A stretch of 52,714 bases of DNA from Thermoplasmatota archaeon. Its GTDB lineage: Archaea > Thermoplasmatota > Thermoplasmata > Halarchaeoplasmatales > Halarchaeoplasmataceae. Location: positions 1 to 52,714 of the forward strand of contig JAGXLI010000006.1 of NCBI GenBank assembly GCA_018334755.1, written 5' to 3'. Shown here piece by piece: positions 1 through 52,714 of this stretch (positions are counted from its first letter, which is position 1; every line of letters starts with the position of its first letter). The notes beneath the pieces are model-generated. The model worked only from the letters and a program-made list of their open reading frames with translations, made no database searches and was not told where the DNA came from. The position numbers and the translations under genes are program-made.

Positions 1-2649
1 GGGATCTCTCAGGGCCTCGGCCCACCGTGAAGTCGAATCTGCCATGAGAGCCACGTTGTAGCCCATATCTCTGTAATATTCAGCTATAGTTATACCGGAG
101 AAAACGGATGCCTCTCTCGCCGCTACGGGCATGTTACTCGTGTTGGCTATGAGCACGGTCCTCTTCATCAGGGGCTCTCCAGTTCTAGGATCTTCAAGTT
201 CCGGGAAGTCACGAAGGACTTCGGTCATCTCGTTGCCTCTTTCACCGCAGCCGACGTAGACCACTATGTCCGCGTCGCTCCATTTGGCCAATTGATGCTG
301 GATGACCGTGTTGTGGAGTATCATAGGAGAGTTTCCTCCCACGAAGTTGTGGGTCTCCGGCACGGTCAGATCATAAACATCTTTAGTTTCTTCTCTAACT
401 TCGACAGATTCGACCGGATCGGGTAAGAAATGATCCAGGTGATTTCCCGCTACTTTCTTCAGATCTTCATCGGCGGTCATCGAAGAAAACTTTCTTAAGA
501 TCGGGATGCCCATCTTTTCTTCTTGAGTGGTGTAATTCGCTATCTTTATACCGTTATCTTTGAACTCCTTTCTCGTGATGCCGCTGTCTTCGAACTTTTC
601 TTCCACGAGATCGGGCGATATATTCACTGAATTGATACCTCTAAAATGCTTGCTGTCCTTTTTCAGGTACCTTTCTATTTTTTCATATTTCTGATGATCC
701 ACAGCCGTCTTCTCATAGAAGTTTTCGAGGTCCTCTCCAGAGATCCTTATCCTGTAGCTCTTGTTTCTAGTGGTATCTTTTGAACCAAGTCTGGGAGGCG
801 TGCCGATTCTTGTCAGAGCATAAGTTAGGTCGCTGGCCATCTTCTCGCTCGAGGTGCTTATTTCGATCTCGTACTTAGAAAAACCTCCATCGGCTAGATA
901 GTAACCTCTTACAAAGGCCGAGATCACGTCCTCTCCACTTTTAAGGATCTTCTTTGGAATACTACAGTTCCTTGACTTGCTCTCTTCCGGAAATCCTAGA
1001 GATATGAAAAGATCTCTCAAAGTTTTACAGTTGACTTTCGTCGAATCCACCGTCCTGGCGTACTCTCTCTCCGTTTCCACATCGAAGAGTCCGCTGAAAA
1101 GATCGTCAACTCTCGACAAAAGTCCTTCATCGTTGTTGTAGAAATGGACCGTGGTCGGTTTAACAGTTCCGTCTCCGAGCATAAGCCCTAGAAGTTCGGC
1201 AAGATCTTCATCTATCTCTGAAGGTACCCTGATAGGGGTGGAGCTCCTTTCACTTTTAACGTTCCTTATCTCGTGATCGATCCCTCTTTTTTCAAATATC
1301 TTCTCGGCGACTTTCACTTTGGGCCTGTTCCTTCCTAGAGCGTACTCGGTAAGAACGTCTTCGCTGATATCTAATGTTTTGGCAAGGGCCTTCCTACTGC
1401 CGAACTTTTCTTCAAGGTCGCCTATAGCTTCAACCACTTTATCGAAGTCTTCGCCATGGACTCTCTTTTCGGGCAGGAGATCCTCGACCACCAGTTCTTC
1501 CGTCTTGTTTTCCTCTTCGACCGGAAGTTTCCTCGGAGCCAGTAGAGTCTCTCCCTCTTCGATCTCTCCCGCGGGCTTTTCTACTATATCCATATCCGGG
1601 GTCAGGACGAACAGTTTATGCACAGGCGTGAGTTCGACTTCCCGCCCTGATTTCGTATTTATCACGACAGTTGTATTTGTCTTACCTTTGTAAAGGCATG
1701 TAGCCTCCTTTTCGGCTATCTTTCCGTCCTCCATAGAGAGTATCTCTAACGGTTCCTCTAGTTCGATCAGTTTTTCCTCATCATCGACTTTTTTCTCACC
1801 CTTTGACTTGTATTCCTCATACGCCTCTTCTATCGGTTCCTTCGAGCCGTCGGCGAATAAAACGGGAGTGTCTCCAGTGACGCACTTCCCGGTCCCGAAG
1901 CCCCCAGGGATCGCAGCGGTCCCTCCTTTAGCTAGAGGGAAAAAAGTGTCTAAAACTCTTTGACCCGTAACCAATAGCTCGCCCGGCTGCTTTTTATCCT
2001 TTATAGGTCTGCCCATCCTGACGGGCCAGCGCTGTTTCATGCTGATTTTTTCTTCGCCCTCTTCGTTTTCCAAAACGGCGATAGTCTCATTTATGGTGTA
2101 TTCACCCTCAGGAACTATCTCTTTGATCTTTCCCTCCTTATCTGGCGGGACCATGACTTTATGATCTACAGTGGTAGTTTCCTCCACAATACCCAGGACA
2201 TCACCGTTAGACACCTCTTCGCCCTCTTCGACTTTGGGCTCGAATCTCCATTCTTTATCCTCCTCTAAAGGCGAAACGTCGACGCCCCTGCGTATGAAAT
2301 CCCCCATCTCTTCTACGATAGACTCTAATGGCCTTTGTATACCGTCATAGATCTGTTCTATAAGGCCGGGACCCAGTTCCAGAGAGAGCGGTTCTCCCGT
2401 TCTCTTCACGGGCTCTCCCGGTTTTATCCCCCCGGTCTCTTCATATACCTGGATGGTCGCAACGTCCTCGTCGAGCTCAATAACTTCTCCGATCAAGCCC
2501 TCTTCTCCGACCTCCACGACTTCGTACATTTCGACCCCTCTGATATTGTCCGCTTCCACGACGGGTCCCGCGACGTGTATGATCCTTCCTTCTTCATCTT
2601 CGGTCGGTTCTTCCATCCTGCTTATACTCTCTTCGACTTCTTCAACCAT
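1..2649 (-). CDS. atpA: A-type ATP synthase catalytic subunit A, intein-split, 3' end off the window
   Basis: Catalytic nucleotide-binding subunit of the membrane ATP synthase. The reading frame is open from ATG at 2649 to the window edge. The start is backed by a GGAGG ribosome site at about 2656-2666. Residues 1-255 are the N-extein: an extra acidic tail of about 20 residues, the beta-barrel start (GRIIHVAGPVV), and the Walker A motif GGFGTGK at 249-255. Residues 256-780 are an intein (separate entry). The C-extein resumes with TVIQHQLAKW and includes CGERGNEM and MADSTSRWAEAL before the edge. The mature protein therefore has an intact P-loop GGFGTGKT only after splicing. It follows atpF and should be the seventh gene of the operon; atpB and atpD are expected to the left. 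The last two codons at the edge (Asp-Pro) differ from the usual Glu-Ile-Ser. Confidence 0.97.
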   Translation of the reverse strand, partial: MVEEVEESISRMEEPTEDEEGRIIHVAGPVVEADNIRGVEMYEVVEVGEEGLIGEVIELDEDVATIQVYEETGGIKPGEPVKRTGEPLSLELGPGLIEQIYDGIQRPLESIVEEMGDFIRRGVDVSPLEEDKEWRFEPKVEEGEEVSNGDVLGIVEETTTVDHKVMVPPDKEGKIKEIVPEGEYTINETIAVLENEEGEEKISMKQRWPVRMGRPIKDKKQPGELLVTGQRVLDTFFPLAKGGTAAIPGGFGTGKCVTGDTPVLFADGSKEPIEEAYEEYKSKGEKKVDDEEKLIELEEPLEILSMEDGKIAEKEATCLYKGKTNTTVVINTKSGREVELTPVHKLFVLTPDMDIVEKPAGEIEEGETLLAPRKLPVEEENKTEELVVEDLLPEKRVHGEDFDKVVEAIGDLEEKFGSRKALAKTLDISEDVLTEYALGRNRPKVKVAEKIFEKRGIDHEIRNVKSERSSTPIRVPSEIDEDLAELLGLMLGDGTVKPTTVHFYNNDEGLLSRVDDLFSGLFDVETEREYARTVDSTKVNCKTLRDLFISLGFPEESKSRNCSIPKKILKSGEDVISAFVRGYYLADGGFSKYEIEISTSSEKMASDLTYALTRIGTPPRLGSKDTTRNKSYRIRISGEDLENFYEKTAVDHQKYEKIERYLKKDSKHFRGINSVNISPDLVEEKFEDSGITRKEFKDNGIKIANYTTQEEKMGIPILRKFSSMTADEDLKKVAGNHLDHFLPDPVESVEVREETKDVYDLTVPETHNFVGGNSPMILHNTVIQHQLAKWSDADIVVYVGCGERGNEMTEVLRDFPELEDPRTGEPLMKRTVLIANTSNMPVAAREASVFSGITIAEYYRDMGYNVALMADSTSRWAEALRDP
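310..1884 (-). mobile_element. LAGLIDADG intein in the AtpA P-loop (VMA-b-type site)
   Basis: An in-frame insertion of 525 residues lies between Lys and Thr of the Walker A motif. It starts with Cys (CVTGDTPVL, splicing block A) and ends with His-Asn (SPMILHN), followed by extein Thr. A block-B-like TPVHKLFVL is near residue 87. Two LAGLIDADG motifs are readable: LLGLMLGDG at 231-239 and GYYLADGGF at 327-335, each with its catalytic Asp. Block F/G reads VYDLTVPETHNF at about 503-514. All splicing residues and both endonuclease Asp residues are present, so the element looks both splicing-competent and homing-competent. Inteins at this P-loop site are known in Pyrococcus and Thermoplasma A-ATPases; the yeast-type site (CGERGNEM) is empty here. 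Confidence 0.95.
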
Positions 2650-2700
2650 ACTTCAGTTCCTCCTTCATTGAGTTTAAACATAAATCCTTTTTAACTATCT

Positions 2701-3042
2701 TCATGACGATTCCTCCTGCTGAGTTATATCGATTCCAACTGCTCTTTTGATCTTATCTTCTAAAGGATCTTCTTTGCCTTCTACCGGCCCTTCCTTGCCC
2801 GGTATTTCAACTATAACTGGGTATAAATCGTCTTTTCTCTGCTGTTTTTCTTCGAGATGCGACCGTATATCTTCTGCGATAGCTTCTGATAAGAGGATAA
2901 CAGCTACATCAGGAGATTCAAGGAGTTTATCTATCCTTTTTTTAGCTTCATAATCATCTTCGGGGGTAAAGACCTCGTTGGCTCCTGCAAGGGAAAAACC
3001 AAGAGCCATGTCTTCTTCTCCGACCACTACTATCTTCTTCAT
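2701..3042 (-). CDS. atpF: A-type ATP synthase subunit F
   Basis: A 113-residue protein with the expected size and pattern of subunit F, the small regulatory protein of the central stalk. The N-terminus KKIVVVGEEDMALGFSLAG forms the first beta strand and helix of a CheY-like fold, a feature of V/A-ATPase subunit F. The C-terminus is rich in charged residues and Glu, as in the family's mobile C-terminal helix. Its start codon shares one base with the atpC stop (TGATG), so translation is likely coupled. It sits between atpC and atpA, the usual archaeal position. Confidence 0.93.
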   Translation of the reverse strand: MKKIVVVGEEDMALGFSLAGANEVFTPEDDYEAKKRIDKLLESPDVAVILLSEAIAEDIRSHLEEKQQRKDDLYPVIVEIPGKEGPVEGKEDPLEDKIKRAVGIDITQQEESS

Positions 3043-4175
3043 CAGTTCCCCTCCAGTATCATCATATCTTTCATCTTCTCCGGCGGAACGTCCTCCTTCA
3101 AACCTCTGATCAATACTTTCAAGTTCCTGAGTTCCAACTCTTTTGCGACGAGATATTTGAGAAGTGGACCGACGCTGAGTATATATTTACTGCTCATCTC
3201 CGAGGCAAGATCTAGTAGTTTCTGGTCTAGGACTTTTTCTACCTCAAAAGGATCCTCGGAAGCTCCTTTCTGCCTCAGGTCAGAGTAAGACGTACCTTCA
3301 AGTTCCACCAGTGCTTCTTCCAAGTTCTTCGCTTCCAATATATCTTCTATCTTCCACTCCTTCAACTCCCAGCCCGAGGGGAGTAGAAAAGACCCCAGTT
3401 CCTTTTTGCTTATATCTTCTTTTAAAACCCGAAATATCATCTTCAAGTTGAAGATATCAGTGTATTTTCCTATGAAGTACTTGACGCTTGCACGTTCTTC
3501 TGACTCCACTTTCATGACGGCTTCTTTTAACTTTTGGAATGCGAACCTATCCAGAGCTAGATCTAATCTGAAAGAGCCGCTATCCAGCTCCACCTCTGAT
3601 AAGATCTCTTCAAATTCAGTCTCGTTCAAGATGGAAAAAAGTTCCTGCTTGTTCCTCGCAGAAGCGATCCTATCTATCATATCTTGATCTATTATCTTGA
3701 CCGGTCTCAAGAGATCCATTATCTCCTTTTGGTCTGCTCCTCTATCGATAGCCTTTGTGGCTCTCTTGACCATCTTCCCGTCGTATCTATAAAGCCAAGC
3801 CTCGACCAGGGGTTTGGTAGCTTCCGGAGATACGTTTCTCGCTCTCTTGATTATCTCTAAAGTGCTTTCTTCCAGCTCTTTTTCTATCTCACCCATATCT
3901 TCTGTCGCTTCCTGGGGGATCTCATAACCGTTCTTCCTGATCTCCGAATATACTTCCTTTATACTTTTGGTCTCCAGTAGATCTTCGATCTCGTCCTTTT
4001 TCACAAATGTAGACCCTCGGGCTCTGAACTTCGCATTGGGGTAAGAAAAATTTGCTATAGAGACCAGTGTTTTAAAATAACTCATCAGTAGAACCACAAC
4101 TATCAGTAGAGCTACACCGACTATTACCAGAACGAGGCCGGATATACCTATCGAGCCCAGTATCTCTTCTACCAC
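3042..4175 (-). CDS. atpC: A-type ATP synthase subunit C (central-stalk/c-ring adaptor)
   Basis: A 377-residue protein matching subunit C (the V-ATPase d homologue), the funnel-shaped helical protein that links the rotor shaft to the proteolipid ring. A hydrophobic N-terminal stretch (about residues 8-33) precedes the typical NFSYPNAKFRARGS region. Three repeated helical modules follow, and the C-terminus contains LKYLVAKELELRNLKVLIRG, the family hallmark. The N-terminal hydrophobic segment looks like a membrane anchor and is longer than in many subunit C proteins. It lies 3 bases after atpE and overlaps atpF by one base. Confidence 0.93.
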   Translation of the reverse strand: MVEEILGSIGISGLVLVIVGVALLIVVVLLMSYFKTLVSIANFSYPNAKFRARGSTFVKKDEIEDLLETKSIKEVYSEIRKNGYEIPQEATEDMGEIEKELEESTLEIIKRARNVSPEATKPLVEAWLYRYDGKMVKRATKAIDRGADQKEIMDLLRPVKIIDQDMIDRIASARNKQELFSILNETEFEEILSEVELDSGSFRLDLALDRFAFQKLKEAVMKVESEERASVKYFIGKYTDIFNLKMIFRVLKEDISKKELGSFLLPSGWELKEWKIEDILEAKNLEEALVELEGTSYSDLRQKGASEDPFEVEKVLDQKLLDLASEMSSKYILSVGPLLKYLVAKELELRNLKVLIRGLKEDVPPEKMKDMMILEGN

Positions 4176-4178
4176 TCC

Positions 4179-4757
4179 TTATTCCTCCGGAAACAATATG
4201 TCAGATATCTCCTTTCTTAATTCTTTCTTTCTTCGCTCGATGTTAGCTTCAAAAGTCAGGTCTATGGTAGAGCCTTCTTCAGACTTTGCCTTTATACCTC
4301 CTATGGAGTCGAGTCCCGTGGTTATCCTCAAAGACGGATCGATCTTTTTCGCTAGTTTTTTAACTTCTTCCTCGCTCTCCGACTCGCAGATTATGGTGAC
4401 TTCTCCTGGAAGTATATTAGTTGATCTTCCTATGGCTTTACGGAGGTAATCTTCGTATTCCTCTGGATCCATCGCAGCCAGTTTTTCCTCCGCTTTTTCG
4501 AACACTCTCTCGATCATCTTTTCTCTGATGCTCAACTTCTTCTTTCTTTTCTCCAATTTTGCCTGTGAGAGGATACGATTTTTCATGGTGTTTATCTCTC
4601 TCTCTTTTTCCTTCCTGATCTCTTCTAGTTTTCTCTCTTTTTCCTGTTCTATATCCTCTTTTACCTCTTCGGCTTCCTCTTTTTTCTCTTCCATTATGGA
4701 ATCTATTTTTCCGTCGACGTCTTCCTTTATCTTCTCTATTATTTTATCTACTGGCAT
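4179..4757 (-). CDS. atpE: A-type ATP synthase subunit E (peripheral stalk)
   Basis: A 192-residue protein. The N-terminal half (about residues 8-90) is a highly charged Glu/Lys coiled coil with many EEKKEE-like runs. The C-terminal half is a small globular domain (GEVTIICESESEEEVKKL ... GGIKAKSEEG) typical of subunit E, whose C-terminus contacts the top of the catalytic head. With subunit H it forms the heterodimeric peripheral stalk. It lies 6 bases after atpK and 3 bases before atpC. Confidence 0.93.
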   Translation of the reverse strand: MPVDKIIEKIKEDVDGKIDSIMEEKKEEAEEVKEDIEQEKERKLEEIRKEKEREINTMKNRILSQAKLEKRKKKLSIREKMIERVFEKAEEKLAAMDPEEYEDYLRKAIGRSTNILPGEVTIICESESEEEVKKLAKKIDPSLRITTGLDSIGGIKAKSEEGSTIDLTFEANIERRKKELRKEISDILFPEE

Positions 4758-4763
4758 CTCTGT

Positions 4764-6620
4764 TCACCCCATGAATCCCATGAAAACTATTATGAATATG
4801 GCGATCAACAAGCCGAAAATAGCGAAAGTTTCCGACATCACGCTGAAGATCATGCCCTTTCCGAAGGTCTCCTCACGTTTCGAAACCGCGGCTATAGCCG
4901 AGGCAGAAGTGATACCCTGTCCAACTCCAGAAACTCCTGCGATGCCGATAGCCAAACCGGCACCAACTGCGGCTATCCCCATACCGACCGTCAAGGCTTT
5001 GGGCGGACCCAGCATGCCGCTGAAAACCATGAGCAGTATCGCGATCAACATACCGTAGATGGCCTGGGTCTCCGGTAGAACTGAGAATACCATGCCTCTT
5101 CCGAACATACTTTCATCTTCCGCGACGGTAGCTATGCCGCTCCCCGCAGCTATACCCTGGCCGATGCCAGAAAGACCGGCCACTCCTACGGAAAGCCCGG
5201 CACCTACACCGACGAGGCCCAATGGGATACCCATTATGGAACCTCCTCTAAGCAGACCGCTGAATATCATGAGTAGTATCGCGATCAACATACCGTAGAT
5301 GGCTTGGGTCTCCGGTAGAACTGAAAAGACCATGCCTCTTCCGAACATCTCATCCTTTTCAGCTATAGCACCGATACCGCTGGAGGCGGCTATACCCTGG
5401 CCGATACCAGAAAGACCCGCTACTCCTACCGCGAGTCCCGCACCGATAGATATCAAGCCCAAACTGTAGCCTGACTGGCCAGCCATAGCTGGCTTCGGAG
5501 AACCGCTCAAAAGCCCGGTAAAGACCATCAGTAAGATAGCTATAAGCATACCGTAGATGGCCTGGGTCTCCGGTAGAACTGAAAAGACCATATTTTTACC
5601 GAAAAGGTCCTCTCTTTCAGCTACGCTTCCGATACCGGCACCGGCCGCAACACCTTGACCTATACCAGAGAGGCCGGCTACACCTACCGCTAGACCGGCA
5701 CCAATAGAAACGACACCAAGGCCGATGGCTGAATCGCCTAACATCGAGGGGAGTATGTTACCTCCCAAGAGCCCAGTGAAGACCATCAGTAAGATACCGA
5801 TCAAGAGTCCATATATCGCCTGGGTCTCCGGTAGAACGGAGAAGACCATGCCTCTTCCAAACAGGTCTTCATCTTCGCTGTAAGCCGCTATACTTCCGGA
5901 GGCGGCTATACCTTGGCCTATCGCCGATAGACCAGCAGTTCCTACTGCTAGGCCGACGCCTACCGCGGTTAGACCGATCGGTAAGGGAAGATATCCTGAT
6001 TGTGCGAAAACACCGGTAAATAGCAAGAGTAAGAAAGCCATCAACAGGCCGTAGATCGCCTGGGTCTGGGGCAGCGCCTGAAAGACGAGGCACTTACCGA
6101 ATTTTTCGGGCTGCTCCGCGATGGTACCAGCGCCCGCGGCGCCTGCTATGCCGACTCCTACACCGGCCCCCATACCCGCTATCCCGACCGCTAGACCGGC
6201 ACCTAAAGCTGTAAGGTAAGTTCCTCGTTCGTCGTATTCGACTTCGATGATCAGTTCGTCTTTATATCTTTTCTCTCCATCCCGCACGCTCAAATTGACT
6301 GAAAATTCCCCCTCTGACTGGAAAGTATGATTTATGTTTTTACCTGTATAATTCTCCTCCCCGATCGTCCAGCTGATATTGTCCTCTGCAGGTGTTATAT
6401 TTCCTTCTATCTCTGCAGAGAATGAGACCTCTTTTCCCTTATCTGTTATGTATAATTGGGTGCTGTTCCCAACGTCATCTTCATCGATAAGGATATCTAC
6501 CCTTCCTTGGGTCTTTATCTCCTGAGAAGATGCTGGGGCTGCTGCGATCATCAGTATCAATGCAAGTGCTAAGACCCCAAGTAACGCCAAATTTTTCATT
6601 TTTCTTGATTCCATCTTCAT
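4764..6620 (-). CDS. atpK: A-type ATP synthase proteolipid K: six hairpins plus exported PKD-like domain
   Basis: Rotor-ring proteolipid of 618 residues, far larger than the usual 80-220. Residues 1-32 form a signal peptide. Residues about 40-129 resemble a PKD/Ig-like domain (ISWTIGEENYTG ... HTFQSEGEFSVNLSVRDG) with six N-glycosylation sequons. Six two-helix hairpins follow (about 131-618). The ion-binding motif LPETQAIYG has Glu265, Glu351, Glu437 and Glu517; hairpin 6 has Glu597 in MSETFAIFG; hairpin 1 has Gln185 instead. The second ligand Gln (GQG) is at 236, 322, 408, 488 and 568 and is absent from hairpin 1. The Gln, Glu, Thr-Gln and Tyr pattern matches Na+-binding V-type rotor subunits. 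It overlaps atpI by 4 bases. Neighbouring hairpins are close duplicates at DNA level (240- and 258-bp periods). Confidence 0.95.
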   Translation of the reverse strand: MKMESRKMKNLALLGVLALALILMIAAAPASSQEIKTQGRVDILIDEDDVGNSTQLYITDKGKEVSFSAEIEGNITPAEDNISWTIGEENYTGKNINHTFQSEGEFSVNLSVRDGEKRYKDELIIEVEYDERGTYLTALGAGLAVGIAGMGAGVGVGIAGAAGAGTIAEQPEKFGKCLVFQALPQTQAIYGLLMAFLLLLFTGVFAQSGYLPLPIGLTAVGVGLAVGTAGLSAIGQGIAASGSIAAYSEDEDLFGRGMVFSVLPETQAIYGLLIGILLMVFTGLLGGNILPSMLGDSAIGLGVVSIGAGLAVGVAGLSGIGQGVAAGAGIGSVAEREDLFGKNMVFSVLPETQAIYGMLIAILLMVFTGLLSGSPKPAMAGQSGYSLGLISIGAGLAVGVAGLSGIGQGIAASSGIGAIAEKDEMFGRGMVFSVLPETQAIYGMLIAILLMIFSGLLRGGSIMGIPLGLVGVGAGLSVGVAGLSGIGQGIAAGSGIATVAEDESMFGRGMVFSVLPETQAIYGMLIAILLMVFSGMLGPPKALTVGMGIAAVGAGLAIGIAGVSGVGQGITSASAIAAVSKREETFGKGMIFSVMSETFAIFGLLIAIFIIVFMGFMG

Positions 6621-8767
6621 TCCATCACATCCTTTTCATCTTTGAGAGTCGTGTGTTCCCTTTCGGGGCTGAAGATCGAGAAAGGTGAACCGCCTCCTTC
6701 GTAGAACTGACCGAAGAATTCTACATACTGTAACCGAAGAGAGTGAACAAAAGAACCTAGGGCTTGCAAGACAGCGTTGGCAAGATGTCCTCCTAGAGCG
6801 ACGATCATAGCAATTATAAGGAAAGGATAGACCGGATCTATCAGGCCGAGACCTCCCAGTACAGCTATCCCTGCGCCGGCTAAAAACTGCATCTTTTCAT
6901 TTTTAAGATGCCCTCTAACTAAAAGAGCACCACCTATCAACAATACAGGCAGTGCCATGATCACGGGCATCGAACTGCTGGCTATCAACCCGGACAAAAC
7001 ATTTACCGTTAGTGCGATACCGGCAGTTGCAAGTCCCAAGGCAAGGATCCTTGCAAAGGAAAGAAAATCTCCTATAAAACCGGTCAATTCGAAGAAAGAA
7101 AGTCCTTTAGCACGCAGTAAAAGAAGTATCAATCCGACGGCGCTCATGACCCCAGCAATATAATACCACACCGGTGTATAGACGCTTCCGAACCAGCCGA
7201 AGAGTTTACCCGAAATGAGGATAAATCCCCCAGGCTGGAGAAGCCACCATGAAACGTTATTGAGCAATATCTGTTTATATTCGGATCTGTGGATGAACTG
7301 GACCAGTGAGAGAAATATCCCTATATTGAGGTAGGCCAGACCTATCAGCAGTGAAAGTATCAAGAGTGTCAGAGGACCGTCTCCCGAAAGAGAATTCAGA
7401 TAAACCGGGTAAGGGAGTCCAAATAAACCCAGAAGGTTTGGAAAGCCGGTCTTTTCTGGACCTAGGTAACTTCCCTGGAACACTCCAAAGATGATAGTGG
7501 ATATAGATATACCGAAGAGGACCCAGGCGAACCTTTTAGTACCTTCGTCTACCCGTCCCATGCCTTTTAACAATACTATCGAGGTGAGAAGTATCAATGC
7601 ACCGTATACCACGTCTCCAAGCATCAATCCGAAGAAAAGAACGAACGCTGGAGCAAGGATAAAAGTCGGATCGACTTCGTCATATTGAGGAGGGGCAAAC
7701 ATATTGGTCAGGAGTTCAAAGGGTTTTATGATCTTTGGATTGTCGAGAGAAATGGGCACTTCTTCCGGGTCCTCCGGCTCTTCGTCTATTAACTCGCTGT
7801 GGCCTCCCGAGCTTTTTTCTACTATCTCGTCGACTTCTTCTACTTTATCTTCAGGTGCCCATGCCTTTATTACAGAGGTGGCTTGAGTTCTTCCAAAATT
7901 CTTTATTACTTCTTTTCTTTCCCTGTAGATATCGAGCTCCTCTCTCAAAGCCAGGTACTTTTTCTCCCACCCATCCTTGATCTCTTTAAGTTCCTCCATC
8001 AATCTCTCCCGCTTTTCTTCAAGTTCATCCACCTTCGTATATAAGTCTCCAAGCGCCTCCTTTGGATCCCCTTCTAGACCTTCAAGGTCAAGAGTTTTTA
8101 GTTCAGCCTCTCTAAGCGCGGCTTCAAATTCTTCGTCCCTCCGTATATAACACCCTGTGACCGCGACGTATTCGCCCTCTTCAGTCTTCTTCAGTGAGTA
8201 AAATGATTCCTCTACATCGGAGAGAGCTTCTTTGAGTTTAGAGGGATCAGGAGTCTTTCCTACCTTTATAACCGTAAATGAAGATTCCCCGAGTAAGGAC
8301 AAGTCTATATCCAAGTTTTCTATAGATATAAGATCCTCTTTCAGCGATTCAAGATCGGCCAGTTCATCTTCTATGCTCGTGAGTTCATCGTCTAGCTCCT
8401 TTATCCTTTCACCGTTCTTCTCCAAAAGAGCGTCTATCTCGTCGAAGATCTGGGGCAGGGTTTTCTTCTCCCTCTCTATCTTCTCCGGCTCCGGAGGACT
8501 GATCATCTCCATTATACTTCCGTCTTCCTCCTCTATCCTGCCGAAGACATCGAGAACCGAGGCAAGCTTCATATCATAATCAGTACATTTTCCTACGATA
8601 TCTGGGATACGGCCTCCATCTTCGTCCAAAACTTTCATCACATCTGTATCTCTATCCACAGAACTTATCTCCACCACGCCTTCCTGGTGCAGAGATTCGA
8701 CTACATCATCTGTATGATCATCATGGACCAAGATCGTCAGATCCTTCATCCGTTCCGGAAAAAGCAA
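6617..8767 (-). CDS. atpI: A-type ATP synthase subunit I (stator a-subunit)
   Basis: A 716-residue V/A-ATPase subunit a. Residues 1 to about 345 are a cytosolic domain with a long coiled coil (about 95-145 and 225-290) that connects to the peripheral stalks. The C-terminal half has about eight membrane segments from about residue 360. The region SFARILALGLATAGIAL carries the conserved Arg that faces the rotor carboxylates and completes the ion half-channels. The C-terminal HLANAVLQALGSFVHSLRLQYVEFF block is the strongest family signature. It is 4 bases after atpH and overlaps atpK by 4 bases (ATGA). Confidence 0.96.
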   Translation of the reverse strand: MLFPERMKDLTILVHDDHTDDVVESLHQEGVVEISSVDRDTDVMKVLDEDGGRIPDIVGKCTDYDMKLASVLDVFGRIEEEDGSIMEMISPPEPEKIEREKKTLPQIFDEIDALLEKNGERIKELDDELTSIEDELADLESLKEDLISIENLDIDLSLLGESSFTVIKVGKTPDPSKLKEALSDVEESFYSLKKTEEGEYVAVTGCYIRRDEEFEAALREAELKTLDLEGLEGDPKEALGDLYTKVDELEEKRERLMEELKEIKDGWEKKYLALREELDIYRERKEVIKNFGRTQATSVIKAWAPEDKVEEVDEIVEKSSGGHSELIDEEPEDPEEVPISLDNPKIIKPFELLTNMFAPPQYDEVDPTFILAPAFVLFFGLMLGDVVYGALILLTSIVLLKGMGRVDEGTKRFAWVLFGISISTIIFGVFQGSYLGPEKTGFPNLLGLFGLPYPVYLNSLSGDGPLTLLILSLLIGLAYLNIGIFLSLVQFIHRSEYKQILLNNVSWWLLQPGGFILISGKLFGWFGSVYTPVWYYIAGVMSAVGLILLLLRAKGLSFFELTGFIGDFLSFARILALGLATAGIALTVNVLSGLIASSSMPVIMALPVLLIGGALLVRGHLKNEKMQFLAGAGIAVLGGLGLIDPVYPFLIIAMIVALGGHLANAVLQALGSFVHSLRLQYVEFFGQFYEGGGSPFSIFSPEREHTTLKDEKDVME

Positions 8768-8771
8768 CTAT

Positions 8772-9086
8772 TCAGACCTCCGTTACCCTTTCTACAACGC
8801 GCTCGATCGCTTCGGATATATTATCCTGAGTCGAAGTTTTTATCTTCTCAGATTCTCTATCCCCCTCTTCCTTTATCTCTTCAGCTCTCTGTTCAGTCTC
8901 TTCTTTCACTTCCCTTTTCTTTTCTTCTAGTTCCTTTTTCAGTGAAAAAAGAGCGTTCTCTTTTTCCTGTTGAGCTTCTTTTCTCGCCTTTTCGACCAGC
9001 TCTTTAGCTTCCTCATTAGCCTCCTCGATCTTTTTTAGAGCTTTTTTCTCTTCCCTCTTTATCTTCTTTATCTTATCCGTCGACAC
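8772..9086 (-). CDS. atpH: A-type ATP synthase subunit H (peripheral stalk), first gene of the operon
   Basis: A 104-residue protein that is almost entirely a Lys/Glu/Arg-rich helix (KKIKREEKKALKKIEEANEE ...), as expected for subunit H, which pairs with subunit E as a coiled-coil stator. The start is GTG at 9086, with a GAGAGG ribosome site about 8 bases upstream. Identification rests on position (upstream of atpI), size and coiled-coil composition rather than on a strict motif. Confidence 0.85.
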   Translation of the reverse strand: MSTDKIKKIKREEKKALKKIEEANEEAKELVEKARKEAQQEKENALFSLKKELEEKKREVKEETEQRAEEIKEEGDRESEKIKTSTQDNISEAIERVVERVTEV

Positions 9087-9142
9087 GGTAAAACCTCTCT
9101 TTAGCTCGATTAAGTCTAAAGCAGTGCTCTGTGAATCTAATG

Positions 9143-9156
9143 AAGATTATAAAGAT
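9143..9156 (-). promoter_or_regulatory. Probable TATA box of the atp operon
   Basis: On the minus strand an A/T-rich CTTTATAATC element lies about 60 bases upstream of the atpH GTG. The expected transcription start is about 25 bases downstream, leaving a leader of about 35 bases that contains the GAGAGG ribosome site. Called by eye from spacing and composition. Confidence 0.5.
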
Positions 9157-9252
9157 TTTGGTCTTATTCAAGACTTATTCAAAGATTTAATAAGTAGGAA
9201 GTACAATCTTAAGGTGAGATAAAGTGAGATCTAAAAGGGAAGATCGATATAT

Positions 9253-12200
9253 ATGAGATGCCAAAAGATAAAGATTCTAACTATTTTCATATCTTTTTTC
9301 ATACTCTCCTCGACACTCCTCTCGGCCGCGAGTGGATTAGATGACCAATCAAATGAGATCCCTTCAGAAGAGCGACAGTTAGTACTAGCAAAGATAGATG
9401 ATCCTACTGAGATGGAGATGCTGAAGGAGATGGATCTGGATGTGATCGATAAATACGGGGATCATGTCCTTTTCAAGGGGGGAAAGATGGAAGTTAAAGC
9501 GTTGAGGCTTAAAGATATCAAAGTTAACGAGTTGAATTCTAGAACGAAGGTCTCCGTAAAAGGCAGGACGTTCGATATAACCGAAGGTGAACCCGAATTT
9601 TCTTCTGACCTGACCATAGAAAGTTACGAAGAAAGCGAAGAAGGACTCTACCTAGTTCATCTTTTAGGCCCTATAAACCCTGAGTGGCGGGAGACTTTAG
9701 AACAAAAAGGTGTAGAGATAATAAATTACGTGCCCAACTACGCTTACGAAGTGAAGATGACTCCAAAAGAAGCGGAAAGGGTCAGGGATCTTTTCTTTAC
9801 CGACTGGGCCGGTATATTTCAGCCCGAATATAAATTGGAATCAGGGCTCGAACCTGGCAAAGTCAACGTTAAAATGATGCCCGGGCTAGATCCCAAAGAA
9901 GTCAAAGACATAAGGGCGGAACTGCCCGCTCTCGATCCTGAAGGCTTATCTACGACTCCTGATGATCTGATCCTCAACGTGACTTCTAAGGACGAGTTAA
10001 AAAAATTGGCGAGGATGAGAGAAGTATACCATATTTCAGGGTACGAAGAACCGGAACTTCACTCGGAAGTCGACGCCCAGACGATCGGCGGTGGAGCGGT
10101 GATAATGGATGACGAGGACGAAGACCCCAAAACACCGTATCGAAGGCACGGTGATTTTGGCGCCTATATAAACCAGCTCGGTTATTCTGGTGAAGGTGTG
10201 GTGATCGCTTCAGGAGATACAGGACTTGGAAACGGAACGGTAGGCGATGCGGGGCATCCCGATCTCACCGGCAGGGTCATAGGAGGGCACGGCTTCGAAT
10301 ACCTGGATGAAGATCAGTGGAGCGACAATCACGGCCACGGTACACACACCATGGGATCCGCGGCCGGTGACACCTACCACGGCAGCGGTGAGAAGGGCGA
10401 GTATCCCGGTTTTGGACCTTACCACATGGGACAGGGCCTGGCTTACGATTCAAAACTCTATTCTGCCAAGATCTTCAACCCTGGATGGGTCGGCGCGGAT
10501 TACTACGACATAATAGAAGTGCCAAAACAGGAAGCTGACGCTTATATCCACACGAATTCATGGGGGGCTTCGACACAGGGAGATTATACCGAATCGGACG
10601 AGATCTTTGACCAATCTGTAAGAGACGCGGACAGGAACACCTCCGGTAATCAGCCGATGGTCATCACCATGTCCGCGGGAAACTCTGGCTCTCAAGAAAA
10701 AACGACCGGTAGTCCCGGGAATGCAAAGAACGTGATAACTATCGGGGCGACAAAAAGCTTCATGCCCGACGGGAAAAACTATGGAGGAGGGAACTCGAAC
10801 AATCCTGAAAAGATGGCCTGGTTCAGTTCTCGGGGCTGGACCAACGACAGCAGGATCAAACCGGATGTTGTCGCTCCCGGCGAAAATGTGCTTTCAACCG
10901 GAAATCCGATGTACTCCAAAGGAGCGACCTACGAATGGATGTCTGGAACTTCGATGTCAAATCCGACGGTCGCCGGTGCGGCCGCAGTCACGACGGAATG
11001 GTACGAAGAAAATCACGGTGAAAGACCGAGTCCCGCGATGGTCAAATCATTACTCATCAACACCGCCTACGACCTAGATAACAAAAATTGCAATACTGAG
11101 CCGATACCCAACAAAGACGAGGGGTGGGGTATGGTAGATATCTCCAAATTGGAGTATCCAAAAAACGATCCGATCCCTTTCATGCTGAAGGACCAGAAGA
11201 GTCTACTGCAGACCGGAGATGTCGACGAGTACGAGGTGGAAAGGGAGAGGGAGGGAAAACCTCTAAAGATCTCGCTGGTCTGGACCGACAAGAACGCTAA
11301 AAGCGGTGACAATCCAGCGCTGAAAAACGACCTGAATCTTGAGGTCGAATCTCCGAGCGGCGATATCTATAGAGGTAATGCTTTCAGTGACGGCTGGACC
11401 CGGGCGAACCGCGACACTATGGCGGATTTCGATTCCAACGCCGACGGGTGGGATGATACGAACAACGTGGAGAATATATATATCGACTCTGACGAAGTCG
11501 AAGAGGGTACTTACACGGTGAGAGTCGAAGGCTTCAACGTCCCGGCGGACGCTAACAACGACAGCGAAGCCAACCAAGATTATGCCTTGTCGGTTTACAA
11601 CGCCGTGAGTCCAAGCTGTGAAATAACGTCTCCACGAGAAAATGCAGTTGTAAGACGCTCTAACGTCACTTTAGAATGGACCTCCGAGAGAGCAAAATAT
11701 CACGAGCTGCGGTTGGATAAAGACAATTGGTTAGACGTTGGAAACGAGACGAACTACACTTTACACGGACTTTTTGAAGGTAACCACACCGTGGAAGTCA
11801 GAGCGGTCAATGAAGGTAAGATGGTTAAAGACAGGGTTGATTTCAGGGTTGAAACGGATCCCTATCTAAAGATCTCTTCGCCAGAAGAGGGTGAGGTCTT
11901 AAGAGAGAGCAACGTAACTATCGAATGGACGGAGGCCAATACGGAGTATCAAGAGGTCAGACTGGACAGTAGTGAATGGGTGAACGTGAGCGGCAGGACT
12001 GACTATAAATTCGAGGGGGTAGATGATGGGGGACATGAGGTCGAGTTGAGAAGCACTTTAGAGGGTAACGAAGTGGTCACAAGCAGCACCAGCTTCTCTA
12101 TAGATACTTCTGCACATATTCAGATCGCGTCACCGACTGAAGGCGAGATAGTCAAAAAATCTAGCCTGACGATCGAGTGGAGATCTCATCATTCAGAGAA

Positions 12201-15200
12201 CGATGAGATCAGCCTCGACGGCGGTGATTGGATCGAAATTGGTAACAACGATAGTTACACGTTTAAAGATATAGATGGGGGCCATCACTCGATCAGAGTG
12301 AAGGCGGTAGGAGAAAATGAAAACAGCATCGATCGAGTAAACATGACCCTTTATCTCCCGAAAGGACCGATCCGTTTAGACGGTGACGATGATCTCGATG
12401 ATGCGGCGGAGCAGCATGGATGGGCTGGAACTGGATCCGAAGAGGACCCGTACATCATCGAATGGTACGATATCGACGGCGGAGAGCAAGATTCCGCCAT
12501 CTACATGGGAAATGTTACGGACCACTTCATCATCCGGAACTGCCGACTGCACGACGCTGACCGTGACAGCGGTGTTGAGATGAGTAACAGCGGACTGTAT
12601 CTATACAATACGAAGAACGGCATGATCAAAGACAATTCGCTGTCATCCAATTCTTACGGACTCCGAGCCCATCATTCCTACGGAAACCGATATGTAAATA
12701 ATACCCTGACCAATAACCACATAGGCCTTTTTCTCTCCTCCTCCAACAGCAGCATCATAGAGAACAACACGATCTCTAAGTCTCATTATCCCGTATACGG
12801 AAAAGGGATCTCACTTAAGGGGTGTAGAAATGATGAGATCTCGAACAACTACCTCTTCAATAACAACGAGGCCATATCGGTCTCCTCGTCCTCCGAAAAC
12901 ACCCTGCTGGAGAACGATGCTTCTTACAACGGTGAAGGTATCAGCATTAAGAACTCTGACGAAAATAAGATAAGAGGGAGCAAAGTTTCTATCAATACAT
13001 TCGGAATATACCTTTACCGTTCAGAGGATAATAACATATCTGGAACTGAGGCGTTCGAAAACAGTTATGGGATATATTTAAGTTATTCTAAAAGGAATCG
13101 CTTCTACGAAAATAACATCTCAAACAGTAACTGGTACGGGATACGACTTTTTTCTTCACACCATAATGATCTATCAAAGAATACAGTTTCGGCTAGTGAT
13201 AGCTCCGGGATCTATCTGTACTCTTCAAAAAATAACACGTTACATGAGAACGAACTGATAGATGACGGTCTAAACATCTGGGGAAGATCCGCCAAGTACT
13301 GGGACAGCCATTCTATCGATCCGTCCAACACCGTGAACGGAAAGCCGATCTATTATTGGAAGAACGAAGAGGGGGGTACGGTCCCAGAGGGAGCGGGGCA
13401 GATAATACTTGCCAACTGTACCGACGTGGTAATAAAAGAGCAGAACATCACGGTCGGAGAGATAGGTATCCTTCTCGGTTTTTCCGAAGAAAATCGGATA
13501 GTGGAAAATACGGTCTCTCAGCAGGTCTACAGTGTAACTCTTAGATACTCACACCGGAACATCCTGAAGGGGAACAGCCTGATCAATAACACGATTAGTT
13601 TCTACCTGTATCGTTCTAGAGAGAACGCGATCACAGAAAACTTCCTATCAGAGAACGATTGGCCGGGTGTATTTCTCTCATCTTCCAACAATAATCTGGT
13701 ATCCGGAAACAACATCTCGGATAATCATGTTTACGGTATCTATATCACTCGTTCGCAGGAGAATACCATCTACCATAATGAGTTCAACAATGAAGGTATC
13801 TTAGATTCAGATTTAGAAGCCCAAGCTTATGACAATAAAGATAACGAGTGGAACAAGGATGGAGAGGGAAATCACTGGTCAGACTACAAGGATAGATACC
13901 CGGAATCGTCCGAGGTGGAAGATGAAAATATCTGGAATCGATCGTATGAGATCTCTGGAGGGGGGAACAAAGATGAGTATCCGCTGAAAAATCGAGATGC
14001 CGTGGATGATCTCAGCGTCCACATATTGAATCCCAAAAACCAGAGCGTGATGTTTTCTCCCGAAGTGACTATCGAGTGGGCCTCGAAGGGCGGTGAAGGA
14101 GAGATGGACTACAGCATACGGGTCAACGGTGACGACTGGACAGACCTGGGAGACAGTACGAGTTACACATTAGAGGGGTTAGAAGATGGTGGACATACAG
14201 TCGAGATATCGGCGGAAGACGGGGCAGGAAATGAGATCTCAGATCGTGTGGATTTCGATGTGAACCTGGGTGTTTACGTCGAGATGAATTCACCGGAAGA
14301 TGGAAGCGTGAAAAGAAAACACTACGTTTCGATAGATTGGGAAGCAAAGAACCACGCCTACAGCGAAGTCCGACTTGACGGGCCCGGCTCCGAGGAAGGG
14401 GACTGGGACGACGTGGGAGATAAAACGGAACATAGATTTGAGGACTTGGAAGATGGAGAATATGAAGTAAAGGTACGAACGGTCGATGAGAAGGGAAATA
14501 CTGCCACGGACAGCGTGAATTTCAGCGTGAAGACCGTCGATATCGAACTCATATCGCCCGATGACGGGGAAGTCATAAGTAGAAATCACTTGACCGTGAA
14601 ATGGACATCGGAAAATGCGGAGTATCACGAGATAAGGGTCTGTGAAGGGCGCTGGGAAAATGTAGGAAACTCCAGGGGATATGAGCTGAGCAGTCTCGAG
14701 AACGGAGAGTACACGGTCGAAGTTAGAGCTTGGGACGAATCCGGCCGTTATAAAACGGATTCCGTCTCTTTCACTATAAATTCAACCTCGCCGCCGCTGA
14801 AGATCACCTCCCCGAAAGAGGGTTCGATATTTAATACTGACGAAGTCCTTGTAGAATGGGAGGCAGAACCTATAGAAGAAGGTATAGGTATAGACCGTTC
14901 TGAGATCAAGACAGACGATGGAACCTGGACGCAGTTGGGCACTTCTACCGAATATACCATTAAAGACCTAGAGGATGGCGGACATACCGTAGTTGTCAGG
15001 GTCACAGACGAGAGTGGTAATCTCGCCAGATCCAACGTGACTTTTGTCGTGGATACCACGCCTCCCGAGATAACTATCAATTCACCCGAAAGTGGTGACG
15101 AATTAGACAGTAAATTCATAACTGTAGAATGGGAAGGAAAAGATGAGACGAGTGGCATAGAGTACTATCAGATCAGGGTGAACGGCGGAGATTGGGAACT

Positions 15201-15504
15201 GGTCGGCCCTAACGAAAATTACACCTTCGCAGGACTAGCCACCGGGGAGCACACAGTCGAAGTAAGAGGTTGGGACAGAGCTGGCAATAACGAGATCGAA
15301 AAGGTGACATTCGAGATAGAGAGGTTCGATATCCCTTACTATATCATGTTCATCGGCGCGGTAGCGGCCGTCATACTGATCAGGGTCGGTATAGCCATCC
15401 TGAAGGAAGAAGAAAAAGGTGCTCCGAAGAGAACTCTGAATGAGCTTGAGACGGAACTCGACGAGGTCGACTATGATGAGTACGAAGAAGAATACAAGTT
15501 ATGA
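9253..15504 (+). CDS. Giant membrane-anchored S8 subtilase with Ig-like repeats and a beta-helix domain
   Basis: A predicted surface protease of 2083 residues. It begins with a signal peptide (about 1-27) and a propeptide-like region to about 270. The S8 catalytic domain has Asp at about 322 (SGDTGLG), His at about 364 (NHGHGTHT), the oxyanion Asn in MSAGNSGS at about 480, and Ser at about 567 (SGTSMSNP). The layout resembles KP-43-type subtilases with a C-terminal jelly-roll. Three Ig-like repeats of about 85 residues follow (about 790-1035), then a NosD-like right-handed beta-helix (about 1040-1540, repeated N-x-I/Y-G-I-Y-L units). Five more Ig-like repeats (about 1590-2025), one membrane helix (about 2029-2050) and an acidic cytoplasmic tail complete it. 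Sequons are frequent, consistent with glycosylation outside the cell. The substrate cannot be read from sequence. Confidence 0.93.
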   Translation: MRCQKIKILTIFISFFILSSTLLSAASGLDDQSNEIPSEERQLVLAKIDDPTEMEMLKEMDLDVIDKYGDHVLFKGGKMEVKALRLKDIKVNELNSRTKVSVKGRTFDITEGEPEFSSDLTIESYEESEEGLYLVHLLGPINPEWRETLEQKGVEIINYVPNYAYEVKMTPKEAERVRDLFFTDWAGIFQPEYKLESGLEPGKVNVKMMPGLDPKEVKDIRAELPALDPEGLSTTPDDLILNVTSKDELKKLARMREVYHISGYEEPELHSEVDAQTIGGGAVIMDDEDEDPKTPYRRHGDFGAYINQLGYSGEGVVIASGDTGLGNGTVGDAGHPDLTGRVIGGHGFEYLDEDQWSDNHGHGTHTMGSAAGDTYHGSGEKGEYPGFGPYHMGQGLAYDSKLYSAKIFNPGWVGADYYDIIEVPKQEADAYIHTNSWGASTQGDYTESDEIFDQSVRDADRNTSGNQPMVITMSAGNSGSQEKTTGSPGNAKNVITIGATKSFMPDGKNYGGGNSNNPEKMAWFSSRGWTNDSRIKPDVVAPGENVLSTGNPMYSKGATYEWMSGTSMSNPTVAGAAAVTTEWYEENHGERPSPAMVKSLLINTAYDLDNKNCNTEPIPNKDEGWGMVDISKLEYPKNDPIPFMLKDQKSLLQTGDVDEYEVEREREGKPLKISLVWTDKNAKSGDNPALKNDLNLEVESPSGDIYRGNAFSDGWTRANRDTMADFDSNADGWDDTNNVENIYIDSDEVEEGTYTVRVEGFNVPADANNDSEANQDYALSVYNAVSPSCEITSPRENAVVRRSNVTLEWTSERAKYHELRLDKDNWLDVGNETNYTLHGLFEGNHTVEVRAVNEGKMVKDRVDFRVETDPYLKISSPEEGEVLRESNVTIEWTEANTEYQEVRLDSSEWVNVSGRTDYKFEGVDDGGHEVELRSTLEGNEVVTSSTSFSIDTSAHIQIASPTEGEIVKKSSLTIEWRSHHSENDEISLDGGDWIEIGNNDSYTFKDIDGGHHSIRVKAVGENENSIDRVNMTLYLPKGPIRLDGDDDLDDAAEQHGWAGTGSEEDPYIIEWYDIDGGEQDSAIYMGNVTDHFIIRNCRLHDADRDSGVEMSNSGLYLYNTKNGMIKDNSLSSNSYGLRAHHSYGNRYVNNTLTNNHIGLFLSSSNSSIIENNTISKSHYPVYGKGISLKGCRNDEISNNYLFNNNEAISVSSSSENTLLENDASYNGEGISIKNSDENKIRGSKVSINTFGIYLYRSEDNNISGTEAFENSYGIYLSYSKRNRFYENNISNSNWYGIRLFSSHHNDLSKNTVSASDSSGIYLYSSKNNTLHENELIDDGLNIWGRSAKYWDSHSIDPSNTVNGKPIYYWKNEEGGTVPEGAGQIILANCTDVVIKEQNITVGEIGILLGFSEENRIVENTVSQQVYSVTLRYSHRNILKGNSLINNTISFYLYRSRENAITENFLSENDWPGVFLSSSNNNLVSGNNISDNHVYGIYITRSQENTIYHNEFNNEGILDSDLEAQAYDNKDNEWNKDGEGNHWSDYKDRYPESSEVEDENIWNRSYEISGGGNKDEYPLKNRDAVDDLSVHILNPKNQSVMFSPEVTIEWASKGGEGEMDYSIRVNGDDWTDLGDSTSYTLEGLEDGGHTVEISAEDGAGNEISDRVDFDVNLGVYVEMNSPEDGSVKRKHYVSIDWEAKNHAYSEVRLDGPGSEEGDWDDVGDKTEHRFEDLEDGEYEVKVRTVDEKGNTATDSVNFSVKTVDIELISPDDGEVISRNHLTVKWTSENAEYHEIRVCEGRWENVGNSRGYELSSLENGEYTVEVRAWDESGRYKTDSVSFTINSTSPPLKITSPKEGSIFNTDEVLVEWEAEPIEEGIGIDRSEIKTDDGTWTQLGTSTEYTIKDLEDGGHTVVVRVTDESGNLARSNVTFVVDTTPPEITINSPESGDELDSKFITVEWEGKDETSGIEYYQIRVNGGDWELVGPNENYTFAGLATGEHTVEVRGWDRAGNNEIEKVTFEIERFDIPYYIMFIGAVAAVILIRVGIAILKEEEKGAPKRTLNELETELDEVDYDEYEEEYKL

Positions 15505-15728
15505 GGGTCAAAGACTTGCATCCAAATATCCTTAAGATCTATGGTATAATCGCGATCATCTTATCTCTGCTCTGGGCCCTGCTCTTACTGGGCATTATAA
15601 ATTTTGGATGGATCAGATTCTTTTTTCTCGTGATCTTTACACTCCTATTCATACTGTCTTCCTTGACCGGAACGAAATCTAAGCCGACTGAAGGTTTTCG
15701 GAATATGGAGAGCGGACAGGGTCCTTGA
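15501..15728 (+). CDS. Small two-helix membrane protein coupled to the subtilase gene
   Basis: A 75-residue protein with two hydrophobic segments (about 10-33 and 37-56) separated by a short turn, then a polar tail. Its ATG overlaps the subtilase stop codon (ATGA), so it is probably translated by coupling from the same mRNA. I do not recognise the family. A role as a partner of the membrane-anchored protease is possible but rests only on position. Confidence 0.65.
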   Translation: MRVKDLHPNILKIYGIIAIILSLLWALLLLGIINFGWIRFFFLVIFTLLFILSSLTGTKSKPTEGFRNMESGQGP

Positions 15729-15815
15729 GAGATGAGAAATTTCCCGCGGCTTTATCTCCCGATATCAACTTAGATGGGATAATTTTATAATTCTCGCTGA
15801 GTTATCACTGTAAAG

Positions 15816-16565
15816 ATGAAGAACTCCAAACTTCTTAGACCCGAATACACCTCCAAGATGATCGGTGCAGTCTTCCTCGGCATGTCAGTCTATCTGTTCT
15901 TTTTTACCTCTTACACGAATGCGGCTCTAGGCGCTTTCTTCATCGGGATATTTACGCTCTTCATAATCCACGTATCCACGGTAGAAGAGGATACCGCCAT
16001 AGCGGAACTGAGAAGCGGCGCCATCTCTCTCCACGAGCTATTGGAGGATCTAGAACTCTCTGGGAAGGGCGTCGTGGTCTGCCCGCGGAAGGATCTCACT
16101 GTATCCAGGATTTACATACCCGCGGGTGAATTCGATGAACTTCCAGATCTATACGACGAGATGACGATAGTTTCCGGGGGAAGAGGAAAAGTTGGTGTCT
16201 CGGTAGTGCCTCCCGGTAAGCCCTTACTAGATGAAGCGAAGCAAAAGATGGAGTATGATATGGAAGGTCAGGGTATCGAAGCCGCTAGGGAATGCATGGG
16301 CTACCTCTCGGAGGGTATGGAATTGGCCAGATCATTCAGTCTGAGAGAGGAAGATGATAAGATCAAATTGAGGATCACATTACAAAAATACGATGATTAC
16401 TGCGAAGACCTGAGAGATGAGGCCGAAAAGATATGTCCTCGGACTGGATGTCCGATCTGCAGTGCCTATCTAACCGCGGGTTCGGAAGCTCTTTCAAAAC
16501 CTCTGAAGATAACTGAATTCGAGAAAGAAGAGCAGCACGTTAAATACACTCTGGAGGAGGTCTGA
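15816..16565 (+). CDS. Membrane-anchored archaeal protein with a C-terminal Cys cluster
   Basis: A 249-residue protein. Two membrane helices near the N-terminus (about 15-33 and 36-55) are followed by a soluble region with beta-rich stretches (GKGVVVCPRKDLTVSRIYIPAG) and an alpha-helical part. The C-terminal motif CPRTGCPICSAYL holds three cysteines that could bind metal. The general pattern (two helices, then a domain about surface-exposed or cytosolic strands) is reminiscent of uncharacterised euryarchaeal proteins, but I cannot assign a function. A stretch TTTATAATT at about 15783-15791 is a plausible TATA box. The stop overlaps the next start (TGATG), so the two genes form an operon. Confidence 0.8.
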   Translation: MKNSKLLRPEYTSKMIGAVFLGMSVYLFFFTSYTNAALGAFFIGIFTLFIIHVSTVEEDTAIAELRSGAISLHELLEDLELSGKGVVVCPRKDLTVSRIYIPAGEFDELPDLYDEMTIVSGGRGKVGVSVVPPGKPLLDEAKQKMEYDMEGQGIEAARECMGYLSEGMELARSFSLREEDDKIKLRITLQKYDDYCEDLRDEAEKICPRTGCPICSAYLTAGSEALSKPLKITEFEKEEQHVKYTLEEV

Positions 16566-16816
16566 TGCAGGTTTCTCAGAAGCTGGCCATCGCGATGACT
16601 TTTTGGGCTGCCTTGATCTTGACGCTGGTGGGGAACCAGGGAATAGAGCTCTTCAGCATCCTTATACTCATCGGTCTTCTGATCTCCAGAGAGCTATCCA
16701 GCGTTTATATCAGGATCTCAACAGCTAACAGACTCGATACTTTCATCCAAATCGGTATAGTGGTATTCATAGGTATCGTTATGAGAAGGATCCTTACGAT
16801 ACTTGGGTTGCTTTAA
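16565..16816 (+). CDS. Small hydrophobic membrane protein
   Basis: An 83-residue protein with three probable membrane segments (about 7-24, 28-46 and 58-82). The start codon overlaps the stop of the upstream gene, and the sequence GGAGG just before the overlap serves as ribosome site. The family is not recognised. Its coupling to the Cys-cluster protein suggests the two products work together in the membrane. Confidence 0.7.
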   Translation: MQVSQKLAIAMTFWAALILTLVGNQGIELFSILILIGLLISRELSSVYIRISTANRLDTFIQIGIVVFIGIVMRRILTILGLL

Positions 16817-16843
16817 AGCCGATATCTCACTAGGTCGATGAAC

Positions 16844-16860
16844 GAAAAATAAAAAAAGAA
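16844..16860 (-). terminator. U-rich transcription terminator of cdc48
   Basis: On the minus strand a T-rich run (TTCTTTTTTTATTTTTCG) follows the cdc48 stop codon by about 38 bases. Archaeal RNA polymerase terminates on such U-tracts without a required hairpin. The call is based on composition and position. Confidence 0.5.
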
Positions 16861-16897
16861 AGGAAAGAGAGAGGACCACACTTTTACATCGCTGTCA

Positions 16898-19096
<2,199 letters not shown>

Positions 19097-19157
19097 TCAT
19101 ATTGAAACTATACAAACCTATGTTGTTATATCCTTGTTGTAAAGATACGGAGGGGGG

Positions 19158-19168
19158 TTTATTTAAAG
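19158..19168 (-). promoter_or_regulatory. TATA box of cdc48
   Basis: The minus-strand element CTTTAAATAAA lies about 75 bases upstream of the cdc48 ATG and predicts a leader of about 50 bases containing the GAGGTG ribosome site. The divergent thermosome promoter is about 75 bases away, so a shared heat-shock control region is possible. Confidence 0.55.
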
Positions 19169-19233
19169 TTTTTGTTTAAGCGTGAGGAAACGCGCCTCTT
19201 TTCCCTCCTATAGACCCCTTTGGGCCGGGTTTA

Positions 19234-19250
19234 GGAAAACATTTATATAG
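19234..19250 (+). promoter_or_regulatory. BRE/TATA promoter of the thermosome gene
   Basis: GGAAAAC followed by ATTTATATAG is a good match to an archaeal BRE plus TATA box. It is 44-53 bases upstream of the thermosome ATG, leaving a leader of about 20 bases with a GAGGTG ribosome site at 19281-19286. Confidence 0.7.
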
Positions 19251-19293
19251 AACATCAATCATCCGATGATACCTAAAGATGAGGTGAATTATA

Positions 19294-20967
19294 ATGATGG
19301 GAAATCAACCGGTAGTGTTACTAAAGGAAGATACAGAAAGAGAAAGTGGTAAGGACGCACAAAAGAACAACATCGCTGCAGCTAAAGCAGTCGCTGATGC
19401 AGTGAGGACCACCCTTGGTCCGAAAGGAATGGACAAGATGCTCGTCGACAGTCTAGGAGACGTCGTCATCACCAACGATGGGGCGACGATCTTAGATGAG
19501 ATAGATATCGAGCATCCTGCTGCGAAGATGGCAGTCGAGATGGCGGAAAGCCAAGATGATGAATGTGGTGACGGAACCACGACTGTAGTAGTCTTGGCGG
19601 GGGAATTTTTGAAGAATGCTGAAGAACTCATCGAGCAGAATGTTCATCCCAGCGTGATAGCAAAGGGCTTCAGGGAGGCATCACAGAAGGCTAGAGCGGT
19701 CCTGGACAAGAACAAGATCGACCTCGATATAGAAGATGAAGAGAAACTGACAGAGATCGCCATGACAGCGATGACCGGCAAAGCGATAGAAGGAGACAAA
19801 GAAAGGCTAGCCAAACTAGCAGTAGACGCCGTAACACACGTCGCAGAAAAGGAAGACGGAACTTATTCTGTAGATATAGACAATGTAAAAGTAGAAAAGA
19901 AAGCTGGAGCCGGAGTCAGCAACACGGAACTGATAAACGGTATCTTACTCGACAAGGAGAGGCTTCACGCCAACATGCCTTCAGAAGTCGAAGACGCGAA
20001 GATCGCTCTTCTTAACTCAGCTCTGGAGATCAAAGAGACCGAAGTCGATGCCGAGATAGAGATCACCGATCCTGATCAGCTCGAGCAGTTCGTCAATCAG
20101 GAAGAAGAGAGCATAAAGGAGATGGTCGAGAAGATCAAGGACTCAGGCACCAACGTTCTGCTCTGCCAGAAGGGCATAGATGATCTCGCCCAGCATTACC
20201 TTGCTAAAGAAGGCATCTTCGCTATCAGGAGAGTAAAGAAATCGGACATGAAGAAATTGGCAAAAGCTACTGGAGGTAACGTGGTGACGAATCTAGACGA
20301 TCTGAGTTCTAAAGATCTCGGTAAAGCTGGACAAGTCAGACAAAAGATGGTCGGTGAAAGCCAGATGACATTCGTAGAAGAAGCGAAGAAAGGTAAAGCT
20401 GTATCCCTCTTATTGAGAGGGGGAACGGAACACGTAGTGGACGAACTCGAGAGAGCGGTCCACGATGCCCTGAAAGTTTCAGCAGTGGCCATCGAAGACG
20501 GAGCTATACTACCCGGCGGCGGCGCAGTAGAGATAGAGTTGAAGAATGAACTGAAACGATACGCCGGTTCGATCGAAGGTAGAGAACAGCTAGCCGTCGA
20601 GGCTTTCGCTGATGCTCTGGATATAATGCCGAGGACTCTGGCCGATAACGCAGGCATGGACGGGATAGACATACTGATGAGACTCAACACCGCACATGAA
20701 AAAGAAGGACTCAAGAATGAAGGTATCGAGATAATCAGCGGTGAAGTTTCGGACATGACTGAAGTCAAGGTAGTCGAGCCCCTAAGAGTGAAAAGCCAAG
20801 CGATCGAGGCCGCGACTGAAGTGGCCAACATGATCCTGAGGATCGACGACGTCGTCGCCTCGAAGGGCGGCGAAGAAGAAGGCGGCGGACCGCCTGGAGG
20901 CCCCGGTGGAGGTATGCCCGGCGGCGGTATGGGCGGAGGAATGCCACCCGGAATGGGCGGTATGTAG
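19294..20967 (+). CDS. thsA: Thermosome (group II chaperonin) subunit
   Basis: A 557-residue subunit of the archaeal group II chaperonin, which folds proteins inside a double ring closed by built-in lids. The nucleotide-binding signatures are clear: [13 protein letters not shown] near residue 45, DGATIL, and [13 protein letters not shown] with the catalytic Asp near residue 94. The C-terminus is the Gly/Met-rich GGM tail that projects into the cavity. The start ATG at 19294 has GAGGTG 7 bases upstream. Only one subunit gene is in the window; other paralogues could lie elsewhere. Confidence 0.97.
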
Positions 20968-20995
20968 ATAACCTTCTGAAAAAAACAAAAAACCC

Positions 20996-21009
20996 TTTTT
21001 TCTCTTTTT
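20996..21009 (+). terminator. U-rich terminator of the thermosome gene
   Basis: Two T-runs (TTTTTT and CTTTTT) lie 28-42 bases after the thermosome stop codon, in the short gap before the convergent tmk gene. This matches archaeal intrinsic termination on U-tracts. Confidence 0.55.
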
Positions 21010-21038
21010 ACCTTTTTCATCATCTTTGAAGATGTTTT

Positions 21039-21608
21039 TCAAAGAGATCCTTCGATGATCTCTGAGATCTCTTCTTTTACATCCTCCATCTCCTTTTCAG
21101 CGTCAAGCACGATCCAGTCGTGTTTCTTTGCAAGGGTCAGATAATTTTCCCTCACGGTCTGAAGGAATTCAACTTCTTCATATTTGCTCTTGATATCTCT
21201 GTCAGAGATCCTATCTAGAGCTGTTTTAGGATCTAGGTCTAAAAGGAGAGTCAATGACGGCTTAAAGATGAAAGGTCTCTGGATCTGCTCCGCATATTCC
21301 AGGGTTATGTCTTCATGAGCGGATTGATAAGCCGCTGTAGAGCCCCAGTACCTGTCACAGATCACCGTAGTTCCTTCATCTAACTTTTTCCTTATGCGTT
21401 CCGTGTGGTCAACCCTATCGGCAAGATAAAGAAAGAGGTCCAGGTAAGGGGAGGTCTCCCTGTTAGCTATTTCCTGGGCCAGTTTCCCTATCTCTGAATC
21501 CGTAGGTTCTTTGGTGAGATGTACCTGTTCAAAGTTCCCACTCATAAAATCGGCTATACTCGATTTTCCAGAGCCGTCTATGCCCTCTAGTACGATGAAT
21601 CTAGACAT
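21039..21608 (-). CDS. tmk: Thymidylate kinase
   Basis: A 189-residue dTMP kinase, which makes dTDP for DNA synthesis. The P-loop GIDGSGKSS is at residues 9-17, the substrate-binding DRYWGSTAAYQ motif is near 85-95, and a DLDPKTALDRIS segment near 127 supplies the lid region. Length and motif order fit the family. It is convergent with the thermosome gene, and its own U-rich 3' region is not obvious. Confidence 0.94.
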   Translation of the reverse strand: MSRFIVLEGIDGSGKSSIADFMSGNFEQVHLTKEPTDSEIGKLAQEIANRETSPYLDLFLYLADRVDHTERIRKKLDEGTTVICDRYWGSTAAYQSAHEDITLEYAEQIQRPFIFKPSLTLLLDLDPKTALDRISDRDIKSKYEEVEFLQTVRENYLTLAKKHDWIVLDAEKEMEDVKEEISEIIEGSL

Positions 21609-21702
21609 CTAACTAGTTATCGAAACATCCCAAAATAGTTTTTCGGTCATTCTTTCTCAAGTGTTGCTTGAAAAGTGGTTCTAGTAACCGGATGAAGGAT
21701 TA

Positions 21703-21712
21703 GATTTAAGTA
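21703..21712 (+). promoter_or_regulatory. TATA box of the LSm-L37e operon
   Basis: GATTTAAGTA is centred about 27 bases upstream of ATG 21734. The spacing predicts transcription starting at or next to the ATG, so the LSm mRNA is probably leaderless. This supports ATG 21734 over the earlier in-frame TTG at 21728. Confidence 0.6.
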
Positions 21713-21733
21713 CATCCAATCGATAGTTTGCTG

Positions 21734-21961
21734 ATGACGGGAACAGATAATAGACCTCTTACGGTCCTGAACGACAATCTGGGCAACAACGTGATAGTGG
21801 AATTGAGATACGATAAGGAGTACAGAGGAAAGTTGAATGGCTATGATCCACATCTTAACCTCGTGATGGAAGATGTGAAAGAATTTATAGATGGAGAGAA
21901 GGTCAGGGAGATGGATAAAGCTATGGTTAGAGGAGATAATGTAGTGTATGTTTCTCCGTGA
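21734..21961 (+). CDS. lsm: LSm (Sm-like) RNA-binding protein
   Basis: A 75-residue Sm-fold protein. Sm1 motif: RPLTVLNDNLGNNVIVELRYDKEYRGKL-type pattern with the conserved FDxHxNLVxxD element present as YDPHLNLVMEDV. Sm2 motif: the terminal RGDNVVYVSP. Archaeal LSm proteins form heptameric rings that bind U-rich RNA. The gene is followed 14 bases later by ribosomal protein L37e, a pairing common in Euryarchaeota. Confidence 0.95.
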   Translation: MTGTDNRPLTVLNDNLGNNVIVELRYDKEYRGKLNGYDPHLNLVMEDVKEFIDGEKVREMDKAMVRGDNVVYVSP

Positions 21962-21975
21962 TGTGAGGGATAGAT

Positions 21976-22143
21976 ATGAGTAAAGGAACGTCGGCTCAAG
22001 GAAAGAAATCCTCCGGTAAAAGTCATATCACCTGCAGACGATGTGGGAAGAAATCATTCAATGTTAAGAAGGGGTACTGCGCTTCCTGTGGTTTCGGTAG
22101 GTCCGCCAAGATGAAAGACTACAACTGGGCTAAGGATCACTGA
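21976..22143 (+). CDS. rpl37e: 50S ribosomal protein L37e
   Basis: A 55-residue ribosomal protein. It starts MSKGTSAQGKKSSGKSH and has the two zinc-binding CxxC pairs (CRRCGKKSF ... GYCASCGFG) followed by the basic RSAKMKDYNWAK tail. It occupies the position directly after lsm and a GTGAGG ribosome site precedes the ATG. The length and Cys spacing match the family exactly. Confidence 0.96.
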   Translation: MSKGTSAQGKKSSGKSHITCRRCGKKSFNVKKGYCASCGFGRSAKMKDYNWAKDH

Positions 22144-22212
22144 TCGATTTTTCGAGCCTTCTCTGATTATTTTCTAAGATGACCTGAAATCTCTATATGT
22201 CTTAATTCCGAA

Positions 22213-22220
22213 AATATAAA
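22213..22220 (+). promoter_or_regulatory. Probable TATA box of the Mrp antiporter operon
   Basis: AATATAAA lies about 35 bases upstream of ATG 22252 and about 30 upstream of TTG 22243. No other A/T box of similar quality is in the short gap after rpl37e. It predicts a leader of 0-9 bases for mnhE. Confidence 0.5.
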
Positions 22221-22251
22221 ATCCGACCACATAGTTATAGGGTTGAAGAAA

Positions 22252-22857
22252 ATGAGCAGGATGCCTTACTATCTGAAACAGAGGATCGAAGAGGTGAAAC
22301 AGCGAAGCATCGAGCCCCACGAGTCCAGTATAGAACTGCCCCGATGGGAGAAGATGATGATAACATGGATCTCCATGTTGGTCTTCTGGGTCATCGTGAG
22401 TGGAAGGTTATCCTGGCAAAATATCCTTATCGGAGGACTCGTTTCAACGCTCATATCTAACCTGCTGTACGAAAATCTGACGGACGACCTAAGGTGTGAA
22501 GGACATCTGGTAAGAAAGATCTTGTACCTTCTTTTCATACGGATACCTGAATATGTATTCATAATGCTATTTCAGCTCGTCGAAAGCAATATCCAGGTCG
22601 CAAAACATGTCCTACTTCTAGATATAAATCCGAGCATCGTAAAGATAGAAACGGACCTAAGGTCCGATACCGGGATCACCTTATTGTCTAACTCTATCAC
22701 TCTCACTCCGGGTACCTTGACGATCGACGTGGACAAGAAACTGGATAAGACAAACGTATACGTTCACTGGATAGACGCCACAACCTTGAATATGGAAGAA
22801 GCTGGGAACGAGATAAAGGGAGATGTAGAAAGATGGTTGAAGAAAATATTCTGGTAA
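22252..22857 (+). CDS. mnhE: Mrp Na+/H+ antiporter subunit E
   Basis: A membrane subunit of about 201 residues of the multi-component Mrp antiporter, which exports Na+ in exchange for H+. Two to three membrane segments (about 37-56, 58-72 and 90-112) are followed by the typical cytosolic domain with SNSITLTPGTLTIDVD and VHWID. A polar N-terminal extension of about 33 residues precedes the first helix; most MnhE proteins start nearly at that helix. TTG 22243 is an alternative start. The 3' end overlaps mnhF by 25 bases. Confidence 0.93.
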   Translation: MSRMPYYLKQRIEEVKQRSIEPHESSIELPRWEKMMITWISMLVFWVIVSGRLSWQNILIGGLVSTLISNLLYENLTDDLRCEGHLVRKILYLLFIRIPEYVFIMLFQLVESNIQVAKHVLLLDINPSIVKIETDLRSDTGITLLSNSITLTPGTLTIDVDKKLDKTNVYVHWIDATTLNMEEAGNEIKGDVERWLKKIFW

Positions 22858-23114
22858 ATCCCCTATGGTGGACCATCATAATCCTGCTGGTCACCAGCTT
22901 CGTGCTTTTCTACAGGGTCGTCGAAGGCCCCACCTTACCGGATAGGATCATCGGGATAAACACGATAACGACGAAAATAGTCGTCGTCATCTCATTGATC
23001 TCTATAATTTCAGAACAGTACTTTTTGATCGACCTTGCCATAGTGCTGTTGATGGTGAATACCGTGATGGGACTTATCTTAGCAAAGCACTTTGAAAGAG
23101 GTGCAGAAGGATGA
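22833..23114 (+). CDS. mnhF: Mrp Na+/H+ antiporter subunit F
   Basis: A 93-residue protein with three membrane helices (about 10-28, 45-60 and 63-84). The motif RVVEGPTLPDRIIGINT between helices 1 and 2 is the MnhF/PhaF signature. It overlaps mnhE upstream and shares 4 bases with mnhG (ATGA), indicating tight translational coupling. Confidence 0.95.
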   Translation: MVEENILVNPLWWTIIILLVTSFVLFYRVVEGPTLPDRIIGINTITTKIVVVISLISIISEQYFLIDLAIVLLMVNTVMGLILAKHFERGAEG

Positions 23115-23431
23115 TAATCGAGCTGATCTTGTTGATATTGGGTAACACTATCATGATCCTTGGAGCCCTGGGAGTTATAAGATTTCCTGATCCTTTTACC
23201 CGGCTCCATGCCTCAACGAAAACTGACACAGGCGGAGCCATGAGTATCCTGATAGCGACCGCGATGCTGGCTGCTGCAGCACCCTGGGCTATCAGGCTCA
23301 AGCTCCTCGTATTGACCTTCCTGATAGCGTTGATCAATCCGATGATATCTCACGCCCTAGCCAGGGGGGCGCATAAAAGAGGAATAAAACCGATATCGGT
23401 GGTGGATATGTATGCTAGGGATAATCCTTGA
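23111..23431 (+). CDS. mnhG: Mrp Na+/H+ antiporter subunit G
   Basis: A 106-residue protein with three hydrophobic segments and the family motif GVIRFPDPFTRLHASTKTDT near residues 22-41. This is the small membrane subunit G of the antiporter. It overlaps the next gene by 20 bases. Confidence 0.95.
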   Translation: MIIELILLILGNTIMILGALGVIRFPDPFTRLHASTKTDTGGAMSILIATAMLAAAAPWAIRLKLLVLTFLIALINPMISHALARGAHKRGIKPISVVDMYARDNP

Positions 23432-23654
23432 GATAATCTTGATGGCGATGATAGTGCTCGCGGTCATCGTGGTACTTGAAAGCAGCTCTATAAGGGCGGT
23501 GATCGAACTGGCACTCTTCAGTCTCATGTTCGCGGTCTCCCTGTTCATGTTGAAGGCGCCGGACGTAGCTCTCTCAGCTATAGTGGTGGGAGCTGTAGTG
23601 GTGGGTATATTCCTCTACACTATCCAGGAGGTGGAAGGATTAGAAGGCATCTAG
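23412..23654 (+). CDS. MbhD-like (DUF4040) antiporter subunit
   Basis: An 80-residue protein with three membrane helices and the motif MLKAPDVALSAIVVGAVV, typical of DUF4040/MbhD proteins. This corresponds to part of the C-terminal region of MrpA; in archaeal Mrp and membrane-bound hydrogenase operons it is a separate gene. The position between mnhG and the MbhE-like gene fits group-2 Mrp order. Confidence 0.88.
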   Translation: MLGIILEIILMAMIVLAVIVVLESSSIRAVIELALFSLMFAVSLFMLKAPDVALSAIVVGAVVVGIFLYTIQEVEGLEGI

Positions 23655-23659
23655 TAGCT

Positions 23660-23926
23660 TTGATCCTGGTCCTGATACTTGGAGGTATGCTGGTCTCGCT
23701 GGATTATTCACGAGAAGCTGCCGATGAAGAGGAAGACGAGCTGACCAGTTATGAACATTATGTAGAAAATTGGGAAGACGTCGGAACAGGTAATCTAGTG
23801 ATAGGGGTGCTCATGGACTGGAGAGCTTATGATACCATGGGGGAAACCATAATATTATTCACTTCCATATTCGGTTTGTACGTATTATTGGGGGGTGATG
23901 AAGATGAAGATGTCGACGGTGGTTAG
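23660..23926 (+). CDS. MbhE-like antiporter subunit
   Basis: A protein of about 88 residues with an N-terminal helix, a polar middle (DYSREAADEEEDELTSYEHY) and a C-terminal helix with TGNLVIGVLMDWRAYDTMGET. That last motif is typical of MbhE / MrpA C-terminal segments. The listed start is TTG 23660. A perfect GGAGGTG ribosome site at 23627-23633 points instead to an in-frame ATT at 23639, which would add RRHLVA and give a more usual N-terminus. The gene overlaps mnhB. Confidence 0.82.
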   Translation: MILVLILGGMLVSLDYSREAADEEEDELTSYEHYVENWEDVGTGNLVIGVLMDWRAYDTMGETIILFTSIFGLYVLLGGDEDEDVDGG

Positions 23927-24326
23927 AAAGAGTTCAAAGATAATAGCGCCCTTTTTATTCACTTACGGGATCTATCTCATAATCTATGGACATCTGAGTC
24001 CGGGTGGCGGCTTCCAGGGTGGTGTGATCCTCGCCGTGGGCATCATCCTGTTGTTGACCTCACATGGATACAAATTGGTGCATGAAAGCTTTCAAGAAAG
24101 GTTGGTCAAAGTTACGGAGAGCACGGCTGTTCTCGGTATAATCCTTTTAGGTCTCTCCGGACTTATATTCCAGGCGTTCTTTTACAATTACCTCAGCGGA
24201 GGAACTCCCGGTACATTATTCAGCGGCGGGACGATAGTTCTTTTCAACATCTTGGTAGGAGTCAAGATAGGAACCGGCTTCACGATCGTATTCTATGTTT
24301 TTCTGAGGAGGATGGAAAGTGATTGA
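23904..24326 (+). CDS. mnhB: Mrp Na+/H+ antiporter subunit B
   Basis: A membrane protein of about 140 residues with four helices. The HLSPGGGFQGGVILA motif near residue 30 and the GGT-PGTLFSGGTI segment near residue 100 identify MnhB. In-frame starts exist at GTG 23895 and ATGs 23898, 23904 and 23910. ATG 23904 has the best spacing from the GGGGTGAT ribosome site. It overlaps mnhC by 8 bases. Confidence 0.94.
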   Translation: MKMSTVVRKSSKIIAPFLFTYGIYLIIYGHLSPGGGFQGGVILAVGIILLLTSHGYKLVHESFQERLVKVTESTAVLGIILLGLSGLIFQAFFYNYLSGGTPGTLFSGGTIVLFNILVGVKIGTGFTIVFYVFLRRMESD

Positions 24327-24660
24327 ATCGATAACAGGAGGATACCTGACGGCGCCTATCACCGGCGTGATATTGATCATGATAGGGCTTTACGGCCTCA
24401 TGGTCAAAAGAGACCTGATCAAGCAGGTGATAGCCATAAATATAATCTCACCCGGGGTCGTTCTTTATTTCACCGGTTTAGGATACGTTCCTGAAGGGGA
24501 AGCTCCTCTTCTTGCTCACAGCGAGGTCGTCGATCCTATCCCTGCCGCTCTGATGCTGACCACGCTAGTGATAGATGTCGCCGTAACTGCCTTCGCTCTC
24601 GCACTCATCATAAAGATCGAGGAAATTGACTTAGAAGAACTAGAGGGTGATGAAGATTGA
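24319..24660 (+). CDS. mnhC: Mrp Na+/H+ antiporter subunit C
   Basis: A 113-residue NuoK-like protein with three membrane helices. The TALVID-equivalent sequence TTLVIDVAVTAFALALIIKI and DPIPAALMLT are the NuoK/MnhC signatures. The start is GTG at 24319 with GAGGAGG just upstream. It shares 4 bases with mnhD1. Confidence 0.95.
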   Translation: MIESITGGYLTAPITGVILIMIGLYGLMVKRDLIKQVIAINIISPGVVLYFTGLGYVPEGEAPLLAHSEVVDPIPAALMLTTLVIDVAVTAFALALIIKIEEIDLEELEGDED

Positions 24661-26237
24661 TATCGTTAATCGTGGCCTTACCCATGCTCTTTGCATTTTT
24701 ATCCAGTATAACCGTTTATCTTGATCATGACAGGATATACAATGAAGTGATACTTTTAGCGGGTGTACTTTCCCCGATACCGATCTTTCTTTACAACCTA
24801 GATAACATACCAATTAACAGTGTTCTAGGAGGATGGACCAGGATCTCGGGCATCGAGATCGGTATAAACGGCGTGAACATCTTTTTCCTGCTGGCAACTC
24901 TCATAATATTTCCTCTGGTCGCTTTCTACAGTTTAAGGCACTTTGACAAGTTCGATGAAAAAAGTGGTGACGTGTCTAAAGGTTCAAAATTTTGTCTGAT
25001 CCTTCTTCTTTATGGAGGTATACTTGGCAGTTTCATCACTAGAGATCTATTCAATTTTACTGTTTACATGGAGATAGCTTCGCTCGCCGCGATCATACTG
25101 GTGGGAAGTTCCTCTACAACTGGGTCTAAATTCGCGTCGTTCAGATATCTTATGTTGTACCTTCTCTCATCTTTCTTCTTCATCTTCTCCGTCGGTATAA
25201 TCTACGTTAAAACGGGATACCTCAATTTCCACCTGATCCAACAAAATTTGGTTATGGACACCGAGATCAAAGTCGCTATAAGCGTAGCTTTCACGGCGCT
25301 GATAATGAAAGCCGGCATATTTCCCCTTCACTTCTGGCTTCCCGAGGCACATTCGAAAGCGGACACTCCTGTCAGCGCTCTTCTTTCCGGGATCACGGTC
25401 AAAGTACCGGTATTCGGTATGATATTGTTTCTGATGTACACCCCTATCGATTTCTTGACCGTGCCCTTGATGGTCGTATCATTCAGTTCCATCTTCTTCG
25501 GCATCTTCATGGCGATCTTCCAGACGAACGCAAAAAAACTGTTGGCATACCACACAGTCTCCCAGATGGGTATCGTGTTGTTGGCTATCTCCGTTCTGGA
25601 CACGTACGCAGCGGCTCACTACGCCTTTGCCCACGCACTCTTCAAATCGGGCCTGTTCTTGGGGATCGGAGCTCTTGCATCCTCTCATGAAACTAAAAAC
25701 CTAAAATCCCTCTCTTTCCGCGGCAGTAAACTTTTGATGCTGTCCTTTATGATCCTGAGCCTGGCGATCGGCGGTGTTTCACCTCTGATCGGAGCTTTTG
25801 GAAAACATGAGATATTGACTGAATTGAGCGGGATCACTACCTATCTTCTTTACGCCGCCTCTATAGGCACTTTACTCTCATTCACTAAATTGAATTACGA
25901 GTTATCCAGTCCTAAGAAAGGCGATCACGAGGAGAGGCACGAGTTTTTAGAAAAAGTGATCGTTTTCCTTCTGGCATCATCCACTATAGGATTCGGCATC
26001 CATTATTATCCTAAACTGAATTGGATGGATCTCGTCTTTTTAGGCATAGCTGTCGGTCTCTTTTCAGTTTTGAAATTCTCGAATTTATTGGAATGGAACG
26101 TACCGAGATTCTATGAAAAGGATCTTAAGGGGTTGGGAAAGCAGATCAACTTCTATACCACCGTATTCGTGATTTTGAACAGTTTATTACTTTTCCTGAT
26201 CCTTTTCAGAGATGCCCTCGAAGGATTGTTGTTGTGA
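24657..26237 (+). CDS. mnhD: Mrp antiporter subunit D, copy 1
   Basis: A 526-residue NuoM/N-like ion-translocating subunit with about 14 membrane helices. The helix-5 Glu (YMEIASLAA), the helix-7 Lys (MKAGIFPLHFWLPEAHSKADTP), the HALFK lysine and AYHTVSQMG are all present. The start is TTG 24657. The protein is about 70 percent alike the copy 2 product by eye. The two copies may fill the roles of the MrpA and MrpD antiporter-like subunits; both carry the key Lys and Glu residues. Confidence 0.93.
   Translation: MISLIVALPMLFAFLSSITVYLDHDRIYNEVILLAGVLSPIPIFLYNLDNIPINSVLGGWTRISGIEIGINGVNIFFLLATLIIFPLVAFYSLRHFDKFDEKSGDVSKGSKFCLILLLYGGILGSFITRDLFNFTVYMEIASLAAIILVGSSSTTGSKFASFRYLMLYLLSSFFFIFSVGIIYVKTGYLNFHLIQQNLVMDTEIKVAISVAFTALIMKAGIFPLHFWLPEAHSKADTPVSALLSGITVKVPVFGMILFLMYTPIDFLTVPLMVVSFSSIFFGIFMAIFQTNAKKLLAYHTVSQMGIVLLAISVLDTYAAAHYAFAHALFKSGLFLGIGALASSHETKNLKSLSFRGSKLLMLSFMILSLAIGGVSPLIGAFGKHEILTELSGITTYLLYAASIGTLLSFTKLNYELSSPKKGDHEERHEFLEKVIVFLLASSTIGFGIHYYPKLNWMDLVFLGIAVGLFSVLKFSNLLEWNVPRFYEKDLKGLGKQINFYTTVFVILNSLLLFLILFRDALEGLLL
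24925..25060 (+). repeat. 136-bp perfect direct repeat, copy 1 (in mnhD copy 1)
   Basis: This tract, from TCTACAGTTTAAGG to CTATTCAATTTTAC, is identical base for base to 26711-26846 in the second mnhD gene, including all synonymous positions. Bases immediately outside it differ between the copies. Confidence 0.95.
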
Positions 26238-26440
26238 ATAGATGTGGAGGCATGAAGATCAAAAATATGCGTGCCGGGGAACAAAGGGCGAAACATATGC
26301 TGAGAACGATCCACGAAATGGCTTTCAGGAGAGACATAGTTCCCGTTCTCGACTGCCTCATGTTTGCATCAGACTTCTCTCTATCGATAGGACTGGATAT
26401 CGCCACCCTGGTTAGATCAGTTGGAGGTGAATATAATTGA
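26234..26440 (+). CDS. Small soluble protein of unknown function between the two mnhD genes
   Basis: A 68-residue open frame that starts by overlapping the mnhD1 stop (GTGA) and ends by overlapping the mnhD2 start. Alternative start: ATG 26252. It is charged and helical, with no membrane segment (MLRTIHEMAFRRDIVPVLDC ... LDIATLVRSVGG). I do not recognise it. The overlap at both ends argues that it is translated as part of the operon, but it could be the unpurged junction of the duplication. Confidence 0.5.
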   Translation: MNRCGGMKIKNMRAGEQRAKHMLRTIHEMAFRRDIVPVLDCLMFASDFSLSIGLDIATLVRSVGGEYN

Positions 26441-28011
26441 TTCCTTTGATCGTCGCTCTTCCTATGGTCTTTGCATTTTTACTCAGCACTATCAGTTATA
26501 TAGATACAAACATAGACCGTATTTACAAAGAGGTAATATTTCTAGCAGGAGTACTTTCTCCAATACCGATATTTCTTTACAGTCTAGAAAACTTGCCCAT
26601 CCTCACAGTTTTAGGAGGATGGACCAGGGTCTCGGGTATCGAGATCGGTATAAACGGGATCAATTTTTTCTTCCTCCTGGCAACTCTCATCATTTTCCCT
26701 CTGGTCGCCCTCTACAGTTTAAGGCACTTTGACAAGTTCGATGAAAAAAGTGGTGACGTGTCTAAAGGTTCAAAATTTTGTCTGATCCTTCTTCTTTATG
26801 GAGGTATACTTGGCAGTTTCATCACTAGAGATCTATTCAATTTTACCATCTACACGGAGATAGTCTCACTCGCCGCGATCATACTGGTGGGAAGTTCCTC
26901 TACAACCGGGGCTAAATCCGCATCGTTCAGATACCTGATGGTCTACCTTCTTTCATCTTTCTTCTTCATCTTCTCCGTCGGTATAATCTACGTTAAAACG
27001 GGATACCTCAATTTTCACCTGATTGAACAGAATTTGGTTATGGACACTGAGATCAAAGTCGCTATAAGCGTAGCTTTCACGGCGCTGATAATGAAAGCAG
27101 GCATATTTCCTCTTCACTTCTGGCTTCCCGAGGCACATTCGAAAGCGGACACTCCTATCAGCGCCCTCCTTTCCGGAGTCACGGTGAATGTGCCGGTATT
27201 CGGTATGATATTATTTTTAAGGTATACCTCTATCGAATTTTTGACCGTTCCTTTGATGATCGTGGCGTTCAGCTCCATATTCTTCGGCATCTTCATGGCG
27301 ATATTCCAAACGGATGTGAAAAAACTCTTAGCATATTCAACCGTCTCTCAGATGGGTTTTGTATTACTAGGGATAAGTATTTTGGATATCTATGCTGCAG
27401 GGATTTACGTGTTCGCTCACGCCTTAGTTAAAGCGGCTCTCTTTCTAAATATAGGTATATTGATAAGTAACCAGGGAGAGAAGAACATAGAAAAACTCTC
27501 ATTCGGAAATAGAGGACTGTTGACGATCACTATGATATCACTGAGTTTAGGCATCGGCGGGATCTCACCTTTCCTGGGAGGATATGCGAAATATACCATC
27601 TTGAATAGCTTGTCTAAGTGGAGCTTATATCTATTTTACATCGGGTCTGTAGGCACTCTGACTCTCTTTACCAGGATGAACTATGAGTTATTCGAATTCG
27701 AGACTTCTAAAAAGTTCCGTTTTTCTCTTGAGGAACTTGTTCCCTTCATAGTCGCTCTGTTGACAATAGTTGTAGGGATACATTATCTCCCAAAATTAGC
27801 CATAAAAGACGGCATGTTGGTCGGGATAGCTATCCTCGCTTTTTCCGTATTAAAATACTCAAGATTGCTCGAATGGAACGTACCGAGGTTTTATGGTAAA
27901 GATCCTAGGGAGCTTGGTAAGCAGATCAACTTCTATACCTCTGTCTTTGTAATCACGAACATATCGTTCCTTATGTTCATCCTTAGAGATATACTTAGAG
28001 AATTATTCTAG
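26437..28011 (+). CDS. mnhD: Mrp antiporter subunit D, copy 2
   Basis: A 524-residue paralogue of the upstream mnhD, with the same TTG start context and a strong GGAGGTGA ribosome site at 26425-26432. Key residues are kept (YTEIVSLAA, MKAGIFPLHFWLPEAHSKADTP, HALVK). Differences include loss of one His before the HAL motif (AGIYVFAHALVK against AHYAFAHALFK) and AYSTVSQMG, which is closer to canonical. The C-terminal third diverges most. It is the last gene of the operon. Confidence 0.93.
   Translation: MIPLIVALPMVFAFLLSTISYIDTNIDRIYKEVIFLAGVLSPIPIFLYSLENLPILTVLGGWTRVSGIEIGINGINFFFLLATLIIFPLVALYSLRHFDKFDEKSGDVSKGSKFCLILLLYGGILGSFITRDLFNFTIYTEIVSLAAIILVGSSSTTGAKSASFRYLMVYLLSSFFFIFSVGIIYVKTGYLNFHLIEQNLVMDTEIKVAISVAFTALIMKAGIFPLHFWLPEAHSKADTPISALLSGVTVNVPVFGMILFLRYTSIEFLTVPLMIVAFSSIFFGIFMAIFQTDVKKLLAYSTVSQMGFVLLGISILDIYAAGIYVFAHALVKAALFLNIGILISNQGEKNIEKLSFGNRGLLTITMISLSLGIGGISPFLGGYAKYTILNSLSKWSLYLFYIGSVGTLTLFTRMNYELFEFETSKKFRFSLEELVPFIVALLTIVVGIHYLPKLAIKDGMLVGIAILAFSVLKYSRLLEWNVPRFYGKDPRELGKQINFYTSVFVITNISFLMFILRDILRELF
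26711..26846 (+). repeat. 136-bp perfect direct repeat, copy 2 (in mnhD copy 2)
   Basis: Identical to 24925-25060 in mnhD copy 1. Additional shorter identical blocks follow downstream in both genes, for example about 60 bases around TCTTCTCCGTCGGTATAATC. Confidence 0.95.
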
Positions 28012-28055
28012 CTCGATTAGGGAGACCACTGTCCTACTCATTAAAAGTTTATCTC

Positions 28056-28460
28056 TCAATCCACCTTTTTTATGGATATCTCTTTGACCTCTTCCCTCTC
28101 ACCCAGCCTATCTTCTAACTCCTCTAGACTAAAATCCATATTGCTGACATCTATAACGGTCACCAATACTGCCTGTGTCTCACTCACCTCTTCACTTTCA
28201 TTGAAGAGGATATTGACCCCGTGATCGGCTAGTATACTGCTGATATTGGAAAGTACGCCCGGTTTATTTTCTACTACGAATTCGATCTCGACGAGTTCCT
28301 TGTCCGAAAGAGCTATCCTCTCTAAACGCAGCTCTTTTACTTCAGGGCTGGCCTCCAGCAGAAAGTAAGCTCCTTCCGCTATCCCGATATCGAAGGCCGA
28401 TTCCTGAGGAAATTCGATTTTCCCGTCCTCCTTGATCTGTATTATATCGTAGTGGGTCAT
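28056..28460 (-). CDS. AbrB-like plus ACT domain regulator
   Basis: A 134-residue protein. The N-terminus (about 5-55; DIIQIKEDGKIEFPQESAF ... GAYFLL) resembles a SpoVT/AbrB swapped-hairpin DNA-binding domain. The C-terminal part (about 58-130; EIEFVVENKPGVLSNISSIL) is a clear ACT domain with the Pro-Gly turn that binds amino acids. It is probably a small ligand-responsive transcription regulator; its ligand is unknown. ATG 28460 is preferred over TTG 28466: a TTTATTAACG box at 28481-28490 is about 25 bases upstream, which fits a leaderless mRNA. It converges on the Mrp operon. Confidence 0.85.
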   Translation of the reverse strand: MTHYDIIQIKEDGKIEFPQESAFDIGIAEGAYFLLEASPEVKELRLERIALSDKELVEIEFVVENKPGVLSNISSILADHGVNILFNESEEVSETQAVLVTVIDVSNMDFSLEELEDRLGEREEVKEISIKKVD

Positions 28461-28520
28461 GTTCAACTCAATTACTTAAACGTTAATAAATCCAACGTTA
28501 GAAGATACAAAGGGTAGAAA

Positions 28521-28768
28521 GTGACATCCTCTCCGCCCTAAACCTAACAGGAAAACGAGGTTTTCCTGTGGTACAGAGGAATTTTGCAAAAAATTCCTCG
28601 AAGGACGGAGCTTCCAGCCTTTCAAGGGGTTCTCCTCCGCTTCACGAGAGTTTTACTCGAGTGTCAGGAGGGACAAGGTTCCTCCGGTGTTCTGACTTGC
28701 TTTGCAGAGGAATTAACATTCCTCTTTATCTACAGGAATACTGATAGTATTCCTTCGATATTTGGAAT

Positions 28769-28786
<18 letters not shown>
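28521..28786 (-). ncRNA. Predicted omega-RNA (reRNA) of TnpB, rich in perfect hairpins
   Basis: The region from the 3' end of tnpB to the element's right end is where TnpB guide RNAs are encoded. It contains at least five perfect stem-loops: 28547-28569 (10-bp stem), 28576-28599 (10 bp), 28706-28725 (8 bp), 28734-28754 (9 bp) and 28761-28786 (10 bp). All have GGAA on one arm and TTCC on the other. The last overlaps the tnpB stop region. The guide would be the bases just past the right end, 28501-28520 on the minus strand. Boundaries and function are inferred from the family. Confidence 0.75.
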
Positions 28787-29845
<1,059 letters not shown>

Positions 29846-29865
29846 TGATACAAAAACGGGAGAAG

Positions 29866-29876
29866 AATATTTAAAT
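29866..29876 (-). promoter_or_regulatory. TATA box of tnpB
   Basis: ATTTAAATATT on the minus strand lies about 27 bases upstream of ATG 29845, so transcription should start at or next to that codon (leaderless). Confidence 0.6.
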
Positions 29877-29928
29877 CTCAAAAAAGGGGAGAGGGGTGAG
29901 TGAAAGTGAATATGCTATCTGGCTGTAT

Positions 29929-29948
29929 CCCCTCCGTAAACGAAGGGG
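29929..29948. repeat. Left-end hairpin of the TnpB element
   Basis: CCCCTCCG-TAAA-CGAAGGGG forms an imperfect stem with one C/A mismatch. Subterminal hairpins near the left end are the recognition structures of TnpA in the IS200/IS605 family. Confidence 0.65.
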
Positions 29949-30017
29949 TCTTAGCCCTGAGATATAGATAATGAAAAAGAGGAAGGGATTTAGAGAGGTT
30001 AGCTACAGGGTCCTTTT

Positions 30018-30884
30018 CTACATCGTCATCCCGATATTTATCTTGGCCCTCGTGAATTCGAGCTTGTACACACTGTCTGACGCACTGTCTGAGAGGTCAA
30101 TCTCCACTGTATTTCCATTAACACTAGTAACGCTGGCGGTTGCATCCGTCTTATTGTCAAAATGCCTTCTCCATAGGTCTGGATAAGCCGTGGTTAACTT
30201 TATCGTCACGTTCTCCGGATTCGAATGTGAATTTGAATTAGAACTCACCAGTTCCGCAGTAATGCCCACTGTCGAAGTACCGCCTATATTTCTTTCTCCT
30301 CCAACTAGATCGACCATCGTCAGTCTAACTCTATATTCACCTTCTATCTTGTCGATAGCTATCGGGGGTCGAGCTCTCATCACTTCTCCATCACTCTGCT
30401 CTAAGATGATGCCCCCATGTTCATAGATCAACGTCTGATCCTCGAAGTACCTGTTGTAGGCCTCGAGTGAGATGTTACCAGAGCTTCTGAAGGTGGTGGT
30501 ATTATCAGCATCCTCTGGAGTGAAGGTTAGATTCATACCTTTCTTTTCTCCTTCTCCCCACTTGGGCCTAAATCTGATCAACCCGGGGGTTCCGCTCGAG
30601 AAGAGTGGTATGCCTTTAGCTCCTAATGTTACGGAAAAATAACGGGGATATCCTTTCTGGTCGTTCAAGATCAAACTGTCTATACCGCCTTTCATCCTGG
30701 CGAACTCCCCTTTAACATCGTCCATATGGTACGCTTCGTTATCCTCCATCCATATCGGCACATACTGTTGGGTGATTAAGGACAATATACTCAGGAAGAC
30801 CAACAAAGCCATTATCGTACCGACGGTGGTAGCTACGCCCTCTTCTGAGTCCTCTATATCTTTCTTTCTTCTCAATCTTGACAT
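30018..30884 (-). CDS. Type IV pilin-like surface protein
   Basis: A 288-residue protein. A basic leader (RLRRKKD) and the junction EEG/VATT precede one N-terminal hydrophobic helix (VGTIMALLVFLSILSLITQQY), the class III signal of archaeal pilins processed by PibD/EppA-type peptidase. The rest is predicted extracellular, Ser/Asn rich, with several sequons (NNT-like, NLT, NIS, NVT). It is the last gene of the pilus operon. ATG 30884 is preferred: TGAGGGATG lies 7 bases upstream. The far end of the gene reaches close to the TnpB element. Confidence 0.82.
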   Translation of the reverse strand: MSRLRRKKDIEDSEEGVATTVGTIMALLVFLSILSLITQQYVPIWMEDNEAYHMDDVKGEFARMKGGIDSLILNDQKGYPRYFSVTLGAKGIPLFSSGTPGLIRFRPKWGEGEKKGMNLTFTPEDADNTTTFRSSGNISLEAYNRYFEDQTLIYEHGGIILEQSDGEVMRARPPIAIDKIEGEYRVRLTMVDLVGGERNIGGTSTVGITAELVSSNSNSHSNPENVTIKLTTAYPDLWRRHFDNKTDATASVTSVNGNTVEIDLSDSASDSVYKLEFTRAKINIGMTM

Positions 30885-30904
30885 ATGGACATCCCTCAAT
30901 CTTT

Positions 30905-32551
30905 CTATAATTCTCCTTTTTTATCTTCATCTAACTTTTGCTTAGCCTCTTCTAAGACTGACTCTTTGTCCCGGTAGTAAGTGGATACGATATGTGCAAA
31001 ATCTTCATAGTTGAATATCTCTTCCTGATTCATGTACTCTAAGACAATTTTTCTCCTTTTCACTTCTCTTTCCATCTCTCTCTGAGTCCAGTTCTTCGAT
31101 TGGGCTACCTTTTCGTAGATATAACTGTGGCCGCTGTAGTTGAAGGAATCATCAGCCGGATTCCAGGTATAGGCCTTGTTTGTTATCATCTCTTCCGTAT
31201 CCGGATCTACACCTACGATCTCGGTCATCGCCTTTATCCTTCTGACCATCTTGGTTCCGACCTTCACTTTTGCCTGCAGTACCACGACGTCCAAGGCCCC
31301 AACTAAAGCTCTCGGCAGATTGATAGGATCGTTCTCCATCCTGTTAACCATGGTCTGAACATCTTCGGCATGGAAGGTGGTGTACGCGCTCTTTCCAGTG
31401 GCCATGGCCTGGAAGACGACGTAAGCTTCTTCACCTCTGACCTCCCCGACCATCATGTATTGGGGTCTCTGCCTCAAAGCCGCCTGCAGGAGCTGATACA
31501 TGTCTATCTCTCCCGCTTTCTTACCAGTTTCCTCGTCCACCTCTCCGAATCCGCTCCTGGTCAGTAGAGGGACCCAGTTCTCATGAGGTAGATTTAACTC
31601 CCGAGTATCTTCGATGCTCACGATCTTCTGTTGAGGTGGTATGAAGAGTAGGATCGCGTTCAATGTGGTGGTCTTACCGGACGCGGTACCTCCACAGATC
31701 AGCATCGATTGGCCGTTCTCGATGGCGATCCATGCATATGCCATCATCTCCGGGTTGAAAGTTTTGAACTGGATCAGGTTTATAGGTGTATAGGGCTCCT
31801 CTTCGAACCTCCTTATGGTGAAAGAAGATCCTTTCTGGGTTATATGGGTGCCCAAAGTTTCCTGCAACCTGGAACCGTCCGGCATGGTCGCGTCGAGCAT
31901 GGGGTCCGCCACCGAGATGTGTTTACCACTTCTCTGGGCCAGCCAGATGACGTAATTATCTAACTCCTCTGAACTGTCAAATTTCACATTAGATTTCATC
32001 GACCCATATTTTCTGTGGAATACATAGATCGGTATACCGACCCCATCGCAGGAGATGTCCTCCGGATCTGGGTCTTTCATCATGACGTCTATGGAGCCGA
32101 ATCCGACGAAATCTCTTCTAACGTAATACATGATCCTCTCTCTGGAGACCTTCTTCAATTTAACGTCTAAATCTTGCAGGATCTGATTCGTCTTGTGCTC
32201 AAGGTATTCTTTTTTCTCTTCCTCAGTTTCTAAATCGATGAGTTCTACCCTATCTATTATCTGGTCCTTTACGGCTTTCAGAACTTCTTCTTCATCCTCA
32301 CTCAGTTCCGGTTCTATCACTTCATATATATATTCATTAGAGGTGTTGTCATATTTGATCCGGACGTAAGTATAGGGCTCTTCCACAGCGTTTGTCTCTA
32401 TCTCTTTCACGTTCTCTTCAGCTATCTTAGGTATCTCGGTGATCTCCTCATCATAATCTGCCTCTCCAGACTCATCAGAGGGAACATAGACCTTCTTGGG
32501 CTTTTTCGATCCTATTATCCTATGTAACTTATCTCCTATACTTGTCGCCAT
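30905..32551 (-). CDS. Pilus assembly/secretion ATPase, TadA/GspE family (copy 1)
   Basis: A 548-residue ATPase that powers pilus assembly or secretion from the cytosolic face of the membrane. Walker A GGTASGKTTT is near residue 290, the Asp box region SIEDTRELNLPHENW follows, and the Walker B/His-box region is MMVGEVRGEEAYVVFQAMATG then YTTFHAEDVQTM. The N-terminal 180 residues are the usual membrane-proximal domain of this family. It is flanked by tadC (upstream) and the pilin (downstream), with short gaps of 9 and 20 bases. Confidence 0.93.
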   Translation of the reverse strand: MATSIGDKLHRIIGSKKPKKVYVPSDESGEADYDEEITEIPKIAEENVKEIETNAVEEPYTYVRIKYDNTSNEYIYEVIEPELSEDEEEVLKAVKDQIIDRVELIDLETEEEKKEYLEHKTNQILQDLDVKLKKVSRERIMYYVRRDFVGFGSIDVMMKDPDPEDISCDGVGIPIYVFHRKYGSMKSNVKFDSSEELDNYVIWLAQRSGKHISVADPMLDATMPDGSRLQETLGTHITQKGSSFTIRRFEEEPYTPINLIQFKTFNPEMMAYAWIAIENGQSMLICGGTASGKTTTLNAILLFIPPQQKIVSIEDTRELNLPHENWVPLLTRSGFGEVDEETGKKAGEIDMYQLLQAALRQRPQYMMVGEVRGEEAYVVFQAMATGKSAYTTFHAEDVQTMVNRMENDPINLPRALVGALDVVVLQAKVKVGTKMVRRIKAMTEIVGVDPDTEEMITNKAYTWNPADDSFNYSGHSYIYEKVAQSKNWTQREMEREVKRRKIVLEYMNQEEIFNYEDFAHIVSTYYRDKESVLEEAKQKLDEDKKGEL

Positions 32552-32560
32552 ACATATCCC

Positions 32561-33496
32561 TCACAAAAGCAATCCTATTCCTCCGTAAAGTATCCTCAAA
32601 GCTATGAAGCCGATCAGAATCAATATGAAGCTGTGTTTCATCCCGTTAGTTATCTTTCCTGTTTGCAAAACGCCAGCCACTATCCCGTCTCCTATCGCGT
32701 GGGCAAAAACTGCGAGCGTAAATATGTACTCGATCACCGGTATATTCTGAGTCTGTATTTCAGCGGCGCCCATGCCGCCTCCGGCACTCTGCGCTTCTTC
32801 CATCTCAGCTCCGCCGAGTTGTTCGCCCGCTTTAGCCATCTGGGCTAAGAACTGGGTGTTCAGTATTATTATAACCACGATGAACACAGCAAAAGAGATG
32901 TAGATCACAGCGAGATAGGACGTCATCGCGATCCTTTGTTCGTCCTCAGATTGATGCACCTGTTTGATATCTCGAGAAACCATGGTTAAAACATCGGCCA
33001 CGTTACCGCCGGCCTGATTAGCTTTGGTGATGATAGCGACGACCCTGTTCACAAGAGGGGTATCCACTCTTTGAGAGAAAAGATTTAAAGCTTTATTGGC
33101 CGGGACGCCCCACTGTATCTGGGCCGCCATCTTCCTTATCTCAGGGGTCAATTCTCCATAGCGACCCTCTGCAGAAACGACTATCGCATCCGCGAGAGTC
33201 ATACCGAACCTTCCAGCTTCGGATACATCTCTGAGAAAATCAGGGAGTCTCCTCTCTATCTGATTGATCTGTTTCTGCTTACGAGTCACATAAAAACCGA
33301 ACGGTCCGAAGAATACCATGGCGCTGATCATTCCCCAGTCTATCGGATCTAGAGGTATAGGGCCTGCTCCTGCAAAAGCTAGAATGCCCATGAACCCTGA
33401 TATAGCCGCCCCGATCACAGAGACGATAAGTATCTCTTTAGCGTAGCCGAGGGACAATACTTTTTCCAATCCACTTCTTTTTTCATATTGTGCCAT
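32561..33496 (-). CDS. TadC-like pilus assembly membrane protein (copy 1)
   Basis: A 311-residue membrane protein of the GspF/TadC/ArlJ family that anchors the pilus ATPase. Two helices near the N-terminus (about 20-60) and helices near 195-215, 255-275 and 290-310 surround cytosolic helical domains with the family block DFLRDVSEAGRFGMTLADAI and QWGVPANKALNLF. Copy 2 lies directly upstream, 7 bases away. Confidence 0.92.
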   Translation of the reverse strand: MAQYEKRSGLEKVLSLGYAKEILIVSVIGAAISGFMGILAFAGAGPIPLDPIDWGMISAMVFFGPFGFYVTRKQKQINQIERRLPDFLRDVSEAGRFGMTLADAIVVSAEGRYGELTPEIRKMAAQIQWGVPANKALNLFSQRVDTPLVNRVVAIITKANQAGGNVADVLTMVSRDIKQVHQSEDEQRIAMTSYLAVIYISFAVFIVVIIILNTQFLAQMAKAGEQLGGAEMEEAQSAGGGMGAAEIQTQNIPVIEYIFTLAVFAHAIGDGIVAGVLQTGKITNGMKHSFILILIGFIALRILYGGIGLLL

Positions 33497-33503
33497 ATTA
33501 TCA

Positions 33504-34526
33504 CTAATCCTGGTTTATCAACCATATTATGGCGATGAAACCTGCCTGAGAGCCCGGTATCATCAATCCCACGATCGCATAAAGTAACGGGATCGGATCG
33601 CCACCGCCCATGCCTCCCATCAGAGACATGATGGCCATTATGACCACCAAGAACAATGGGAAAGCTACGACGACCGTAACGAAGGATTCAGCCAGCATCC
33701 CTAGAGTTTCCATATTCTGTTGAACCTGTAACTGTCTTTCATCCTGATACTCTTCCATCTTACTTGTGAAATACGGTTTGAGTTTACCACCTGAGGTCGA
33801 GGTGGTTATGACGCCCTGTAAGAACTCCCTGAAATTATCCGAGGGGCATCTATTAGCGGCTCTTTCTAAAGCGTTTAGTATGTCCATACCCAGTATCTCG
33901 GTATCTCTCGTGATCCATTTGGCTTCCTCACAGACTTCCCCGTACAGAGGTTGTTTAGCCAATTCTTGGAAGATCATATCTATATTTATGTTCGCAGAGG
34001 CCATCGAGGCGATGAAACTCATCGCATCGGAAAGTTTCTTATCTATCTTTTTACCCCTCCTATTGGCCTTACTAGAGGGCATCATCTTCAATACCATGTA
34101 TACTAACACAGGGGTCAAAACTGCTGTCGCAACTGCAAGCAGATAAGATAGTTGGCCCAGTATCGAGGGGAGCATCAAACTCATAGCGATCGCCCCGATC
34201 ATTCCGCCGATCGCCGCGAATATGGTGCTCATCCATAAAAAAGCGATATACTCCTCGACCCTTATCTTCATATGAGCTTTCAACAGGTTCTCTTCCAATT
34301 CTTCGTCCTCTACATCCCTTCTTTCCACTACGGGGCCCATGGTCTTCCAGCAAAATTTTTGATACGGGTTCAAGTCAAGATATTCGGGTACCGCTTCCTT
34401 GGGCAATCTTTTCTGGTGAGGACCGTATTTTTTGATCTTGTCCGTTGATTCCGCTCGTTTAGATGAGAGAAAAGAATCATCTTTGAATTCAAACCCGCTG
34501 AATACATCACTTGAATCCGCCATCAT
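33504..34526 (-). CDS. TadC-like pilus assembly membrane protein (copy 2)
   Basis: A 340-residue relative of the downstream TadC protein, with about four membrane segments and the cytosolic helical block SDAMSFIASMASANINIDMIF. The N-terminal cytosolic extension (about 90 residues) is longer than in copy 1. The start overlaps the stop of the upstream ATPase (ATGA, 34523-34526). A heterodimeric platform with copy 1 is likely by analogy with other Tad systems. Confidence 0.9.
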   Translation of the reverse strand: MMADSSDVFSGFEFKDDSFLSSKRAESTDKIKKYGPHQKRLPKEAVPEYLDLNPYQKFCWKTMGPVVERRDVEDEELEENLLKAHMKIRVEEYIAFLWMSTIFAAIGGMIGAIAMSLMLPSILGQLSYLLAVATAVLTPVLVYMVLKMMPSSKANRRGKKIDKKLSDAMSFIASMASANINIDMIFQELAKQPLYGEVCEEAKWITRDTEILGMDILNALERAANRCPSDNFREFLQGVITTSTSGGKLKPYFTSKMEEYQDERQLQVQQNMETLGMLAESFVTVVVAFPLFLVVIMAIMSLMGGMGGGDPIPLLYAIVGLMIPGSQAGFIAIIWLINQD

Positions 34527-36223
34527 CCCTCACCTCTTTTTCTTCTGATCTTAGATAATGTCTCTTCTGGCTCTTTATAATAAGAAGTGATGATCTTCGA
34601 TATGTCCTTGTAATGGGTCATGTCTTCCTCTACTAAAAATTCGATGACTTCAACCCTGTTCTCGAATTCTTCATCCATCTCTTCCTGGGTCCAGTTCCTC
34701 GCGGTCATGATCTCGTCGAAATTATAACTATGACCCTGGTAACTGAAACTGTCGTTCTCCCTGTTCCATTCGAAAACGGTATTGGTTATGAGCTCATCGC
34801 TTTCGGGTTCGAACCCGACGATCTCCGTTATCTCCCGTATCCTTCTCACACGTTCATCGTTTACCATCGCGAATGTTTGTATTATCACGAAACGAAGCGC
34901 GGTAAGAAGAACACGCGGACAGTTGATAGGCGGATTCTCCAGTCGGTGAACCATCGATTGTACGGAATCCGCGTGCATCGTACTGTAGGTAACGTGGCCA
35001 GTAGCCATGGCCTGGAACATCGTGTGGGCTTCTTTTCCTCTGACTTCTCCGACGATTATGTAATCCGGTCTCTGCCTCAAAGCGTTCCTTACAAGGTCGT
35101 ACATGTTGACCTCGCCGGGATTCCTACCTTCACCCTGGCTCATCTGGGTACCGGCTCGAGTGGTACTGGGTATCCAGTTCTCATGGGGGAGATTGATCTC
35201 CCTGGTATCTTCTAAAGAGACTATCTTCAGACCCGGGGGTATGAACAGAGAATAAGAGTTGAGTGTAGCTGTCTTTCCACAGGCGGTACCTCCCGCCACT
35301 ATAGAAGACTTCTCGTTCTCGACCATCAACCAAAGATACGCGATCATCTCAGCGTTGGCCGTATTATATTTTATGAGTTTTACAGGGGTGAAGGGTTCCT
35401 CTTTGAATCTTCTTATGGTCATAGAAGAACCTCTGGTAGAGACCTCATCAGCGTAAGTAGCTTGGACCCTGTGTCCTTCCGGGGTCGTACCGTCCAGGAT
35501 CGGCTGTGAGACGGAGACCTGTTTCCCGCAGCGCTGGCCCAATTTTATTATGTAGGAGTTCAATCTCTCTTCGTCCTCGAATTTGACATTGGTCTTGATA
35601 GACTCGTACTTTGAATGATATATGAAGATGGGTATATCGATCCCGTCACAGGATATATCCTCCACTTTATCATCGCTCATCAAAACATCTAGGGGACCAA
35701 ATCTCACGTAATCTCTCACGGTATGATATATGATACGTTCCATCGTGCTTTCATTAACGTTCATATCTCTACTCTCGATGTAGCTTTTGACCGACTCTTT
35801 GATGAATTCTTCCTTGTCTTTTTCCTCCATGGTCTCCCATTCATAAGAGAGGGTCCTGTCGAGAGTATCCCTGACCTTTTCTAACAGTTTCTCTTCATCT
35901 TCTCTAAGGGTCGGCTCTATGGCCTGATAAATATATTCAGTCTTTTCTTTGTCATAGACTATCCGTGAATAACTGAAGTCTTCCCTTATCTCATTTAGCT
36001 CCACGACCTCTTGGGTGTCGCTTTCAAGAGGGGGCGTCTTGGTATAGTCCGAGATCCACTTTTCCCCTCTCTTCCCTTGGTCTTTGTTTTCCTCTACCTG
36101 GGTCCTGGGAAGCATCACCTTCTTCGATTCACTAGGCTCAAAGATGAGACTAGCTACCAGAACGACTAAAAGATGGGGGATTAAGTTATCTATCAGGGAG
36201 TCTATTTCCTTCATACCAACCAC
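34523..36223 (-). CDS. Pilus assembly/secretion ATPase, TadA/GspE family (copy 2)
   Basis: A 566-residue ATPase with the same organisation as copy 1: Walker A GGTACGKTAT near residue 315, SLEDTREINLPHENW, and IIVGEVRGKEAHTMFQAMATG then YSTMHADSVQSM. All nucleotide-binding residues look intact. The start is GTG 36223, or ATG 36214; a TAAAAAATACC box about 25 bases upstream of 36223 favours a leaderless start. It is the first gene of the pilus operon. Residues about 10-30 are unusually hydrophobic for an ATPase N-terminus. Confidence 0.92.
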   Translation of the reverse strand: MVGMKEIDSLIDNLIPHLLVVLVASLIFEPSESKKVMLPRTQVEENKDQGKRGEKWISDYTKTPPLESDTQEVVELNEIREDFSYSRIVYDKEKTEYIYQAIEPTLREDEEKLLEKVRDTLDRTLSYEWETMEEKDKEEFIKESVKSYIESRDMNVNESTMERIIYHTVRDYVRFGPLDVLMSDDKVEDISCDGIDIPIFIYHSKYESIKTNVKFEDEERLNSYIIKLGQRCGKQVSVSQPILDGTTPEGHRVQATYADEVSTRGSSMTIRRFKEEPFTPVKLIKYNTANAEMIAYLWLMVENEKSSIVAGGTACGKTATLNSYSLFIPPGLKIVSLEDTREINLPHENWIPSTTRAGTQMSQGEGRNPGEVNMYDLVRNALRQRPDYIIVGEVRGKEAHTMFQAMATGHVTYSTMHADSVQSMVHRLENPPINCPRVLLTALRFVIIQTFAMVNDERVRRIREITEIVGFEPESDELITNTVFEWNRENDSFSYQGHSYNFDEIMTARNWTQEEMDEEFENRVEVIEFLVEEDMTHYKDISKIITSYYKEPEETLSKIRRKRGEG

Positions 36224-36333
36224 TCATCAACCTACAAGGGTATTTTTTAGTAATCGAATAACAGTAAAAGAAGTTTTCCCCTTTTTTTCTATCTTCTTTA
36301 GGTCTCTACTAATCTTTACGGGATTAATCATCT

Positions 36334-36558
36334 TCAATCCCAATTCAATCTCTTCATCTCTCGCTCGTCCTTCGTAGCTTTCTTGTACTTTTTATAGTGT
36401 TTCTTACAAAGGTATGCGTTTCTACCGGAACTATCTACCTCGAGATCGGTCTTTTTCGTTACTTTGCTGGAAGATATCGATTTTTTCTTCTCCTCGTCGC
36501 AGCCCTTTACATCGCACGTTTTTTCCTTTTTTCTTTTGCTCTTCCTTTTGTGCTTCAT
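36334..36558 (-). CDS. Small basic zinc-binding protein of unknown function
   Basis: A 74-residue Lys-rich protein with a split putative zinc site: CDVKGC near residues 15-20 and LCKKHYKKYKK near 54-64. The Cys/His arrangement (C-x4-C ... C-x2-H) resembles small archaeal zinc-ribbon proteins linked to nucleic-acid binding. ATG 36558 is chosen because upstream in-frame sequence is not protein-like; an A/T box (AAAAATAAAA) lies about 35 bases upstream. Confidence 0.72.
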   Translation of the reverse strand: MKHKRKSKRKKEKTCDVKGCDEEKKKSISSSKVTKKTDLEVDSSGRNAYLCKKHYKKYKKATKDEREMKRLNWD

Positions 36559-36640
36559 ATTAAGACCCTTTCTTATATCCGCGAACCCGGTTTTATTTTT
36601 TACCCTCAGATTATAAGAGATAATGAGGATAACTAACGGA

Positions 36641-36652
36641 AAATTTAATTTA
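36641..36652 (+). promoter_or_regulatory. TATA box of the Roadblock gene
   Basis: AAATTTAATTTA lies about 45 bases upstream of ATG 36692. The leader contains a strong GAAGGAGG ribosome site at 36677-36684. Confidence 0.55.
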
Positions 36653-36691
36653 TGAGGTAGGAATTCCTGTTCAAAGAAGGAGGAAGCAATC

Positions 36692-37057
36692 ATGGACAAA
36701 TCATCTCTCATCAGCTCATTAAGGGAATTAACTTCGGTCTCTGAGGTAGAGATCGCCTGCCTTATCAATAAAGATGGAGATGTAGAGGCCAGCGTCGGAA
36801 ATATCGAGACCCTTCAGCTTGAGACCTTCGGGATCATGTCAGCTACGATCTTTGGTGCCGCCTCCACCGCGAACGAACAGCTCAAGAAGAATCAACCTAA
36901 CAAGATAATCGTCGATTCAGCCGATGGAGATACCATCATCAGGAGTCTAGGAAAGAAATTCTTGTTGGTCATAAGGGTCCAAAATGTGGAGGATTTAAAC
37001 GAAATCTTCGAAAAGATGAACGAGACCGCGAAGTCCATGATAAAAAAGATGAGATAG
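36692..37057 (+). CDS. Roadblock/LC7 domain protein
   Basis: A 121-residue single-domain Roadblock/LC7 protein. The first helix ([11 protein letters not shown]), the strand [18 protein letters not shown], the central helix and the final KFLLVIRV strand follow the family fold. In bacteria MglB, a related protein, acts on a small GTPase that controls pilus polarity. Here the gene lies next to, and divergent from, the pilus operon and upstream of hutU, but no GTPase gene is in the window. Its role is therefore open. Confidence 0.88.
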
Positions 37058-37095
37058 GTTTTAGTGATCTAATTTTTAAGAAAAAGGTGTTGGAC

Positions 37096-38748
37096 ATGGT
37101 GGATATAAAAGCTCCTACAGGGACAGAGTTGAGCTGTAAAGGCTGGAAACAAGAAGCGATGTTGAGACAGTTGAAAAATAACCTCGAGAATGCGGAGGAC
37201 CCGGATAATCTTGTAGTCTATGGAGGTTCTGGAAAGGCCGCTCGAAATTGGGATTGTTATGAAAAGATAGTTGAAAGTCTGAAAGAACTCGAGAACGACG
37301 AAACTCTTTTAGTTCAGAGCGGTAAACCGGTGGGTGTATTTCAGACCCATAAAAGATCTCCTCGTGTCCTGATCGCGAATTCAAATCTCGTACCGAAATG
37401 GTCTAACTGGGATAAGTATTATGAACTCGAAGACTTGGGCCTGATGATGTACGGACAGATGACCGCCGGAAGCTGGTGTTACATCGGTACCCAGGGTATA
37501 ATCCAGGGGACGTATGAAACCTTCGCCGCCGCGGCTAGAAAGCATTTCGACGGTACATTAAACGGAAAGATATGTTTGAGCGGAGGACTCGGAGGTATGG
37601 GCGGTGCCCAACCTTTGTCGATAAAGATGAATGGCGGCGTAGCTTTGGTCGTGGAGATCGATCCTGAGAGAGCTGAAAAAAGACTGGATGCTGGCTACTG
37701 CGACGAGATCATAGAGGATCTAGACGAAGCGGTAGAGGCTGCAAAAAAGGCCAAAGAGGAAAATGAACCTAAAGCCATAGGAGTGATAGGTAACACGGCG
37801 GAGACACATCCCGACCTTTTAGATCGGGGTTTCGTTCCAGATGTTTTGACGGACCAGACCAGCGCCCACGACGCCATGGAATATTTCCCGAAAGAGATCC
37901 CCTTCGAAGAGGCCTTAGAGTTGAAGGAGAACGATCCGGAGAAATACAAAAAGAAGTCCATGGAGTCGATGAAACTGCACTGTAAGACCATGGTAAAGAT
38001 GCAGGAGAAAGGAGCCATAACTTTCGATTATGGTAACAATTTGAGAGGTCAGGCTTACGAGGCCGGCTTCGAAAACGCCTTTGCATATCCCGGATTCGTG
38101 CCAGCTTACATAAGACCGATGTTCTGCGAGGGAAGAGGCCCTTTCAGGTGGATCGCACTTTCTGGCGATCCTCAGGACATCTTGAAGACCGACGAAGTGG
38201 TCAAGGAACTGTTCCCGGAGAAAGAACAGCTGATCAACTGGATAGACCTGGCAGAGGAAAATCTACCGTGGGAAGGATTACCCGCGAGGGTCTGCTGGCT
38301 GGGGTACGGTGAACGACACAAATTCGCCAAAAAGATAAACGATATGGTCTCGAGCGGTGAACTGAAAGCTCCTATATCCATAACCAGGGACCATCTAGAC
38401 GCGGGCAGCGTTGCAAGTCCGAACAGAGAAACGGAAGATATGAAAGATGGAAGCGACGCCGTGGCGGACTGGCCGCTTTTGAACGCTCTTCTGAACACTT
38501 CCGCGGGAGCGGACAGCATCTCGATCCACAACGGCGGCGGAGTCGGAATCGGTCTTTCGACGCACGCTGGTATGGTCGTGGTAGCGGACGGTACGAAGGA
38601 ATCGGAAGAGAACATCGAGAGAGTGTTCAGGACGGACCCGGGGAGCGGAGTCGTAAGGCACGCCGACGCGGGTTACGAGAGAGCCATAGAGTTCGGCAGG
38701 AAGAACGACATACAGATGCCTATGGTGGACAAAGATAGAGAAGATTGA
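37096..38748 (+). CDS. hutU: Urocanate hydratase
   Basis: A 550-residue cytosolic enzyme that hydrates urocanate to imidazolonepropionate, the second step of histidine breakdown. The N-terminus [20 protein letters not shown], the NAD-binding [12 protein letters not shown] near residue 165, [22 protein letters not shown] and the C-terminal [13 protein letters not shown] are all urocanase signatures. ATG 37096 has an AAGGTG ribosome site about 7 bases upstream and is preferred over the GTG at 37087. It ends 7 bases from the convergent PPP phosphatase gene. Confidence 0.96.
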
Positions 38749-38755
38749 TTTGGGT

Positions 38756-39574
38756 CTACACGTCCAAGATATTGGTCTTTCCATCTTTTACCAGCGCATA
38801 TCTACCTTTTGGATTTCCCCTGTAATTCGGAACTGAAAATATAGAGAGCAGCTTTTTATCGAAAAAATATTTGAAACCCTCGGGAAAGCACTGGTGCGCT
38901 CTTATGATCGCTGACAGCGAGTTATATTCTAAAAATCGGTTGACCGCTTTCTTCCCGTAGAGCTTGTAGCCTCCCCTCAGGCGGTTCTTTTCGAACCAGT
39001 CCACGTCTTCACTGGGATCGTTCCACATGATCTCCTTGTATCTTTCATCACGCTTTTCAAGATGAGCTATTTCACCGATTTCCTCTATCCCCTCCGGTAT
39101 ACCTCCATGAGATAAGAAGAAAGTATCTATAACTGCCGTTATGGGTAATTCTTCATAAAGAGAAAGTATCCGGGTGAATAATTCTGGGGAATATCTAGTA
39201 TGAACTACCCTCTGGAATCCATAACCCCTGTTCATCCTCTCGCTTTCGTGGTTACCCCTCAACAGTACGGTTCTATCCGGTCTTCTTTCTTTCAGATCTA
39301 AGACGTAGGCGAGGTTCTCGAGCTGCTTTCTACCTCTGTCTACATAATCTCCCAAGAAGACGATCGGCAGACCCTTTTTTTCCGCCATCTCGACCGGGAC
39401 TTTAGCCGCTTCTATATCTCCGTGAGTATCTCCAACCACGATGAACTCGTTCCAGTCCTTCTCGATCAGGTTCTTGCCTTCAAGAACTCTCTTTACTTTT
39501 TCGATAAGATCAGAATATTCCTGCTCGCTGACCGACTGGATGCCTTCGGTCAAGATCTTATCTATCACTCTCAT
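38756..39574 (-). CDS. PPP-family serine/threonine protein phosphatase
   Basis: A 272-residue phosphatase of the PP1/PP2A superfamily. The metal-binding motifs are complete: GDTHGD at 48-53, GDYVDRG at 75-81 and GNHE at 107-110, followed by SHGG and the C-terminal RAHQ and SVPNYRG blocks typical of eukaryote-like PPP enzymes. ATG 39574 is preferred over the in-frame TTG at 39607. The cellular target is unknown. It sits convergently after hutU and 65 bases from the alcohol dehydrogenase. Confidence 0.93.
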   Translation of the reverse strand: MRVIDKILTEGIQSVSEQEYSDLIEKVKRVLEGKNLIEKDWNEFIVVGDTHGDIEAAKVPVEMAEKKGLPIVFLGDYVDRGRKQLENLAYVLDLKERRPDRTVLLRGNHESERMNRGYGFQRVVHTRYSPELFTRILSLYEELPITAVIDTFFLSHGGIPEGIEEIGEIAHLEKRDERYKEIMWNDPSEDVDWFEKNRLRGGYKLYGKKAVNRFLEYNSLSAIIRAHQCFPEGFKYFFDKKLLSIFSVPNYRGNPKGRYALVKDGKTNILDV

Positions 39575-39639
39575 TTGCTTATTATCATGATTGACATGAT
39601 ATTTCAATCACACGGTTATTTTTGTTTAGTTTCCTAATC

Positions 39640-40812
39640 CTATCGGTCTTTCACCATACGATCAAAAAGTTCCACGTAATCTTTCTTATCCATCGGCCTT
39701 GGATTGCTCTCGTTGGACAGGTTTTTAGCGGATGTTTCCGCCAACATTTCGATATCGCTTTCTTTCAGGCCTGTTTCATCTATAAAGGGGATACCGATCT
39801 CTTCGTTCAATTTTCTTACTCCCTCCACCGCTTTCTTTGTCCCCTTTTCCGTATCCTGGAAGCTATATCCCATCAGTTCAGCCACCCTTGCATATTTCTC
39901 TTCACAGTACTCTTTATTGTAATCCATCACGTAAGGGAGGATTATCGAGTTGCAGAGACCGTGGGGCGCGTCGTATCTTCCTCCAAGCGCCTCCGCCATG
40001 CAGTGGACCGAGGCAACGTCGGAGTTGTTGAACGAAATGCCGGCTAACGTACTCGCGAGAAGCATGGCGGATCTCGCCTCCATATCGTCTGGTTCATCTA
40101 CGGCTCTTGGAAGATGATCGACTATAAGTTGCATAGAGTGGAGTGCCAAAGAATCGGTGAGAGGTGTTGCGGTTTTAGCGGTATAGGCCTCTATCGCATG
40201 AGTGAAGGCGTCCATGCCGGAATAAGCCGTAAGGCTCTCCGGCAGAGTTTCAGTGAGTTCTGGATCTAATATTGCCAGGTTGGGAGCGAGCTTGACGCTC
40301 CTTAAACTCCTTTTCTGGTCATATTCGGTATCGGTGATAACGGCAGAAAAAGTCACCTCGCTGCCCGTACCTGAAGTGGTCGGGATCGCTATGAAAGGGA
40401 GCGAGTTTTCTTCCATCGTATCTTTTCCGTAAAAGCCCCTTACGGTTTCGGCTTTTTCACTTAAAAGTACGTTGATCCCTTTCGCAGTATCTATAGGACT
40501 TCCGCCTCCAACGGCTATTATACCGTCTGGCTCGAATTCTTTAGCGAATTCTGCTCCCTCCTCCACGTTCACGTCCTTGGGATTCGCTTCGACTCCATCG
40601 AATATTTTATGGTCTATCTCGTCCAATTCCTGTTTCATCTCTTCGAGGATGCCAGCTTTCTTTATGCCCTCATCCGTAACTACTAGAGGTCTTTCTATAC
40701 CGTACCTCTTTAGTTTCTCTTTCAAAGTGTTTATCTTACCTATCCCGAACTCTATCTTCGTGGGAAGGTCAAAACCAAAATCTTTCGTGAATACCTCTAC
40801 ATCATCCTCCAT
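39640..40812 (-). CDS. Iron-containing alcohol dehydrogenase family protein
   Basis: A 390-residue NAD(P)-dependent dehydrogenase of the Fe-ADH family. GGGSPIDTAKGI near residues 95-107 binds the nucleotide, IPTTSGTGSEVT follows near 142, and the metal ligands lie in YSGMDAFTHAIEAYT and GLCNSIILPYVM (with HGLCN His). The substrate cannot be deduced; family members act on alcohols, aldehydes or lactaldehyde. ATG 40812 has AGGAGGAGA 5 bases upstream. Confidence 0.93.
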   Translation of the reverse strand: MEDDVEVFTKDFGFDLPTKIEFGIGKINTLKEKLKRYGIERPLVVTDEGIKKAGILEEMKQELDEIDHKIFDGVEANPKDVNVEEGAEFAKEFEPDGIIAVGGGSPIDTAKGINVLLSEKAETVRGFYGKDTMEENSLPFIAIPTTSGTGSEVTFSAVITDTEYDQKRSLRSVKLAPNLAILDPELTETLPESLTAYSGMDAFTHAIEAYTAKTATPLTDSLALHSMQLIVDHLPRAVDEPDDMEARSAMLLASTLAGISFNNSDVASVHCMAEALGGRYDAPHGLCNSIILPYVMDYNKEYCEEKYARVAELMGYSFQDTEKGTKKAVEGVRKLNEEIGIPFIDETGLKESDIEMLAETSAKNLSNESNPRPMDKKDYVELFDRMVKDR

Positions 40813-40858
40813 CAAATCTCCTCCTAATGATCCACGTAGTCATTGAAACGAGAAGTCC

Positions 40859-42697
40859 TCAGAACTCGAATTGCTCGTCCACCTTCTCGATTATCTCCTT
40901 TTTCTTCTCTTTGGCTTCTTCTTTTAGGTTCTCGCACCTCTCCAGCATATCTTCGATAAATTCTTCGTCATGGACGTCCTGGAGGTTGATCTTCACGTTG
41001 GCTATACCGCCCAAGACTCCGGAATAGGCCATCTGCGCGGAGACCAGAGCGTCGCTGACCGCATCCTCTTTTCCGTATTCGGCGGCTTTCTCCGCAAGCT
41101 CCAAAACTTCGGCCGAGGTCTCAGCCGTCTCCATCGGAACTTTGACGGCGTGCTTGAGGCCCTCTTCCATCGCTTCCCTTCTTTTATCTCTCTCTTCAGG
41201 TGTAGATTTCGGCATGTTCTTCGCTTCCATGTACTTATCGAACGCGTTGGTATCCTCGTCCACTCCTCTCAAAAGTTCATCCTTCAGTTCCTGTGCTCTA
41301 TCCGCGGCGGGTATCAATTTCGGATCTACATCCTCGGTTCCTCTATCGCCTGTGCTGAGATTGCTCACCATCGAAGACAGCGCGGCCGCGATCGAACCTG
41401 AAAGGGCGGCTATACTGCCTCCTCCGGGGGTGGAAGAATCCCTTGAAACTTCGTGGACGAACTCGTCGGTCTTCATCTCTACCAACGAATCTTCCGGTTT
41501 TGTAGGCCCGCCGATCAATTTTTCTTCAGGATCGAAGTCGGCCACGTCCCTCAACCCTAAGGACTGAACTGCGGTCTCGATGATATCCTGTTCCGGGATC
41601 CCGGTCGGCTGTCCCATCTTTTCCAGATAATACTTTCCGCTCCTGATGAGCGCGTCGTAGGGAGCTAACCCTACAATCTCACTACCTGTAATTTCCGCCC
41701 CCATCTCTCGGGCTCTTTCTTTAGCGGCGTCGTAAACGTCGTGAAGGTTCGTCTCCTTATAATCGGTGAGGTTTATCGAGATCTGGGCCCTGTTGTACTC
41801 CTCTACATACCACCCTATGGCTTTGCAGTGGTCGAACTTTCCTCTTTTCTTGACCGCCTTATCTTCTAGGTCTTCAACGTCATAATCATATTCCGTCTCT
41901 AAGAATTCCTTCAGATCGTAGCCGTGTTCTTCTTCAGTGTGTCTCCTAACTTCTTCAAAACTTTCTCCTTTGAAGTCACACTCGCCGCAGGGGAATTCGT
42001 CTTCACCGTACCTGACTATCTGTCCTTTCCAGTAGTGGTCGTCTGGACTACCATCTCTTTTAGCTCTGCCCCTGTCTCTCAATTCGAGCGCTATATCCCA
42101 GGCTATCTTTTTGTTCGTCGTATTAAGATCTATGTTATAAGCTATGAGGAATTCTCTCGCTCCCACGACCGTAGCGCCCGTTTTCTTTACCCGGTCGTTC
42201 CAATTGGAAGGACCGTAATCCGGCTTCCATTCCGGATCTTCCAACTTTTCTTCTAAACCTTCATATTGACCGCTCCTTATAGTAGCCAAATTTTCTCTTT
42301 TTTCTTCAGTCGCTGCTTCTTCGTAGAGATAGACCGGTATATCTAGCTCTTCTCCGACCCTCTCACCGACTTCGTTAGCTATCTCTACGCAATCTTCCAT
42401 AGTGACCCCTTTCACGGGCACGAAGGGACAGACGTCGGTGGCTCCCATCCTCGGGTGGCTTCCTTCATGCTGGCTCATATCTATAAGTTCGGAAGCTTTC
42501 TCGACAGCGTCGAATGCGGCCTTTTTTACACCCTCAGGAGGCCCGACAAAGGTGACTACCGTCCTGTTGGTGTCCTCACCCATATCCACATCTTTGAGTT
42601 CAACGTCATCCACACTTTCTATCTCGTCCGTTATCTCGCCTATAACGGTCTCATCCCGTCCTTCCGAGAAGTTGGGCACACATTCGACCAATTCCAT
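40859..42697 (-). CDS. ftcD: Fused glutamate formiminotransferase / formimidoyl-THF cyclodeaminase with inserted C2H2 finger
   Basis: A 612-residue bifunctional enzyme that moves the formimino group from formiminoglutamate to tetrahydrofolate and then deaminates it. The N-terminal transferase domain starts MELVECVPNFSEGR and includes HEGSHPRMGATDVCPFVPV with the catalytic His77, then the second half KAIGWYVEEYNRAQISINLTDY. The C-terminal cyclodeaminase (about 405-612) has DSSTPGGGSIAAL. An extra segment of about 70 residues (about 215-287) interrupts the transferase domain and contains a C2H2 finger: Cys237, Cys240, His253 and His258. ATG 42697 is chosen for its GGTGA ribosome site and family N-terminus. 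With hutU it supports histidine degradation. Confidence 0.93.
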   Translation of the reverse strand: MELVECVPNFSEGRDETVIGEITDEIESVDDVELKDVDMGEDTNRTVVTFVGPPEGVKKAAFDAVEKASELIDMSQHEGSHPRMGATDVCPFVPVKGVTMEDCVEIANEVGERVGEELDIPVYLYEEAATEEKRENLATIRSGQYEGLEEKLEDPEWKPDYGPSNWNDRVKKTGATVVGAREFLIAYNIDLNTTNKKIAWDIALELRDRGRAKRDGSPDDHYWKGQIVRYGEDEFPCGECDFKGESFEEVRRHTEEEHGYDLKEFLETEYDYDVEDLEDKAVKKRGKFDHCKAIGWYVEEYNRAQISINLTDYKETNLHDVYDAAKERAREMGAEITGSEIVGLAPYDALIRSGKYYLEKMGQPTGIPEQDIIETAVQSLGLRDVADFDPEEKLIGGPTKPEDSLVEMKTDEFVHEVSRDSSTPGGGSIAALSGSIAAALSSMVSNLSTGDRGTEDVDPKLIPAADRAQELKDELLRGVDEDTNAFDKYMEAKNMPKSTPEERDKRREAMEEGLKHAVKVPMETAETSAEVLELAEKAAEYGKEDAVSDALVSAQMAYSGVLGGIANVKINLQDVHDEEFIEDMLERCENLKEEAKEKKKEIIEKVDEQFEF

Positions 42698-42827
42698 AGA
42701 ATTCACCGATTGATGAAAAAATATGATAGATAAAAAGATTTTGGGAAGATGAATAAGTTAAAATTTGGACTTCATAGAGACCATATCTGCTCTCTTTAAT
42801 GATGATTAAGAAGATATAAATATGATT

Positions 42828-42836
42828 AATATAATC
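42828..42836 (+). promoter_or_regulatory. A/T-rich promoter element of the zinc-ribbon membrane protein gene
   Basis: TAATATAAT ends about 20 bases upstream of ATG 42857; a second box, GATATAAATA, is at 42813-42822. One of the two is the likely TATA box. Spacing favours a short leader or none. Confidence 0.4.
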
Positions 42837-42856
42837 ATTTTCCGGATGGTAATAAT

Positions 42857-43723
42857 ATGAAAACGAAAGCTATGATAGGAACTATACTAGGGTTAATAGG
42901 AGTGGTTCTCCTAATTCTCTCCCTATGTATGCCTTGGTATACGATGACTTCTGAAAGGCCAAAATATGAGGAAGACGGAACCAGAGAAACTACCAGCAGA
43001 GTGGCGCCCCAGGTCTTTCCCCAGCATTCATCTTCCGAAGAAGAAACAAGTAACACCACAACATCGATCAACACTACTTCTTGGATGGCGACTATAGGGG
43101 CATTGACGAGCACTATATCACTAGTACTTTTGGGGATAGCTATCCCGGCAGACAACAGCAATTTCAAAAAAATAGGCATGGTACTATTGATAGTAGGCAT
43201 CATCTTCGCTTTACTGGCTCCGATCTATATGATGACTTCTTTCCCAGGCGCCATCAAGGATGACGACTTTAGCGGGGAAGATGATCAACTCCCGGATCAT
43301 GATCATCCCGCAAAGAGTTTCTTCGGGAGCTACAGCGAAAATTCAACCTACGGTGATGGGGAAGTTACTAGAAGCTGGGGAGGCGGATCGGGATGGTTCA
43401 TGTCCCTGATCGCAGGCGCCCTGCTGGTGGTCTCCATTATTCTTGTAGCAATAGGAGGAAAAGAAGAAAAATCAACCACCGGTGAAGTGACAGAACCGGG
43501 AAGACAACAAGCCCAGGAACCTAGAAGCCAGGAAGAGAGTCAATTCTACGGCGAAGAAGATCGAGAAACTTCAGAGGGACAACAGCAGCCGGCCGCTACC
43601 GGAACGGCCGCTACCGGAGCAACTGAAGAAACCGCCGAAACCTGTTCAACATGTGGACAGGGACTAAGATACATCGACGAGTACGACCGATGGTACTGCG
43701 ACAACTGCCAGGAATACAAATAA
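42857..43723 (+). CDS. Membrane protein with C-terminal zinc ribbon
   Basis: A 288-residue protein with four probable membrane helices (about 5-27, 76-97, 103-126 and 184-206). Loops are rich in Ser/Thr and acidic residues. A polar linker (about 210-255, Gln/Glu/Ala/Thr rich) leads to a zinc ribbon, CSTCGQGLRYIDEYDRWYCDNC, with two CxxC pairs. This type is widespread in archaea and uncharacterised. Confidence 0.82.
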   Translation: MKTKAMIGTILGLIGVVLLILSLCMPWYTMTSERPKYEEDGTRETTSRVAPQVFPQHSSSEEETSNTTTSINTTSWMATIGALTSTISLVLLGIAIPADNSNFKKIGMVLLIVGIIFALLAPIYMMTSFPGAIKDDDFSGEDDQLPDHDHPAKSFFGSYSENSTYGDGEVTRSWGGGSGWFMSLIAGALLVVSIILVAIGGKEEKSTTGEVTEPGRQQAQEPRSQEESQFYGEEDRETSEGQQQPAATGTAATGATEETAETCSTCGQGLRYIDEYDRWYCDNCQEYK

Positions 43724-43761
43724 ATGATCGAGCGGTAAATTCGCCTTTCAAACCCTTTCCC

Positions 43762-43775
43762 TTTTTTTGTTTTTC
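43762..43775 (+). terminator. U-rich terminator after the zinc-ribbon membrane protein gene
   Basis: TTTTTTTGTTTTTC lies about 40 bases after the stop codon in a convergent gap, a typical archaeal U-tract terminator. Confidence 0.55.
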
Positions 43776-43846
43776 TCAAGTTTTTGAAACTTTGATTAGA
43801 CAGATCTGCCTAGATGGAGAATTTCTCTTCAATAGGCGATCGAGAT

Positions 43847-44509
43847 CTAAAATGGATCCCCACCGGCCGGGTTCATCGGATACACTATCGTCTCATCTTC
43901 CCACAACTCTGCTCCATCTCCATATTCCTCGCTCCCCTCGAATATGATAAATCCAAAGACCCTGATTATCGGCAGGGGCGAAAGGTACGCATAGGTAATG
44001 ACTATATTAGATTCAGCCATGGGGCGGCTCATCTTGTACACTGCGAGTCTTCCCGGGATAGACGTCAAACCTTCCAGATCTATCTGAGCCCTGATATCGT
44101 CTAGGTACCAGGTCTTTTCAGAGTCCTCCATCTTCTCTATCACTGACTGGGTATCAAAACTTGGACCGATCTGTCTGTTGACCGGATGCATGGATATAGA
44201 TGCACCGAATGCCGATACCACTTTTTGATCTTTGTCCATATAGATGTCCGTCAGACTGGAAGATAAAACATTGGTTACAGGTAAAAATATTATAAGAAAT
44301 ACGACTAGGATGACCTGCAATTTTTTTAACTTCTTCACGTCGTCTTCCATATGAGATGAAGTACTACCCTCGATGTCTCTATCGAACCCTCTCTCGCCTT
44401 CGATGTAATCTTTTTTCTTCCATATCTCCCAAGCTAGGTAGATAAGACCCAGCGGGAATATCAGGTAGTAAACCGCGAATAGTCCTATGAGTTCCAAGTC
44501 CCCAACCAT
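43847..44509 (-). CDS. Membrane protein of unknown function
   Basis: A 220-residue protein with two clear membrane helices (about 6-27 and 64-85) separated by an acidic loop. A soluble region of about 85-170 follows, and a weakly hydrophobic stretch near 175-195 may be a third segment. I recognise no motif. It stands alone, convergent with the zinc-ribbon protein gene and divergent from sec61-beta. Confidence 0.7.
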   Translation of the reverse strand: MVGDLELIGLFAVYYLIFPLGLIYLAWEIWKKKDYIEGERGFDRDIEGSTSSHMEDDVKKLKKLQVILVVFLIIFLPVTNVLSSSLTDIYMDKDQKVVSAFGASISMHPVNRQIGPSFDTQSVIEKMEDSEKTWYLDDIRAQIDLEGLTSIPGRLAVYKMSRPMAESNIVITYAYLSPLPIIRVFGFIIFEGSEEYGDGAELWEDETIVYPMNPAGGDPF

Positions 44510-44576
44510 CTCAATCCTTTAATACGTGAACCGCGCTAATAAAAGTTTTCTTCCGTCTTAGATAGAAGCAAACGAA

Positions 44577-44589
44577 AGGATTAAATACG
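44577..44589 (+). promoter_or_regulatory. TATA box of sec61-beta
   Basis: AAGGATTAAATAC is about 27 bases upstream of ATG 44612, so the mRNA is probably leaderless. Confidence 0.6.
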
Positions 44590-44611
44590 AAATGTAAAAT
44601 TAGACTGATAT

Positions 44612-44782
44612 ATGGCTGAGCAGAAGCAGGGCGGCGGTTTCCAATCGGCCGCGGGTTTGATGCGCTACTTCGACGAAGAGGAAGATAAAAGTCCGAAGAT
44701 CGATCATAGAGCGGTGATAATCTTAGCTTTCATCGTGGTAATAGTTGTCGAGATAGCCAAATGGCAGTGGCCAGTTCAATAA
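44612..44782 (+). CDS. secG: Preprotein translocase subunit Sec61-beta (SecG)
   Basis: A 56-residue protein that is part of the archaeal SecYEbeta protein-export channel. The hallmark SAAGLMRYFDEEED is present, followed by KIDHRAVIIL and a single C-terminal membrane helix (about 33-50). The length is normal for the archaeal family. It is monocistronic and converges on the TPR gene, 7 bases away. Confidence 0.95.
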   Translation: MAEQKQGGGFQSAAGLMRYFDEEEDKSPKIDHRAVIILAFIVVIVVEIAKWQWPVQ

Positions 44783-44789
44783 TCTTTGA

Positions 44790-46046
44790 TCACTCTATTT
44801 TAGTTTCACATTCCTCTTTACCTTTTATCGCACGCTCGAGATCACTGTCTATCTTCAGGGCGTTTTCATATTTTTTCTTGGCTTCTTCGTACCTCTCTAA
44901 CTCCTGGAGGTTTTCAGCCGTCTTCACCCATATCTCCTTCTCATGCGGATCCACTGCTAGCGCCTCTTCGAACCATCCGATGGCTCTTTCATGCTCCTCC
45001 TGATGCGTCAAAATTGTTCCTTTGCCCTCAAGGGCGCTTATATTTTCCTTCTCGGTTCGTAATATTTTGTGGTAAACTTCCGATGCGTCCTCGTACCACT
45101 CTCTTTCCATCAGAAGATCGGCTTTTGATAAAAGCGCGGGTAAAAATCCTTCGTCGTTCTCGATGGCCTTATCGTAGAACTGTATAGCTCTTCCCCACTT
45201 ATCCTTCTCTCTGGCGATCTCGCCCTCCAGGTACCATCTCTTGTAAGAGTACACGTCCGTATCGATCACCTTTTCAAGGTTTTCTTCCGCCTCCTCCGTG
45301 TTGCCCTTATTGAGCAGGACATCTACAAGACCGAGCTGGGCTTTTACGTTTTTAGGGTCCAAAGAAAGGAATTTCTTGAGGTATTCTTCAGCTCTCCTGA
45401 ATTCTCCCGAATCCAGAAGAAGAAAACCCCTGTTCCTTAAAGATAAAATTTCGCTGTTATCGGTATTATAAGACAGTTCATAGTAACCTTCAGCCTGTTC
45501 CACATAATCGTTCTTTATCCGTTCCCTGAAGCTGGGCTCGAAAAGTCCAGTATCCACCTTTCGGTAAGAATGGTAGAACAGATTTCCTATCCGGAGGTAA
45601 AGGGAAGCGTTCCCCTTCCGCTCGGAAAAGTGATGTTCTAGATCTTCTAATGTATAAAACAGTTCTGAAAACGCTCTCGCTTCCGCCTTGGAAAATAGGT
45701 ACTTTTCAAAATCGATCTCTTTCGAAACTCCTGATTCTGCCAGGATCGTGTTCATCCTTCTCTCCGTTGATGCGTAAGCCTCTTCATCCATATCTTCGAC
45801 CTGGATCGACTCGAGCTCCTCAAGAACATCTTTTCCTTCTTCGTACTCCAGTTCCCCAGTGGGCCTCTCTCCTATAGCCAGGGTCGGCTCTGAATCTTCC
45901 CTGTACCTGTCGATCGGGGAAGAGGTGATGAGTGGTTCAGCAGACATGCCGAAGATATTATCGGAGAGAAAATCCTCGGCACAGCTTTTGCAGATAGAAT
46001 ATATCTCTTCTATATCTTTCTGGCAGCTGATACACTGTTTTACCAT
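44790..46046 (-). CDS. TPR-repeat protein with N-terminal zinc finger
   Basis: A 418-residue protein. The N-terminus carries CISCQKDIEEIYSICKSC, two CxxC pairs that probably bind zinc. Tetratricopeptide repeats start near residue 130 and are clearest from about 200 to 410 (for example EYLKKFLSLDPKNVKAQLGLV and AIGWFEEALAVDPHEKEIW). It is a probable scaffold for protein complexes. ATG 46046 is preferred over the first in-frame codon at 46088 because a TTTTTTATC box is about 27 bases upstream. Confidence 0.85.
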   Translation of the reverse strand: MVKQCISCQKDIEEIYSICKSCAEDFLSDNIFGMSAEPLITSSPIDRYREDSEPTLAIGERPTGELEYEEGKDVLEELESIQVEDMDEEAYASTERRMNTILAESGVSKEIDFEKYLFSKAEARAFSELFYTLEDLEHHFSERKGNASLYLRIGNLFYHSYRKVDTGLFEPSFRERIKNDYVEQAEGYYELSYNTDNSEILSLRNRGFLLLDSGEFRRAEEYLKKFLSLDPKNVKAQLGLVDVLLNKGNTEEAEENLEKVIDTDVYSYKRWYLEGEIAREKDKWGRAIQFYDKAIENDEGFLPALLSKADLLMEREWYEDASEVYHKILRTEKENISALEGKGTILTHQEEHERAIGWFEEALAVDPHEKEIWVKTAENLQELERYEEAKKKYENALKIDSDLERAIKGKEECETKIE

Positions 46047-46183
46047 CGCACTGATATACTTTTTCAGAGATAAAAAATTACCGCTCAAGATTGATTTTTA
46101 GCTTTTTTATTATATTTAAAATCTAGATGCGAAAAGAATAAAAAAGATGACGGCCTACGGGCACAGGTCCGATATCCGGTGAG

Positions 46184-49100
46184 ATGATGAGATTTATGAG
46201 AAAAAAAACGTTACCAGGAAGAAATACTGTTGTGGTTATATCTGTACTTTCGCTTTTACTTATCTCTTTTACTTCTCCTCTGGTCTCAGGGGGGAAAGGA
46301 AAAATGGATAAAAAAAGTGAAGGAGTCCCTGCTGATCGTACCCTTAAGAGGAACATAAAAGAAGATAGTGAAATAGGAGAGAATGGAAGTTCACCGTGGC
46401 CAATGTTTAAAGGCGATACGAACAACACTGGGTTGAGCCCTTTCGATACGAGTTATGTTAGCGGTGAGAAGGCATGGAACTTTACAGCGGGCGGAGATCT
46501 TCTCTCTTCTCCCTCTTTAGATAAGGATGGAAACATCTACATCGGGGCATCGAACAAAGTTCTATATGCCGTGAACCCGAACGGAACTGAAAGATGGAGT
46601 TTTGGAACGGATTTCAGCATCTCCTCTTCGCCCGCCGTCGGTGAGAACGGCACCATCTATCTGGGTTCAGATAAACTGTACGCTTTAGATCCAAACGGTA
46701 CGGAGAGATGGAATTTTTCTACCAACAATGCGATACATTCTTCACCCTGTATAGGCGGCGACGGCACTATATATATCGGAGACGGAGAGCTCAGCGGATG
46801 GGGAGCTCGTCTTTATGCCGTGTCTCCTAGTGGAGATGAAATATGGAACTACAGCGTTAACGATATGATCTATTCTTCACCCGCCGTCGGCGGCGACGGC
46901 ACGGTTTACTTCGGCAGTCACGATGGTAGAGTTTATGCGGTTGACTCTGATGGAAACTCTAAATGGAATTTCGAGACCAACGGAAAAGTGATCTCATCGC
47001 CGGCTATAGGCGAGGACGGCATTATCTACATAGGTTCTAACGACAACAACTTGTATGCGTTGGATCCCGACGGAACGAAAAGATGGAATTTTACCACTGG
47101 CGACACGGTACAATCCTCTCCTTCCATAGGCAAAAACGGTACCATATACGTGGGCTCCTACGACGGTAAACTGTATGCCGTGAACGGATCCGATGGGACC
47201 GAGATCTGGAACTTTACGACCGGTAACTCCGTGGGTTCTTCTCCTTCTATAGGAAGCGACGGAACTATATACGTAGGTTCCGATGACAATTCTCTTTATG
47301 CGTTAAATCCCAACGGGACCGAAAAGTGGAATTTTGCTACAGGCAATGATATAAAGTCTTCACCCGCTATCGGAAAAGACGGCTCGGTATACGTCGGTTC
47401 TTATGACAACGATCTGTATAGATTTGGATCTCTTCTAGACCACGTAAAGATCGGCCCTGAGAACGGCTCGGTCGAAGCGGGAGAGGATCAGACTTATCTT
47501 TCTAAAGCGGTCGATGAGAACGGAAACGAGTTAAGAGACGTGACGGGAGAAACGGATTGGAGTATAGAGAGCAGCGCAGGCGGTAATTGGACCGACAATA
47601 TTTACCGGGCCGAGAAAGCGGGGGATTGGAACGTTACTGGAAGGTATAGGATAAACGGGATGAATTTCACAGCTACAGCCGTTCTAGACGTCTCTCCATC
47701 AAACGTAACTTCCGTTACCATGGAACCCTCTGAAGAACGGAATATAACGGCGGGCGATAACTTGATTTTCAGCGCTGAAGCCCGTGATGAGTACGAGAAC
47801 CTGATAACGAAAAATATAACAGATTTTAACTGGGAGAACGTCACAGACGGCCTTTTTTCTAAAAGAAAAGCGGGAGAGTACACGGTCACAGCAGAGTTCG
47901 AAGGGATAGAGTCCAACTCTACACTCGTTAGGGTGGAGCCAGCAGGTGTGTTTACTCTCACGATAGACCCCTCTGAAGAGAAGAATTTGGTGGCCGGGGA
48001 ACCTCTAAAATTTTCTGGACATGCCGAAGACGAGTACGAAAATCTGATCACGGATGATGTATCCGAATTCAGCTGGGAGAACGCCACCGACGGGGTCTTC
48101 AACGAGACAGAGGTCGGTAAGTATAACGTTACGGCGAGTTACGAAAACGTTACATCGAACTCGACACTTGTTAACGCAAAGCCAGCCCCGGTTCATAAGG
48201 TGACGGTAGATCCCTCGGAAGACCAGGTGTTGAGCGCGGGCGACGAGTTGCAGTTCTCCGCCACAGCTCACGACAAGTACGGAAATCTGGTCACGGCGGA
48301 AGAAGAAAACTTCAGCTGGACTAATGCTTCAGGAACCGGTCTGTTCAACGAAAGTGAAGCCGGACTATACGATATCACTTCTTCTCTCAACGGGGTCTAT
48401 TCCAATACGACTACGGTCGCGGTGAAGGCTTCAGAGGTGTACAGGGTTTCACTTTCTCCGGACGAAGATCAGGTGATAACGGCCGGTGAAACCCTCAATT
48501 TTTCCGCCGAAGCGTACGATGAATACGACAATCTGATCTCCGAGAAGGAGGAAGATTTTATCTGGCAGAACGCCACTGAAGGTGATTTTTACGAAAACGG
48601 AAGCGGTGAATATACGATCTCCGCTTCCTTCGAAAGCGCCGTTTCCATGAGCGTAAAAGTATCGGTCGAACCGGCTGAGGAAGTGGATCGGATTCATATA
48701 GATCCGAACGGAGCTCAAAATGTTACGGCGGGAGATGAGATCCAATTTTTTGCTACAGCATATGACAAGTATGGAAACACGATCACCGATGAACAGGAAG
48801 ACTTCACGTGGAGGAACGCCACGGCCGGAGCGTTCAGTAAAAACCTGGTCGGAATGTATGGAATAACGGCCGGATATGGAAAAGTAGTTTCTCGGACCGT
48901 AACGGTCACTGTTGATCCTTCAGGGGCTCATGAAATCATGATCACACCGGAAGAAGATTTGAACGCAAAGATAGGAGAAAAAGTGAATTTCTCGGCCTTG
49001 GTACACGACGAATACCAGAATCTGATAACGGACAACGAGAGTGAATTCAACTGGCAGAACGCAAGCCTGTTAGGCGTTTTTCAGGAAGATGAGGCAGGCC

Positions 49101-50320
49101 TTTACAATGTTTCAGCTGAATACGATGGGGTCACTTCTCGATCTATCGAGATTATAATAAAACCCATAGGTTCCATCGACTGTGACCGGAGAACGGATAA
49201 TAGAGAGATAGGACTGAGATTGAACGCCTCCAAAGGCGTGAGTCACGTGAAGGTCGGCTTGAACGACGATCTATCGGAAGTGAAGAAAGAAGGATATTCA
49301 GAGGAGATGTTCTTTGATCTGGCTGAAGTACACGGTAATCAAACGATCCACTTTCGATTTTTCACCGAGGAGGGTATCAAATCAGAGTTGTACAGCAGAG
49401 AGATCTTTTACGATGATAGAGAGGTCGAGATGAACTACTTAGGTCTGAACACCATAGTCTTCGAGAAGAATCTTCAATATGTGCTAGAATGGGAGAACAG
49501 TGAGGACAAAGAGATAATGTATTATGGATTATCGGTCGGAAATTCTACTCGTGGGTTGGAAGTGTTAGTGACCGAGTATGATAAGACCAATTTTACCTAC
49601 GAATTTGAAGACGGGGAGACCGTTCACTTCGAACTTGTCGGGCATGATAGATTTGAAAACGAACATCTTTTATCCTTCAACGTTACCGCTGATGCGATAA
49701 ATACGGAAGAAGTCGAGAAGGGATGGGTCGTAGGGGAAGATGAAGAGTTGAGCGTTCATATAAACGAAGATAGAGAGGACAACATTTCAGTCATCTGGTT
49801 CGTAGATGGGGAGCTGAGCGAGATAGCCCCTGCTTTTCAACCTTCTCTAAACCCTGGAGAACACGAGATAAGAGCCGTTATAACCGACGGGGACCACCGG
49901 GTAGAGAAAGTTTACAGCGTGAATGTTGAAGAAGAAGAGGGCTTTCTGTCAGGATTGAATATCTACATCCTAACCGGCGTGATCATGTTGGTCGTTGTTT
50001 GTGTCCTTGTAGCTGTACTGGTAAGAAGAAAGTCTAGAAAAAATTCCAGGCGAGGCTCTAGAGGTACTGAAAAGATACCTCCACCACCGCCTCCACCGGG
50101 CAGTACGGCAGGTGGCAAAGGTGCAGAGGCGATAAAAGATCTTTTCAGAAGTAAGGGGGAGATGACGAAAAAAGAAGCTCATGATAGTTTGACAAGAACG
50201 CAGAACGTTCAGATGGATTTTGAAAGTTTCGATAGAAAGATCGACGAACTCGTGGAGAAAGAAGAGATATCAGCTAAACCCAGGAGAGAGGGAGATACGC
50301 TTTACTTCTGGAGCCGATGA
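46184..50320 (+). CDS. Surface protein: PQQ-type propeller, Ig-like repeats, TM helix, cytoplasmic winged-helix-like tail
   Basis: A 1378-residue protein. A signal peptide (about 12-36) is followed by an eight-repeat PQQ/WD-like beta-propeller (about 68-415; repeated SSPAIGxDGTIYIGSxDxxLYAL). Seven Ig/Big-like repeats follow (about 420-995; ITAGDxLxFSAxAxDEYxNLI). After a further extracellular region comes one membrane helix (about 1259-1280), a basic and Pro-rich linker, and a C-terminal segment of about 65 residues (AEAIKDLFRSKGEMTKKEAHD ... ISAKPRREGDTLYFW) that looks like a winged-helix domain. Sequons are numerous. The layout suggests a sensor spanning the membrane; a purely structural role is also possible. 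Confidence 0.88.
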   Translation: MMRFMRKKTLPGRNTVVVISVLSLLLISFTSPLVSGGKGKMDKKSEGVPADRTLKRNIKEDSEIGENGSSPWPMFKGDTNNTGLSPFDTSYVSGEKAWNFTAGGDLLSSPSLDKDGNIYIGASNKVLYAVNPNGTERWSFGTDFSISSSPAVGENGTIYLGSDKLYALDPNGTERWNFSTNNAIHSSPCIGGDGTIYIGDGELSGWGARLYAVSPSGDEIWNYSVNDMIYSSPAVGGDGTVYFGSHDGRVYAVDSDGNSKWNFETNGKVISSPAIGEDGIIYIGSNDNNLYALDPDGTKRWNFTTGDTVQSSPSIGKNGTIYVGSYDGKLYAVNGSDGTEIWNFTTGNSVGSSPSIGSDGTIYVGSDDNSLYALNPNGTEKWNFATGNDIKSSPAIGKDGSVYVGSYDNDLYRFGSLLDHVKIGPENGSVEAGEDQTYLSKAVDENGNELRDVTGETDWSIESSAGGNWTDNIYRAEKAGDWNVTGRYRINGMNFTATAVLDVSPSNVTSVTMEPSEERNITAGDNLIFSAEARDEYENLITKNITDFNWENVTDGLFSKRKAGEYTVTAEFEGIESNSTLVRVEPAGVFTLTIDPSEEKNLVAGEPLKFSGHAEDEYENLITDDVSEFSWENATDGVFNETEVGKYNVTASYENVTSNSTLVNAKPAPVHKVTVDPSEDQVLSAGDELQFSATAHDKYGNLVTAEEENFSWTNASGTGLFNESEAGLYDITSSLNGVYSNTTTVAVKASEVYRVSLSPDEDQVITAGETLNFSAEAYDEYDNLISEKEEDFIWQNATEGDFYENGSGEYTISASFESAVSMSVKVSVEPAEEVDRIHIDPNGAQNVTAGDEIQFFATAYDKYGNTITDEQEDFTWRNATAGAFSKNLVGMYGITAGYGKVVSRTVTVTVDPSGAHEIMITPEEDLNAKIGEKVNFSALVHDEYQNLITDNESEFNWQNASLLGVFQEDEAGLYNVSAEYDGVTSRSIEIIIKPIGSIDCDRRTDNREIGLRLNASKGVSHVKVGLNDDLSEVKKEGYSEEMFFDLAEVHGNQTIHFRFFTEEGIKSELYSREIFYDDREVEMNYLGLNTIVFEKNLQYVLEWENSEDKEIMYYGLSVGNSTRGLEVLVTEYDKTNFTYEFEDGETVHFELVGHDRFENEHLLSFNVTADAINTEEVEKGWVVGEDEELSVHINEDREDNISVIWFVDGELSEIAPAFQPSLNPGEHEIRAVITDGDHRVEKVYSVNVEEEEGFLSGLNIYILTGVIMLVVVCVLVAVLVRRKSRKNSRRGSRGTEKIPPPPPPPGSTAGGKGAEAIKDLFRSKGEMTKKEAHDSLTRTQNVQMDFESFDRKIDELVEKEEISAKPRREGDTLYFWSR

Positions 50321-50334
50321 GGGAGTGAAGTACC

Positions 50335-50763
50335 CTAGGCATCTTTTTTTATGCCGGGCAGACCTTTGACGACGGAGACGGTACAGTCCGCGTGTTTCAT
50401 CAGGCGTTGGGTGGTACTCCCCAAGAAGAGATCCCGGAATCCAGAGCTGCCGTGAGACGAGATATAGATGACGTCGTCATCCTCCGCGTATTCGGATATA
50501 CGTTTGTAGGGCGTACCTTTCATTATTTTAGCTTCGAACTCCACATCGGCTTCTTCCGCCAGTTCCCGTACTTTTTCCAGAGCTTGCTCTCCTTTCTTTT
50601 TGATGGTCTTCTGGGCACTTTCTGACAGCGCGATCTCACCCAGTTCTACTACGTAAATCGCGGTCACCGGAACGTCTAACGATTCAGCTAATCTCATGCC
50701 CTCTTTAACTCCTTTCATGGCCAATTCAGAGCCGTCAGTCGGAAGCACTACTCGTCTATACAT
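50335..50763 (-). CDS. Universal stress protein, UspA family
   Basis: A 142-residue UspA-fold protein. The N-terminal VVLPTDGSELAMKGVKE and C-terminal SSHGSSGFRDLFLGSTTQRLM are family marks. The usual ATP motif G-x2-G-x9-G-S is kept except that its first Gly is Ser. It binds ATP in related proteins; the partner here is unknown. It converges on the surface-protein gene, 14 bases apart. Confidence 0.92.
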   Translation of the reverse strand: MYRRVVLPTDGSELAMKGVKEGMRLAESLDVPVTAIYVVELGEIALSESAQKTIKKKGEQALEKVRELAEEADVEFEAKIMKGTPYKRISEYAEDDDVIYISSHGSSGFRDLFLGSTTQRLMKHADCTVSVVKGLPGIKKDA

Positions 50764-50828
50764 GTTTTTGGTATTGGTCGAAGTATTATTATAAAATTTT
50801 GGAGTTTTCTTTGACTGTCGTGAATACG

Positions 50829-50840
50829 AAAATATTTAAG
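50829..50840 (+). promoter_or_regulatory. TATA box of the epimerase gene
   Basis: AAAATATTTAAG is about 30 bases upstream of ATG 50866, which predicts a leader of only a few bases. Confidence 0.6.
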
Positions 50841-50865
50841 TTCAAAACAAGTTGTATCCGCTCAT

Positions 50866-51819
50866 ATGACTACTCTAGTCACGGGCTCGGCCGGGTTCAT
50901 AGGGTTCCATGTCGCCGAACGCCTTCTGGAAGAGGGTAAAGAAGTGATCGGTCTAGATAACCTGAACGATTACTATTCACGGCAGTTGAAAAAGGACAGG
51001 AATTCTATCTTGAAGGGATATGAGAACTTTAGATTCTATCGAGAAGACCTGTGTGATTACGAAAAGTTAAAGGAGATATTTGAAGAGAACGAGATCGGAA
51101 GGATCTGTAATCTGGCCGCTCAAGCCGGAGTAAGGCACTCCATAGAGGATCCGCACGCCTATCAGAGATCCAATCTGGAAGGTTTCACGAATGTATTGGA
51201 GATGGCCAGAAGGAACGACGTGGATAATCTGGTCTATGCCTCTTCCTCCTCTGTATATGGAGGCAACGAAGAGATCCCTTATTCCACGGAAGACGATATC
51301 ACGAAGCCGGTTTCATATTACGCCGCTACGAAAGTGGCGAACGAAGTCATGGCCCACTCCTACAGCCACCTTTACGATCTTCCCTGTACCGGACTGAGGT
51401 TCTTCACCGTTTACGGCCCCTGGGGTAGACCCGACATGGCGATGTTCAAATTCACCGACAGGATAGTGGACGATAGGCCAATAGACATCTACAACTATGG
51501 AGATATGAAAAGAGATTTTACCTACGTAGACGACATCGTGGACGGCGTTGTACGAAGTTTAGAGGAGAGTTTCAGGTACGAGATATTCAACCTGGGCAAC
51601 AACACTCCGGTAGAGCTGATGGACTTCGTTGAAATTTTAGAGGAAAAACTTGGGATGGAGGCCGAGAAGAACATGATGCCGATGCAGCCCGGCGATATGA
51701 AAGTGACCTACGCGGACATCTCGAAGTCGAAAGAGAAGTTGGGATACGAGCCAGAGACCGATCTGGAAGAAGGAATAGAAAGATTTGTTGGATGGTACAA
51801 GGATTATTACGAGATCTAG
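50866..51819 (+). CDS. NAD-dependent nucleotide-sugar epimerase, probably UDP-glucuronate 4-epimerase
   Basis: A 317-residue extended short-chain dehydrogenase. The NAD motif GSAGFIG is at residues 7-13, the SSSSVYG block at 126-132, and the catalytic Y152-x3-K156. The DNLNDYYSRQLKKDR segment is characteristic of UDP-glucuronate 4-epimerases and related 4,6-type enzymes. It should supply sugars for surface glycans, in line with the many glycosylation sequons in neighbouring exported proteins. Exact substrate is inferred. Confidence 0.9.
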   Translation: MTTLVTGSAGFIGFHVAERLLEEGKEVIGLDNLNDYYSRQLKKDRNSILKGYENFRFYREDLCDYEKLKEIFEENEIGRICNLAAQAGVRHSIEDPHAYQRSNLEGFTNVLEMARRNDVDNLVYASSSSVYGGNEEIPYSTEDDITKPVSYYAATKVANEVMAHSYSHLYDLPCTGLRFFTVYGPWGRPDMAMFKFTDRIVDDRPIDIYNYGDMKRDFTYVDDIVDGVVRSLEESFRYEIFNLGNNTPVELMDFVEILEEKLGMEAEKNMMPMQPGDMKVTYADISKSKEKLGYEPETDLEEGIERFVGWYKDYYEI

Positions 51820-51905
51820 TGACTTTGCGTCGGGAGAGCAGTCAAAATAGGGAAAGGGGCGTATGATGCTAGAAGAGGAAGGAGTAGAGCGGTCTAAATC
51901 GGTTT

Positions 51906-52166
51906 TCAATCGTAAAATCTTTCTAGAGATTTGTATATATTTTTTCGATGATCTGTAGTAACAACGACCATCTTTTCATCCTCTACAGAGACAATAGCTC
52001 TGTAATCGCCGATTCTTATCTTATGGAGATCGTATCCTTTCAATGGCGATAGATAATGATCGGGAAAATCACAAGCATCTTCTAATTTATCGATTATACG
52101 TTGAGCTATATGATTTTCTAGATCTTCCAGGTCCTTCAAAGCCCTGTCGGTCCACTCGATCTTCAT
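51906..52166 (-). CDS. relE: RelE/ParE-family toxin
   Basis: An 86-residue small protein with the RelE fold pattern: WTDRALKDLEDL helix, then LKGYDLHKIRIGDYRAIVSVEDEKMVVVTTDHRKNIY strands. Family members cleave mRNA in the ribosome or inhibit gyrase. The conserved basic residues (Arg51, Arg55, His78, Arg79 region) are present. It overlaps the antitoxin gene by 4 bases. Confidence 0.9.
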   Translation of the reverse strand: MKIEWTDRALKDLEDLENHIAQRIIDKLEDACDFPDHYLSPLKGYDLHKIRIGDYRAIVSVEDEKMVVVTTDHRKNIYKSLERFYD

Positions 52167-52405
52167 TCTGACGACCCAGTGAATTTCTCTTTTACTTCTT
52201 CATGGGAATAAACATTCCCTTCCTCTATATCTTTTAGACCTTGCTTCATCTTCTCTTCAAACTCTGGTGTGAGCTCTCTTCCATACAATTTATCTCTTAT
52301 CGCATCTCTAGCGAACTCACTAAAACTAGCGTATCCGAGTTCTTCCATGTATTTTTGTAGATCTTCTTCCATCTGTTCGGGTATTTTTACGGGGTGTGCC
52401 TTCAT
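52163..52405 (-). CDS. relB: RelB-like antitoxin with ribbon-helix-helix domain
   Basis: An 80-residue antitoxin. Residues 5-40 (VKIPEQMEEDLQKYMEELG ... SFSEFARDAIRDKL) are a ribbon-helix-helix DNA-binding domain, and the acidic C-terminus would wrap the toxin. ATG 52405 is chosen over TTG 52417. It lies upstream of and overlapping relE (ATGA), the usual order. It should repress its own promoter through the repeats at 52416-52441. Confidence 0.88.
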   Translation of the reverse strand: MKAHPVKIPEQMEEDLQKYMEELGYASFSEFARDAIRDKLYGRELTPEFEEKMKQGLKDIEEGNVYSHEEVKEKFTGSSE

Positions 52406-52415
52406 TTGTATCACC

Positions 52416-52447
52416 AAGTATAGTTAAGTATTACTAAGTATAAAAAT
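52416..52447 (-). promoter_or_regulatory. relBE promoter with three helically phased AAGTAT repeats
   Basis: On the plus strand AAGTAT occurs at 52416-52421, 52426-52431 and 52436-52441, exactly 10 bases apart. The block overlaps a TATA-like element (AATTTTTATAC on the minus strand, about 52439-52449). Ribbon-helix-helix antitoxins bind such phased repeats as operators. Confidence 0.65.
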
Positions 52448-52594
52448 TTAACGAATTTCGTTCATAGATATACTTTAAAATTCGTCTTTATTTGGAATGT
52501 ATTTTTCGATGTGAAGTTAGAACTAAGAGCTAGAGGCGTGTGATCTTAGCAAAGTGTGTACAGATAAAATAGCAATGTACTAATACAAGTCTAA
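52442..52594. other. Gene-free A/T-rich stretch before the terminal hairpin array
   Basis: No open frame with protein-like character, no tRNA and no clear repeat is visible here. Composition is A/T rich. Confidence 0.5.
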
Positions 52595-52714
52595 CTGCCA
52601 TCCTTTGCGTGCGATTTATCGGAAACAAAGTTTCCGAAAGATATCAGGAACATCTACTGGAAAATCAACGATTTTCCATCGATTCACGGAACGAGTTCCG
52701 TGTAAAGTTCCTGA
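52595..52714 (-). repeat. Terminal multi-hairpin array, probable right end / omega-RNA of a second TnpB element
   Basis: A sequence at 52595-52618 (CTGCCATCCTTTGCGTGCGA...) resembles the TnpB element's right end at 28521. Perfect hairpins follow: 52619-52637 (8-bp stem, AAA loop), 52658-52678 (9 bp, AAC loop) and 52685-52702 (8 bp, GA loop). An 8-bp closing stem pairs 52644-52651 with 52707-52714 and encloses the last two. All stems carry GGAA/TTCC, as at 28547-28786. The associated gene would be to the right, outside the window. Confidence 0.55.

Follow-up and report, generated by a model that had tools for sequence, protein, structure and literature searches.

Double-hairpin elements were reportedly described in the mitochondrial DNA of the fungus Allomyces by Paquin, Laforest and Lang in 2000 and, to our knowledge, are otherwise known from mitochondria. 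In a REP, the GTAG motif stands at the hairpin's 5' foot, and a REPIN consists of two inverted copies of one REP. The palindromic elements of Rickettsia (RPEs) are about 150 bp long and comprise several families. For the Allomyces elements, an absence of flanking duplications has been noted and RNA intermediates have been proposed (PMC2800124). REPINs, or REP doublets, are tiny non-coding units of two palindromes that are believed to be mobilized in trans in the form of folded single strands (PMC3116915); RPEs are palindromic units that insert in frame into protein genes (PMC10969869); and the GC clusters of yeast mitochondria are short hairpin elements subject to rapid substitution, merging and shuffling (PMC4478555).

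Here we describe what is probably a minute, non-coding mobile element of DNA built from two hairpins, two nested copies of which lie at the end of the window, that is, the whole 52,714-nucleotide stretch of archaeal DNA analyzed. In its working, the family most resembles the fungal mitochondrial double-hairpin elements: two adjacent hairpins spanning tens of bases, copies within genes, occupancy that differs between close relatives, and no clear duplication at seven of the eight sites compared. It differs from them in residing on archaeal contigs and in its GGAA/TTCC core, TCGA linker and GTAGA end, and no sequence kinship is claimed. No earlier report of such an element in an archaeal chromosome was found in the open-access literature.

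The other systems are more distant. Like REPINs, the element is tiny, non-coding and built of two palindromes, but identity with REPINs was rejected on the orientation and place of GTAG and because the hairpins do not form an inverted pair of a single REP: their feet differ, and GTAGA stands only 3' of the second hairpin, at one end. The element was not found adjoining Y1 genes, save as an insertion within one. The likeness to RPEs, drawn by description only, consists in one clear in-frame insertion into a protein gene (17 residues in a DUF234 ATPase), whereas the archaeal element is much shorter (~46-63 bp versus about 150 bp). Unlike yeast GC clusters, it is neither GC-rich nor accompanied by putative AG target duplications.

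The hairpin array at the contig end

The window is one entire contig (G000:C71, 1-52714) of a 2.1-Mb archaeal genome assembled in 112 contigs, and the array is cut at 52714 because the contig ends there, an assembly edge and no biological end. All four perfect stems reported in the preliminary description were recovered as inverted-repeat pairs: TCGGAAAC/GTTTCCGA (52619-52637), TGGAAAATC/GATTTTCCA (52658-52678), CACGGAAC/GTTCCGTG (52685-52702), and the 8-bp stem said to close over two inner hairpins, in which TCAGGAAC (52644-52651) indeed pairs with GTTCCTGA (52707-52714; inverted repeat I7). None of 200 shuffled sequences folded equally well (RNA z = -3.8 for the plus strand and -5.2 for the minus strand), and with DNA parameters the 103-nt array gave z = -7.3. 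GGAA is the commonest left-arm tetramer of the window, present in 10 of the 66 perfect stems of at least 7 bp, and nine of these ten stems cluster at 28.5-28.8 kb or 52.6-52.7 kb. The resemblance of the array to the right end of a TnpB element, previously put at 13 of 20 positions, proved to be at chance level: the best match is 14 of 20, and 13 of 20 is also reached at 25 other places in the window. An Rfam scan of the window yielded no family at the gathering score.

Directly to the left of the array, on the minus strand (51906-52417), lie a ParE-type toxin gene and a probable antitoxin gene. An empty site for the window array was sought in G002, where a homolog of the toxin-antitoxin pair is present; the sequence diverges before the array, which leaves this particular copy without an empty counterpart.

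The array is two copies of one double-hairpin element, one of them lodged in the loop that the other's first hairpin forms. The inner copy is complete (52653..52705, minus strand, 53 bp) and reads, on that strand, TTA(CACGGAAC tc GTTCCGTG)AATCGA(TGGAAAATC gtt GATTTTCCA)GTAGA; it matches the covariance model R1 described below with 63.4 bits (E 2.4e-13), this copy itself being among the 39 sequences of the model. The Y1 transposase gene of G000:C110 shows insertion junctions that correspond to the ends of this copy, TTA...GTAGA. The outer copy (52612..52714, minus strand) is truncated where the contig stops, and its predicted continuation is about AATAT. The inner element divides the first hairpin of the outer copy, TCAGGAAC/GTTCCTGA, into arms at 52644..52651 and 52707..52714; the second hairpin, TCGGAAAC aaa GTTTCCGA, occupies 52619..52637. 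The outer copy was recognized from an un-nested, intergenic relative in the same genome (L045, C18:1222-1276), which shares the CGATTTATCGGAAACAAAGTTTCCGA hairpin and the same left part and lacks the insert. Without the inner unit, the sequence would read TCAGGAAC-TT-GTTCCTGA, a tight hairpin of the kind usual in the family, so that the insertion point, T^T, lies in the loop of a GGAAC/GTTCC hairpin. The closed multiloop perceived at the window edge is thus explained by insertion of an element in the hairpin loop of another. A second, independent nesting occurs in G012 (L062), GGAACT^[TTA..GTAGA]^TGTTCC, with junction letters identical to those in the window; from these two cases, hairpin tips may perhaps be favored targets.

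Element architecture and paired arms

The element is a discrete unit of ~46-63 bp with a constant architecture, and its two consecutive hairpins form one unit, as in double-hairpin elements. In the canonical plan, the first hairpin consists of a 3-nt foot, GGAA, a variable arm and loop, TTCC and the complementary foot (nnnGGAA-x-TTCCnnn); the linker, 9 nt counted from TTCC, ends in TCGA; and the second hairpin (WGGAA, variable arm and loop, TTCCW) is followed by GTAGA. Lengths in multiples of three, a sign of adaptation to genes, were looked for and not seen.

The arms vary widely between copies with complementarity maintained. In the 39-unit alignment, 96.1% of the cells are paired, and changes away from the commonest pair are two-sided in 154 cells, compared to 43.8 +/- 5.7 in shuffled alignments, and one-sided in only two; this alignment was drawn from perfect stems and is biased against G-U. 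Because the model units had been picked for perfect stems, pairing was retested on 73 units chosen by the linker and GTAGA only. In this landmark set, complementarity across the first three inner pairs of the second hairpin holds in 79% of cases, against 15% after random re-pairing, and the foot pair varies among T-A, A-T and C-G. Even the GG/CC core changes pairwise, with A-T replacing G-C in 10 of 67 first hairpins. Only about five of the 285 inner positions of the landmark set are G-T pairs, a rarity that hints at a DNA rather than an RNA hairpin.

These patterns bear on two RNA-based readings. One holds that a two-hairpin transcript is copied by a reverse transcriptase and then joined into DNA. 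The prevalence of sites without target duplication is compatible with this route, and the same argument has been made for the Allomyces elements (PMC2800124). However, a structure maintained in RNA would not be expected to have so few G-T pairs in its arms, and a search with the reverse transcriptase profile PF00078 returned nothing in 15 of the 16 genomes of the host family and a stop-bearing fragment in the other, so we consider an RNA intermediate unlikely. The other reading, that the arrays are conserved structural RNAs or hairpins with a regulatory role, such as signals for processing or stability, under selection and that empty sites are deletions, gains from the strong covariation and from the intergenic location of several arrays. 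It is rather improbable, given that protein genes contain copies, which introduce 17 residues or stop codons, that positions are unconserved between sister species, and that some copies sit within the loops and linkers of other copies.

Occupied and empty sites

Eight comparisons of occupied and empty sites indicate precise insertion, seven of them without a clear target duplication; the empty sites come from related species, so that single cases cannot separate loss from gain. Read in canonical orientation, the tnpB gene on C82 is CGGTA^[TATT..GTAGA]^ATCC and is empty in both G003 and G007; a site in G002 (L095), TTCGGA^[TATT..GTAGA]^TGCC, is empty in G003; that on C18, GTAGA^[TATT..GATAAA]^TCG, is empty in G002; one in G012 beside an AbiEii-type gene (L126), ACG^[TTTC..GTAGA]^TG, is empty in G005; and one in G009 (L120) is empty in G007 and G005. 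The DUF234 ATPase gene of G005, TGGTGG^[51 bp]^TATAAG, has an empty homolog in the host genome, and the insert is in frame, its 51 bp adding 17 residues (WW(TRGTRSSVRRNSGNSCR)YKEDEIDIV compared to WWYKEDEIDIV in the host genome); this is the only clear in-frame, stop-free case, and the other genic copies bring stops. The Y1 transposase gene of the host genome (L298, G000:C110:11024-11432), CCCTTTCA^[TTA..GTAGA]^ATTCAGGG, has its frame cut by the element and is uninterrupted in G008. Finally, a 108-bp block in the 3' region of the window's tnpB (28705..28812) is absent from the same tnpB in the sister species G004, and this is the only comparison with a clear flanking repeat (CAGAGG, 6 bp).

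Because the exact ends TTA, TATT or TTTC and GTAGA recur, the double hairpin itself is the unit that differs between genomes. Insertion occurs in either orientation, into genes and intergenic DNA as well as into the linkers and hairpin loops of existing copies, and element positions differ between sister species.

The copies could also be miniature inverted-repeat transposable elements (MITEs), non-autonomous relatives of a DDE-type insertion sequence; several copies indeed lie in or adjoin insertion-sequence genes, and 6-bp repeats surround one block and a related hairpin type. Identity with MITEs was nevertheless rejected and is very improbable: the ends, TTA, TATT or TTTC at one side and GTAGA at the other, form no mutual terminal inverted repeats, and the clean sites show no target-site duplication. 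The 6-bp repeats, at the tnpB block and at the related hairpin type, are unexplained by a scheme without duplication. This related type, a hairpin pair with the linker GAGTAA or GAGTGAG, was observed at L104 (1100-1200), L131 and L132; unlike the canonical element, it has 6-bp repeats, TTGCGT or TTTGTA, on its two sides when compared with L131. Larger repeats with the ends TTATAGTGGA... and ...TTGACTATAA and a terminal hairpin, seen in L041, L097, L104 and L107, host several arrays and are perhaps a MITE-like carrier. Separately, L042 (2440-2585, G000:C70) contains a tRNA-like sequence with two short GGAA/TTCC hairpins in an apparent intron; the model score is weak (14.6 bits). ARAGORN predicted no gene in the tRNA-like sequence of L042, and a tRNA search on five fetched loci likewise gave none.

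Relationship to TnpB genes

Of the two interpretations offered in the preliminary description, a free-standing family of structured repeats and the guide-RNA scaffold of another TnpB gene, the first is borne out and the second is not. When two TnpBs were compared by tblastn to all fetched loci, with flanks of about 1 kb, TnpB homology was found at only four double-hairpin loci (L047, L115, L119 and L129), in addition to the 28-kb tnpB of the window; most loci of the family lack tnpB, and none was found in the 2 kb to the left of the window end. Conversely, two other TnpB copies or fragments of the host genome (L043 and L044) have no such hairpins. The sites of the element are equally DUF234 ATPase, Y1 transposase and DDE transposase genes, intergenic DNA and other copies of the element.

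The window's tnpB does have one complete element at its 3' end (28729..28786, minus strand; R1 66.3 bits, E 4.8e-14, this copy also being among the model's 39 sequences), where TnpB guide RNAs (omega-RNAs) are encoded, and this position is what the omega-RNA interpretation has in its favor. The element is embedded, with further hairpins, in the 108-bp block 28705..28812. Downstream of tnpB, there is also a GGAA/TTCC hairpin pair (28547..28599), in the linker of which G004 carries an additional 51-bp two-hairpin unit that the host genome lacks. On this comparison of sequences, the hairpins near the 28-kb tnpB appear to be insertions too. Such whole-unit differences between species, together with the few tnpB-associated loci, the two hairpin-free tnpB copies and the lack of an Rfam match in the window at the gathering score, make an omega-RNA scaffold barely tenable. 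Hairpin arrays beside tnpB genes thus need not be guide RNAs. Another stretch of the window (24657-28011) encodes two tandem, very similar membrane proteins of 524-526 residues that resemble antiporter or NADH dehydrogenase subunits.

Distribution across genomes

When the window end was first compared with the remainder of its genome, three short matches emerged: one in a tnpB gene on C82, one on C18 and one in a DDE transposase gene on C60. The genome-wide search for GGAA/TTCC stems that had been proposed earlier was run as a scan for the GGAA..TTCC..GGAA pattern and revealed about ten sites where perfect hairpins cluster. From 56 flanking stretches of 15 relatives, 69 hairpin clusters were catalogued. 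A stricter pattern matched each of the 16 genomes in the GTDB family of the host, with at most 13 matches per genome and near zero for the reversed-pattern control; when a strict pattern was run on 390 Thermoplasmatota genomes, only three were positive, namely, the three family members sampled, with the control again near 0. The covariance model R1, built from 39 units, gave 182 matches at E <= 0.01, distributed over 16 of the 16 family genomes (14 matches in the host genome) and one of 25 outgroup genomes. The copy number across the family is 2-30 per genome, counts that depend on the reach of the model, and the genomes are fragmented draft assemblies with many copies at contig ends.

The carrier family belongs to hypersaline Thermoplasmata of the Ca. 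Halarchaeoplasmatales type and includes Ca. Saliniplasma, a member of Ca. Halarchaeoplasmatales, Ca. Haladaptatiplasma and Thermoplasmata MAGs, several of them from lake-sediment sample sets. In a scan of named genomes, pattern matches outside the lineage had non-complementary arms, except on three soda-lake contigs, and the three pattern matches in viral contigs included none with arms complementary beyond one pair. Clear copies were also observed at L186, L205 and L215, on short contigs from similarly named sample sets that bear the labels Mollicutes, Bacteroidales and Aenigmatarchaeota; these are either mis-binned contigs or cases of transfer. In G035, from another family of the class, with five model matches in the genome, L284 (1470-1575) contains alternating GGAA/TTCC hairpins with GTACGA linkers that score 35 bits to the model; given the common GGAA/TTCC core and CGA linker, this array may be a distant relative or convergent.

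Possible mechanism of movement

Because the unit codes for nothing, its mover acts in trans. The element would move as folded single-stranded DNA, with a putative enzyme recognizing the hairpin bases and the GTAGA and TCGA landmarks; candidates are a Y1/HUH-type enzyme or another hairpin-recognizing recombinase. Y1 transposases (IS200/IS605) act on single-stranded DNA hairpins without target duplication. They are encoded in 12 of the 16 family genomes, with an intact gene on G008:C101 for example, and also in outgroups without the element; the sole Y1 gene detected in the host genome is the one interrupted by an element copy, and no such hairpins or element were found at the ends of eight Y1 loci. 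Movement as single-stranded DNA by a putative hairpin-recognizing enzyme in trans is the route that we favor, unproven and with perhaps an even chance of being correct. The free parts of the arms would change in pairs through arm-to-arm copying of imperfect palindromes or, alternatively, because imperfect ones fail to move. A more specific scheme, transposition by recognition of shape, in which an enzyme of a novel family acts on free-arm hairpins without duplication, prefers hairpin tips and leaves arms that are kept by arm-to-arm copying, is conceivable, though doubtful. The element has no evident host function and probably accumulates in dispensable genes.

How double-hairpin elements move is a question standing since their description in mitochondria. 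The present family, which resides in prokaryote chromosomes, makes this movement testable: it offers about 180 copies, nested ones among them, several empty sites with exact boundaries, and carrier genomes whose small size would allow every candidate enzyme to be listed.
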